Of a stretch of DNA of 64,000 nt, positions 1 to 64,000 are shown in pieces. The DNA lies in assembly GCA_033439295.1 (NCBI GenBank), contig JAVTLE010000016.1, positions 1,674,001 through 1,738,000 on the forward strand, in the 5' to 3' direction. Origin of the DNA: Deuterostichococcus epilithicus (lineage: Eukaryota > Chlorophyta > Trebouxiophyceae > Prasiolales > Stichococcaceae). Position numbers and translations under genes: made by a program. Every line of letters begins with the position of its first letter. Position 1 is the first letter of the stretch. Under the pieces are notes generated by a model that saw only the letters and a program-made list of their open reading frames with translations, was not told the origin of the DNA and searched no databases.

Positions 1-1
1 C

Positions 2-49
2 GATGCGGAGGAGCTGGAGAAGCTGCAGCAGCAACTGCCGCTCACCTAG
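2..49 (+). CDS. C-terminal tail of an unidentified gene (5' part outside window)
   Basis: Reading from base 2 gives an open frame of 15 codons, rich in Glu, Leu, Lys and Gln (EELEKLQQQL), that ends in TAG at 47-49. This looks like the end of a coiled-coil or charged C-terminus. A TGTAA motif, the usual green-algal polyadenylation signal, lies at 303-307 on the same strand. The gene would be convergent with HslU. With so little sequence the product cannot be named, and a chance open frame is possible. Confidence 0.35.
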   Translation, partial: DAEELEKLQQQLPLT

Positions 50-481
50 AGGTCCAGAGATCCAGGCATTATGGGGGCCTTGTCAGTGGGGCACTGCCAT
101 GCTGCGGCGGAAGGCAGCGGCTTGACCGGCTGGTGTCCATAACAAGCTTGAAAGATGCGCAGGTGGTGCAGGGTCTAGGACAAGGATGGTCTAGGTCAAG
201 GTGTAGGAGACTCGTTGCCTTGATTTGAATCCTAAGGGCTAGATGTGCATGCTGTCACTGGCAGCAGACTGATGTAGGCCTGCTACTGCGTGCCATGAAA
301 GTTGTAAACCCTCATAGGTGTGCGCCATTGCTCAGTGCTGTGCAAGAGGTTCTCCACGCTTGTGCAACCACGGACTGGATGTAATGATGCTTTATACAAA
401 GGCCAGGAAGACGTAACCACCATGTTCCGTACAGCTGCAGCAGCGATGTGACTAGACAGTAGCAAATACAGTACAGGCGCC

Positions 482-3400
482 CTACAGCACGTATTTGGAC
501 AGGTCTTGCCGCTTGACCAGCTCCCCCAGCCGCTCCAGCACGTAGGCCTTGTCCACCTCGTACACAAACTGCTCCTCGGCGCCGCCCTGCTGCGCCTCCA
601 GCGCCTGCGTGGCCACCAGTGCTCATTAGGCCAGGACCACGTGATCTCTGTCCGGGATGCACCAATTGATGCAGCCTGAGAACCCCGGCTTCGTCACGCG
701 AGCAACTTAAAAGCCAGGACTGCGTCTGATCCAGGCGGGGTTGTGGCTGTCGGCCCAAGCAGAAGGACAGTGGCCAGACCCAGGACGCGGATGCGAAACA
801 CCCGGTCCTTGCTGCTGCGGGCTCACCTTGTCGGGCGCATCGAAGCTGATCTGTTCCAGGATGCGCTCCAGCACGGTGTGCAGGCGGCGCGCCCCAATAT
901 TGTCCACTGCCGTGTTGATCTCCTCCGCCAGCCGCGCCACCTCCTGCCGGGAGGCGGGGGTCCCACAAATGTCACGGTTTGTGCAGCAGTGAAAGGGAGC
1001 GTACGAGACGCAGGCTGCAGGAACTAGGGTGGAAAGAGGGGGCCGGGGGCGTGCGGGCTACGGCGGAGGAGCAGACTGCAGGCCATGAACGGCCAGGAGG
1101 GAGCGCAGCATCAGGCGAGGCGCATGCACCCAGCAGAAAGCAAACGCTCTGTTTCAGAAGGGAGTGGCCTAGAAGGGCACGCACCATGACGGCCTCGTTC
1201 GTGAAGCGCAAATCCACACCCTCTGTTGCCAGCAGCGCCTGCTGTTGCTTGATCATGTTGTTCTCGGGCTCTGCGGCGCAGGGTTTGGACACACAGGTGA
1301 GCAGCGGTGAAAGCAGCTGTTTGCTGTGCACCCTGCACCTGCCCGCACTTGTCATGGTCCCTGTCAACACAGGCAAACTGGCTGGTGTGACGCTCGAATG
1401 GCGCACGGCCTGCACAGACGCGCGGCTGAGATTGTCACCTGTCAGGATGCGATAGAAGTCGTGCTGCCTGTGATCATCAAATCCAATGTCGTCACGCACG
1501 ATTTTGGGAGGTGGTGCAGGATCAGCGCTGCGGCCGCTGGCAGTCGTGACACATGCAACTCCGGGCGCCTGCAGTGCATCTGTCTCTGTCTCGCGAGTCA
1601 CTAGACGATGCATTTTGACCAACATGCAGCAGCCAGCGGAGTCCGGCTAGCGAATGGCACACGAATTGAGGCGGCTGGGCAGACGAAGTAGATGTTTTGC
1701 GACGCAGCCCCGGCTGTGGGAGCGGGCGCTGTGGGCAGAGGCGCGCATGTGCGGCCCTTGCATGGGTTTGACAACGTGTATTGGATCCAGCAGCCAAGGA
1801 CAGGGCGCGCACGTGAGGCCCTTGAGCTCCACGCGGATAGGGAGCCGCCCCTGCAGCTCCGCAAGCATGTCGGAGGGCTTGACTGCGTGGAAGGCGCCGG
1901 AGCAGATGAACAGGATGTGGTCCGTGTTCACATTGCCATACTTTGTGGACACGACGCTGCCCTCGATGATGGGCAGCAGGTCCCGCTGCACGCCCTCGCT
2001 GCTCGCGTCCGCGCCTGCGGGCAGCGGCGTGTACTTGGCAGCACGACTTCCAGGGGGTGCTGGCGCCGCACAGGAGGCAGCTGCGCGCTGCATGCCTGCG
2101 CGGCTGCGCTGCACGGTGCTTGCACCACGTCCACATGGAATGGGCGTGATGCCTGTTGCGGGCTGCTGCCGCAAGTCCCATGAGGCGCAGGGCCACTGCA
2201 GCTAGGCGTGCACCACAACATTCGACCCCCGTGCTCGCAGGGCGACACCCCGCAACAAGGGCGCGCACCGTAGGACCGGTCCTGGCTGGTGACGATCTTG
2301 TCGATTTCGTCCAGGAACACAATGCCATCCTGCTCCGTCGACTGGATGGCCTCCCGGTGCACCTTCCGCTCGCGCAGAGTCGCAGCTCAGCATCATGCAG
2401 GAGGCAGCTCGAGTAAAGGACGGGATTCGAGTGACAACAGAAGGCCGGTACAGCGACACAGAAAGCCGGCAACGATGGCGACACAGCGGCCTGCCGCCTC
2501 ATTGTGCGGGTGCCTGCTTGCCTGCAGCCTCTGCTGACCGCACGTGCCTTCAGCGGTGCAGGACTGGGGTGCTGAAATGCAGGAGCACCGCTGAACGCAC
2601 AGCCTCCAGCGCCGCCAGCTCTTCTATGCCTTCTCCCGTATACCAGAGCAGCGCGCACCGTGTCATCGCTGACCATGCGGGCCGCCTCAGAGTCCTCCAG
2701 CAGGGGGCGCGCCTCCGAGACCCTCATCTCCCGCTTCTCCAGCTTGCCGGAGCGCGCCGTCAGCAGCTTCTCCACGTTGATGAAGATCTCCCGCACTTGC
2801 TGCAGCACAGGGAGCGAGTGGGGGACGCGTCAGGCGGCAACGTGCGTTGCTGAACGTGCGGGAGGCCGGCAGAAGAACGGACTAGCGGCTCATCAGCAGG
2901 GCACCGGCAGCAGGGAGTGTCTGGGCAGCAGCCTGGGCCTGCAAAGATCTCGTCTACTGCTGCGGCAGTCACCACAGCATGCACTGCAAATGGCCGCCAG
3001 ATATGGGCACTGCCTGGCGGCGCAGCCCAATGGCCAAGACCTCATATGCACGCGCAGCCATGTGCGGGTTCCCATGCTTGCAAGCCCGCAGGTCGGCTGC
3101 CCTGGCGACGCACCGCCGCGCCGTTGGCGCCGTCGCCAAGCACGTGGCCGCCGCCGCTGCTCTGCGGCACCTCGATGGTGACCTTGTTGTCTTCCAGCGC
3201 GCCCTCTCGGTACAGCTGCCTGAAACTCTCCTGCAAACACACCGGGTGCCCGCCGAGTTAAGGCGTGGCGTGGCGTGCTGTGAAACTTGGCCAGCAGCCT
3301 CGAGCAGCGGCGTCATGTCGCCCAACAAGACCTGCGGAGCCGCTGCGGCCGGCTTGAAGGTCCCTGATCCCTTCGAGCGCATGGCGAGGAGAGCCGAAGT

Positions 3401-5189
3401 TCTCGCTGAGCGCCATGCTGTAACTGCGGCCGCTCAGCACCAAACATGTTCGGCCTCTCGCCCCTGCTGCTTTCGTGCCGCATGTCAAGTTTGCCGCCAA
3501 GAACAACCGGGTGCAATCACGCGCAAACGTCGAGACAGGCCTGTTACATGCACCATGGCGCTGGCGGCGCGGGCGGCACCGCACAGCACAGGCCACGATC
3601 TTTTCCTCCTGCGATATACCCTGCTCATCGCCCCACGACACACATGTAGATGCCAGGAGAGCAGCCCGTCACACACATGCACATGCACCTCAGCCTTGAG
3701 ACATGCTGGCAGGCAACACGTCAGACACGCACCATGGTGCTGGCGGCACAAGCGGGGCCGCACAGCGCGGCGACGATCTTGTCCTCCACCGCCTGCGCGA
3801 TCTCCGCCAGCGCCTGGCGCCGCATCTTGGCGCGCGTCAGCACGATCGCGTTGTCCACCAGGTCCCGGATGATTTGGTCCACGTCCCTCCCATGGAAGCC
3901 CACCTCCGTGAACTTGGTGGCCTCAACCTGCAGCAGGGCGGCAAAACCTGACTTCAAAAGTGACGACCTCCTTCACATCTGACAGTCCGGTTTTCAGCGG
4001 TGACGCTGCCGTGTCACTGCGTGAGGCAACTGCCAGGGGCACCTGTCAGGCTCGCCTGTAGAAGTAAAGGATCTGATCTGAGCAGCTGCGGCGACGGCTA
4101 CGTGGCAGGATCCTGCGCAAGCGGCCAACCCGCGCCTGCAGCTGCGACCCCCGTCCTCGGCCACAATGGAACTGCGAGTGGCACAGTGCAGGCAGCCCAC
4201 CTTGACGAAAGGGGCGTCCATGAGCTTTGCTAGCCGCCGCGCGATCTCCGTCTTACCGCACCCCGTTGGGCCGATCATGAGGATGTTCTTCGGCACGATT
4301 TCCTCCTGTGTGGGGCGGCGCGTTGACGGACGCATCTTGGTAAACTGGTTCAGGTGTGATGCAATACCCACGTAAAATGATGCAACAACGTGCATCAGTG
4401 CAGGCAGCAGATGGCCGCACCCGCATCGGGCTGCCAATCTTATGTCGCCGCCACCTGTTGCGGAGCGCATTGGCCACGGCCTTCTTTGCGTCAGCCTGCA
4501 GCCAGCGGTCGCACCTCCGCGTCACAGTCATGCCCTTGTGCATCTGGTGGCAGCATGCAAACGCTAGCGCACTGCGATACAGGACGAACAGCATGCACTC
4601 GCTTGCGTGCCCCAGGACTGCGCTCACCTGGCCCACGATGTTTCGGTCCAGACGATCAACCACCTCTCGCGGAGTAAGGTCCGACCGCGGCTCGTCAGCC
4701 TGATTCGGATGATGCAGGTTTGAGGCTTCACTTCGAGGAGAAATCTGCAGACCTGGTCCGCACATGCTTGATACAGATTGTGGACTGCCGTCCACATCTC
4801 ACACATGGCTCTGCTGCACGTGTGCAACTGCGCACCTCCGGCGAGGTGGTGATGACCTGACTGGGCGGCTGCAGAGCTGTGGGTGGTGCCTCTGCGACTT
4901 CCGCAGAACGGGCTGCGCTGCCGCTGAACGCCCGGCAATAGAGCCATGGCTGCGGCAGCGCCTGGCTCGCTGCCGCACCGCATGCCGTAGGATGTGCAGC
5001 GCTCTGCGGATTTAAAACCTTTAACGCTGAGCGATGAATGGAGACGTCGCAGCTGACGCATGCGTTTCCTTGCACGCATCCGAGCCATTCGACGGGGACC
5101 AGTGCAACAACAGATGGCCGGCGGGGGGTGCGTTTTGTCACCCACTCCGGAACCCTCCCTGGTTCATGCATGCTTTGGTGTCGCAACAT
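482..5189 (-). CDS. hslU: HslU/ClpY, ATPase subunit of the HslUV (ClpYQ) protease, probably mitochondrial
   Basis: AAA+ unfoldase that feeds substrates to the HslV peptidase. The - strand exons give the whole family order: [16 protein letters not shown]; the ALRNRWRR region; Walker A GPTGCGKT (about 4270); [23 protein letters not shown] (split here as [10 protein letters not shown] and DVDQIIRDL); Walker [37 protein letters not shown]; and C-terminus LSKYVL with TAG at 482-484. Phase-checked exons include 482-604, 827-943, 1185-1270 and a 29-nt micro-exon at 1439-1467, which joins ELKGLT to EPENNMI. The first exon encodes a basic, Ala/Ser-rich leader with [11 protein letters not shown], a typical mitochondrial presequence cleavage context, and ends near 4865. 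The start is set at the first in-frame ATG (5189); it makes a long leader, so a later start is possible. HslU is bacterial in origin and known from some protists and algae. Confidence 0.93.
3551..3782 (-). repeat. Degenerate copy of an HslU exon end plus donor site inside the next intron
   Basis: The last ~50 bases of the HslU exon carrying [12 protein letters not shown], with its donor (ATG|GTGCGTG on the - strand), occupy 3730-3782. A copy of about 80% identity lies at 3551-3602, downstream in the transcript, and keeps a donor-like ATG|GTGCATG. It has no role in the HslU reading frame. Confidence 0.75.
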
Positions 5190-6180
5190 TCAGCGAGACC
5201 AGTCGTGCAACAGAAAGCATGAACGTCCTGGAGTGGTGAAACCCTCACCTGCAGGGCCTGCAGGCCTCTCCATGCTCCTCGTGCACGCTGCATCATGAGC
5301 AAACTTGCACCCAAGTAAAATCTGCCGGCACGCTCACAACATCAATGAGGTTTGACTGATTGGGTATGAAGCTGGATAGACGATAGAGCCCAGTGTCGAA
5401 GGAAGCAGTCGTGCCACGTTGACAAGTTCGAGCCCCAGGTGGGCAAAGCACTATGCCGCGATGCTATGCAATTCCGCGATGACGAACAGTTTGAAGATGG
5501 CCACTCCGTATACAATCAAGGCTACGAGCACATCCGCGGCTCGCGCAACAGCAACAGGCCTGATGCTGGCTAACCTTGAGCTGATGAGTGATGATGCAAA
5601 CCCCCGGTGTCGTGGTGACGATACTGTGAAGGCTACAAACCCTGGCACAGCACCCGTGACTCGAGTCAAGTACCGCCACCGACCGCCTCCCGTTGAGGTG
5701 CACTTACGAAGCGTTGTCATAGTCCGTTGCAGTGAAGGGCCGGTTTGGCGGCCATTCCAGCTTATCGAGGCTGCAAGCACCTCAAAGCGCTGGCTGCCCG
5801 AAAGCACTTGGAGGGGAGTGTGCCAGCGGATGTCTAGTTCATCAACCTGCTGCTGTGCTGGCCAACATATCTTTCGTCTTTCTCTCTGCACGTTGAACGC
5901 CTAGTGACTGTAGAGAAATACTACACATCGACAGCGCTTCAGAGTGGAGTGCTGCAGTGGCCGTGCACAGCCAACCCCGCGCGTAGGTCCTCGCGGGCCG
6001 GCGTCTGCGGTGCACAGCGCAGCGATGGATTCGGTGAGGATCATTTTTTGGGACTGATGTTTGATGCTTCGGAGCTTCGTGCACGCCAGATCTGCGCGAA
6101 CATTCGACGTCGATTCACAGCTGTCCAATGGGAGGAATGGTCCTGTCTCAGCTCTGCAACCAGGCTGCCGCCTTGAACTC
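5190..6180. other. Intergenic region between divergent HslU and CYP710 genes
   Basis: It should hold the promoters of both neighbours. I see no convincing TATA box. A - strand open frame (5451-5891) ends in a hydrophobic stretch (VLVALIVYGVAIFKLFVIAE) that resembles one membrane span. It lacks a recognisable family or a convincing start, so I do not call it a gene. Confidence 0.5.
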
Positions 6181-9100
6181 ATGCGGTGTGTGATGCCCAC
6201 GCTGTTTTCGGCAATTCTGTGGGCCGCTGGCGTATCTGCAGCAGGCCCTGATCATCCTCCTGAGCAGCGGTGGATCGGCCGCCAAGCAGCGCCCAGCATG
6301 CTGAACTACCCGACACGCGAAACCGGACATGCTCCGTCGCAGGCGACTGTGAACGGCACCACGGGCGCATGGCAGGCGGCGCCGCCGGCATTGCTGCAGC
6401 GCAGCAGCGTCACGCCGGCAAGCCTGGCGCTGTGGGCGCTCGGCTCGCTGCTCGCCTACTGCGCCTACGAGCAAATCAGATTCATGATCTACAGGTGCAT
6501 GGAAACCTGTCGCTACCTGCCTGTAGGTACTGCACCCGAGTGGGCAGACCACGCCGCGGCTGACAGTGCCAACAATGCCATGATTAATGCCGGCTGATTG
6601 CGGCACCGCGCTCTGCGCACGGCTCCTGATCGTGTAGGCCGACCGTGTTGGCAGACGAGCAAGCTCGTTCGTCTTGCCTGGCTTGCTGCGATGATTGATC
6701 GAACTGGTTCAGATGCTGCAAGCATGCGCATCGAGATCTAGCACGCATGGGCATGACGTCCCGCAAGGCCAGCGCCCTGAGAACAGGACTGGGCGCTGCG
6801 CAGACGGGGCAAGGGCGGCAAGGCGCTGCCGGGGCCGCAGTACGTGGTCCCCTTCCTGGGCTGCATCGTGGAGATGGTGCTGGATCCGTTTGGCTTCTGG
6901 GAGCGCCAGCGAGAGTGCGGCTTTGTACCTCAACACGCCGCCGCGCAGCACTGATGCGTGGCATGCTACCTGCTGCTGCTCTCGTAGTACACGCCGTCGG
7001 CTGCGGATGCCATGCATCGCGCCGCAGTTACCGGCCTACACATTTCGCTGCCGCGTGGCGCTTGCTTGTCCCGCCGCTGAGACGCACGCTGCCTGCACAG
7101 GTTCCAGAACCCGGGGCTGACCTACAACAGCATCATGGGCAAATTCATGGTGATGGTGACGGACACGGACGTCTCGCGCCGCGTGTTCTCCTACAACGAC
7201 CCCAGCACGCTGCTCATGGCGGTGCACCCGTCCGCCAAAAACATCCTAGGCCCCAAGAACCTGGCGTTCATGCACGGCCCCCCACACAAGGTGGGCGCGG
7301 CAGCGTGTCTTGGACTGCGATCAAGCGTACGGCTGGCTGCCGCAGCTCGTGTCGTGGCTTTCGTCTGCAGAGCTGCCGACCCATATCGCAGCGGCGCCGC
7401 AGGAGCTGCAGCGGCGGCCACGCAAAGTCAGGCGTGACCTGATTGGCAGCTGTGCCGGCGGTCATTGACCCTCATGCCGACCGCATTCAGCGCTTGTTCT
7501 GCTGCACCTCTGATCGTGCTCCAACCTACTGTGTGCCACAGGCCATCCGGAAGTCCTTCCTGGCGCTCTTCACGAAGAAGGCTCTGGCCACCTATGTCGA
7601 GATCCAGGACACAGTCATCCGAGACCACCTGGCAGACTGGTTCCGGCAGCGGGAGGGCCAGGAGTTCGACATCAAGCAGTGTGTCAGGTGAGCCGTCGCG
7701 CCGCCTGCGCAAGCGGGCCCAAGGCAGCCCGGAAGGGCGTCGGGTGAACAGCCGGTGCTTTTGTCGCAGAACTGCAGGCATGCACAGTTGCATCACTGCA
7801 GCCTCGCCTGCGTGGCCTGCACCCAGACCCTCCGTCTGCTGCCTCTGGCACACCTAGCGAGGGATCCAGGCGAATCAGGAGAGTTGCAGCACCCGCATCT
7901 GGCCAGGGGCTGACATTCCGGCTCCGCATGTGCGCAGGGACATGAACGCGCGGACTTCGCAGGAGGTGTTTGCGGGGCCCTACCTGCAAGATGGCCCGGA
8001 GCGCGACCAGTTCAGCGCCGCCTTCATTGACATGACGGTCGGCTTCCTGGCGTTCCCGCTGTGCGTGCCCGGCACCGCTGTGTGGCGCGGCAAGCGGGGG
8101 CGCCTGCACATCCTGTCGGTGCTGCAGCGCGCCGCCGCGGCCAGCAAGGCCGCCATGAAGGTTCGCCAGTCGTCCGCCTGGACCTCTTGCGAAAACATCT
8201 TTCCACTGGCGGCGTCGATGCGTGGGCCCTGCAGCTGGCCACCGCCCCTCAGTTCTGTCCGTCGCATGCCGGTCCTGCAGCCGCACTGCAGCCGTGGTGC
8301 ACCGCGGGGGGCAGCCCGCTGCAATTCCTGTTGACCCCGGGCGGGCACCCGAACCAAGTCGAGACTGAAGCTGCCGCGTCGGTGGCAGCGCCTGCTGCCC
8401 CGCTGCCGCCACGCCCGCACCCTCCACCTGACCCCCCACTCCCGGCCCGGTGCGTCCTCCAGGCGGGCGGCGAGGCGCGGTGCCTCATGGACTTTTGGGC
8501 GCAGCGCTGCCTGGAGGAGGCGGCGGAGGCGGAGCAGGGCGACGTGCCGCCGCCGGGGCACACCAGCGACGAGGCGATGGCGGACACCGTGATGGACTTC
8601 CTGTTTGCGAGCCAGGACGCCAGCACCGCCAGCCTGGTGTGGACCATGACCCTGCTGGCGGACCACCCCGACGTGCTGCAGAAGGTGCGCGCTGTATGCG
8701 TGAAACGGTGTCTTCGTCGGGACTCGTGTGTCAATTTCCACGCCGCGGGAGCAGCGAGCCGCGGCAACAGCAAGTCGCGGCGGCGAAACGGTTTGACAGG
8801 CACATGCAGACCGCCAGCGCAGAGACCCGAGGACGTGTGCCCTGTCCAAGCTGTTGCAGGGTGCTGTGGCCCTGCGCCACGTCACTCCTCACGGAGCGGC
8901 GCTTGCCTGCAGCCGTGGTGCGCCTGCGCTACGCCCGTCCCGCCAGCCGCCCAGGCCTCCTCCTTGCAGCTCTGTCTCTGGTACATCTAAACCTTCACTG
9001 ATTATTTCGAAAATCCTTACAACCCAGCTTCATGACTGACCTCGTCCCCTGTGGCGGCGCAGGTGCGGGAGGAGCAGGCGGCGGTGCGGCCGGACAAAAA

Positions 9101-10620
9101 TGCGGTCATCACGGGGGAGGTGCTGTACCGCATGACCTACACACGCTCCGTCGTGCGCGAGATCCTGCGCTTCCGCCCGCCCGCGCCCATGGTGCCGCAG
9201 GCAAGCTCCCCTCCCTGCTTGTGCTGAAATGTACACAGTCTCCCACTTTGGGTGGACTGGAAGGGTGTGGCAGCACTGGGCACGTGTGTGCTGTGGCACA
9301 CGCTGTGACACAGCAAGGGTGGTGGGTCCTGGTGTCAGACTTGGTATTTTCCTGGGCATGCCCGTGCTACACGGCATCACTTGGTGTACATCACCAGGGC
9401 TGCCTGCACTGGCGCCTGGTGGATGCTTAACAATAGCCACGCTCGTGATGTACCTGTGTGGAGGTGCACTCGTCAGGGTGTAGTCCGCAGCCTCAGCAAT
9501 GGCTGCCCGCCAACAGTGGCACTACTGCATGCACCCGCTGCATTTCACCGGGTCTCACGCACCGGGTCTCCCCCTGCTGCTACCCCTCACATGCGTAGCT
9601 TCCATGGGCGGCCGCAGATCGCGCAGAACGACTTCCGGCTGACGGACGACTACGTTGCGCGCAAGGGCACCCTCATCATGCCCTCCATCACCGCCGCCGC
9701 CATGCAGGCAGGTCTCCTGCGGGTGCTGTCAAATCTCCCCTGCCAGACTCTTCACTTGCCCTGTCGCTCCCCGCAAAGCCTGTGTTGAGCGAGGTCGGCG
9801 ACCCATGAAGCGGACGGACACGAGTGCAAGAGTGCGTGTTCTGGGCAGCGCCAGATTTCAGTCTCCTGCTGCACAATGATGGGCCGGCGCGCCTTTGCTG
9901 CCTCCAAACCGGCCAGGGGCTCTCGTGCAGACATGCCTGCACTGCACGCAGAGAGTTGCTTAGGCCGCCCAGCAGCAAGCGACGTGCCGGGGACAGCGAC
10001 AGTTGCGCCAATGTCAGTCGTTGTCGCCTGTCCGAATTATGGTCCCTGATCTGCTGAGTGGCCAAGAGATGGAGTTCCGTCATCCTGCAGGGCTTCAAGG
10101 ACGCGCACAAGTTCGACCCGGAGCGCTTTTCGGAGGAGCGCCGAGAAGACGTCACCTTCAACAAGCACTTCCTGACCTTCGGGTTCGGGCCGCACGGCTG
10201 CGTCGGGCGCGAGTACGCGATCAACCACCTGGTCGCCTTCCTGGCGATCGTGGCCACCTCCGCGGGTGCGCCGCTGCTGCAACGGACAGTCTCGCGCTGC
10301 TTCCGGCTTCTGCTCGTGGTTCAGAAGTCCTTCGGCTGCACGATCTCGAACCGAGCAGCTGGTCGCGCAGCCGGCTGCTGGCCTGCTTAGCCCGTGTGCC
10401 GATGCTGTTAGGGGACAGCAGCAGCAGGGACAGCAGCTGTGGTGGCTCTGCTGCTCGCGCTGCTGTCCATGAACCGCCTGACCTTGACCGGCTGCTGGGC
10501 TTCATGCCTGCAGACTGGACGCGGCGCCGGACACCGAAGTCGGATGACTGGATCTACCTACCCACTGTCTACCCAGCCGACTCCTTCATCACCATGCGAA
10601 GGCGCGCAGGCGCCGCTTGA
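6181..10620 (+). CDS. CYP710: Cytochrome P450, CYP710-type sterol C-22 desaturase
   Basis: Plant and algal CYP710 enzymes (ERG5 relatives) put the C-22 double bond into sterol side chains in the ER. Ten exons join in phase: 6181-6494, 6804-6924, 7108-7290, 7542-7687, 7938-8160, 8463-8684, 9063-9200, 9618-9707, 10091-10265 and 10514-10620, giving 572 codons plus TGA. Visible landmarks are the N-terminal membrane anchor (SLALWALGSLLAYCAYEQ), LPGPQYVVPFLG, NLAFMHGPPHK, the I-helix FASQDAST, the ExxR motif EILR followed by RPPAPMVPQ, DPERF, and the heme loop FGFGPHGCVG. The RPPAPMVP and QDAST signatures fit CYP710 better than CYP51 or other families. Introns after exons 7 and 8 need GC donors. 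The N-terminus is longer than usual (family about 500 aa). The start may be ATG 6181 or 6193. It is divergent from HslU. Confidence 0.92.
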
Positions 10621-11632
10621 AGCTGCATACTGCAGATCGGGCAGGGCATCCTGCTGCCTGCTGGGGAGCTCCTTTCCACGCCGGAGAAGAGTCGCACAGA
10701 GGGCAAGAGGCGATCCTTCAGGTGTTTGAGTGGCGTCATCGGGAGCAGCAGAGCCCAGAGGTGACGCGTGCGAGGGAGTGAAGATGAGCGGTGAGATAGA
10801 TAGTGCTGGCTGACCAGCAGCTGCCGTCACAAACGATCTGTCACTTCAAGAGACCAGAATTGCAGTTGTGTTCGTCACAGGGCGCGTTTCAGCATACCTA
10901 GTGAGTGCTTGCCCGTGCTGGAGCGCTATCAGATATTCTGCACTGCGCCTGGGGTGCCCAGGTGACATTCGTGATAGGGATAAAGTCGGGAATGATGCCT
11001 GCAGCAAATTGTGGTCTAAAAGGGAGACTCGGTTGGCATCGCCACGGCGCTGGATTGCGATGTAACCATCATCTATAGACAATTTTGCCGAACGTTACAA
11101 CAATTTTACAGCCGGTGACACGATGATCTTGCCTTGAGTGATCAGCTGCAGCCGCAGGCAAATATTATGACAGTCCTCTAGAGGCGTTGTAGGTTCGAAA
11201 GAACATGTCGATGGAATGGCTGCTCGAACTCGATCATCATGCCTCACATTTCTTGCTGAGTACCGTGAAAAACTGCTGCAGACAGCTCTGCGTCGGTCTC
11301 TACGTCTGTGGTGCACAGGGGTACCTATGCAATGCCCGCCTGGCAGATCAAAGGAATCGAGACGGCCTCACAGTCTCTGTGGCACGGCAGCGGCCGTCTG
11401 GCACGCTTGCAACTTCTGCATTATGGCGGCTGGCGATGGGTCGACTTGGTGGCTGAAATGGGATGGCATGGCTGTGATGGATTGGCAGGACTGTCTGCTG
11501 AAGTCTATGTCTTGCTATCTCCGCTGTCAGCGGCGAGATTCGGCGACCGGGTGTCAGAAATGTGTTGCCGGCTGGCTAATGCTGCAGCTGTTGCTACTGC
11601 TGTTCCTGCTGCCGGTATGCGCCGCAGCGCGC
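10621..11632. other. CYP710 3' flank and intergenic DNA
   Basis: It holds the 3' UTR of CYP710. A TGTAA motif occurs near 11060, about 440 bases past the stop, which is far for a polyadenylation signal. Several overlapping open frames of up to about 160 codons appear on + from 11205, but none shows a recognisable domain or a credible splice structure. Confidence 0.45.
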
Positions 11633-11947
11633 TCATGAGGAGGAGTGGAAGGCGGTGTGCATCACTGCTGCGGCAGCCGTCAGCCGTGGCGCCTTCCATG
11701 TGTATGCCCCGGCGTGTACGCGGCCGGCGGTCGTGTGGTTGGTTGCCGCTGAGACTGCGAAGGCGGCTGCGGCGCCCGTCGAGCTGAGGGGTGCCGACCA
11801 AGTCTTGCCGGCGGGTACATAGTCGAGCTCTGGTGCCGCCCATGGCTTCTGCGTCCAATGGCTCGCCGGCGGGGCAGCAGTGGCGGTCGCAGCAGCAATA
11901 AGCCCAAAGGCGACGAGCGCCAAGATGAAGAGCCTTGCTACTGCCAT
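11633..11947 (-). CDS. Possible small secreted protein (104 aa)
   Basis: The - strand ATG at 11947 opens a 104-codon frame. Its start has the shape of a signal peptide: a short basic n-region (MAVAR), a hydrophobic core (LFILALVAFGLIAA) and a small-residue cleavage zone (ATATAAPPA). The remaining ~75 residues are Ala/Thr/Ser-rich with scattered Trp and Tyr, contain one NHT glycosylation sequon, and match no family I know. It could be a complete small wall or secreted protein, the first exon of a longer gene, or a GC-driven chance frame. No polyadenylation motif was found nearby. Confidence 0.35.
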   Translation of the reverse strand: MAVARLFILALVAFGLIAAATATAAPPASHWTQKPWAAPELDYVPAGKTWSAPLSSTGAAAAFAVSAATNHTTAGRVHAGAYTWKAPRLTAAAAVMHTAFHSSS

Positions 11948-14419
11948 GGCGAAAGGCGTGGCTTTGACAAGTAGCGGCAGCAGACCTGCAGCGCACAGCA
12001 ACAGGACACTGTCAGCTGCACATCACAACAGCGAGTCTGCATCTTTCAAAGCGGCCGCATCACCCCTCCAGAAGGATTCAATATGACCTATGTATGCTGT
12101 ATGCGTTGTGCGCCAAGCAACAGCTCTGTCAGGCTTGACGTCTTTGGTTGCGTAACACCGGAACGCGTTGTCGCGGTGAACGACCCATAACCGGCACAAG
12201 TCCACGGCAGGCAATTTACACATCCAGGCACCCCTGACTTCAACGATCCTGAACCCAGACACGCGCTGCGGGCCGGCGCAGTCCGGGCCTGCGGCCAAGT
12301 AGATGCAAGGGCGTAGTCCACTGGCGACGGCCGCGGTGCAAATGGCGCACCCCGTATGTCCTGCGTCCGACGTCTTGTAGCAATGATGCAGATCAACGTT
12401 TGAAGCAGGTGTTGCTGACAGGGGCCCGAGAAGCGCGCACCTCTTGGCAGGCAGGCCGTCGGTCTGGAAGACAGGAGGGGCGCCGAGCAACGCGGAGTGA
12501 CGGTCGATGAGGGTTTGGAGCAAGAATGAAAGCGGCCTGGAAGCTCAGCCGCTGCAACCGAACCCCGGGTATGGCCTGGAACTGTGCACTCGCCTGCCAC
12601 CTTGACGAATGCGGCTCATTACTTCGCTGCCTGCCACTTGGCTTACCGTCAGCACATCTTCCCTAATCATGGCTAACCCTGCAAAAACCCTTAATTAAAA
12701 ACCCTTAGGACTTCATCCTTTAACACTTAGGTGCGGAGATCCCTCTACCCAACACTGCTCATGTTCTGGCTTTCGTCAGGCTTCACCAACTCTTCGGGTT
12801 TACACACAGCAGACATCTCGGCCAGGCCTGAGGCCTTTCTCCGGTGCATATGATTGGCATTTAAATCGCTTACGACTGCACAGCATGCGCCTGATGTCGG
12901 TCACAAACCAGCAGGGGCGCCCGCGGCCAGCCCTGCGGCCGCATGATGGAAGCGGTGCAGCTGAAGTGTCACTCCTGCAGGGGATTGCAGTTGACGACGG
13001 CGTGACCAGTATCTACATGCCTTCACTGGCAGAATAGGTACATTGTCATCAGAATGATTTGCACGCCGGTGGTGAATGGTCAGGTGCGAGATGAGCGGGC
13101 GAGCAAGCCTGCAGGAATTTGATGTTTACAGTGATGAACAGTGCAGCCACTCGAGCATGAACAGCCGAACGAAGTCTGCGGCACGCGCAAACGAACGGCG
13201 CTGAGATCAACACGCATGGAGTGCCTCGCGGGCCCAGCCTTCTGGCGGCAGGGCCCTGATCAAAAAACAGCGAAAGCGAAACAATGGCATTGTCGACTGG
13301 TGCAGACCCAGGGGCAGACCTAAAGCAATGCTGTCGGAGAGTTGCTGGTTCCCTTCGTGGCACAGAAATGGCACTGCTGTCGGCGCAAAGAGCGCCGGAC
13401 AGATGATCCTCATGTGAGGCGCCAACATCCCTGACTGCGCCCCTCGTCTCCGAGCCCCGACCGATGAATCGTGGACCCTCAAACAACCTGTGGAAAACTA
13501 TCTGCGCCTATATGCTGCTAACCACTCACAATTCTTCTGTTTCCCCTGTGCGGGCCCCCTGACAGGCCCCCCTGGGTTTCGAGTTTTGCCCCAGGCGACC
13601 GCTGGCTACCGTCCCACCCGGGTCATGCAGGCTGCAAGACGACCAGCCCAGAAGCGCCTGTTGGCACAGTGTCGGCTGCTTGTCGCGCCGCCAGGGCATA
13701 ACATTGCCAGACCGCCGGCGGCTTGTGCGACTGCTCAAGTGCAGCAGCAATGCTTGGCTGCTGCACCCTCCGCCTGCTTGCTGTGCCCCAAGGTGCTTCA
13801 TCCTGGCTGCCGCGACGGCCGCCTGGCTTGTGGCTGCGCGAGCCCGCTGCAACTTGGGCGACGGCACAGCATCGTTGCGAGGCTGCACGCAGCGTCCGGC
13901 AGCCGTGGGGCTGCCCCGCGGGACTCCCTTTGCTGCTCGACTGACAGCCCCAATGAATTGTGCGCGGGGCTGGGGTGCGGGCCCATGTTAGTGTGCGCGC
14001 TTGCGACCCAGCTGCTGCCCCTCCACTCCCCAAGGCGCTGGGCCTGGCGCCAGCCCGAGGCAGTGGACTGCCTGACACCTGATGCAGCAGCAGAGATGCA
14101 TGTTCGTCAGAGGCGTTGTATACAAGTGGAAATGGCACAAAATCCTACACAGTGTTTAGGATGTCGGACATCACTATAACATAGAAGTTGGTGCATGAGC
14201 GCAGCATGGGAGAGAAGCAAGGCCTGCAGCACAACGGCAGTGCATCCATCATGAAGCAGCGGAGGGCTCGAGTCCTAATCACACCGTATTGAGAGGCTGC
14301 AAACAACGAGAAGGGTTCGATCTTGATGGGGCACACACACCTTGGGTCAAAGGCGGCGCCGGGGTCAAAGACCCTCAGGCGCCGCCCTGTGGAGAGCCAA
14401 GGTGACTGCCGGATGGCGC
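11948..14419. other. Gene-poor stretch without a supported gene
   Basis: Open frames exist on both strands: 12023-12523 and 12088-12600 on -, 13490-14179 on +, and 13623-14138 on -. All are compositionally biased, overlap each other and lack motifs. The segment 12660-12720 is unusually AT-rich with scattered AACCCT-like pieces, but it is not a telomere array. I see no RNA gene. Confidence 0.4.
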
Positions 14420-17199
14420 CTATCGCCTCCTGTAGCCGNAGCTGCCGTAACCACCGTANGTCCCGGTGGCGGGCGGNGGTGGCGNGGGAGGCGGCGGCGG
14501 NGGGGGCGGCGGCGGCGGTGGGGAGCGTAGGACGCGGCCTGTGCGCCAGAGTAGGTGCCGTAGGTCACGACCGGGGAGGGCGGCGGCGGCGGAGGAGGAG
14601 GCGGGGGCGGCGGTGGAGGGGGCGCGTAGGAAGCGTAGGCGCCCCCAGTTGCTGTNGCTGCAAACGNNACATAAGNATCAGTGACAGGCTGATTCNTGTG
14701 TNATCCAGGTTGGTGAAGCTGTTGTGCGAGGACGCCAGGCAGTTGTCACCATCTGAGCTGACACATGTAATTCGTGTGCAACAGTGTGAGGTGACGCGAT
14801 TGCGAAGATGTGCTCACCGGAGCCATAGTTCATTGGGGGCGGGGAGGGGCGGTGGGGGAGGGGGAGGCGGCGGGGAGGGGGCGGTGCGTACGAAGGATAG
14901 GCGCCCAGGCGTGCGCCTGCAGGGTCAGATGTCACAGCTCGTCATCAAGACACCCGATGTGGCAAACCAGGGTATATCTGCAACAGGTGCACAGCGTGAG
15001 ATACACAATGAGAATAGCAACACTGTACAGCGCTACTTCACCAGACGCACCGAAGTATGTGCCGTAGACCGGAGGAGGTGGAGGAGGTGGCGGTGGGGGG
15101 AGGAGGCGGTGGCGGAGGCGGCGCGTACGAGCCATAGCTGCCGTAGCCCTCAGCGGCAGCAGCACCAAAGTAGGTCGGGGGGTGGGGGAGGCGGCGGGGA
15201 GGGGGCGGCGGGGAGGCGGTGGCGGCGCATAGCTGCCGTAGCCGTAGCCCTCAGCACCAGCGGAGATGCCGCCAAAGTATGTGGGTGGGGGCGGCGGGGG
15301 AGGCGGCGGGGGAGGCGGCGGGGAGGCGGTGGCGGCGCATAGCTACCGTAGCCGTAGCCCTCAGCACCGGCGGAGATGCCGCCGAAGTATGTGGGTGGGG
15401 GTGGGGGCGGCGGTGGCGGAGGAGGAGGAGGGGGTGGGGGCGACGGAGCATATGAAGCGTAGCCACCGTAGGGGGCGGCAGCCCGCGCGCTCGAGTACGT
15501 CGGAGGAGGGGGCGGCGGCNGNGGCGGAGGGGGTGGAGGGGGCGGTGGGGGCGGCGCGTATGAACCGTAGCTGCCATAGCCCTCAGCGCCTGCAGAGATG
15601 CCGCCAAAGTAGGGCGGCGGTGGCGGCGGGGGAGGAGGCGGCGGGGGAGGCGGCGGCGGTGGCGGCGGCGCGTAGCTGGCGTAGGAGCCTGCAGAGGAGG
15701 AGGATGCCGCTTCGGTTGTGATCGGCAGGATTGCAACAGTGCCCTCCAGCAAGGGGTGCCTTGTCGTCAGCCTGATGTGCGCTGATGTGCGGCAAGCAAC
15801 ATCTCCAGAAGCCAACAGGCTCCCCCGCAGCACACCAGGCTGGCGACCTGGTCACGGCAGCAACAGATGCACGTGCCATCCACGCATGCAGCACATCGTG
15901 GAGCCACGAATGGTAGCGGCAGTGTGCATGGTACAGACTCGGCAGCAGACAAGTGGCCTACCTGCAGGGTAGGCGCCCAGGCGCTCGCCAAAGTAGGCGG
16001 GCGGCGGCGGGGGGAGCGGCGGGGGGGGAGGCGGCGGCGGCGGCGGCGGAGCGTAGCTGGCGTAGCCGAACCGGGCGCCTGTGCAGCAGGAAGGAACGTT
16101 GGACAACGACCAGGGGGCCGAGGGAAGGCACCAGTCATGCAGCAAGTGTAGAGCGCATCAACATCAGGAGCGCCGCCTGTCTGCAGCAGCTCGATGAGCG
16201 CCGCAGCTAGGTTTCCGCACATCTACCGAGACACAGCAAGCTCCCACTGCCACTCACCGGTATAGCTGCCGTAGGCCGGCGGTGGCGGCGGGGGTGGGGG
16301 AGGAGNCGGCGGGGGTGGTGGCGGCGGCGGGCCATAAGCTGAGGTCACAGCGCCTGTGCAAGGTGCAGCACGCTGATCAGACGCTGCGTGTGGATGCAGC
16401 ATCGCGGTGCGGTCGTACAGATGTCAACAGTCCGCCCAGCTCCGTAGGCCGTTGTGCAGCTGATTGGCCAGCCTCCTGTGCATCAGCCCCTCCTACCACG
16501 CCCCGGCCTAGACGGTCTATGCCGTCAGCGAAGCCGAGACGTCGCAAGTGGAAACCAGCAAATGTGATGTGCCCCTCAACCGGCGCAAGGACAGGCCGCG
16601 GGGCTCGGGGGTGGTTGGGACGGAGGAGGTGCTGCCTAGGTTCGTACCTCCGCCGTAGCCCGAGTAGGCTGGCGGTGGTGGGGGAGGAGGAGGAGGCGGA
16701 GGCGGAGGGGGAGGCGGAGGCGGCGCGTAGCCGCCATAGCCGCTGCCATAGTAGTACTGCGCTGCTGCGGGCTCCGGCGCGAAAACGGCTGCCAGACACA
16801 CCGCGAAAAGTAGGACGCCCAGACCCTGCAAGACAAAGCAAGCAGCGGATCAGGCGGCCTGCAAAAGGCTTCCAGATGCAGAGAATGGGTAGATCCGACC
16901 GGCGGGACGCGGCCCGGGGGCGACAGCGCGCGCGGGCGAGCTGTTGACCGAAAGAGATTCGACGCACGACTGGTGCCCGCTTCAAGCGCGGGGCCGGCCG
17001 GGGGCCTGGCACTCACGATGCGAGCCCGAACAAACGTCGTCTGCGGCAGCCGTGCCGGCCGCGTCGTGCCGGGAGTACAAGGACGGGCAGTCGGGCGGGG
17101 GGAAACAGCGGCTGCTCGGGAACCACTGACTGAGGGTCGACGCACGGTTGGCGGCTGCGAGCCCCGGCCGGCCCCGACGCGGGCCGGGCCGGGCTTCAT
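14420..17199 (-). CDS. Modular Tyr/Pro-rich secreted protein, extensin/HRGP-like
   Basis: Probable cell-wall glycoprotein. An exon starting after a TTGCAG acceptor (about 16825) encodes a signal-like stretch (GLGVLLFAVCLAAVF, then PEPAAAQ), followed by YYYGSGYGGYAPPP. Later exons repeat one module: a Tyr/Gly/Ala/Ser linker (GYGSYA, YFGGISAGAEG, ARFGYASYA, ERLGAYPAG), then 10-18 prolines. Every junction I could resolve is phase 1 (exon ends in G, next begins with GC). The frame closes in TYGGYGS...GYRRR and TAG at 14420-14422. Several proline runs shift the frame by one base relative to the next linker, and the region contains N bases, so the annotated frame is broken as sequenced. A 5' exon from ATG 17199 joins in phase but would put ~60 Arg/Pro-rich residues before the signal sequence, so the true start is uncertain. 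Confidence 0.7.
15210..15400 (-). repeat. Tandem repeat of one proline module in the wall-protein gene
   Basis: Two copies with a 110-base period (15210-15288 and 15320-15400) differ at only a few positions across the part encoding YFGGISAGAEGYGYGSYAPPP. Looser copies of the module continue on both sides (about 15080-15180 and 15450-15700). Confidence 0.85.
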
Positions 17200-17861
17200 G
17201 GCCCTTAGAATGACCAGACCGGCCGTCCTGCGCCGGCTCGGCCTGCGGCCGAGCTGTCTCCGCGCGCTACTAACCCCTGTTGTCTCCAGTACCGCAGGAC
17301 GGTCGCCCCTACCTGGCGAAGCCGGCAGGCCGCGGGGCTGCGGCGTGCCATCTCCGTCGGGCGGGCTGCTAGATCCGCCTTCGGCGTTGCAGGCGTCTCC
17401 GGCTCAGGGGCGGCGGGGTCTACTCCGGGCGGCCTCTCAATCTGTGTGCAGCCGACTAGAAGTTGCACTTGCCGCGGCCTCTGTCAGCCGATGGCGCTCA
17501 CGGCTGTCTCTGGGCAGCCTTGATCCGCTGCCGGTATCCGTCTCCGTCCACGCGGCTGGGGTCGGGTCAAGCTGTGCTGTGCGGTTTGAGCGCCCGACCG
17601 GCTCTGCCAGAAACTGGTTGCACTAGAGTCCCGATCGGTCGTTCGAAACTTACCCCAGTCCGGAAATTTTCAACCCTCATGGAGAACTGTATGCTTTTTG
17701 GCGCCAAGCCCACTGGACAAGCCCCGTCGATGCGGATGGACGGTCCCGGTTTGTTGACTAGTAGGGCGGGTGAGTAGACAGAAGCCCTCGTGGTACATCC
17801 AGGACCAATTTACCGCGATCAAACAAATGTACATGGCCAACGAAAACCAAGGCAAAGCTCC
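17200..17861. other. GC-rich region between the proline-rich and RING genes
   Basis: It lies 5' of the proline-rich gene and 3' of the RING gene, so it should hold the promoter of the former. A long + strand open frame crosses it (16973-17626), but it is Arg/Gly/Pro-rich, has no motif and runs over the 5' exon of the gene on the other strand. Nothing else is recognisable. Confidence 0.4.
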
Positions 17862-17866
17862 TTACA
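17862..17866 (-). terminator. Probable polyadenylation signal (TGTAA) of the EGF-RING gene
   Basis: TGTAA reads on the - strand 36 bases past the TGA of the RING gene, at the spacing usual for green algae. Confidence 0.6.
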
Positions 17867-17901
17867 TACATACATAAACACAGTTGTTGCAACCACCCGC
17901 G

Positions 17902-20472
17902 TCAGCCGCCGACAAACAGGCGCTGGCGGCGCACGACCTCCCTGCGGCAGATGGGACACCGCTGCAGCCGCCGCGAGCACCGGCGGCACATGCACGCATG
18001 GCCGCAGGGGATGACGACCACCTGCAGACAGGAACCCGGACGGCCGTTGTTCTCGAGCCCCCAGCGCACAAGACAAGTTCGCCATGAACTTGACCATACA
18101 TGCTGAGTCAACGCACACAGCTGTCCTGTAGTCCTGCAACCAGAGAGCCAGAGAGCCAAGCCCTAGGCACCTCGTCAAAGCATTTGCTCGCGCTTTCGAG
18201 TGATCCCGTCAACAGACCTGTATTGGACGTGTGAGGCACACGCTGCAGTCCAAGCTGGCGAGCGGGCCGCTGGCCTGCGACTGCCGCCGGCCCTCCTCCA
18301 CCAGCTGCGCCTTCTGCGGCAAGGAGGCCATTGCACAGGTGTCAGGCGAAGCCCGCTGGCAGCCCTGCGTCAGTGCTCCAGACCGGCAACGCTATCACTG
18401 TCGCCGAGATGCCATCCCAGATACGGGGCGCATCCAGTGGAGTCCCGACAGCGGTGCCGCATGTGGCCTGACGCGCTGACGCCGCAAGGCTGCGCCACCG
18501 CTGGCCAGCGATGGGGAGCGCCCAGCCAGTGGCGCTGCCCGTCAATGCTGCCTGCCGGATCGCAGCGAGGGGCGAACTCACTCGGTGCGCCTTGCTGGCT
18601 GCGGCCTCCAGGTCCGCCTCGTCCACTGCTGCGTCTTCATCGCGCGCCACCGGCTCATCGGCAGACCGTGCCGCCTGCGCGTATGCAGGTGCAGCCTCGA
18701 TGGGAACAGCTCCCCAAGCTCGTCGTTATGCGGCTGTGGAACAGCCACGAGCACGCTCACACGCCGTGCAGGGCAGCAGCGTGCGGGTCACCACGCTTGC
18801 TGGCTGTTACTCCCGCTGCAGTCGTGCTCCAGCACCCTGCACGAGCAGCCAAGCACCTGGATTTCGATGCTGGTGTGCGGCTGCGGTGATGCCGCTGCCG
18901 CTGCCTCCGCTCCTGACTCTCCCGAGGAGTCGACGGCAGCCTGAGGCGCTGTGGGTGCTGCCGTGCCAGCTGCTGCCTCTTCGGCAGGGGCTGGGCTGCT
19001 GACTGCCGCCGCCTCACTGCTGTCGCCTGTGCGCACGGCACAGCCTCACAACGCATGACACCCCAGGGTCCTTCGGCAAGACGACCGAAAGCTGCAGAGA
19101 AGAACGCACTGTTGGCATGCACCAATGTGCTGCAGCTGATGGGCAACTGCCCCTGGGCCATCCCGACAGCCACTGTCTGATCGGCAGTGGCGCATCTGCA
19201 AGCATGAGGTGCCTGCAATGCCGGATCTCAGGGCGTCGCACCATCAGCAGCAGGGTGGCGCGCACGCCGCAGCGCCTCTGCGCGGTAGGTGGCGCGGATG
19301 GTTTCCGCCAGTGGCGCCTCCACTGCCCGCATGGCCTGAAGATCAGACGCAGCATCAGCAGCCCGTCGTACTCGCCTCAGCGCCTCCGCACGTTTGGTGT
19401 TGTAGGGTCGCTAGGGGCTCAAAGCCCTTCCTGGATATGCCGCTGGCCACAACACCATGGTACAACAGCAAGCGTAAACACGGCGTCTGATAAGCAGGCA
19501 GCACCAGCCTGGGCAGCACCGACCACAGGCTTCCAATCGATCCCTGGCGACAGCCCGGGTCAGTGCCATCGGGCCTCGTGGCGGCCACGGACCAGCACAC
19601 CGCAAGAGTGGCCGCCTTGCCTGCAGAGGACAGGGTGAGGGCTGCTGGCACGGGGGAGATGCGAGGTGTGGGCCTGGTTGCACAGTAAAAGGGAGCCCAA
19701 AGGGGGGAAAAAGGAAAAACAGTAACCTCCGCCACGGCGGCGGCGTCGCCGTGCTCCGCGTGCGCGATGATGGCCTCCATCTCGCGCATTGCGAATTCAA
19801 TGCCCGCATCCAGGTTGGCCGGGTACCGCCGCTGGCTCTCCCCGATCAGCCGCTCCACTGACTCCAGCCTACGGTGGCAGTTTCAGGGACTCGAGGTTTC
19901 CGTCTGAAGGCCAAGCGCATTCGCAAGGTTCACAACCCCTGCTCTGACAGACGTCCAGATCCTGGTGTGACAGCTTTCTGGCTCGCAACTCATAGCCGCG
20001 TCTTGCACCGCCGAGCGCCGAGCGCCGAGCGCATCCGGGCACCACAAAATTACCGAGCAGGCTGCCGTGCCAAAGGCCAGGACCGCCATGGCGCTGCAGC
20101 GCCGCATGATACAGCGACTGCATCGGCAGGTCAGACTCATACGTACGTTGAACCAGCACAGCCCTGACCCAGCACAGCCTGTCGAAGCAGCGGCCACAGA
20201 GCAGCCTGCCTGGCCACAAGCGCAGGACGCAGGCGCTCGCCTGACTTGGTCCACGGCCTCGGCTGTGCGGTCGCCGGCCTCCCCCGCCTCCCGCGTTGCA
20301 GACGCCACCTCCCCGATGGCGGCCTCCATGTCGGAGTCGCACTCCGTGGTGTCCTCGCTGCCGACGGAGCCCACTTCGTCGTCCAGGCCGGCCAGCAGCG
20401 GCTCCGCCGCCGGGTCGCCGTCCTCACTGACGTCGTCTGCGGGCCGGGAGTGCACACCTCTGGCACAGCGTG

Positions 20473-20509
<37 letters not shown>

Positions 20510-22855
20510 GTCACGACGCAACACAACAAAGAAGGCCTCGCCAGGTCTGCAGGGACGCCGGGTTGCGGAGACAGCTGCACCCCTTCATTCCTCCGTGTGC
20601 GCTGGCCGCAGCTCAGGTGCAGCACGCAGTCGCTCATGCATCCAGACAGAAGGTAGTGATGCTGCCCTGCGAATCAGAGACCCGCAGGAGCCAGAGACGA
20701 GTCATGCGCACCGCCACGGGGCAGGATGTCGAAGTGCCGCAGCACCCGGCCAATAAGCGCCAGCAGGATGCTGACGCCGATGCACGCGCCCAGCACGATG
20801 ATCGCCACCAGCCAGTTGGGCAGGTCCTGCAGGGCATGGCCAAAGCCACCATGAGGAGCGGCCCTGCACTCGCAGACGTGCAGTGCGTTCGACCATAGAG
20901 TAGCACTTCAAAACCAGTCCCAAGCCGAACAGCTTTTCAGAACGCTGGATGCCAGGCTGGGCAACTCAGGATGCACATGCCCGTCTGCCCTCAGTCACAC
21001 CATGCCGCGGCTCCCCACGTGTGGGCAGTCACCTTGGCGCCGGCGCCGGGCGGGCGCACACTACAATCGGCGCCGCGCCAGCCGCCCAGGCACTCGCACC
21101 GGCCCAGGATGCACACGCCGCGCCCCGAGCACATGTTCTGGTCGGCGCACGTGTCCATGCGGTGGATCGCGCTGGAGAGGCACGCCTTGCAGCACTTTGC
21201 CGGCGCCACTGGCACATACTGTGTCGCGAAGGTCATCCTGCTGCAACACAAAGGCGAATCTTCAACGAGAATTGCACCCTCAGCCTGCTAGAAGAGACAG
21301 AGCCACACCATCAATCCCCGCACATTGCCCGCATCCGCTTTGTGCAACCACGAGGATGGAAGCAGGGGCGGCCGACATGTGCAGACGCAAGCAGCAATGT
21401 AGGCATGGATGTGGTGCAGTTGGGCAGTGGGTTGGAGGAGGCATGATGACAGCTCATGTCTGGTGTGAAAGCGGTTCAACGCACCGCCAGTGCTCGTAGC
21501 CAGCCAGCAGCCGGTTGGTCGCCTTGCCACCGCAGTTGATGCTGTCGGAGGTCTGGCAGTCGCAGCGTTCCAGCTCCCACGCGTCCCCATTGGACAGCAG
21601 CACGCTCGGCGTGCTGTGCACGTGCGATAGATAGGCGTGAGGCAGGAGGAGGTGCATTCCTAGATCGGGTGTGGGCAGCCCAGGAGCTCACACACGCGTG
21701 TCAAGGGATGCTGGGGCAGGCATAGGCTGCAGTCAAACGGGCAGGTCTCGTAGGCAGACTCATCCTGCTCAGAAGCACGCTTGCTGCTCAACACGAGGGG
21801 TGTCGACGAGGAGTACACACCAGCACTCTGCGGCGCCGACAGGATAGTAGGCGTCCAGCGCCGCGCTGACGCGATTTGCCTCCGCATAGCCCGCCACTAG
21901 CGACGCGGCGGTCTCGCACTGCAGCTGCTGCGCGCCTGCGGCATGGCAGCAGTAGGATGGAGCAGATGGCATAAGAACCCTGCAGGCAGGCCGGTGGGTT
22001 GGTGGGCAGCACCACGACCATGTGCACTTGTTTGCATGGCCCCCCACCATTGTAACCTGAGCCCACGTGACAGTGGGAGCACCTTGGGCGGAGGACTTGT
22101 GGCAGCCGATCGACACGATGGCCACCGCTGTGGTCACGTTGTCGTGCCCGCCGAGCCGCTGCAAGCTCGGCGGCAGCGCCTTGGGCAGGCAGGGCCGGCA
22201 GCAGACGGCGCGCGACAGCGGCACCTGGCCCCCGCCCGCCAGCCACTGCCCCTCCCGCTCAAAGTCAGACACGAAGTACCTAATCAGGCGCAGAAAGATG
22301 TTGGGAAAGACCTGTCGGTGCCTGCGGATGCTGATGGTACAGGATTCGACATGCGTCCATGCTCTGTACATGTCGGCCTTGTTGGTCAGGGCCTCGGTGG
22401 TCATGGCAACAGTGTGAGGGCGCAGCATGATGATGCATCGACCACACGCAGCTGCTATGCCCGCGAGACTGCACGCACCCCTCCTTCTCGCAGGACAGAC
22501 CGTAAGGACTGCCTGTGGCGGGTTCGCAGTCGCAGAGTTCCAGCGGTTTTGATTCTGCTGTGCGGAGCAAGAGTGGGTGAAGGGCACCGTGTTTTTGAAT
22601 GCGGCATGGTTGCAGAGACTGGGTGTTCATGTGATTGGTCATCTGAGAATGCAGCGCCAATCAGAGCATACAGCACCAGCAGCGCATGGGAATGCGCTGC
22701 AGCAACTGAAGAGGGTCCGCACCGGCCGAGGCACTACTCGCCAAGTCAGGGCTTGAGGCAAAGCCTGCTCCTTCAACCTTATAGGCCGTGGCATCTGGCG
22801 CTACGTGCAAGGCCAACAGGAGGGCAACATAGCCTAGACCTGTGTGTTTCAACAT
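17902..22855 (-). CDS. Type I membrane protein with EGF-like ectodomain and C-terminal RING finger, candidate E3 ubiquitin ligase
   Basis: Fourteen exons join in phase to about 620 residues. Order: signal peptide ([19 protein letters not shown]) from ATG 22855; a Cys-rich ectodomain with paired motifs LELCDC and LERCDC; an EGF-like module ([13 protein letters not shown], then [12 protein letters not shown]); one transmembrane helix ([20 protein letters not shown], about 20780); an acidic stretch (20280-20430); a helical segment with [11 protein letters not shown] and [17 protein letters not shown]; an Ala/Glu-rich spacer; and a C-terminal C3HC4 RING. The RING spans exons 18218-18313 (CSVC) and 17902-18021 (PCGH, CRRC, CPIC), and resembles IAP/MULAN-type C-terminal RINGs. 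Predicted topology puts EGF outside or in the lumen and RING in the cytosol. Two adjacent genes remain possible if the junction near 19850-20260 is wrong. No ligase activity is shown by sequence alone. Confidence 0.72.
20470..20512 (-). repeat. CAG/CTG triplet run in the EGF-RING gene
   Basis: An imperfect triplet run (CAG on the - strand) lies just before the acidic exon. Read in the exon's frame it would code polyQ. The phase-compatible acceptor (GCCCGCAG) lies after it, so it is probably intronic. The run offers many alternative CAG acceptors. Confidence 0.7.
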
Positions 22856-23314
22856 GCTGCATGTGTCACGGAAGTCACGATGTCATGACCCCGCAAGCTG
22901 GAGCTGAACTTTGACGGAGAAAGCAAACGAACCCTCCGAGTGCAACGTCAAACTGAAAAGCGTCTATACGTCACATGTGCTGTTCATCAAACCATCAGGG
23001 GACCTGCACAATGCTGCACGAGTCCCGGGATCAAGCTGCAGCGAGCAGCGAGCCTGGCATCACTCAGCAACTTGACAACCGTGTCAAAGGTTCTGCAATC
23101 GTCCGTTGTACCTAGCTGACCGAGCTGCACCCGTGGCTTTCCTGCTGGAGGTCATACGCCCTCATTTCTCCATTATAGCGCGCTGCAGCAGGCTCTAACA
23201 TAACGTAGACAGGCTTTTCAGGCTGCTTTCCAGATACGTCTCAACTTTCGAAGCAGACAGATGATGTAGTCAAGCTTCTCCGCTTGCACTTATCTCACAT
23301 CAGCGCGTCAAAAC
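22856..23314. promoter_or_regulatory. Shared 5' region of the divergent EGF-RING and CCDC12 genes
   Basis: Only about 460 bases separate the two start codons, so both promoters must lie here. No TATA box or clear repeated operator is visible. Confidence 0.5.
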
Positions 23315-23826
23315 ATGGAGGATGCCGCGGCAAGGAAGGCGCGGCTGAAGCGGCTCAGAGAGGAGGCTGACGCAACGGAGGCAGTGCAGGCCGCGGCAGA
23401 GGAGCCGAAGCTCAAGTTCAGGAACTATGCGCCGCGGGACGAGAAGATCGAGCATGATGCGGTGCCGCAGCCGGATGTGAAGGAATTTGAGCCGCCAAAG
23501 ATTGAGCTGGAGCAGGCCGATGATCAGGAGGTGAGCGCACGATACGAGTCTGCCAATGCCGGCCTCCCTGCGAGGTGTTGGAGTTGGGCAGTTGAAGCAG
23601 ATGTCAACAGCCGATGTGGAGCGCCAGGTCAATGCCTCGTGCGTGGTCGCCTGCGCCACAGGATCTGCTCATAAACGTGGCGCCGAAGAAGCCAAATTGG
23701 GACTTGCGGCGTGACATCGCCAAGAAGCTGGAGAAGCTGGAGCGGCGAACGCAAAAGGCCATGATCCAGATTATGAAGGACCAGGAGCGGCTGCGGCTAG
23801 AGGCGGAGGGCGGCCAGCAGGATTGA
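23315..23826 (+). CDS. CCDC12: CCDC12 / cwf18 family spliceosome-associated protein
   Basis: Small coiled-coil component of activated spliceosomes. Two exons, 23315-23530 and 23662-23826, join in phase 0 to 126 aa plus TGA. The N-terminal exon is charged and helical (RKARLKRLREEADATEAV, LKFRNYAPRD). The C-terminal exon carries the family signature: LLINVAPKKPNWDLRRD, then KKLEKLERRTQKA. Length and order match the family (about 110-170 aa). It is divergent from the EGF-RING gene and convergent with the glutathione transferase. A TGTAA signal lies at 23868-23872. I see nothing missing. Confidence 0.93.
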
Positions 23827-23867
23827 ACATAGCAGCGGCGCTGTTCTGTGACGTGGCGGTTGACCTT

Positions 23868-23872
23868 TGTAA
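23868..23872 (+). terminator. Probable polyadenylation signal (TGTAA) of CCDC12
   Basis: The TGTAA motif begins 42 bases past the CCDC12 stop codon on the same strand. Confidence 0.6.
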
Positions 23873-24077
23873 TGTTCAGACATGTTGCCAGGGAGTGCAG
23901 CTCTCTGAAGCCGCTCCGTTTCTGACCAGCAAAACGTTTTAACAGGCACAATGGTACAAGTTCCCATCTCGAGGTGGACCCGCTTGTGTCGCTAGCCAAC
24001 CATGCGGCACCACAACGCTATTTGAAGTCATGGGCGCTCGTTGACTTCGCTGTGTTGTCTGCAGCAGAGGCACCTGC

Positions 24078-26294
24078 TCAGTGCCAGCAGCCAGGGCAGG
24101 ACAGTTTTGCTCCGTAGGCAGGTCCCCGCACAGTGCGCAGGCAACCATACTCACCTAGGTACCACACACAACAGCAGAGAGCTGCATCAAAGAGCGCCTG
24201 TGTATTGTTGTGCTTGCCTGCGTATTTGGAGTAGTGGTTCAGCAGCTCCTCAGGGTACTTCTCGTCGCCCTCTGGGTGCGTCTGCGTCGCCTTAACGGCT
24301 GGGTGCGCCGCTATGACACCCATCCATCTGTGCAGCCGCGGCGTGTCGTGTGGCAGCGAGAAGCCACGGTAGTGCTCCAGGATGTGCTGCGAGCGAAGAA
24401 CGATGCAATGTTGAGGCATATGAGATGCAATGTCAGGGCAGGTGCATTGGCACAGTCTAGATGCGCTGTTCTGCAGTGTCGCACGGGCCGCTGTGTAGCA
24501 ACACTGACATGGGCAGCAAGCGCGGTCGCCAGCCACATGGCAGCAGCAGACTTGCATCCTGCGCACACCAATGGACTTTCTGACTTGACGATCTCGATGC
24601 AGGTTAGCCGCCACAAGCAGAGCCCCCGAACCTGCCGCAGGAACCAGGGCGCCAGCGCCGCGTCCACGAGGGAGAAGTCGCTGCCCATGAAGAACGGGCC
24701 GCTCGGGTGCGCCTCGCCCTCCAGCCATGCGGCCTCCGCCCGCAGCTTCTCGGCGCACTCCGCCTGCTGCTGCTTGTCCTGAGCAAGGAGGCAACAAGTT
24801 GGGCCGGTGCAGCCCGGCGCGCTGTGGCCATCAAGCACGAGGAGACGACCACCGGGCCGGCAGACTACTGCGTGTGCGGGGAGGCAACTGTCGAGAGCCA
24901 GGTGGTGCGTGTGCATCTGCGATTGGCGTGCAGCTACTTCCACGACGTGCATAATGGGGCCGGGGAAACCTCAACCTCAAGCTTGGACCCTGGAGCGTAG
25001 GCCGCACCTGCCGCACGAGGAAGCTGTAGAAGGTGGGCACATATTTGGAGGCGAAGCGGTCGATGAGGATGCGGGCGCGGGCGCGCGCCACAGGGGCCTC
25101 TGGCAGCAGCGGCTTCTCCTTGTGCCAGTCTTCCAGGAACTCATTGCAGATGCTGCAGAGGAAGGCTGTCAATTCGTTCACCAGGAAGCATGCAGCGGCC
25201 TGGATGTAGGCGTCAAGCACCAGGTGTTGCGAGTCTAGTGTCACACGGCGGATCTGGCGGCGCGGCGGCTGTGCTGCGAGGCCGCGGCAGCCCGCCATGG
25301 CGGCTGGCACACATGAAGAGCTGCAGGGCGGGGTGCCGGCAGCGCACACAACGGCACGCTTCGCAGCCGCATCCGCTTCCACAGCAGAGGCTTCACCCAG
25401 ACTCAGCAGAGGCTTCACCCAGACTCAGCGTCAACTTGCATGGTTCCTGAAGACTGGCGGGATGCAACATGGCGAGGGGGAGCAGGGACGGCATCGCACT
25501 TGCTCTCATAGACGCTCTGCACTTTGCCGCCATCGTCTTTGACCACCAACACGGGGACCTTTCCTGCGCATCCAGACAAGCATGCACAATTGGATATGGT
25601 CCTTGCAGCAACCTATCGCATGCACAGAGCCATTGAGGCATGGGAGCGCTGCACACCCACCGAGCGGATTGAGCCTGAGCCACCACTCCGGCTTTTCGTC
25701 TATTTGGAACCACTGGCCTGCGGTGCAAAACTTGCAGTGTCTCTACTTCGTTCTGCCGCTGGCCAGCACAACGGTTCGCCTTGCTTTCTCTATGAAGCCT
25801 CATCAGGGTGCATCCTGCATCATGAGACACTTACCTGTCGATGTATTCTTGAGCGCCACTTCATGAAGTGTCTGGGATCAAGTGCAGAAGCTCCTCATCT
25901 CGGCGCGCGGTATATCAGAACATGCATGTATTCATTTCGTTCACGGCAATGCGCCAATCCTGATACAGCACTCACATACGGCGCGCCCTTGGCCTCGAGC
26001 GTAATCCAGGTGCGCTGCGCAAATGGGCAGAACCTGATGCAGACGACGACGAGTTTGAGTGGCCGCAAAGTGCTCACTCAAGTACGGTGCACCAGCTTGC
26101 ATGCCCTATGCCGACCCATTCAGTGCCCAGTGACCTTTTGCGCATGCCACGCGCATGCCATGCACTTTGGGTGATGGTAGGCGAGCCATTGCGAACGGCA
26201 GTTTTTGTTTGCCTAACCAAAGACCGCACCAGGCGCTCAAGTAATTGAGACCGGACTTCCAGACTGGCTCCGATTGCAGAGACTTTGTCGCCAT
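24078..26294 (-). CDS. Glutathione S-transferase, Cys-type (omega/lambda-like)
   Basis: Thioredoxin-fold transferase or thiol reductase using glutathione. Exons on - join in phase: 26230-26294 (start MATKSLQSEP), 25976-26033 (FCPFAQRTWITLEAKGAPY), a 37-nt micro-exon at 25835-25871 (TLHEVALKNTST), then GKVPVLV and VYESN, ICNEFLEDW, a C-terminal helical domain (FMGSDFSLVDAALAPWF) and LHRWMGVIAAHPAVKAT. The CPF motif has the catalytic Cys of omega, lambda and DHAR classes rather than Ser or Tyr. VPVLV with ES forms the glutathione site. No transit peptide is seen, so it is likely cytosolic. The last ~40 codons, after YSKYAG, continue open to a stop at 24078. They may be partly intron, because a GTGAGT donor-like site follows LCCCVWYLG. 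Confidence 0.88.
25383..25426. repeat. Perfect 22-bp tandem duplication in a GST intron
   Basis: Two identical 22-base units (AGCAGAGGCTTCACCCAGAC plus TC) stand head to tail at 25383-25404 and 25405-25426, between GST exons. They look like a recent slippage or repair duplication. Confidence 0.9.
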
Positions 26295-26865
26295 CCCAAC
26301 GGGATTGCGGTAGATACAGTTGATGAAGCTGGTGCGTGTCGCCTTCGCGATCTGCAGTCAAAGATGGATCAGTTGATGAAAGCAATCTGTGCCTCGAGAC
26401 TGACATTAGATCTGTCAGCGGCCTGATCCAACGTTTTGTTGGAGGAGCCATTTAGAAGCTGAGTTTGGCACCCGAACAAGCAAGGCGGCAAAACTAGCGG
26501 CAAGTCGAGCGCCGATCTTTACAGAACTGGTGAAGTCGTGTGTCAGGCCCGCGAGCAACCGGTGCTTGTCTTGCATGCAGCGGTTGGTAGTGCGTGCTGA
26601 AACCCACGGCATATCGAGTCTTCAGTCTGGCAGGAACGCATTTTGGCGCACAAGCAGCACGACAGCAAACAGTGATGTGTGGTTCTGGTGGCTGTGCTAC
26701 ATATCTTTGTCGACAGTTGCCAGGTGTCTATCCCGATCACGCGGCGCCTTTCACCAATGCCGCCAGCAGCTTCGCAGTGCCGCCAGATGTTTGGGGGCAT
26801 CCGCCCATTCGCCTGCCTGCCGCCAGCACCAGATTAGTGCCAGTGACGTTCGGCGGTCCCCTCGT
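26295..26865. other. GST 5' flank and CK1 kinase 3' flank
   Basis: It holds the GST promoter and the 3' region of the kinase gene on the same strand. A TGTAA on the - strand at 26519-26523 is the nearest polyadenylation candidate for the kinase, about 340 bases past its stop. No further gene is supported. Confidence 0.45.
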
Positions 26866-29828
26866 TCACTCCTCTGTGGAGCAGATGCCGGCAGCCTCGC
26901 CAAGCAGGGAGCGGAAATCACGGTCGTACTGTGGCACCGCCCCCGGCTGCAGCGCCTTGGCGTGCTCCACCCACCGCCGCAGGAACAGCGGCACCGCCTG
27001 TGGGCAGTGTCGCGCTTTTGTGAATGGACTACCTCATTGACCTCACCGATTGGGATGGATGCACATGTCGGCGACATCATTGCAGCAGCTCGGCGCGCTC
27101 CATCCACAACCACGGGAATGGCGGCAGCGCCTGTGGGCCGGGTTGCTGGCGGTGTTGAATGGCAGCGAAGTAAGGCAAAGCATGTCGTTCAGCACGCAGG
27201 AAGCCCGGCAGGCTGCTTTCACATCTTTTGACGCCCACAGAGCCTATAATGCCACACTGCAGTGCACAGTGAAGCGGTTCTCGCCCGCTGCCCGCAGCCC
27301 CGCGGCATATCGGTGCAGTATGAAGCCTTAATGCTGTAAGATCGGCTCTCGAGACATAATGCCAAGATCCTCGGTCAAGGTTCCTGCGGTCGAGAAGTCA
27401 CTAGTCCGAAGGAAGCGTACCTGCTTGGCGCACTGGCTGCGCCACACGGCAGCGCGGTCGGCAGCAAAGCCCGCCAGCTCGTGGCGCGCCCAGCCGCCAG
27501 CGGGGCAGTGTCGCTTGCCGTCCGGCTGCATCGTCACGTCCCACGCCAGGTCCCTGCCCGTCCACATCTGCAGGAGGATATGCATGTCTTGGCCTTGGGG
27601 TGGCCATCGGCAAGATCTGCCCGCCTGCAAAGCTCTCGCGCCAGCGCCAGGTCCCTGCATGTCCACATCTGCAGACGGACAGCTGTGCATGGGCATGTGT
27701 GTTAAGATCGCCAGTGATGGGCGGCAAGGTTCGCCTGCAGCAGCGGGCTCAGCACGCACAGTCTGCCAGGCTCAGCAAACCGAGGCTCACAGACACATTC
27801 GAGCTGGATCGCCTGCCGCAGCCGCAGGTGAGCATGACTATCTTGGGGTATCGTATAGTCACACTCTTTGACATGAAAGCGAGAACATCGGCGCGCCTCC
27901 AGCAGGGTGTAGCCGAGCGACTCCAGGTCATCCGATGGCCCCGTCTCCTGAGACATCAGACTCCTGCAGAAAGCACCATCGACAGCTCCTCTTCCACTGT
28001 TCGCATTGGGATGTAGGGTAGGATAAGTGCACGGTCATTGTCACAATACTTGCATGATGCTGATGCGGAGGCTCCCACGGCGCTGCATGCACGATGCTGC
28101 CAGTAGCGACAGGCATACACGCCACCGACTGCATGTCCAGTGTATTGGGCCGCGGTCGCTGCGCGGCGCGCCAGGAACTGTCGTCTGGGACATCAGCGAC
28201 ATGCTTGCAAACCACCGATTGCGACGTTTCAAACTTATACCGTGCAACAACCGGCCGACTGCCCAGCGCGCCCAGTGCTGTGCCGGCAGCAGCTTGCATG
28301 CAGACAAGACCAACTGCTGATAAAATCGTTGTGCCTCGAACGACCAACTGCTGATGCAGAGCTTGCCTGGTGCTGGCGTAGTCGGGCGTGCCGCCGAATT
28401 CGGCGCGCAGGATGAGCGAGGTCGGTAGGGGGCGTGCAAAGCCAAAGTCGACCAGCACAGCATAAGCGCCGCCCAGCCCGGCCTGCTGCACACTGAGATC
28501 CACGCAGAAGTTGCCTGCATGTTTTGCAGACCAAATGTTGAGGCCGTATGTTCCGAGACCTGAACAACAACACCACAGATAGCGTTGCAACGGCCTCTCA
28601 AAGCCTGAAAGAACGAGTCGCAGGACACTCACATGCATGCAAAGGTGCAGGCGGGTCGATGCGCCTACAAGCAACTATGCTGCAGGCAGTTGATAGTCAC
28701 GCACCTGGCTTGACATCACGATGCAGTATGCCGCGGTGGTGGCAGTACTGCAGCGCCTGCATGCAAAATTGGCAATTCAATGTTGGCCTGCAGACGACAC
28801 CTGCAATTGTCTGCAGCCAATGAGCTTGTGCATGGTCCTTGGAAGTCGCTGGTCACATCAAGCAGCAAGGTGAGAATACCACAACCTCACCGTCAACATC
28901 TGGTTGGCAAACCGGAAGAAGAGCCTGCGGATGCGAGACAGCCCGCCGCCGATGAGGCTGTCCAGGCTGCTGCCCAGCAGCTGCATCGCGATCCACGGTC
29001 GCACCTGGCCCTCGGTGCATGTGACCAGCCCCCGGCCGTACACTGCAGTATAGCATGCAGAGCATCCTACGTAGGCATATGTGCTTTGTTGTGGGCACTC
29101 AGCGGCCGTCAGGCTGCGTGACGACAAGCTGCGCCTCCCATGTCCAGCCTTCCGCTGCTACTTCTACCTGCTGATGCAGGACAGGCGTTTCATATCTCTG
29201 TGAAAATTTGCGCACTGTCCTGCTGCCACAGAGCCCATCAGCCTTACCGCACTTCGACATCGGGACAGTGCAGGCAGCACCTTCGGCGATGCCAAACTGC
29301 TGGATGTTGGGGACGCTACTGAGGACGGCGCCCAGCCGCACATAGCTGTCCCACTCGGCCAGGTGCACCTCGTAGGCGGCATCGTCCTCCGCATTCACCG
29401 GATGCCCCAGCTTCAGCGCCACCCAGACGCCTGCTGCACACATCGATACGTTTTGTACTTGTTGCGTTTCATCGCCAAGTCTCTTTGGGCTGTCTGTAAC
29501 AAACATCAGCGCTGTAATGCGCGGACTCCGTCACCTGTCTCAGAGTGGCGGCCGAGGAACACCTGGCACTGTCCGCCTGCGATGGTTAGGAATGCGCAAG
29601 CATGTCAAGAGCTTTGCTGCATGCGCCAGCTGCGCATCAGCGCTGAGTGGCAGAGGCTCGGCGGGCGAGTATAGACAGATTGTCAATTGCCAACCCACTG
29701 AATCGGATGCGCTGCTGCAGCATAAGACTAAAGGTTCGCGCACCATCGCCGATTCGTTTGTCAATCTTGTAGCGCTGCACACTGAGCGGCGGCAAAAAAT
29801 GGCATGGGCGCTGGACCTTGCGGACCAT
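26866..29828 (-). CDS. Casein kinase 1-like protein kinase
   Basis: Ser/Thr kinase of the CK1/VRK/TTBK type. Starting at ATG 29828, the first exon ends the glycine loop (YKIDKRIGDGARTF). The next carries the ATP lysine (VWVALKLGHP) and the C-helix region (EVHLAEWDSYVRL, VPNIQQFG). Then come the hinge (RPWIAMQLLGSSLDSL), the catalytic loop HRDVKPGNF, DFGFARPL, TPDYAST, and the CK1 signature DDLESLGYTLLE (KxRRDDLESL in other members), followed by an exon with WTGRDLAWDV. The last exon ends LGEAAGICSTEE with TGA at 26866-26868. Catalytic Lys, HRD Asp, Asn and DFG are present, so it should be active. One intron needs a GC donor (GAG|GCGCGC). The junction near 29020 is not resolved. The kinase is divergent from the Iojap gene. 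Confidence 0.85.
27079..27137 (-). repeat. Degenerate copy of the last CK1 exon's 5' edge
   Basis: The start of the final kinase exon with its acceptor (26960-27004 on +, encoding AVPLFLRRWVEHAK on -) has a copy at 27093-27137, and weaker similarity continues to 27079. The copy lies in the intron just upstream in the transcript and preserves CACAG|GC. It reads roughly ALPPFPWLWMERAE. Confidence 0.75.
27544..27674 (-). repeat. Near-exact copy of the acceptor edge of a second CK1 exon
   Basis: Thirty bases spanning CTGCAG and the start of the WTGRDLAWDV exon (27544-27573) recur at 27645-27674 with two mismatches, inside the upstream intron. Both have a usable CTGCAG acceptor. Confidence 0.85.
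28308..28355 (-). repeat. Short copy of a CK1 exon end and donor
   Basis: Fourteen identical bases (- strand ATCAGCAGTTGGTC, exon end plus GT) occur at 28342-28355, the proposed donor after TPDYAST...LHQQL, and again at 28308-28321 just downstream in the intron. Confidence 0.6.
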
Positions 29829-30511
29829 TCTGTTGACTCAATGCTGTGCACAGCACCTGCTTCCAGCGACGCTGCTGCAAAATTTTTAGACTGCAGCCGC
29901 GTCTCCAGTCCTGCAGCAGAGTTGTACAGCCTTTTCCGACCTTGCAAGCAGAGCTCAATGCTTAAAAGTGCGCGGTGAGCACAGTACTTATGTGCTGTGA
30001 TGAGTCGCTGCGAGGAGCAGGCGGCAGCAAGCAGCAGCAGTGTGCGTGGCAGAGTGCCCTACTGTGTTGTCTGTGCTCGTGCCTCCAACACCTCTCAAAG
30101 TCCAATCCCTCCCGAAAGAGCAGCAATTTTTCTGGCAGATGTGAAAGTCCGTCTGCAGCACAAAGCGCTCGACCGGAGCCGTCAGCTGCGCAAGAGGGCA
30201 GACTGTAAGCAGTAGAAGTGTGCGCCAGTCTAATTGTCGGTGGGGCAAAATTCCCTACGTTTGGATGTTGTAGGCCCCTTGTCTCTTCCGAGATGCACCG
30301 CGCAGGTAGAGCACGCACACGCACAGTTGCGCTTGTTCAAATATCATTCAAGCCATAATTTTCAGCGAGTCCCGCGCGCCACGCCGCACCACACCGCTGC
30401 CGCGAAAAAAATCGCAAGCCGCCTTGCGAAACTTCCGACAGCGCAAAGTCGCTTGTTCCCGACAACTTGCCCGCGACTTTGGTCTGAAACCGTCTGACAG
30501 ATCTCAGGAAG
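29829..30511. promoter_or_regulatory. Shared 5' region of the divergent CK1-like and Iojap genes
   Basis: The two start codons are about 680 bases apart and point away from each other. Several small open frames occur, but none with a motif. No TATA box is evident. Confidence 0.45.
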
Positions 30512-32009
30512 ATGTTTGCTTCTGCCCTTTGCGGTTCTCCACCTCTATGCCCGTCGTGCGCCGCGAAGGTGCAGTCCCCAGCACCGCGCAGCGATCGACA
30601 TGCACAAGCCAGCATGCATAATCTCTCAAATCGTGGTGATGTTTGTAATTTTAACCTTCATGCCTGCACCATTCGCGTTGCCATGCAGGTTTTCGTGCAA
30701 CGGCGGAGATCGCCGTGGCACAGCAGAGCGGCCAGGCCGCTGCAGACATCCGCCGCATTGAGCAGGAAGGTGCGCATGTCATCACATGATGACTTGCAGA
30801 GAAAGTTTGCTTAAGGTGGTCTGAGGCAAGCACGTAGCATTGCTCCTGCTTGACGCAGGCGTCACACTACACGGGTGTCGTCGATGAGCTCAACGGCTCG
30901 CCGCTGATGCCGCACATCGTGGACTCGCCGGAGGGGTCGCCCGTTGTGCGCGAGCAGCCGTCGCACGGCACCAGCAGTGGCGGCGCGGCAGGCGTCGCAG
31001 CCTCAGAGGAGGAGCGGGATGAGAGCCGAGACTTTGCCGTCGCCATGGCGCAGCTAGCCCACGAAACAAAGGGCAATGACATCATGGTGCTGCATGTGGC
31101 GCCCCTCATTTACTGGACCAGCTACATGGTGGGTCGTAGATCTTTACAGCACCTGCTTGGCATTCGTCGACCACGAGAGCTACAAACTGCTGCTCAACGC
31201 TTGCTCGGTCTCGCAGTCCATGCCGGATGCTGACACCCCAAATGCTGACGCCGCTGTACGACTGCCCCATCACCTGACTGTGTCGTGGCACAGGTGTTTA
31301 TCACAGTCTTCTCCAGGCCGCAGCTGGGCGCGGTGCTGGGCAAAATGGAGAAGGAAGCAGCGGAGAAGTGGGACCGGCGCCTCAATGACGGCGCCCACCC
31401 AAGCAGGTGCTCTGTCAGCCCTGAGCACAATGCTGCAGCACTGTTGCGTCCCTTTCACAACTGCCGCAAGCTCACTCGTCGAATTTTGACACGCAGCATG
31501 CCCAGCCACTCTTGTCTGGTTCTGTCGGGTGTGCTGGCAGACGCATCAAGGGCATTCAACTGCTGCGTCAGAGGAGGTGAACTGGTTTGCGAATGCAGAA
31601 CGGAGTGGGAAGTGCTGGACCTGGGCGATGTCGTCATCCACGTCTTCACTGCGGAGCAGCGTGAGAATTATGACTTGGAGACGTTCTACGGCGCAGCAGA
31701 AGAGGTGACTGCCGATGCCCCCATGTCCCGGGGATGCGGTCCACTGTCCCCGCAACGATGGACACGAAATCCAAAGCGCAAACGGATGGCCTGCATCAAA
31801 TGGGGTCGGCCAAGCACGCACACAATTAGCGAGAGCACCTGATTTGTGCGGCTGGGCTGACCGGGAGGGAGTGATGTGCATGAAAGGCGGCCCAGCGCTC
31901 CGAGAATGACACTGCTGTGCTTCGTACATCGTAGGTGGAGCTACCGTTCACCACTGAGAGCTTCGCGGCGCAGAGGGATGCTGACATTGCTTGGGCCAAG
32001 AATCTGTAG
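30512..32009 (+). CDS. Iojap/RsfS ribosomal silencing factor, probably organellar
   Basis: RsfS/Iojap proteins bind large-subunit protein uL14 and keep ribosomal subunits apart; plant forms act in plastids or mitochondria. Five exons join in phase (30512-30769, 30859-31128, 31294-31406, 31599-31704, 31935-32009) to 273 aa. The first ~85 residues are basic and Ser/Ala/Arg-rich (PWHSRAARPLQTSAALSRK), as in a transit peptide. The conserved domain follows: DFAVAMAQLAHETKGNDI, HVAPLIYWTSYM, VFSRPQLGAVLGKMEKEA, EWEVLDLGDVVIHVFTAEQ (broken by no intron) and YDLETFYGAAEE, ending in WAKNL and TAG. ATG 30512 and the in-frame ATG 30684 are both possible starts; the second still leaves a targeting leader. 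It is divergent from the CK1-like kinase. Confidence 0.93.
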
Positions 32010-32327
32010 CTTATGCCCAACCGCCGCATCGCCGAGCTTGTGCGGGACTGAATCGTAATCTGCACTGGCATTGCTCTTATTGACCTCAGCGGACAGTCAT
32101 GATGGAAAGCTTGGGAAAGTCGTGGAAGAACCGTCCTGCCCATCCTGCACACGGCAGCCCCTCATGAAACCTTGCTGCCGCCGCGGCGCGCTTCCTGTAG
32201 GCACCGATGTACTTCCATGATCACCTCACGTGCCATCGCGCAGTCTGCCGGCCAGTCATCGGATTGCAGTGATCCATCTGTTTCGGGTCATGCCTTGAGA
32301 TCGGAATAGCTAGCAAGGCGAAGCAGC
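32010..32327. other. Gap between the Iojap and TAF5 genes (same strand)
   Basis: About 320 bases holding the Iojap 3' UTR and the TAF5 promoter. No TGTAA on + and no clear promoter element were found. Confidence 0.4.
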
Positions 32328-35300
32328 ATGAAGGACACCGAACTTGACAAGATCGTCCTCCAGTACCTACAAAAGCGCAGGCACGCATCGCGATCTGTTT
32401 CTGCTTCAGGTCTCTCAACAACCTTATGAGATGGCCGGGACATCCGGTTGCGCAGAGACCAGGCTGCTGGCATTGAATTTGGCTGCCTTAGATTGAGGAC
32501 GGCGTCACCACCTGCTCGCGCGCAGGTTCACAAACGCCGAACGCCTGTTCCGGGAGGAGGCCAATCTGATGAGTGACGCGGGAGCGGGGACGCCAGCGGA
32601 TCCCGGCGTCTTTGAGGACCTGGTGCTGTTCAATGTGGCCGACGGCGACACGCGGCGCTTCCTGGAGGAGTTTGACCGCCTGGCCGCCTGGATCGACAGC
32701 TCCCTGGACCTGTACAAGGTGCAGCCGCTAGATAGTGTCAAATTGTATCGGCCGGGATGTCGCTCAGCTGCAACTCCAGCTGCCAGCGGACGTGGCTCCT
32801 CCGCTGGTCTGCCTGCCTGCGCCTTGCGCCAGTTTAACATAGGCCTGCGCCTTGCGCCAGTTTAACATAGGCAGGCGCCGGCGCCGTCTGGATCACAACA
32901 CAGCCGATCGAATGTTGCTACAACAGGCGGAGATGTCTAGGGTGCTGTGGCCGGCCTTCGTGCACTGCTACCTGGGGCTGGTCAAGCGCAACGCGACGGC
33001 GGAGGCGCACCAGCTCATATTGCGGCACAAGGCGCGTTTCACCGATGCCGCTGCCGGCGCCGCGAACCAGCAGCACACGCAGGTGCGCAAGGAACTCAGA
33101 CACTTCATCTGTGACGCCGATCGTGCCTGGCTCTGATCAGCGCTGCTGGTCAGTTGGTGTATGGGACGAAACGGCTGCAGGTGTGCGGGATCTTGTTTCA
33201 CAGCCACGAAGTGCAGTAGGATCGAAAACCAACGTCATTGTAACCTCGGAGCCTGCGGCATGCCCCGCAGGAGGTGAGGGAGCTTGCAGCGGTGGCGGTG
33301 CCACAGCACCTGGCCACCAGCCGCGTCGCGCAGGCGGCGGCCGGCTCGCGGTTGCACCTCACGCTGACGGGCTTCAGCCTGGAGCTGCTCATGGGCTTTC
33401 TGCACTCAGCGCGCCTGTCCCTGGTGCTGGGCATCCTCAACGAGCACGTCACCTTCCAGGTGCCCTCTGGCGATTGTGCTGGCGTACAGACACAGCCGCC
33501 TTGGTGCCGGTCACGCGGTGTCGGTCGCATGGTGGAATGCGGCTTGCAGGCACAAGAGCTCCATGCAGCTCGAACTCGCCGCCTTGCATTTTTAAAGCCG
33601 GCCGTTTTGGCAGGCAGTCTGATTAGCAGGGTGCCTTGCAGGGACTGATTGCTGACTGATTGCAATGTCCAAACTCATGCACCAGGTGGCGCAGGGGCCG
33701 CCAGCGGCGGCCAGGAGGGGCAGGATGCCGAGGCAAAGGCCTTCCTGGCACAAAGTTGGTTCAGACACCTGGTCGTGTTGCCGTGAGCATGCAGGTGACG
33801 GAAGGGCCGCCGTTTGAGGGCATGCAAGAGGGCCAGGAGATGGAAGCAGAGGCGTTCGAGGCAGAGCAGTGGGAACAACTTTGTCACGGTGCCGGGCGGA
33901 TGCATGCACAGGTGACAGAGGGGCCGCCGGTTGGGGGCGCGCAAGAGGGGCAGGATGCGGAAGCCGAGGCTTTCGAGGCCGGGCAGCGTGAGGTGGCGGC
34001 CTTCAACACCGCGCAGCTGCGCCTGGGCATCCTGCAGGTCAGCTAACTTCGTTATCTGACCTTCGCATCGATATCTGGCCTCCGCATCAATTAGCTTATG
34101 GGAGTGATATGTCATCAAGTGAAGGCCCTTGAGACCTCAAAGGTCCTTCGAGCACTGCCCAGCCGGGCCTTGTCGTTGTCTGGGTCAGCTGCTTCTCCAT
34201 TGTCACCAAGCAGAGGTGCTGGGGCAACGTGACCTGATTTGGTTCCGCCGCTAAGTGCCTCGCGAATGGCAGTCCAAGGGTGTGCAGCGGAGATGTGCCA
34301 GCCAGCCGATGCAAGGGCATGAACCAGGCCGAAGGGCCGTGGCCACCCCTGGGAGAGCTCCATGCAGTGCCTTGCCCGGCAGATCCACGAGAGGTTTGGT
34401 ATCTGCCACCCCCGCTGTGCGACCGCAGGGCAGCATCGAGGACAAGTTCCAGACGCTGCAAGCGCAGCGCACCGAGGCGGCGCTGGAGAACGTGCCGGAG
34501 ACAGACGCCGACGGCAAGCCGCTGACGAAGAAGGCGCGCGCCGCGCTCGTCAAGGTCGCCGAGCAGGTGCGGCTTGCTGTATATTCCGCACCGGACGCAG
34601 CTTGCAGGGAAGAATGCTCATGCGGTGTGTCGAGGGTCCTCGGGCCTGCATCAACAGGTGACGGCAAGCCGCTGACGACGAAGGCGCGAGCATTTGCGGC
34701 TGTTGAAGGGCAGTCACGCCAGGTCCGGGTTTGATTTGAAAGCATGCAGCATTTCGGGTGCTGCGAAGGCTGCTGATGCATGTGCCATTGAGGTCCGCAG
34801 ATGGTCATTTTTGACACCTGACGGCGCCTCATGCCCTCAGCTGCAAGCTGCGCACCACCGGCCTTTGAGAGACTGGAAGCAATTTGGCAGACTGATACTT
34901 TATAGTCGTTTAAGAGGACCAACCGTCCCTCGGAGCGCAGGCGCAGCTGGCACTGGCGGAGGCTGCTGCAGAGCGCATCAAGGCAGCAGTGGCGCGCAAC
35001 ACCCCGCATATTGATAGACGACCTAAGTGACCGACAGTCTTCCAACTCAGTGTCTCCCAATTCACGGGTGGCTGTGGAGTGCATCGTGGCGACGGCGCCA
35101 TGCAACGATGCTAAGATCGGTGGACATATAGGATGACTGACAGTCCTCCAGTGCATCCGATCTTCCCTTGGTACGGCCAGGCGCGGCTGTCACAGGCAGA
35201 GACTCGCGTACATCGAGACCGCCATGCCGCGCGAGTGTGGATTCCCCCGGGCTCTCGAGACACGACTGTGCACTGTCCATCGTGCGCAGGCGCGGCTGGC

Positions 35301-37800
35301 GCAGGCGGAGGCGGCCGTCGAGCGCATCGAGGCNGCAGTGCCGCTAGCTANGNNGCCGGCCGGCTACGAGGCGGCGGTGCAGGCGGACCTCGCGGCGCGG
35401 CAGCCGCTCGATGGGAGCGGCGCGCTGCCGAGCTGCGCCTTTCTGACCTTCGTCAACACCGCGCAGGCGCTCAACTGCGCAGCTTTCTCCCCCGACGGCA
35501 GCCGCGTCGTCGGTGCGCAGATCCGAACACAACCTTGAGAGCAGGCCCCCACATGCTTGACGCCGGCGGCGCCTTGCCGCTGTGTGGCTTCCCCAGGTGG
35601 CTGGGGCTGCCCCGCTGGCTGAAACGGGACAGGTCACACTCGTCCCCGGGCCTCGGAGGGTGAGCAGCGAGTGCCCGCTGTCCTCAGCTGGCCAGGATTG
35701 TGTGAAAGCGGAACACTCTGAGCAGAAGCATTCTCACCTGAGCTCCATCTGGGCCAGGAACATGCAGGGCAACCGCGGTGCTGTGCCTGCTGCAGGCGGT
35801 TTTGCGGACTCGACTGTGCGGCTGTACGACCTGCAGCGCATGGCGGAGGCCGACGGCGCCCAGGCGAATGGCAGCGACGAGCGCGCCGGCGACGGCGGCT
35901 GCGTCACGCTGCGCGGCCACGCCGGCCCGGTCTTCGGCGTCGACCACAGCCCCGACGGCCAGTTCCTGTACTCGGGCTCTGCTGATGGGTGGGCGCTGCT
36001 GCCACACTCGTTCGGTGTTGCATTGACGCCGGAGGTGAAAGGGACGTACCGAAGGGCGGGCAGGAGCCAGCGCCATGTTGTGCCGGGGGCACAGGCAGGC
36101 ACACCGCCTCCATCCTCGTCATTGAGGCCTTTCAACCAGCCCAGTTGCGGTGACACTCGCGCAGGGCGGTCAAGCTGTGGAGCACGGAGCTGGCCGCCAA
36201 CCTGGCAACCTTCCGGGGGCACCTGTTCCCGGTGTGGGACGTGGCGGCGTGCCCTGGCGGTCAGTATGTGGCGTCGGGCTCCGCGGACCGCACCGCGCGC
36301 ATTTGGTCCACAGAGCGCGCTCAGTCCCTGCGCCTGCTTGTGGGTGGGTCCTTCCCGGGCTCCTCTGGCGCTGACGCCTCAACCTGCACGTGGCCGCGTC
36401 AGCAGACCAGCACGCAACGGGCTGCGCCGAACGTGTGCATCAGGAGCAGGGTCTCGCAGTGCTGCTGCCACGCTGCCGCCGCGGGCCACAGCCTCCTGCC
36501 GGACAGGGAGACCGCTTCCATTGCGGATGCCCGCTTCCTCACTTGTGCGCAAGCCCTCCGCCCGTATATGTTCCTGGTGCCATGGCTGCTCCCCCTGGGC
36601 AGGCGCTTCATGCCATGCCTCATCTCTCGTGCATGCCACGTGCCAGTTGACGCAGGCACCATCGGGCGCTCCCCCCCTCCCGCGGGGCCGCGGGCGGGTG
36701 ATCTTGCCAAACTCAAATGTCTGCTATCGGTGACGGCGCAGGGCACCAGGCGGACGTGGAGGTGGTGCGGTGGCACCCCACCTGCCAGTACCTGGCGACG
36801 GGGTCCGCGGATCGCACCGTGCGGCTGTGGGACGCCACCTCCGGGCGCTGCGTCCGCATCTTCGTGGGCCAGCGCGCGCCGCTCAAACCCNCCCACACCT
36901 CCCTGCGCGCCTCGCCCGGGACCAAGACCCGGCCATGCGCCACGATGGCTCGCTCATGCAGCAGCAGGGGCTGTGGTGTGTGTCGACATCGGGACGCCGG
37001 GCACGGGGCTGGGAGGCGATGCCGCTACACTGCAGCAACACGAGAAGCTTGTGGAACTTTGTGGACCTATCCATGTGTTGTCTGTATGGCATGGGCATGT
37101 GGCAGGCTGGGCTCAGACACCAGGGCTCAAGGGTGCGGGGGTGGGTTTGAGCAGATGCACACCACTGGACTCAGATGCCCAGGTGGCAGCTGAAAGTTTG
37201 CATGTCCTGCTGCTGCGCAGATCACAGCGCTGGAGTTCACGCCGGACGGCAAAATCATGGTTGTGGGCGGCGAGGACGGTTCTGTGGCGGCATGGGATGT
37301 CGCAGGCGCGCGGCGCATGGGGCAGGCGGCGCAGCATGGTGGCGCGGTGTGGGCGCTGTCCGTCAGCCGCGGGGACGGCGCCATGCTGGCCTCAGGTGCA
37401 TGTTCGCATGCCAAAGCTGATGCAGCGTACGATGTTGTCTGGCTTGGTGCGCTAGCTCGATGTCATGCATTGGGCAGCTTTGGATGTGTCTGCCGGTGCA
37501 CTGAGCGCCGTGCTGCAGCGCGCTGACGGCAGCATCGATTTGATGCTGTCCCTACCCTGCCACGCAGGCGGCGCCGACAACACGGTGCGGCTGTGGAACC
37601 TGCGGGAGGCGTCAGGCTCGGGCGAGGCTGCGGGCAAGGCGGCCGGCGCAGCCGCCACAGCAGCGGCGGTGCAGGCGAGCGTGCCGGGGCTGCTGAAAAC
37701 GTATCCGACGAAGGCAACGCCTGTGTTTGCACTGCACTTCACACAGCGCAACCTGCTGCTGGGCACAGGTGCTCTGACACTGACCCGCAGGAATCGCTGA
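32328..37800 (+). CDS. TAF5: TAF5, WD40 subunit of transcription factor TFIID (and possibly SAGA)
   Basis: Scaffold subunit of the general transcription factor TFIID. Exons resolved in phase: 32328-32380 and 32526-32718 (LisH: LDKIVLQYLQKR, then RFTNAERLFREE), 32927-33082 and 33271-33459 (NTD2: WPAFVHCYLGLV, GFSLELLMGFL, ILNEHVTFQ), 33912-34037, 34429-34566, 35290-35512, 35796-35988 and 36165-36343. WD40 exons near 36742, 37220 and 37567 follow. WD units end in motifs such as FADSTVRLYDL, SADRTARIWST, SADRTVRLWDA and GADNTVRLWNL. The C-terminus has the TAF5-typical YPTKATPVFALHFTQRNLL and closes at TGA 37798-37800. The first intron needs a GC donor. N bases at 35334-35353 and 36891 sit in or beside exons, and the donor after the SADRTVRLWDA exon is unclear. 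Several introns contain extra exon copies. Confidence 0.9.
32816..32871. repeat. Perfect 28-bp tandem duplication in a TAF5 intron
   Basis: Two identical 28-base units that begin CCTGCGCCTTGCGCCAG and end TTAACATAGG abut at 32816-32843 and 32844-32871, upstream of the exon at 32927. Confidence 0.9.
33684..34037 (+). repeat. Three tandem copies of one TAF5 exon
   Basis: Copies start at CAGGTG, at about 33683, 33792 and 33909, with periods near 110-118 bases. The third (33912-34037) keeps the frame through GILQ to a GT donor and fits the TAF5 model. The second keeps an open frame and ends before the third. The first has lost four bases inside and is shifted. All three retain an acceptor-like CAG and the Gly/Pro-then-Glu-rich pattern (EGQDAEAEAFEA in copy three). 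Confidence 0.85.
34510..34690 (+). repeat. Copy of a TAF5 exon end in the following intron
   Basis: About 31 bases encoding DGKPLTKKAR (34510-34540) recur at 34660-34690 with one or two mismatches, downstream of the exon's donor. Confidence 0.8.
34935..35340 (+). repeat. Two extra copies of the acceptor edge of the next TAF5 exon
   Basis: The exon at 35290, read as ARLAQAEAAVERIEAAV with its GCGCAG acceptor, has an ~80% identical copy at 34935-34991 (AQLALAEAAAERIKAAV). A weaker copy lies at about 35176-35230. Both lie in the intron upstream of the exon used. Confidence 0.8.
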
Positions 37801-38438
37801 GGGGCCTGCTCTCGCAGGGTCAATGTAGCATCGCCTACCGAACATGACAATGTTCTTGTGGTTTCGCGAATCTCAGGAATAGTTTAGTGTGATGAGTTGA
37901 GCATCAATGGTCAGAAGCTTGCAGGAAGAAAGGCCACTCTGTTGAGTACCATAATTACCTACAGCCGTGCATGAGTTTCCAACAATCGTTGGGTCCCTGT
38001 CTGGACAAAACCAATAGCATCTGCTCGCTGTTGCGTCAAACAAGGCATCTACACGCCTGCAGCGAGTACTGTCAACCAATTCTGTGGGCAAGCTCCTAGC
38101 GCCACTGCCCCTGTCCGCTAGAGGAGGCAACAAATGCAGGTCATGACAAGTTTTATGGCTGCAAATCAGCATCAAACGTAGGTAGCTACGAAACCGCACG
38201 TCATATTGAGCAATGTTCAGCTACGCTGGGCGTGCCCGCCTTCAACTGCACAGTTCTCGTTCCAGACATCTGCTCTGCTGCACAACCAGCTATTGGCATT
38301 TGGCGCGGCGCCCCTCTTCATCCGGTGGCACTAGGTCTAGGAAGAAGTTTCGCAAAATGGCGCGAGAGCGTAGTCTGCTACTGCTGCTGCTGCTGCAACA
38401 CTCGCGGTTGCCGCCGCTGGAACCCCGGCCGCCGGACC
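37801..38438. other. Convergent 3' region between TAF5 and the polyQ gene
   Basis: AT content is higher than in the genes, as expected for 3' UTRs. No open frame of interest, RNA gene or clear TGTAA signal was seen. Confidence 0.45.
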
Positions 38439-39735
38439 TCAGCTCTGCATGCCGCTCAAGATCTGTGCAAACAGCATCGAGCGCAAGTCCTCCTCTTCGC
38501 GCGTGCAGTCGTGCTGACTGACCAGGCGGTCCAGCGCCTGCGTGCCTTTCACCGCCTCGCTGCTCATCGCCAGTTGCACCGCATGCGAGCTGTCCAGCGC
38601 CGCTGAAAACAGGCGTGCCGTTTTCTGCCTGTGCGACAGCAAAGCAAGCGAGCTTGACTGGCAGGTTGGGAGCTGTGATGGCAGCCGCGTGCGGGCCGGC
38701 AATGCAGTGGGTTTCATACAAGCAGGCGCCGCACCGTCTGGCAAGTAAACTGTGGAGCAAACCACATGCTTCCCTAAGCAAGGCCGACTTCAAGCCGGGT
38801 GGGGGTGGAGCCGCACCTGAACTCGGGCGCATTCTTGCTGCGCATGCCGCGGCACAGGTCACCCCACTTGGCGTCCAGCGACCTGCCGGGGTTGTCCTGC
38901 GACAGCAGCATTTTGACGAACGCGCGGTCCGCCTTGGACCGCTGCCCAAAGGCCTGCTGCAGCCGCACTGCTGCCGCGACCCGCGCCGCGGCCGCCGCGG
39001 CCAGCTTCGCCTGCGCCCGCGCCTGCTGCTGCGCAGCCGCGCGCTGCAGGTTCTGCCGCTGCGCCAGCTGCGCCGCCACGCCGAGCACCAGCGACTTTGC
39101 CACAAAGTTGGCGACCCGCAGTGTGAAGGCCCTCAGCTGCTGGGCCGCCTGGCCGGCTGCCACGCGGGCGTGACCGGCCGCAGTGCGCAGCTGGTGCACG
39201 ATGCGTGCGGACTGGCCCTGCTGCTGCTGCTCTTGCTGCTGCTGCTGCTGCTGCTGCTGGTGGTCTCGAGCGCTGCCCACCTCGCGTTCGCTGCCAAACC
39301 CGTCTTCCAATGGGGCGCCGTCAGCTGCCTGGTTGAGGAAGGGAGCTCCTTCAGCCTAAGAGTGGAACACGGGTAGTCAGGATGTGTGGTCATCATCGAG
39401 CGAGGAAGACTGCACAGTCTTTGCATCACAGAAGCGCTGGAATCGCTGCACAGTCTGGTGGCCCATAATGAAAACACGGAGTCCAACTTCAGCAACGGGG
39501 CAGTCGTTGGCTGACCATATTGCTAGCACATCCCAGCGAGAGCCGCAACATGCTGCTCTGTTGCGTCTGGTTGTGCGCTCCACAGTGCAGCTTCAACATC
39601 GCTGCCCACGCTGCGTCGAACACGCAGCCCCTCACTTCCAGGCGATGGTTCAATCGATTGAACTTCGAGCAATGCTCACCTCGAGGGCGAACGCGTGCGG
39701 CACGAAGCTGGGGCGGCTTGCTGAGCAACGGTCAT
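38439..39735 (-). CDS. Unrecognised polyQ- and Ala/Gln-rich helical protein
   Basis: I do not recognise the family. The last two exons are firm. One runs from a CTCTTAG acceptor (about 39355) to 38831 and joins in phase to 38439-38632, ending ILSGMQS and TGA. The first begins acidic (AEGAPFLNQAADGAPLEDG), passes through a polyQ run, and continues as a long helix rich in Ala, Gln and Arg (AQRQNLQRAAAQQQARAQAK). It then has SKADRAFVKMLLSQDN with KWGDLCRGMRSKNAPEF, which faintly recalls an FF domain. The second holds RLFSAALDSSHAVQLA and EEEDLRSMLFAQIL. The proposed start (ATG 39735, MTVAQQAAPASC) belongs to a short first exon with a GTGAGC donor; its link to the rest is not proven. It is divergent from ERI1. 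Confidence 0.6.
39218..39263 (-). repeat. Coding CAG triplet run (polyQ)
   Basis: A CTG run on + reads as about 14 Gln codons on -, interrupted once by Glu, inside the exon of the unknown helical protein. Confidence 0.9.
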
Positions 39736-40298
39736 GGCGCCTGTGAGCCTGGACGGCCGGGAGGCGAGGCTGCGCTTTCCCCGGCTGCTGCCGCTGCTGC
39801 GCGATCAGCCTGGCGCTGATCGACGACTGTAGCTTCTGGGCTGCGATCTGGGGGCACCAAGCCGCATGCAGGGGGAGGCTGCAGCGGATGGGAGCGGCAC
39901 AGGACGCCATCGGTACGCCGGGCAAACCACGACGCCCAACGTCTGGCTGTTGGATATGAGGGGTAGAACGGGGCGGCGATGGATCGAGAACAGTCTGCGT
40001 GACCATACCACAGACTGCGTCACTGGCTCGCTGCGTCACAGGCCGTCTGCCACAGATTTTACGGCAATAATCTTGGTTGGGACATCTTCCATAAGAGTAT
40101 TCAAGAGTCCATCCCTTCCGCGTGCTGCGTGTGCTGCGCAGGGAACAAAGGCCGACAATTGTCATTCCTGTCACCGATGCTGAAGCCATTTGAGGCAAAG
40201 TCTGCAGATGTAGTGCAGCAATCAGCCGTCTCATCATCTCCTAAAGTTCCGGCCCAATGTTCAGTTCTCATGACACAAGGCGCGCCTGAGCCAAGAGC
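39736..40298. promoter_or_regulatory. Shared 5' region of the divergent polyQ and ERI1 genes
   Basis: It separates two outward-pointing start codons by about 560 bases. Open frames cross it on both strands, but none has domain support. Confidence 0.4.
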
Positions 40299-42120
40299 AT
40301 GCGGCAGACGCTCTTGGGCCTCAAGCCAGCAAATGCGGCGCCATCACTAAGCGCTGCTGGCAACCGGGATGTGGTAGACCAGAGTCAACCTGTAGGGCAA
40401 GGGACGGCGACATCTGCAGTGCCGCCGCAAGGCAATGATGGCGCCATCAAGCGCAAGGTGTCATTACCGCGGCAGAAGTACCGTTACTTCCTCGTCTATG
40501 ATTTCGAGGTAATCGAAGCCACTCATGGGTCCTTGGGTGCTGAACGTTCATGTCCTGTGGGCACCAACGGCATGTGCAATGATATGAGACACGGCCGCAA
40601 GGACACGCTGTGCTGCCGCGGTTCATGATGAAACACGAACGCAGCTCATGGTTGCTGCGCAGGCCACCTGCGAGCGGGGCAAAGAATTGCACCCACAGGT
40701 TGGTCATCGTAGCATGAGCATGTACTCCGCGGCATTGTCTTGGCGGCCGAATGTTCTGGAGTGTGGCCGCATAGTCAGTGCAGGAGGATTTAATTTTGTT
40801 TCCTGCTGCACAGGAACTCATTGAATTCGCCTGCGCCGTCCTCGACGGGCAGAGTCTGCAGGTGGTGGCAGAGTTTCAGCGATACTGCCGTCCAACAGAG
40901 AACCCGGTCCTCACCGCCTTCTGCACAGAGCTGACAGGCATAACGCAGGCATCGTGCGTCTCCTGACTACCCTTCTCCATCCCGTTCCATCCTGTTGCAC
41001 GAGTCCTGCATCCTTATGCGCAGGTGCTTTGGCACGGGGCCTCCATCTTGGTAGTTGCATGGCTGCCACCCCTGACACGCGCCATGAGGCAACCGACGGC
41101 TGCCCGCAGGGTCGACAGCGCTCAGGGCCTGCAGCAGGTGCTGGGGGAGCACGACGCCTGGCTGCGGGAAGCCAAGGTGCTGGGTACTGACGCCACGTTT
41201 GCGCCCATCACCTGGAGCGAGTGGGATCTCAAGGTCGGTTGGCCGCATGGGCTTGAAGCATAGTCTCCTTGACCTCCGGCTGGACGCAAATGACATCTGT
41301 CCACGACGGTCCACAGCGGAAAGCCGCTGCTGTCAGGCATCCGGCACTTGCTATGCATGGACTGCAGATCCAGCTCGAGAGCGAGTGCAAGTGGCGGCAG
41401 ATCCAGCGCGTGACATATTTGCGCCGCTGGATCGACCTGAGGCAGGCATTCAATCGGCGATATGGCAGGTGTGCTGTGCTTGTCAATACTGCTTTTGACC
41501 GTACTGCAAGGAGGGGTGTTGGTCTGGTGGTCTGGTGTCGTGCATCAGCTCACCAGGCAGGAGGGGCGGCAGGGTATGATGTCAGGCCGGCTCTGTGCAG
41601 CGCACACGGGCTACAGGGGAGCGTCGAGAAGGCGGGGTTGGTGTGGGACGGGCGCGCCCACTCGGGCCTCGACGATGCAAAGTGGGTGCCGCCAGACGCT
41701 CCTTGAGCTGCACCGCCTTCCATGTGCCTGCATCCGCTCCCAGGCTGCCCTGCTGTGCTGCTTGCACAATTTGAACCTGAATGTCATCCAGCAGCTGGTG
41801 TGGAACACACCTGCAGGAACACCGCCAGGCTGGCGGCGGAGGTCATACGGCAGGGCGAGCAGCTGGACCTGACCGGCTGGTTTGCCGACGCGGCGCCTGG
41901 CAAGCAGTTGAAGCAGGCCACCCTGTTCCCCGGCAGGCGAGCTTCTTTCGACTCTAGTCCTGATTTAAACCCTGCTATGCACCACTGCACACACGGTCAT
42001 CAAGGCTCCAGGACTTCACGCTGCCGCTGCCCGGCTCCTGTCAACACCGATACTCCTGAGATGCCTCTTTATCGCTTTGCAGAGAACTCTTTAACTGTTC
42101 TGTTATCTGATGGGCAGTGA
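40299..42120 (+). CDS. ERI1-like DEDDh 3'-5' exoribonuclease
   Basis: ERI1-family enzymes trim histone mRNA, 5.8S rRNA and small RNAs with two metal ions. Seven exons join in phase (40299-40508, 40663-40698, 40814-40953, 41110-41233, 41368-41468, 41601-41681, 41817-42120) to 331 aa. Motif Exo I is YFLVYDFE followed by ATCERG (D and E). The second exon is only 36 nt. Next come ELIEFACAVLDG, TAFCTELTGITQ (Exo II side), and an Exo III block GRAHSGLDDAKN, holding the catalytic His and Asp, followed by TARLAAEVIRQG. The ~65 N-terminal residues are low-complexity. No SAP domain is seen. After RQGEQLDLTGWF the tail is open to TGA 42118-42120 but looks non-conserved, so the true end may be earlier or spliced. 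It is convergent with the methyltransferase. Confidence 0.9.
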
Positions 42121-42585
42121 TCGCATGGGTGCAGGCCTGCCAAAAAGCACAGGACGCTGGATGCCGCCGGGAAGATGACAGGCCTGTGCGCCTGCGGCAT
42201 GAAAGCACGCCTCCGCACCGTCAAGCGACCAGGTGAAGTTCGCCACCCTTTCGTCCTGCGTTGCAGGGTGACGATCCCCCTCGGATGAGATTGCTCGCCT
42301 CCATGGTGTGGTCGCCCGAAGCATGGACTGATTGCGATGTTCATTTCCGTGTGGCTGTGTGCAGGGCCGAACCATGGCCGCGCGTTCTGGTCGTGTGGCA
42401 AATGGACAATCACAGGCAAGGTTCCTGCGGCATGTTTGTCCCTGAGCTTTGTTGTGTTCACTGACTCTGGAGCGCATGGAACGCAGTGCGTGAATGCGCC
42501 ATGTCCAATGTGTTTACGTGTAATATCTACCAGGCGGCGCAACGTGCGAGTTCTTTCAGTGGAAGGACGAGCCTGACCCAAAGCC
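42121..42585. other. Convergent 3' region between ERI1-like and methyltransferase genes
   Basis: No supported gene. A TGTAA on + near 42519 could serve the exonuclease transcript but lies about 400 bases past its stop. Confidence 0.4.
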
Positions 42586-44129
42586 CTAGGCTTTTCTTCG
42601 TGCCTCAATCAGCCGGATGAGGCCGTTCAGTGCCACTTGCTGTTTGACCGGCTCCAATCCGGCCTGCTTGACCAATTTGAGGAGGTCTTGGTCCCAGACG
42701 CAGCCCTTGCCAGTAGCGGAAACCGATTTCGATGTTACCCCCTGATACCACCCCAGCACCGGGTTGTCGCTGCGAGCGTGTTCCAAAAGCAGCACCCTCC
42801 CATTGGGTTTAATCTGCATAGCGAGTAGACACCCCTGTGTGTCCATCTGTATCCATGTGCAATTGCGTATGTCGTTGCAGTTCACATACGGCAATCAGTT
42901 CCAGCATCACACTACACAATGGTGCAGCGTGGTCTCACCACTCGGGCCATCTCGGCAAGCGCAGCATCCGGCCGGCTGTAGACGCACATCGAGAAAGTGT
43001 CAACGACGCAGTCAAAGCTGCCGTCGGCAAACGGTAGTGCCGTCACATCCCCTGCAGCCAAAAGCACGTATTGTCATCGATACCAGCGCATGCCTGCGCC
43101 AGCAAGCGGTCATGCAGCATATACTTGCTGCAGTAGTAGCGGTTGCCTCCTTGCCCAAACCTCGCCTTTCTGCAGGTCGATCCAGTCGGCAGCGCCCATG
43201 GCCTGCGCCCGCGAGCGCGCCTGCTCAAGCATGCCGGCTGACAGGTCGACGCCCACCAGGCTGGTGACCGCCTGCGGCCTGTACAAGGGCAGGTTGAGGC
43301 CTGTGCCCACGCCCACCTGCGTGCACTACATGTTGCTGTTCGAAGCGCCGGCAAGAGCTGCACCTAGGAGAACCGCCAAGGCGCATGAGGGTCTCGCAGA
43401 TCAAGCTTTTGCAAAGTCGCGACGCTGGATCTGTAAGGTAGGCGAAGGGGCATGACTGCAGCGGATAGCTTGCTGTGCAGCGCAGCAGAGAAAAGGTGCA
43501 CAGCATGTCCCCAGCCCACCTCCAGTACAGCGCCAGCTGCGCCGTCCAGCAGCTGCCGCCGAAGTGTGGGAATACCCAGCCGCTGCGCTAGCCAGCCGTC
43601 GTCCAGCGTGTCGTAGCTGTCTGGCACAGGTGGAAAGCGTCAGCGCGATGGCAGTCCGTCGCAGGACTGGTGGTGCATGTGGCAGCAATTCTGAAGCGCA
43701 ATTCTGCTTCTTAGACGGCAAGCGCTCAGGCGTGATCACCTGCATAAGCATCATATGCGCGCTCCTGTTCGGTCGGCTGACCCGCACGTCCTGCTGGTGA
43801 TGGCAGACTGGCATGCGCTGCCAGTGTGTTGCACCCCGCCAGCCAGAGACCCGCAGCGGCACTCAGGCCTACGCCCAGTGCCTGTATGTGGAGGAGGAGG
43901 CTGGGTGCTGCTGTGGGTGTTAAGAAATGGCGTTCTGCAGAGCATCAACAAAGTTGGTAGACAGAAGACGCACCTGCCGCCGGGTGGGGCCTGCGCAGCC
44001 ATGCTGCCGCGGCCAACGCGCTGGCGCCTGCGTGCTGCTTGGCTGGGACCGAGGCAGGCTTTGTAGTCCAGCTTCTAGTCCTCCAAATTCTTGTGCATCC
44101 TGACGTGTAGGGCTTGTGGCTGGACGCAT
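42586..44129 (-). CDS. SAM-dependent methyltransferase (METTL7/UbiE-like), membrane-anchored
   Basis: Class I methyltransferase fold of the methyltransf_11 type. On -, ATG 44129 opens a 52-residue Arg/Gln/Pro-rich leader. It joins in phase to a hydrophobic stretch (ALGVGLSAAAGLWLAGCNT) that probably anchors or targets the protein. Conserved exons follow: YDTLDDGWLAQRLGIPTLRR; SAM motif I (VLE, then VGVGTGLNLPLY) with acidic GVDLSAGMLEQARSRA; motif II region (LPFADGSFDCVVDTFSMC); and PNGRVLLLEHARSD with GWYQ. It ends GLIRLIEARRKA and TAG at 42586-42588. The order and the LEH and GCVWDQDLL motifs resemble METTL7/UbiE-like enzymes. The substrate is unknown. The junction between the hydrophobic exon and YDTLDD is not phase-resolved, so a small exon may be missing. 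Confidence 0.82.
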
Positions 44130-44572
44130 GTAGAATGCTTTCAGTGACCGACGCCGCTGTCCGCGTGTTCAGAAAGATCGCACTGCTGCAGGCTGCGCCA
44201 ATGCTGAGACTGCAGGTCAGATTCACAACTGTCGTCGTCCGTCGGGGCTGCGAACGACAAATGGCACATAAGCTCCATGCACAGCCAGCCCACTGCACCC
44301 TCCACGTGGCATGTTGCTTATTAATAATATCAAGTTTCGACTCCGCACACCGCCTGTGTGACGAAAGACTGTCGTCCAGATTACCATTTGCCCTTTGTTG
44401 CCTTGCCGACGTGACCTGCACCTCCTCGCCTGCACATAACGCAAAGCGTTGGTGTGGCTGTGCACTAAAACCGCTGTGGCTACCAGAGGCAAACGCTCGT
44501 CGTCCACATTGAGGTCACCGCATTTGCTTCTCGTTACGTCCTCCTGCTCGACGGCTGGCGCGGCACCGAAGG
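44130..44572. promoter_or_regulatory. Shared 5' region of the divergent methyltransferase and PDE genes
   Basis: About 440 bases between outward-facing starts. No distinct promoter motif. If PDE has further 5' exons, part of this is transcribed. Confidence 0.4.
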
Positions 44573-47500
44573 ATGCTGGCGGTGCAGCCAGCGGCGATGC
44601 ACACGCCGGGCGTCCACCTCTCCTGGCTGGCGCTGGACGTTGCTGACGCCGGGGCCAGAGGCTGGCCGGGCCTCGATGCCGCGCCCCGCTGCCTCAGCCT
44701 CAACGGCGGCAAGGTGTGATTCTGAGCCAGTCGAAGCACTGTCAGTCACCGTGCTGACGTACGTTCGGCCGGGGCCGCCTCGCCTGTTGCGATTCGAAAC
44801 TCACGGACAGACGAAATCCGAGTTGCCGCAAAGGCCGCATCCGCCTGTGGGCCAGATTGTGCTGCCACAGAGGCTCTGTGCAATCCAGAGCCCTGAATTT
44901 GCGCCTGGAGTCGCTCATGACGCAAGCTGGGTGCCTGGACGCCCTTGCGTCAACGACGTAAGCAAAAGGGGGTCGCTAAGCGCGTCAAGCCCCAGCCGCA
45001 GGCACCCACATCCAGCGTCATTCGGCGATGTCCTTCACCGGCCCCGCTCTAGTCGCCACCTGCCCTGCATTCCAATGCGGCTCTGTCTTCTACATCAGGT
45101 TATTGTTGTACCCCTGAACTCGCTGCGCAGGACCTGCTGAGCGGCCGGCTGGCGGCGCAGCACTCGGTGCAGCTCTCGGCGAGCAGCGACTCGGCGCTGC
45201 TGGAGAAAGTCACCCGCCAGCGTGGTCATGCAAACGCGCACAGCATGTCCGGTGGCGATGCAGCATTACACTCGCCGCGCGCGCTGCTGGGAGCCACCGC
45301 CTCCAGTTGTCTTAGTAGCCAGCTGCAGCAGGTCGGCGGTCTTTGTCCTGCTGCTGAGCGGCGTTCACGCAATGCATCAGCATGGACGAGACCCACTGAT
45401 GCCCAGCTGATCAAGTGCACCGTCTACCTTGCCCTGATATCAGCACCGTCAGCAGCAGACCATGATGCCCCGCACGCTCTGGGTCTCAGTTCTGACCCAC
45501 CCCTTTGATTCCGAGCATTTCGCCTCTGATAGGCAACGATACCTGAGGGTTTGTATACACACGCTCGCAGATACACACCTGGGACCGCTTCGATGTGTTC
45601 AGGGTGGCGGAGCTCACGCAGGGGCGCCCACTTTACACAGTTGCCATGGCCATCTTCGAGGCGCTCGGCCTGCTGGTGAGGTTATTTGCACGCTGCTGCC
45701 ACCAGTAGTGACCTGGATACTCGACAGACTTGCTGGAGCCATGTGCAACGGCTCGAGCTGCACTGCTTGGCGCTTGACGCAACAAAAGTGCAGCAGCCAG
45801 ACAGTCCGATGCCAGACGTCTGGACCGGCGCCAGCATGTCTAATTCCAGTCTCCCTTGGCTTTCAGCCAGAGGCTAGCCCAGCGTACTCTTCGCCGCCGC
45901 AATGCCCCCTCGAATGTATGCTCTCCTCCCACATGTGTTGCTTCCGCCGCTCACGCAGAGCTGGAAGCTGGACCGACGGAAGGTGGAGGCCTACCTCACG
46001 GCAGCAGAGCAGGCGTACGGGCGCGGCAACCCGTACCACAACAGCACGCATGCGGCAGATGTAGTGCAGGCGGCCTTCATCATGCTGCGCTCCGTGCAGC
46101 AGCCGCAGTTCACCAAACTAGAGGTGCTTTCTCTTCAATCTATCAAACCAAATTCGGGGGCGATTCGTCTGCTTACTTGGTGGGTGCGCTGCACCTTTAC
46201 TTCTTGGCGCCGTCAGTTGTGGCAGTTCTGGACATCTATTCTGGGCAGGATGCGTACAGCCGAGCTGCTGCAGCCGCTGCAGCTACCAGTCTTTCCGGTG
46301 ATGCTCCGCGGCCAGGGCGCCTCATGTCGCAACCCGCATCTACGCCGATTGCCGTCAACCGTCAAACTGTGTGCTGTTCCGGCGCGCCCGCAGGCATTTG
46401 GGCTGCTGCTGGCGGCGATCGTGCACGACATTGCGCACACGGGGCTGACGAACGACTTCCTCGGCAAGACTGGCGACCTGCTGGCGTGCGCGCACGGCTG
46501 CGCCTCAGTTAACGAGAAGCACCACCTGGCCACCGCCTTCACCATCGCATCGCGGGAGGAGACCAACGTCTTTGCCGGGCTGTCGCCGGCTGAGACTGCG
46601 CAGGTGCGCTGCCACAGATCTGCGCCTCATGTTCGTCACTCAGTGCCTGCTGCCATGCCCCACTGCTGCTGCTGCTGCTGCTGCTGCCCATATATGCGCC
46701 TCATCTGCTTGATAGCAGTATCAGGGTGGGGACGCACGACCGCTTCTGCCACACCTGCGAGCTGAGGTTGCAGCTGCATGTACAACTCACCTCAGCTGGT
46801 TCTGCTTGTCATATTCGAACCTCTCTGTGCAGGTGCGGGAGTTTGTGCAGGGTGCGGTGCTGTGCACGGACATGGCGCAGCACGCGGCGCTGCTGCAGCG
46901 GCTGGCGGCCGCGCAGCAGCGCCACGCGGCCGCTGTTGACGCCGGCACCAGACCCGCACACCAGGCAGCCACCCAGCAGCAGCAGCCAAGCGAGCGGCTG
47001 CAGGGTGACGCGGCAGCGCCGCAGCGCCAGCGCAGCTCGGACCACCCGCTAGCGGAGCTGGGCGCTCGGCCCTCGGCAGCGGCGGCGGCAGCGACCTACT
47101 CGGCAGAGGATCGGACGCTGCTGCTGCGGGTGCTGCTGCACGCTGCGGACCTCAGCAACCCGGCGCGGCCGCTGCCGCTGGGCGCGTCGTGGGGCCGCCT
47201 TGTCGCAGAGGAGTTCCTGGCCCAGGTGAGCACTCGCTCTTGGACTGCTTGAGACTGAACACCGTTCTGAATTCGAAGACCTCTGGCGACATGTATGCTA
47301 ACCTTGACGCCCGGCAGCGCCAGATGGCACCAGTTTCGCAGGTCGGCCACTGGCCAATCGAGACCCCCAAAACCACAACTGCTGTACGCACGGCTGCCGT
47401 GCTGCAGGGCGACCGCGAGCGGGCCATGGGGCTGCAGGTGACGCCCTCCTGCGACCGCGAGAGCGTGGTCATCTCCACCAGCCAGCTCCGCTTCATTTCT

Positions 47501-47919
47501 ATGTTCCTGCGGCCGCTGCTCCAGCAGGTGAGGCATGTGCTGCTGGGAAGCCCTGCTTGCCTTGCATTTGATTGCAGGCACTTTGAACGGCATCCCAACA
47601 ACCTTTCCAGCTGCGATTGTCCTCGTGAACCTCTGTGCCCTTACGACTGTCTGACATGCAGCGCAGCGTCTGCCTTTTGTCACACTGCCTGCGTCTGACT
47701 TGCGCCTGCTTGTGAAGGTGGCGACAGGTTATTGATTGTGCACTCAACCTCGGAGCTGAGCCAACTCGTTCAATTGATGCATGTGCATTGCTGCAGATGC
47801 GCGGCATGCTTGGCCATGGTCTGCAGTCCCTGCTGCTCGAGCAGCTAGCAGCGACGGAAGACTATTGGCGTCGCCACGAGGCGCGATCGAACGCTGGTGC
47901 CGATTCCGCCGGCGCCTGA
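44573..47919 (+). CDS. Class I cyclic nucleotide phosphodiesterase (HD-type PDEase)
   Basis: Hydrolyses cAMP and/or cGMP. The catalytic domain is spread over several exons: TWDRFDVFRVAELTQGRPLYTV (in two visible parts, TWDRFDVFRVAEL and TQGRPLYTVAMAIFEALGLL), WKLDRRKVEAYL with GNPYHNSTHAADV (first metal His), AIVHDIAHTGLTNDFL (HDxxHxGxxN), TLLLRVLLHAADLSNPARP (metal Asp), then a C-terminal helix exon with SLLLEQLAATEDYWRRHE, ending AGADSAGA and TGA 47917-47919. All metal ligands expected of class I are visible. A Gln/Ala-rich insertion (46900-47080) separates the HD and D motifs and is longer than in animal PDEs. The N-terminal exon from ATG 44573 (MLAVQPAAMHTPGVHL) has no known domain; upstream exons are possible. 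No membrane span or GAF domain was seen. Confidence 0.88.
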
Positions 47920-48537
47920 TGCTGCGCCGTATGCGACTTGGAGCCCGTGTCTGGTGCTGCCCCTGCCGCTGGGAGAGGCGCTCATGGAAGAAGCGGCGTC
48001 GGTGTTGCGGTATTAGCAAGGCACACGCCAGCAGCACAGCGTCATGCAAGACTACCCGCCGTCAGCACCAGGCGGTTGGCGGCAGTGACAAACTCGGTCA
48101 GCACTGCAGCCAGCCTGTAGAACAGTCAAGTGTAGCAAAGTGTATGAAGACAAGCATTGTCAGCGCATCATTTTGAACATGCCGGGGCCCCTTTTTGAGT
48201 CAGTTGCAGTTGTAGTGGGGAGCGAGAATGCAATTAGCTCTAACATGGATTTTGGGGTAGGCAATGGCTCTGCCTAGGGTCGAGCTCCTCTTCCGTGAGC
48301 CAGTCTCACGAGTTCTGGCCACCAGTGGCGCACCCTTGTCTGTCAATTGTTCTGTCCTGTTGTACGACCGTGCTCTTTCACCTTTTCCCAGACCCTTGTG
48401 TAACAAGCACGCCGAGCATCCTCAGACTCTTTGGCAATAATGCCTGATTATTCTTGCACGCCAGCTGCAATGGGCCACAACTCGTGAAAAAAGTGGCGGT
48501 GCACTGCTGAAACCACTTTCATCAAGCACTCCCAACT
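47920..48537. other. Convergent 3' region between the PDE gene and the next - strand gene
   Basis: It holds both 3' UTRs. TGTAA occurs on + at 48399-48403, about 480 bases past the PDE stop. No gene is supported. Confidence 0.45.
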
Positions 48538-51500
48538 TTACATGAACAATCCTGGATACTTCTTCCTGAAGCACGCTGCTGCTGTGCACACGGGCGTTGT
48601 AACTGGGCATACCTGCCCTGCCAGAGTTTCCACCGCCCCGCCCCATGCCGTTCGGCCGCCGGTCGACCTGGCGTGAAGTTCTGGGGCGACATCGCTGAGC
48701 CCAGAGGCGCTGGCGGCCTGCGGTGAATTATCTTGCAGACTGGAGAAGCAGCGGAAGCGCTGCAGCTCTGCCTGCAAGTCTTGGACGGCCTCTCCCTGCT
48801 CTGTTGCACAACCCACTGCATTGCCATCCTCCGCGACGCTGTCATGCGGCGGCGGGTGGGGCGCCGCGTGGCTTGGCGGCTCCTTCCGCTTGCCCAGGAT
48901 GTGCGACCCCGCGGCCGCCTGCCTGCCTCCGCCGCCCGCTGCACCGCCGCAGCCACCGCTGCTGCCCTCCTCGTCAGTGGTGCTGCAGCGGTTGCTGCCG
49001 CAAGGCGTGGCCGACGGGCGGCAAGCAGGCGCCGCCACCTCAACCGCTGCATTGCGCCGCAAGCCGCCGCCGTTACCACCCACAGCAGTGCCTGAGCCGC
49101 GCCCAAGCAGGCTGATGCCGGCCTCGAACACCTGGAGTCGGGTGGCGAGCTCGTCGGCCAGAGCGGTGCAGCCGGCGCAGTCGCTCCCCCCGTTGCTGCC
49201 GCAGTTCGAGCTGCAGCCCGAACCGCCGCCGCCGTCGAGGCTGCTGCCAGCCTCGTCAGCGTCGCTGTTGCTGCCGCTTGCCCAGTTGCTACTGCTGCCG
49301 CTGCTGCTGGCTGCCTCCCAGCCCTGCCAGTCGGCAGGCAGCAACCGGGAGCGCCCGCCTCGCCGACGCGCACACACTTTTGCCGTGCGCACGGCGCCTG
49401 CAGCCTGCAGGTCGAAGGCCAGTGTCCGCAGCAGCCCGCGGCTGACGCCGTGGCCCCGCAGCAGCCGCCGGGCACCTTCCGGCGTCGTGCGCGCCATCTG
49501 TGCATCACTGCCGCGCACCTGCCTCTCTGAACTGGGCGGCGCTTTCCCCGCCGCGGCAGTCTGCCGCGGCGGGGAGCGGGGGTCCCGCTGGGTTATCATG
49601 GAGGGTAAATCCTCGGCGCCGCCAGGCTGCTGCAGTGGCTCCCGCTGCGAGTGATGCGCTTGCAGGCGCTGCGACTGTGAGCTCAGGCGGGAGCCGCAAA
49701 ATGCACTCCAGTCGCTTCGCAGCCGCCCGAACACTCTGCGCACAGAACGCAACATCCATCCATGACAGGCGGACAGCAGCCTGGCTGCCGATGCAGGCGT
49801 GGCATTCGCAGCAAATTGCGTGCTGCCTTGCAGGCGCAGGCTATGAGAAAGAGAGTTAGGCTCACAGACTTCTACGCTACTCGTGATGCACTTTTGCATC
49901 TGAGCGAGGGGATTGGCGCCAATAGCGCACCCGGCCATGTCCTCACTTTTGCAGGCGGGAAGCTGCAGCAGTTGCAGTGGCGACTGTCCATCTCCATGCC
50001 TGCCGCAGCGCACACATCATGGTCGGCATGGTACGTCTGCTGCGACCCACGATATGGCGCGGCCATGTCCCGTCCCAGCTACACACGGCCTGCCACATGG
50101 CCACAGGCAGACCCACGGATCAGTGACCTGCCCGATGCTGCTGCAACTCCCTTACCTGGCAGCTGGATGGGTCTGCATGTGGCCAGGGTGATGCAGCCGT
50201 GCCGTTTTCGCTGCTGCCGCAGCAGCATAAGCAGCCGCATGTGCGCCTCCCCTGCCTGGCCAGCGGGCAGGCAGCGCAGCAGTGGCCATGCTGCTCCTCT
50301 CCGCCTGTGAAGGCAATAGATGCACCGCCCAGCCGCCACCGTGCGTGCTGAACTCGGAACCTGTGGGGTGCAGGGCGAGAGAGCGCTGTGAAGCTTGCGG
50401 TAGGAACATCTTCAGTGACGCACAACCAGAGGCAGGTACTCGTGACTGCCCAGATGAATCCGTCGTGTGCTCCTACCGCGGGAAGCAACGCCATCCTCGC
50501 CTGATGCCTGCCGTCTGCGGGCATCGTCAATGACCGACCCAGGAACGGCTTCCTCAGCTGCGTCTGTCGCCTCTGCTGCAGTGCCGCCAGCTGTCAGGTG
50601 GAGCGCGCCAGCGGCAGCGGCCAGCGCCGTGGCGCTGGCTCCCGCTGCCAGCCCCTCGCCAGCAGGTAGTGGGCCGGGCAGCGGCTGTCCCGGAAAGCCG
50701 CCGCCCTCCGCTGCTGGCCAGCTGCCTTCAGGCTTGCGTGCCGCTGGCAGCCCGCCGAGGCCGCTGCCGCAGTGCTGGCGCCGGTGCAGGCGTGGCAGGG
50801 GCGGCAGGTCCAAGGGCTGCGTCGCTGACGTCTTGATGTCCGACCGCTGATGCGGTGGCCCGCCTGAAACACGAGAATTGGTGCGCACGTTTTGGGCAGA
50901 CGGCTAGATGATCATCCGAACTGATGAACTTATGGGGCTCCAGTCGACTCGAGCACCCTTGGAGAAGCACTTTGGCGGAGCCCCACCGTCAGCAGCGCTG
51001 TTGAGGCTGGGGCGCCATGAGGTGAGGCCGCCAAGTTGCCAGCTCAGAGCAATTGGCTGGGGAGGCAGTGCCAGGTCACTGGCCTCCAGAGGCGCACGAG
51101 GCTCCGGCCGTGGCAGCATCGCCGGCGAGCGCGGCGCCTCACAAGCACCAGGCTCCGGCCGCGCCACACCGTGCCTCGGCGCGGCGTGAAGCCGTCTGGC
51201 TTCGGCATAGCGCCCCCGCCTGCAACACAGGACAACGGCCGGTCGGATCCACAACCTGCTCTGCACCTGGTGCCTCCGGGAAGCCCATTCTCCTCTGCAG
51301 CGAATCAAGGTCATGGGTCTGACCTGGTTGATGGTGAGTCGAAGTGGTTTGGCCCGTCCAAAAAGCATTTTTGGTGGGGGCCACAGACACCTAGCGGGGT
51401 GTCTGGCAGCTGGCTAGCCCCGGAGTGTGGTAGCACTAAGGCCGTGCCGATGGCGCGTGGCGGGGTGCGCCCGCGCTGTGCAGCCCCAGCAAGCGGATGG

Positions 51501-51586
51501 CTGCAGCGGGCAGAGCTGCGACTGCTGGCAGCAGCCTGTTCAAGGTAGCGGTCCAGCTCCTCCGTCATGGTGCCGGCGATCATCAT
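48538..51586 (-). CDS. Unrecognised low-complexity protein (Gly/Ser/Ala-rich), several exons
   Basis: I cannot name it. The best support is a long - strand frame (about 49740-48538). It opens with a basic patch (ARTTPEGARRLLRGHGVSRG, LRTLAFDLQAAGAV, then ARRRGGRSR), a Ser/Asn/Gly-rich stretch with spaced Cys pairs, a short helical piece (DELATRLQVFEAGISLLG), and AVQDLQAELQRFRCFSSLQ near the end. Upstream pieces with coding look on - lie at 50535-50840, about 50930-51235, and at ATG 51586 (MMIAGTMTEELDRYLEQ). Their joins are not proven. A TGTAA overlaps the terminal stop codon (48538-48542 on -). The spaced helices and basic patch would suit a regulatory protein, but that is guesswork. Confidence 0.4.
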
Positions 51587-52713
51587 CGTGACGCGCGGCA
51601 CTCAGGCGGACTGGCACTCAAGATGTTCGTCCTTTCACGCAGATCTCCAACGGGTGAAACGACGCTCAAGCAGCGCTCGATGTGCAGCAATGTAATGGCA
51701 CGGTGCAATGGTAATGCGCCAGCAGCACAACAGTGGCCGCATGAGCTCGCAACAGTCGACATGAACCCTTGCGACAGCTCCAACTTCATGAACTTTTGCA
51801 TTCAAAAACGCGCGAAGACCCCGTCGCGATACGTTCCTCGACCCCTGAGTTTTGTTTGCTGTGCCAGTTTCGCTGTGCGCCTGTTCCGGCTGCCGCAGCC
51901 CTTGTCAAACATTCTGGGGCGACTGAGGCTTTCCGAGCGAGCCTCGATTGCCGGAACAGCACATGCAAGGTCAGACTGCGACACGAAACCCTTGCTGACG
52001 CGAATTCAGCATCGACAGTCGGGAATAGGCTGACGATTCGCCTGGCCCCACAACCTGCGTACTCCAGCCGACACGCATCCTACTGGCTGCCTGCACGTCT
52101 GCTTGGCTCACCGAGCCTGCAAAGGCGTTCGTCCGCGTTGACGGGCGCATGGAGATGTCCTCCGGCTTCGCGGCTGTGACTCAGAGACGTTGAACACGGA
52201 GCCGGGCGGCGCCTGCCGGTACCACGCCGGCTGCAGAAGTCTTTCGCGCCTTCGGAAGGCACAACAGATCGTTATGCAGGTGAGGCTCGGCTTACGTTGC
52301 GTCAAGCGACGCCGAAACCTTGCTGATTCCTTCCGCAGTCTGCTTGTGTTTCACACTCATGGCGTCTAATCCTCACGTCAGTGGTCTCTTTCGACATGTA
52401 GCGGCTCCTTGGGCGCTATGCTAGCGCCATGGCTGCAACTGTGCCGATCGTATCCCGGTATTGCATCAGCTGGTTATATACATTCGGAAGCTGTACTCTG
52501 GCGCACGGTTGCGTCTGGCCACTGGCTTCGTCGGATTTAATTGATGCAATCGACGATGCTGGTCTTGCTACAGCCTCAATGCACCTTGTACAGCCTGCCG
52601 AGCAGGCGTCGCCAGGCGGGATCAGGTCTGTATGAAGGGCCTTTCTTAGCGGGCTGAGCTCTTGGCGGTGCACAGTATATACCCTTCATGCATAAAGATT
52701 TCCTAAAGTGTCA
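51587..52713. promoter_or_regulatory. 5' region between the unknown - gene and the + bZIP gene
   Basis: More AT-rich than the flanks, especially 51600-52600. No family motif in any frame. It should contain the promoters of both divergent genes. Confidence 0.35.
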
Positions 52714-55700
52714 ATGGCGGATGCAGGAGGCGCAGCCTGGCGAGAGTCGGCCGCAGCAGGCCAGTAGGCCTGGTGCTGACCAGGCGCCCGATGGCGTGGA
52801 TGATGACGTCCTTCTGGACACCCGCCGTCTGAGCGGCAAGCAGAACAGTGATGTTGCTGCGCTGACGTCCGCGCGGAGCGCGCCACGCGGCCCCAGCCCA
52901 ACCTCAGACCATGGTGACTTGCCTGCCGGCCCTGGCACATGCCTGTTCCCGTGGTGACTTGAGTGCTTTTACGGCTCTGTCTGCCCATGTGCTAAGAGAC
53001 TGCGTAATCTATCGCTGCAGAAGACCGGCCGAGCCAGTTGTCGGAGCAGAGCAAGTCAGACTTCCGCCCGGCAAGCGGGCATGCGACGCCCGGCTCGCCC
53101 GACGAGGAGTCGCCGGCAGCAGAGGCGGCCAGCGGCTTCCGAAACAGCTACGGACACGACGACGAGCTGAAGGTGGGACGTAGTGCCGACTAGCCCATCG
53201 TGCGTTGACTGTACGTCCGCAACGCCGTTGTCAAAGCGTGGGATGATGGGTGCTCGGCCCATGTTGCAAACTGCACGCCCTTGCAAAAGCCCCCAGGGTC
53301 TTGAATCCATGTAGAGATCTTTGTCTGCTCGCAATTGCAGGATGTGTTTCTGGACGGCGACGCGGCCATGCTCAGCGGCATGCTAATGCCAGGAGATGGG
53401 TAAGCTTTGCATGCCATTGGTGCAGCTGCCCTATTGGCACAGCAATGTCATTTGGGGCAGCTCGTGCTGTTATGGGTAGTGCTGAATGCCAATGGTGTCG
53501 CTAGGCAGCTGCTTGGCATGGCACATGAGCTGTCGGAACAGATGTGTCGCCAGAAAAATATTGCACTGGCTCCTGGCACCTTTTGCGCATGGGCAATGCA
53601 CAAGCGCTAACGCCGATGCTGTTGTGGCGCAGCGCCGAGCGTGCGTCCCCCATCCTGGGCTTGGGCCTGGGCGTGTGGGACAGCGACGATGCCGTAGCGC
53701 TGATGTCGCCGCTGTCGCCGGAGGGCTCGCCGTCGGACGCGCCGCCTCGCATCACGCTCACCCTCGGCGGCCTGTCCTTCTCCAAGGGCGGCGATGGCCT
53801 GGGCGCGCTCGGCAGCCTGCCCGGCGCTGCGCCGGCGCCGCTTGACAAGGAGCAGCAGCAGAGCCGTGGCGCAGGTGGCGGCCATGGCAAGGCTGACAAC
53901 GCCGCCGGGACAGGCGGCGGCGAGGCCGAGCTCCTGGAGCCCGGCGCGGCGGTTTCGGCGGCGGCCCTCGGCATGCCGGAACAGAGCATGGGGATGCCGC
54001 CCACGGGCGGCGTGCGGGCAGGCAACAGCGCCAGCCCTGGCAAGGTCCGCCGAAGTGCCTTCCCAGGCTCGCGGGAGGCGCCTCGTGCAGGCGCCAACCC
54101 CCGCCGGCCATCGCCGCCGGCGGAGGCAGGCCCTGCCGAGGCCGCCTGGCACGCTGCGGCCGACGACCGCTTCGCGAGCCAGCACCTGGATGCTGGGCTC
54201 GACGCGCTGGACCTCCACTTCGGCCCTGCGCGCGTGGGTTTGGGTTTGGTCAGCCATGGCGGAGTCGGCGAGTACGGCGGCGGCCATGGCGGCAGCGGCC
54301 ATCTGACGGCAGGCCGGCAGCAGTCCACCCTGGAGGAGCAAGAACTTGGCTGCGGCAGCCCCTTCGGTGGCATCTTCGACTCAGAGCCGGAGCTAGACGA
54401 CCTGGACGCTGGGTTGGCCATGTTCAGCTGCGCCTCACAGCCTCTGCCAGAGGGGCATCACCAGCCGCTGGGCGGGCATGCAGTCCTGCACCGCCAGCGG
54501 CGGCACCAGCCGCCAGCGCCGCAGCGCAGGGCCGACCGCCGCGCGTCGGCGCCGCTGGCGCAGCCGCGGGCGGCCGGCTCGCGGCCGCCCCCCGACTGGC
54601 ACGGCAGCCGCACAGCCAGCGGCGCAGGCGGGGCGGGGGATATCACTGCGCCGGGCTCCTGGGCGGCACGGCAGCCCATCCACGCGGCGCGGCGGTTGGG
54701 GGTAGGGGCGGGCAAGCCGCCGCCAGAAATGCACGGCGCGCGCCTGTCGGGCGGCAGCCGCAGCGGCGCCAGCGGCGGCGACGCGACGCCGCGCAGCCAC
54801 ACGGACGCAGACATCCCGCAGCGCCCGCGCTCGCAGCGTCTCGCGTCCCGGGGTTTCAAGCGCATGTAAGCTCGGCTACTGATGTGTGTTGCAGGGTATT
54901 CCTGTGTCAGCCCTGACTCGTGGGGCCGCGGTCACAATTCGAGGCGACGCGGCAGCGCAGGTGCATGCAGCGTTTTGCTTTCGGACCACTAGCCGTTGCA
55001 TCCCCCCCGATGGACATGGACCCATCCCCTGCGCTGCAGGCGGGCAGACTCTGAGGAACTGACTGGCGGCACCGACTCTGACGCCGCGGAGGGCTTGCCC
55101 CGGGTGGGGCGGTCGATCGACAGCGCAGCCCTGTCCAAGCGGAGGAAGAACAGGTGGGAGGCTGTGTGCTAGCACTGAGAACAGGCACTGGGCACAGGCG
55201 CCCTGAATTGGTGTGCCTGCTTCTGTTGTGACAGGGCTCGTCTTGCAAGGTGCAGCGCGCAATGCGACAGTGGCGGAGCGGCGCCTGCTGCGCTCGCGAT
55301 CACCTCATCCAGGAGAGCTGCAGGACTGGCTGGTAGCAAGACCCCGTCGCCAATTGTAACCCAAGGGCTTGCCTGCCACAGGGAGGCGGCGCAGAAGACG
55401 CGCATGCGCAAGGCGGCAGAGCGGGACCATCTCCTGCGCGACAACGCCGCCAAGCGATCGGACATCAAGCGGAAGCAGGCCAAGCTTGAACAGCTGTGCG
55501 GCGAGCCGTCCGCTCTGGTGAGTTGCCTGCCACGACTGGATCAGGACAGTCGTAGGGTTCTTGGATCTGTTGACCTGCTGGTCGAACAAGGAACTGAAGG
55601 TGAACTGCTGAATCGCTCTGGTCATCTTCCTGCGCCTACTGCGGGCTACATCTCCAAGTTTTACACTAGCCAGCACGCCGCTCGTTGGCAGTGACAAACT

Positions 55701-58630
55701 TGTAGTGGCTTCCTCGAGGGTGCTGGGTCCCCACAGCTGGACCGACTGGCTTTGGGACAGAGCAGGCGTGCTCTAGGTCTGTGGCGGCAGGAATGGGGCA
55801 TGAAGCAGGGGTGTGCACAATCGCCGGTGTGCGAGAGTCCCGCAGCAGCAGCAGGGATGCCCTTGTCACAAGCCCTGGCTGCTTGTGATGCTCACACAAC
55901 AATTCTTGCTGAGGCCTGTTATCGCCCAGCGCAGCCCTGGAGGTTGAGGAGATAGCAGTGCAATTGTCGAGGCTCCTAATCAAATAGTTGAAGGGGGCAA
56001 CAGGAGACAGCATGTATTCTGCTCTCAGCTGGAGCGGCTGGAGGCAGCTGCTGGCGATTGCATGCGCGTTGACTGACTGTCATAGGGTAGAGGATCAAAG
56101 AGCAATGCTGCCGCCGCAGCTGGGCTGGAGGTGGAGACAATGTCGTGGCATCGTGGCATGCTGGTCGACGACTGGTGTCTGAAATGTTCACCAAAGACGT
56201 ACTCAACAGACCAGTGCCTGCTATGCTGCCGCAGCTGGAGCGGCTGGAGGCGGAGGAGACGATGGTGCGGCAGCTGCTGGGCGTGCTGCGGGTGCACAGC
56301 GACCACGCCCGCGACATCTCCCAGCTGCAGGTGACAGCCTGCCATAAACAGCGCCACCCCAGGCCCCTTCGAGTGTGGCTGGTCCTCGAGCAGCCCCAAC
56401 TGCTGTCCCAACAACGCCGCAATTCAGCCCCGATGCTTCCTCAGCACCTGAGGCCTGCTGGCTGTCTGGCCTGGACCCACCTTCCCCACGCAGGCACGAT
56501 GATTGTGCGGTGGAAAGAATGTGTCGAGCACTCCAATCGAAGAACCCGAACAGAAGCTTCTGCTGGATTGACACCTGACTGTGTGTTCCCTGCCCCGCAG
56601 CACGAGCTGGCGATGCTGCACAAGTACGTGCCGCAGGTGCTGCAGCGGCGGGTGGCACTGCGGCGGCAGGCCGCCGAGCGTGCCGCTGGCTGCGGGCCCC
56701 GCCCCGTCTCTGCCCAGCCCGGCGGCCGCCCGGACCACGAGCCTGCCGCCGGTGAGGCTGATCGCACAGGCATGTCCATCATAACAGCTCCTCGTTTAGG
56801 CTCTCCTCAGCCAGTCGAGCCTGCCAGTGACCACTGCACGATGAAGGTGAGAGCACTCAACATCGCTCTTCGACTTCGCAGTCGACTCTTCTTTGCTGTG
56901 AAACTTGGCATCGCCTCATCATGGTCAGCAGGGGTCAGGTGTGCGATTTATGTAGCCCTGGCCTGAGGCTCGCAGCAGGAGGAAGCGTTGAGGTCCACCT
57001 CCAAGCATTTGCTCAGTATCTTCAGTTTGCGTCTTGCTGAACCGTGCCCTGATGCTGCGCAGACGCAGGCTTCCCCTGGGCCGACTTCGATGCATCAATG
57101 GACGCCGGCTCAGTCGGCGGCGATGGCTCCGCAAGCGGGTCGCCGACGCGCCGGCCACGGGACCCACCGCCCCGCGGCAGCGGCGGCCTGCCGCCATGGC
57201 ACTCGCCGGCGCGTTCGGACAGTTTTGCCATTTCCGCCGGCCGTCGCGGTCAGGCGCCCGGGCTGCCGCCGTTGCACCGCGCCTGGTCTGCCGCCCCGCA
57301 GCAAGCCCGCGGGGACTACTCTGGCGCCGTGGTGAGCGCACTGCCGAGGCAGCTCGTTGTGGTCGCTGACGTGACCGTGGGATGCGGGATTCAGGAGCAG
57401 TCACACAAACCGACAACGGAGTGACAGCTTGCTGATCCGATGATACCGACGAAGTCGTCAGGCGGTGCGGCCCCTGCGACTTTGGCATTGGCGCATGCTG
57501 GCGCTGTGTGGTCTTTTGAACAGTCAGGTGCCACTGCTGTGCAGGCTGCAAGGGCGGCGCGCAGTCCCGAGCGCCGCAGCAGTGCCGGTGGCAGCGGCAG
57601 GCGCAAGGAGCTCATGTCCTTCCCGCTCGGCCCCGAGCTCAGTGGTGGCAGCCTGAGCGGCAACCCCGGCGGCGGCTGTGGTCTGCCAGGCAGCACGAGC
57701 CCGGTGGGCAGCGGCGCCAGCGGCCTGGATGGACGAGCAAACGCCGGCGTCGGGCGCATGCCGCGGCGCACGGTGCAGCATGATTCCATCTTCCATCCGA
57801 CTGCGACGGTCCCGCAGCCAGCGTGCACCCCAAGTCTGATCGCTTTCCTGCGGAACAGGGGGTGCGGCGACGGCTGCAAGAGAGTGCCACATTGCTTGCG
57901 ATGCAGAGCCTTGCTGGTGTTCCCGGCGCGGGCGAACAAGTGCGTTGTGGCTGTGTGAGCATGCGCTGCAAGTGCCTGCACCTCCTGCCCAGGCGAGCCT
58001 CAACGAACGGGGCGGCGGGTCCGGGGCCTTGCGGCGGCAGGGCGCAGCCCTGTCGCAGGTGTCGCTGCCGGGCATGCGCATGCACTTCCCCATCGACCGC
58101 GCCGAGTGGGTCTCGGCGGAGGCGCTGCACGACTGCCAGGTGCAGCGCCGGCCTGGTCAACCGCCTGATGCCCGGCACGGGCGCGTGGTTGCAGTGAGCA
58201 TGGCTTGCCTCCCTGACCGCACATGGCTGCCACGGAAGATGGCCTGCCAGCGGAGGCGAACAGGTGGATGCACCACAAGATCTTCACCCTGACAGGCCAT
58301 GCCGGGGTGCTGGCGGGGCATTGCGGTGACAGAACCGCACGTCTGCTCCCGCTTCCGGGCCTAGGCACGCAGCAAGATTGCAATGCGCTCTGCTGCGCCA
58401 CTGAGTAGCGTGCTTGGGGCGCTGCGTGACGAGCGACCGCCAAAGAGTCATAGGGAACAGGCGAGTGTTTTCGAGCAACGACATCAGAGTTTGCGTGTCC
58501 GCAGGGCAACGTGGACGAGGCCCACAGGCTGCTCCGGAAATGGCAGGGCACCGGCCGTCGCACGCCCCTCCAGGGCGGCGGCCGGCGGCCCACCGCCCGG
58601 CCCACCTCCCGGCAGCTGCACCTCGACTAA
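52714..58630 (+). CDS. Large bZIP transcription factor
   Basis: DNA-binding regulator. The basic region SKRRKNREAAQKTRMRK has the diagnostic N-x7-R and is split by an intron after AAG AAC AG. A zipper-like helix follows (LLRDNAAKRSDIKRKQAKLEQL). Exons that join in phase: 53341-53399, 53633-54865 (410 codons, Gly/Pro/Ser-rich, with acidic LDAGLDALDL and DSEPELDDLDAGLAMF patches typical of activation regions), 55040-55153, 55382-55517, 56235-56330, 56601-56751, 57063-57331, 57545 to about 57740, 57993-58139 and 58505-58630 (TAA). Before these lies an exon 53021-53172 (SQLSEQSKSDFRPASGH). The start at ATG 52714 (MADAGGAAWRES) does not join it in phase, so the first exon is tentative. The C-terminal helix exons (LERLEAEETMVRQLL; HELAMLHKYVPQVL) may aid dimerisation. 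It is tail-to-tail with a second bZIP gene. Confidence 0.82.
56026..56055 (+). repeat. Partial copy of a bZIP-gene exon start in the upstream intron
   Basis: Bases 56026-56055 repeat, with few differences, the acceptor and first codons of the exon at 56235 (CAG|CTGGAGCGGCTGGAGGC, then GCTGCTGG as found further inside that exon). The copy sits about 205 bases upstream. Confidence 0.7.
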
Positions 58631-59862
58631 GGGGCGGCAGCAGCAGCAGGGAGTGGCCGCTGTGCCTCGCCGCAGGGCTGCGGCACCGCTCAACCCAAGG
58701 CGAAGCAAGACTTGACGAAGAGATGCCGCTGGCGCTGCAGCATTGCGCCGACGGATAAGGAAAAACCCTGCGAGTCAGACGGCCCCACTGCGCGCATTGT
58801 CTCTATTGTGACTCCATGATGCTCTCCCTGCCGCCCCCCATGGCAGGCAGCCGCTAACTGGTGTTACTGACAGCAGCTATTTCTGCGCTGACTGAACAGC
58901 CATATATACATAACCTAGGTAGGCTTTGACATTATTATCGATTCTGGCATGCACCTGCTGTGCATGCCTGGTTCAAGTTCTGCAACGGCAGGTTTGCTGC
59001 CAGGTTGGCCGCAGCCGTGCGTACCCATTTGCCCTTCAGACGCCGCTGGCAGCGTTGCATTTTCCCTGTCCCAATTTGTATTGCTATACTGGTGCTTTAA
59101 AACTCGGGTACTGAGGTGCAGTGCAATACCAGGCCAAAGAGTGGCGTAGTGACACACAGCAGACGTACAACTGTCCCCGCAACTAAGGAAACGAGAACCA
59201 AAGTGCGAGCGGGTGGAATGCACTCAGGCGGGGTCGGCTAAGCAACATGCACACACGACAGAAAAGGCACCTGGCTCGAGGGTCAGGCTGACAGGAAGTG
59301 CCCCAGGTTCGTTAGACAGTGGCTGTAGGGACCAGTGTCAATAGGCGAGGGCTATCGCAAAATGTGTCGACACAGCAGACGTACAGTCGAGGGCTGGGTG
59401 TGCGTCCCCATGCTTTAAACATCATTGCATTGACCGCCTGCTTCCAATAGTCCTGTTGGGGCAAACCAAAAAGATGGAAAAAACAAGCTGTGCAACGGTA
59501 TCCAGCAGCAAATGAGCGAGCATCTCGCTGAACTGTCGAATTGGGCTGGACAGGCCACGCGCCATATGAATGTTCACCCGAACGAAAGCGGCTCCCAAAA
59601 GACGGTATGTATGGCTGGAACATCGATAATCTGGGCCAGTTGAGCTGAAATCATCGCCAGCGCAGCACTGCACATTTGCAGCAGCTGTTGTGTCTCGCTG
59701 ACCTGGCACCTGCCGCCCCAATTCCGCGGTGGTGACCCACGCAACTCGCCTGCTGCGAGGCCCGGAGCGGCAGCAGGCTCCTGCACACAGGTGCTGTGCG
59801 CCTGCTGTGCGGGGGCGGGCTCGGCGCCGTGCCGGCAGCTCCCGGTGGCGCGCGCGGCACCA
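58631..59862. other. Convergent 3' region between two bZIP genes
   Basis: More AT-rich than the genes, as expected for long 3' UTRs. Small open frames occur on both strands (58926-59149 on +, 59312-59721 on -) without motifs. I found no TGTAA within 100 bases of either stop. Confidence 0.45.
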
Positions 59863-62800
59863 TCAGTGCCCCTGGTCGCTGCTCTGGTTGAGGGAGCAGC
59901 AGTCGGACTTGTGAGAGTCGTCGGAAGTGCCCTCCAGGCTGCCCTGCCTCAGCGAGCCGCTGCCCGACGATGCGACGCCACCCGAGTCCTGCCAGCAAGA
60001 GCGTCAGGTGAGGCGTGAGGGCATACGCACCACGTGGATTCCACACCGACGCTGTATCACGGACTCCACACCTCCCCAGCACGCGGCCCCCCGCCAACAT
60101 AATGAGCATGTGTCCAGCAGCCAGCCAGCAGGCACAAGCTCCGTCCAGGACGCCGCAGCCGCCGCCGCCAATGCCGCCACTGTCCATGTCCTTGCCCCTC
60201 ACCTTGCGCTGGCCGGAGAGGCGCTCCTCCTCAGCGGACGCGGCCTTGAGCAGCTCGGCGGCCTTGGGGCAGCCCTCTGTCGCACGGCCCAGCTTGAGCG
60301 CCACGCTGTTGGCCAGCGCCAGCGCGTCCGCGCGCGTCGGGTACGCCTCCATCACGAACAGCAGCGTCTGCGGGGACAGCAGGAGGGGCGTCGCTGTGTC
60401 AGCATTGCCATGTCAGCACACTCGTCTTTGGCGCCACGTGCGCGGGGTCTGTCCCCATGACCAGGAGAATACGAAGTCCAACTTGGCTCCAACTTGACTG
60501 AGTATCCCCTGCCACGACCAGCGACAGGCGTGCAGCATGCCAGTGGCCAACCAGCGCTGGGGCCTGGCCAATGCGGCGGGAGGGCAGGGGTATGCGGCAA
60601 GGCGGCAGGAGCGGTCGTGGATGGGCGCGCGCCTGGATGGGGCTGAGCACGCGGTGCAGCACCACCATCTTGTGTTCCATAAACTGCTTCTGCTCCTCCC
60701 GCAGGTTGTCCTGCACGGCACACACCGGCACAGCTTTAGTATGCGCTTGAGTGAACCTGCGGCACAAATGCGCATCGGATTTGGCCGACGCCACCCTGTG
60801 CTCCATGTACTGCTTGAGCTCCTCCTCTAAATTGTCCTGTGGGCACACAGAAAACGGCGGCTTCACCTCTGTGCACAAGGGACGCCATCATGGCATCGCC
60901 TGGGCATCGCAGCACTCCCCGGAACTATGGGCCTTGAACTGCCGTCGCGCCGATCTCGATTGCCGGCACTGCATTTGAATCGAAGCTGGCACAGGAAACT
61001 GCTCCCAGAAAGAAAGCTCAGGACCTGCCCGAAGCCGCACCTTGAGCGCATCAAGCACGCCGTCGAGCTGCAAGGTGTTGCGAGCGCAGTCCAGGTAGGA
61101 GCCTATGGACATGCAGGCCATTTTCCCCTCCAGGGTGGGGTCGCCGCCCGTCATGCGGCTGACCACATCGCCCTTCGCTGGCGTCGGCAGCATCATGCCC
61201 ATCGCCTGCGCCGCACGAGCTCCTTCCGATCGTCTTGAGAAGAGTGGCTCGAAACACACAGAGCAACCCCGTCAGCTGCCTGTCACTGCCGAGGATGGGG
61301 CGGTCCCTCAGTCGACATCAGCCGCAAGGGCTCACACGGCTTCAGTGTGGGCTGTTGCGGAAGGCGCTCAGCAGGTTGCGGAGGGGTGCCCTCAGCGCGC
61401 TGCGGGGTTGTGCGCGCCTGCATGTTGAGGGACTGCCGCTCCTGGTAGATCTGCTTCAGGCGGGCCAGGTGCTGCTTGCGCAGCGCCAGCAGCGCCTCCT
61501 CCTGCCGCGACACCAGCCGCAGCGCCTCCAAAATGCGGCCCCACCTCGCCCGCTCCTGCAGGCCAGGGGTACCCAGGGTTTGCGCGCCGCAGTCTCCATC
61601 GGCTGGAGCGCTGCCGCAGCGCGGAGCAGCTGCCGTAGGCTGCAGGGCAGCTGAGCACTCGGAAGGGGGGGCATGTGGCACGAGGGCGCACTGTGGCGCA
61701 GGAGTGGCCGCCGAGCTTGTCGACGTCACGGCCCATGACCTCCAGCACGTGAATGCCGCCGCGCCGGTCCAGCTCCTGGCTCGCCCGGCAGCCGCTGCTG
61801 ACCAGCTCCCGCACCTGCGCCAGCACCTCCGCTGGCACGCCCTCGCCTGCGCAGCGCAAGACAGCATCGCATCGCTAGAGTGCTCCTGACAACGCTGTGC
61901 ATAAGGGAGGGCTGTGCACAACGTGGTGAACCAGCGGGCGAGCAGAACCTGCTCAGTGGACATGAAGCTCCCAAAAGAGAAGTGCGAAAGTGCTCCAGGC
62001 TCCCTGCACGTGCAGCCCCAGACCGCTCTCTGAACCTGCTTGGACGTGGCGCCTGCAAACGCAGCCAGTCGATGGGGTCGTAATCAGAAGGGCCCAGCCC
62101 CAGGGCTGATGTCTCACCCAGGGGGTTGGCGCTGCGCAGGTCGTGCTGCTCGGCGATGTCGCGCATGGCGGACACCAGCGCGTCGTACTGCGCGCGGCAC
62201 GACTGCAGCTCCGCCTCAGACAGCGTGCTGTGCCTTGCCGCCCGTGCCGTGCCACCCTGTGACCCCAGGTGGTTGGCAGGTCGGTGTCGGGAGGCGTCCT
62301 TGGGCGCCCAACCAAACACCATGCCAGGCCACCTTGTCTGCCCAATTGAGGGGCACGACCCCATGTCGCATGTGGTCGTGCATGGCAGTCAGTCGTTCCT
62401 GGCACACCAGCAAGAGCCCCGAAGCCTGAGCGCATGTGCCGGGGGCACGCAGACAAGCCGGGCAAGCACAGCCGGGCGATCTTTGAGCGCCGCACAGCCC
62501 TGGGGCGCGGGCGGGAGCAGGTCTTGTCGATGCGCTGGCGCACCTCGGCCACGAGGGGCTGGCCGGCGGTGCCGCTGGAGTGGCCGTCGCTGGAGGAGGG
62601 TGCGCCACCGGCGGTCGCCGCGGCAAGCTGCGCCCGGAGCGCCGCCAGCTCAGCATCCTTCGACGACAGCGCCTCCGCCAGCTCCTTCGCCTTGCCCTGT
62701 GGTGACACAAGGTATAGCAGGGCTTGAGATGCACACGTCGTACCGAGATACGCCAGCACATGAACTATCGCGTCGCCGTAACGACGGAGTGTGGCAAGGC

Positions 62801-64000
62801 TTACCCATCAGCACGGGGCAGGATCCGAGGGGAGGCAACGGTTTGGGGGCAGTCCTGCTGAAAGGGGAAACCACGGCATAGGCGTCCACAGACAGACCGC
62901 CGGCAAAGACAGACCGTGGGCAGATACAGAGAAATATGACATCAGGTTTAGGCGCAGCTGCCCTGTCAGCCGGTCAAGCACGCGAAGCCAGCATGCCCAA
63001 ACCCACGACGCACGTGCAGCGTGGTGTTCTGGTTCTGCAGGCCTGCAATCTCGTACGACTTGGCCTGCATCTGGTCGGTCAGCACTCCCAGCGTCGCCTC
63101 CAGCTCCTGGAACCGCTGCTTCCGCCGCTCCCTGCATGCGCCGCTCAAGCGTCGTCGCACAGTGAGCGCCAGCAAGCACCAGCCTGGGTGGAGGGGGAAA
63201 CCGGGCCAGCATGACCCAGCTGCTGCACCCCAACACGATGCATCCATGCGCGACACTCGTATGCCAGGCCCCAGAAAGAGATGGGGACAGCATTCGTGAG
63301 CCGCTGCGGTGCATGAGAGCACAGGACGCCGGCGAACCGGGGCGCGCACCGGTAGCGCTGCTGCGCCTGCTTGTTCTGCAGCTGCTGCCGCGGGTTGCGC
63401 TTGGTCTTGTCGTGGTCCAGCTGGTGCAGTGCCTCCTCGCTGCTGGTGGCTGTCGCGTTTTTGGGCGCCCCGCCACGCCCGGTGCCGCGCGTGCTGCGCC
63501 CGCCTGCAGTCCAAGGAGGGTTTGCGCCATCAGCAGCTGACGGCCGGGCGTGTGTTGCAGCCTTGGATGTTGCATAAGCCATCTCGGCTACTCGAGGAGG
63601 CGCTCGCGACCCCTCGCACAGACTTCCTGGCTGCAGCTCAGCCAGCGGTTGGACGTGTTCAAGTGCGAGACGGTGGTCGTCGATCGGATGTTGACATAGA
63701 TTTTGGTGAGATAACGATCAAACAAAAGTTCCTCGATCATCAGTGACAGCCACGCTCAGGCGCACCGCGCATTGACGAGTCGGGCTGTGAGGTCGCGGGG
63801 ATCTGCGGCATCTGCGGCGCGGCCATGGGCGAGCTGAAGTCCGGCATCGCCATCATGTGAGGCACGCCGTTTGGGGCGCCGCCGGCAGATGCAGCACCAT
63901 TTGCGAGCGGCGGCGCACTGCCCAAAATACCGTTGTCCAGCGGCATTGCCGCGGCGCCACTGCCGGCGAATGGCATCGACAGCGCCGGCAACAGCGCACT
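59863..64000 (-). CDS. Second bZIP transcription factor (5' end beyond window)
   Basis: The - strand exon entering at 64000 is Ala/Met/Pro/Gly-rich (DNGILGSAPPLANG, VPHMMAMPDF). Next comes an exon with DKTKRNPRQQLQNKQAQQRYR (two pieces, RNPRQQ and NKQAQQRYR), then ERRKQRFQELEATLGVLTDQ (62990-63133). NKQAQQRYR gives N-x7-R, and leucines recur through AGLQNQNTTL. Further exons carry GKAKELAEALSSKDAELAAL, LSEAELQSCRAQYDALVSAM, RILEALRLVSRQEEALLAL, YLDCARNTLQLDGVLDALK, DNLREEQKQFMEHKM, and TLLFVMEAYPTRADALAL. It ends in a Ser-rich exon (59863-59988, TGA). The DNLREEQ...VLHRVLSPIQ block resembles the C-terminal region of TGA-type plant bZIPs. One intron there appears to use a GC donor. The N-terminus and start codon are missing. 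Confidence 0.85.
60664..60839 (-). repeat. Duplicated exon edge in the second bZIP gene
   Basis: The exon encoding DNLREEQKQFMEHK (to 60712 on +) has a copy at 60793-60839 encoding DNLEEELKQYMEHR in the same phase, with its own CAG acceptor and a possible GTGGCG donor. The second lies upstream in the transcript. Sharing of frame and splice sites makes it either an alternative exon or a young duplicate. Confidence 0.8.

Follow-up and report, generated by a model that had tools for sequence, protein, structure and literature searches.

A predicted gene of a green alga joins a cysteine-rich, EGF-containing ectodomain to a C-terminal RING through one transmembrane helix

The window analyzed here, a stretch of 64,000 nucleotides (C14:1674001-1738000) from the green alga Deuterostichococcus epilithicus, carries a minus-strand gene in which 14 exons splice in phase from an ATG at 22855 to a stop at 17902, giving a predicted product of 652 aa (Table 1). 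The genome yields 39 exon-level matches to the light-harvesting family PF00504, which, together with its introns, fits a photosynthetic eukaryote. Exons were placed on this strand by splice sites and reading frame, with GT at 12 of the 13 donors and GC at the remaining one (exon 8). An additional 20-nt exon at 19601-19620 was dropped because it breaks the frame. Along the protein lie three Cys repeats and an EGF domain, one strong transmembrane (TM) helix, and a long acidic linker that leads to a terminal RING. The exon chain proposed in the sequence-only reading was thus reproduced, the original observation is confirmed in its essentials, and the middle exons of the predicted model have good support.

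Table 1 Features of the EGF-TM-RING gene in the window and of a second gene on contig C12. P is the in-frame posterior of the gene finder at the exon midpoint.
Feature	Position	Strand	P	Remarks
Exon 1	22723..22855	-	0.000	signal-peptide-like start; weak basis
Exon 2	22479..22557	-	0.000	first half of repeat 1 (LELCDC...C); placed by homology of repeats 1 and 3
Exon 3	22083..22279	-	0.945	remainder of repeat 1, beginning of repeat 2; finder best path starts at 22321
Exon 4	21821..21935	-	1.000	repeat 2; identical finder borders
Exon 5	21485..21613	-	0.998	repeat 2 (end) and repeat 3 (first half); identical finder borders
Exon 6	21033..21237	-	1.000	second half of repeat 3, EGF domain; identical finder borders
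Exon 7	20712..20826	-	1.000	TM exon, helix ~20746-20814; identical finder borders
Exon 8	20241..20436	-	1.000	acidic region, predicted cytosolic side; GC donor; identical finder borders
Exon 9	19727..19868	-	1.000	linker, helical by eye; identical finder borders
Exon 10	19242..19335	-	0.999	preferred start; start at 19410 in the 14-exon model (to which P refers) adds 25 aa, phase unchanged
Exon 11	18857..19026	-	0.998	low-complexity linker; identical finder borders
Exon 12	18582..18674	-	1.000	acidic linker; identical borders in the earlier finder version
Exon 13	18218..18313	-	0.949	first half of RING (CSVC); finder end 18240
Exon 14	17902..18021	-	0.402	remainder of the RING, then a C-terminal tail with LFVGG before the stop
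Three tandem Cys repeats	21177..22549	-		R1 aa 48-103, R2 aa 124-179, R3 aa 187-238
Teneurin-type EGF domain	21054..21134	-		Pfam aa 253-279; EGF_2 from aa 248; own-genome HMM 39 bits
Second EGF-TM-RING gene (apparent)	C12:1656180 to ~1658655			EGF_Teneurin, hydrophobic helix, then RING-H2

An HMM gene finder was written to check the model independently of our own exon choices. Its training set comprised 20 segments of 10 kb each (200 kb), none of them from the window, and by the end of training it predicted 31 genes and 435 exons; an earlier version had included the window in its training. In the window, the finder drew a single minus-strand gene here, from 22404 to 17902, and the posterior probability of no intergenic state between 18000 and 20720, conditional on its simple model, was 0.99976-0.99997 over five settings. 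The midpoints of exons 3-13 were in frame with posteriors of 0.945-1.000, and those of the bridging exons 8-12 with at least 0.998. As a positive control, the finder joined 15 exons in the window into HslU, matching the NCBIfam HslU model over its entire length (1-441/441), and the p450, PDEase_I and cwf18 proteins that it built cover most of their Pfam models. A less favorable control was the posterior of 0.148 (~0.15) for fusing this gene to its nearest downstream neighbor on the minus strand. Two adjacent genes falsely joined, with exons 1-8/9 coding for an EGF protein that is secreted or membrane-bound and exons 12-14 for a separate, soluble RING protein, would fit the drop in GC at codon position 3, which is 0.61-0.71 in exons 10-12 versus 0.82-0.94 over exons 3-9 and 0.88-0.90 over exons 13-14. 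Against such a false join stand the no-boundary posterior and the fact that exons 10-12 are each in frame at their midpoints with at least 0.998, and we consider it improbable. The evidence therefore supports an EGF ectodomain, one TM and a C-terminal RING encoded by a single predicted gene.

The exon borders as originally drawn stood for exons 4-9 and 11 and were modified or contested elsewhere. Exons 1 and 2 have no finder support. We retained exon 2 because the CDC half of repeat 1 sits there, and exon 1 because, among seven ATG ORFs of at least 20 aa in the region between exon 2 and the neighboring gene (22558-23314), it is the only one joining a hydrophobic N-terminus to a phase-1 GT donor; an equivalent ORF arose in 82 of 1000 base shuffles. 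Repeat homology and this one signal-peptide-like ORF hint at exons 1-2 and hence at a putative signal peptide, and the proposed type I topology is therefore based on the Cys pattern and the exon 1 ORF. The repeats cross exon junctions 2-3, 3-4, 4-5 and 5-6, which supports those splices. Exon 10 probably starts at 19335 rather than at 19410, since the finder's coding probability is 1.000 at 19300 versus 0.000 at 19400. For exon 12, the window-free finder agreed on 18674, but its best path extends to 18384. The best path also shortens the RING exons, ending exon 13 at 18240 and reducing exon 14 to 17902-17941, with coding probabilities of 0.026 at 18230 and 0.405 at 17960. Here we kept the longer exons over the finder path because they yield an ungapped RING match, whereas the shortened exons would break the RING. 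A poly(A)-signal argument for the gene end was rejected: the only minus-strand TGTAA between 13131 and 26518 begins 36 bases past the stop, but TGTAA lies within 300 nt of 8/43 predicted gene ends compared with 11/43 in the reverse-strand control, and so carries no weight.

The ectodomain had been described as Cys-rich and EGF-like. Its EGF domain exceeded the curated Pfam cut-offs of two six-Cys profiles, EGF_Teneurin (PF23106; 32.7 bits, cut-off 24.3) and EGF_2 (PF07974; 22.8 bits, cut-off 22.1), which places it in the EGF family. The Cys-rich part resolves into three tandem copies of one module followed by a single EGF, a regularity missed earlier. We compared the repeats by pairwise scoring, two MAFFT alignments being too gappy. 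Shuffled sequences scored as high as R1-R2, R1-R3 and R2-R3 (39, 52 and 56) in 17, 0 and 0 of 5000 cases, respectively, and in 50, 19 and 2 of 5000 with Cys held fixed. The fullest copies read C-x-C...C...P-x3-A-x-C-C-x2-C. The 652 aa contain 32 Cys, with 22 before the TM (R1 6, R2 4, R3 6, EGF 6), one in the TM, one after it and eight in the RING stretch; repeat 2 is two Cys short of six, consistent with the loss of one disulphide. Pfam gave no over-cut-off match for the Cys repeats or the linker. Our search of the alga's own genome (46.8 Mb, 21 contigs) revealed no additional copy of the repeats among the best-scoring candidates: six of the 12 matches in one search lie in the same gene and six are EGF-centered or weak (E 9e-4 to 0.37), and both matches of a second search fall in the same gene. 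The ectodomain also found no match in viral and prokaryote contig collections, which have little bearing on algae. Consistent with the single TM helix proposed before, the best 19-residue hydropathy was 2.98 (aa 293-311), compared with a maximum of 1.51 beyond aa 286-318.

The C-terminal C3HC4 RING was likewise borne out, with zf-C3HC4_3 (PF13920) scoring 47.1 bits against a curated cut-off of 27. The nearest solved RINGs were, in order, XIAP (1.8e-10), cIAPs, CGRRF1 and BIRC7, then MYLIP and MUL1 (6e-6), so that of the earlier "IAP/MULAN-like" label the IAP half holds and the MULAN half is weaker; the match to MGRN1 was weak (E 0.037). No gap interrupts the alignment with XIAP and cIAP1 between the first Cys and the terminal Phe. 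The zinc-ligand places are occupied, and the fifth is Cys, making the domain C3HC4 and not RING-H2. Phe 649 is the aligned terminal aromatic, with three residues after it, and the Arg following the last Cys pair is present; both residues we take to be important for ubiquitin transfer in IAP-type RINGs.

Comparison with known RING E3s places the protein near, and outside, several described groups. Like the PA-TM-RING E3s (GRAIL, RNF13, RNF167 and plant RMR), it is predicted to be type I with a luminal binding domain, one TM between that domain and the RING, and a cytosolic RING; unlike them, it carries Cys repeats and an EGF domain instead of PA, and an IAP-type C3HC4 instead of RING-H2. With the IAPs (XIAP, cIAP1/2, BIRC7) it shares the RING and its C-terminal aromatic tail, whereas it spans the membrane. 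Pfam, which includes BAM/GIDE and APD models, listed no PA (PF02225), BIR, BAM/GIDE or APD luminal domain (the last as in plant APD1-4) in the 652-aa protein at E<=1, a threshold at which HMMER filters already discard most very weak matches. With no PA, BIR or BAM listed and a C3HC4 instead of a RING-H2, we class it as a variant within the single-pass membrane RING E3s. The domain search of the spliced protein that had been suggested thus returned both EGF and RING over their curated cut-offs. RNF43 and ZNRF3 belong to the transmembrane E3 type as well, with an ectodomain and RING type that differ from those of the algal protein. PMC3905715 describes RNF43/ZNRF3 as transmembrane E3s that clear receptors under the control of their ectodomains. 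MEGF8 or ATRN together with MGRN1 also link a single-pass EGF part to a RING E3, although in animals the two parts are separate chains and the algal RING is nearest to those of IAPs. ATRN contains EGF domains. MEGF8, as presented in parts of PMC12752501 and PMC13161197, is a multiple-EGF single-pass adapter that delivers the RING E3 MGRN1 to membrane receptors.

The sequence-only reading could not put a name to the architecture. The titles and abstract openings among the matches listed in the open-licence literature contained no EGF-TM-RING protein; the animal two-chain equivalent, MEGF8-MGRN1, had been overlooked in that reading. Among the 49 human transmembrane RING proteins that one review covers, only those of the PA-TM-RING kind are said to possess a domain on the extracellular or luminal side (PMC4021871). 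No word beginning with EGF occurs in the main text of that review or of a plant RING E3 survey (PMC6118397).

We favor, at a probability of roughly 0.6, a reading in which this one gene encodes a secretory-pathway RING E3, a type I protein crossing the membrane once, that would bind through its ectodomain and ubiquitinate in the cytosol. The putative signal peptide would put the Cys-rich part outside the cytosol, in the lumen or at the surface, where the ectodomain might bind a ligand or a membrane client. The cytosolic RING, which retains the C-terminal aromatic residue and is presumably dimeric like those of IAPs, would recruit an E2 and ubiquitinate the bound client or its own chain, and ubiquitination could then route the target into endocytosis and vacuolar turnover. 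By analogy, its working mode is best read as akin to that of RNF43/ZNRF3 or of a one-chain MEGF8-MGRN1, and a combined sensor and ligase function appears plausible.

Two other functions should be weighed against this reading. The protein could be a cargo receptor resembling RMRs or VSRs, binding soluble cargo in the Golgi, with a RING that directs the receptor's own trafficking and not the destruction of others. The EGF repeats of VSRs speak for this. RMRs, in the portions of PMC5085694 that treat them, are dimerizing type I proteins with a single TM, a luminal PA and a cytosolic RING-H2, a layout that also fits; however, the algal protein shows no PA at E<=1 and a C3HC4 RING, and we consider a cargo receptor unlikely, while giving it more weight than the false join of two genes. 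Less probable than either is a pseudo-ligase, an EGF protein that would act in adhesion or wall sensing and use its RING for dimerization alone. The closeness of this RING to those of IAPs, which dimerize, could be taken that way. So could the two EGF-domain proteins yielded by Scenedesmus cell-wall material, as reported in part of PMC11839794. Nevertheless, none of the zinc-ligand places is empty, and both the Arg that follows the last Cys pair and the terminal aromatic are there. These have functional roles in RINGs, and a purely structural RING therefore strikes us as very improbable compared with the membrane E3 that we favor.

The same genome seems to carry a second EGF-TM-RING gene. Genome-wide, at least 15 EGF matches at E<=1 (some in one gene) and at least 63 RING matches (two Pfam families) were found, and two EGF matches have a same-strand RING within 5 kb downstream, where chance would give 0.05: the window gene and C12:1656270. 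The EGF_Teneurin match on C12 scored 18.1 bits in the genome and 25.5 (cut-off 24.3) once the finder's intron was removed, with EGF_2 below its cut-off (17.2 of 22.1). The best hydropathy is 2.57 after the EGF and 1.46 elsewhere. The RING-H2 scored 56.2 bits, and 59.7 bits in a single open frame that stops soon after it. EGF to RING formed one gene with a finder posterior of 0.9999; the finder's best path splices within the RING and continues past it, so the C-terminal placement of this RING is a reading of the open frame. Upstream of the EGF, the finder left a gap in four of five settings and was undecided in the fifth, and the exons predicted there may be part of the gene. Both genes have EGF_Teneurin, one strong hydrophobic helix and a RING after it, whereas the C12 gene has RING-H2 and another ectodomain in which no Cys repeats are visible by eye; it is probably an independent fusion. 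Elsewhere, C1:746306 carries a PA match, and a same-strand RING-H2 follows 1.7 kb downstream of it (C1:744639); the pair is likely an ordinary PA-TM-RING gene.

A receptor with its own ubiquitin ligase couples an outside signal to the removal of membrane proteins, and the known set of such receptors with real ectodomains is small. In this alga, an animal-style EGF outside and a RING inside appear to be united in one predicted chain, where animals use two separate proteins. More tentatively, and with doubt outweighing confidence, we propose that these genes represent, for algae of this sort, an unrecognized class of EGF-TM-RING receptor-ligases, which arose two or more times with RINGs of different types and amount to a one-chain equivalent of MEGF8/ATRN with MGRN1, and that the triple Cys repeat may be an undescribed extracellular module. 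Two such genes in one alga, if true, would suggest that the pairing of EGF and RING arose more than once, and would offer a single-cell system for studying what these receptors sense.

The EGF-RING gene is divergent from (head to head with) a cwf18 gene, with ~460 bases between their start codons, and is adjoined downstream by a predicted wall-protein-like protein, which begins with a hydrophobic stretch and contains long runs of proline. HslU, the ATPase of a bacterial-type protease, is encoded on the same 2.9 Mb contig, and the predicted cytochrome P450 is one that we take to resemble CYP51. TGTAA, a usual poly(A) signal of green algae, was not enriched 3' of predicted stops: it followed 8 of the 43 gene ends predicted over 273 kb (the window, L019-L038 outside it, and L045, a stretch of contig C12), against 11/43 in the control.

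Features in the window and at two other loci (L045 = C12:1652001-1661000)
Feature	Position	Strand	Remark
HslU, 15 exons	window 482-4983	-	TIGR00390, matched end to end
Cytochrome P450	window 6025-10620	+	predicted
Poly-proline protein	window 14420-17199	-	predicted
cwf18 (CCDC12-like) splicing factor	window 23315-23826	+	
Cyclic-nucleotide phosphodiesterase	window 44573-47586	+	predicted
Upstream gene	L045 1631-3822		predicted
EGF-TM-RING gene no. 2	L045 4180 to ~6655	+	likely
PA match and RING-H2	C1:744639-746473	-	profile matches

L045 likely holds the genome's second EGF-TM-RING gene, its RING being of the RING-H2 type. The predicted gene 5' of it, which carries an EGF-like stretch and a similar WAYF-LDLP stretch, may be its N-terminal portion. 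On contig C1, a RING-H2 lies 1.7 kb downstream of a PA domain match on the same strand; one stop codon, perhaps within an intron, interrupts the PA match, and the pair is likely an ordinary PA-TM-RING gene.
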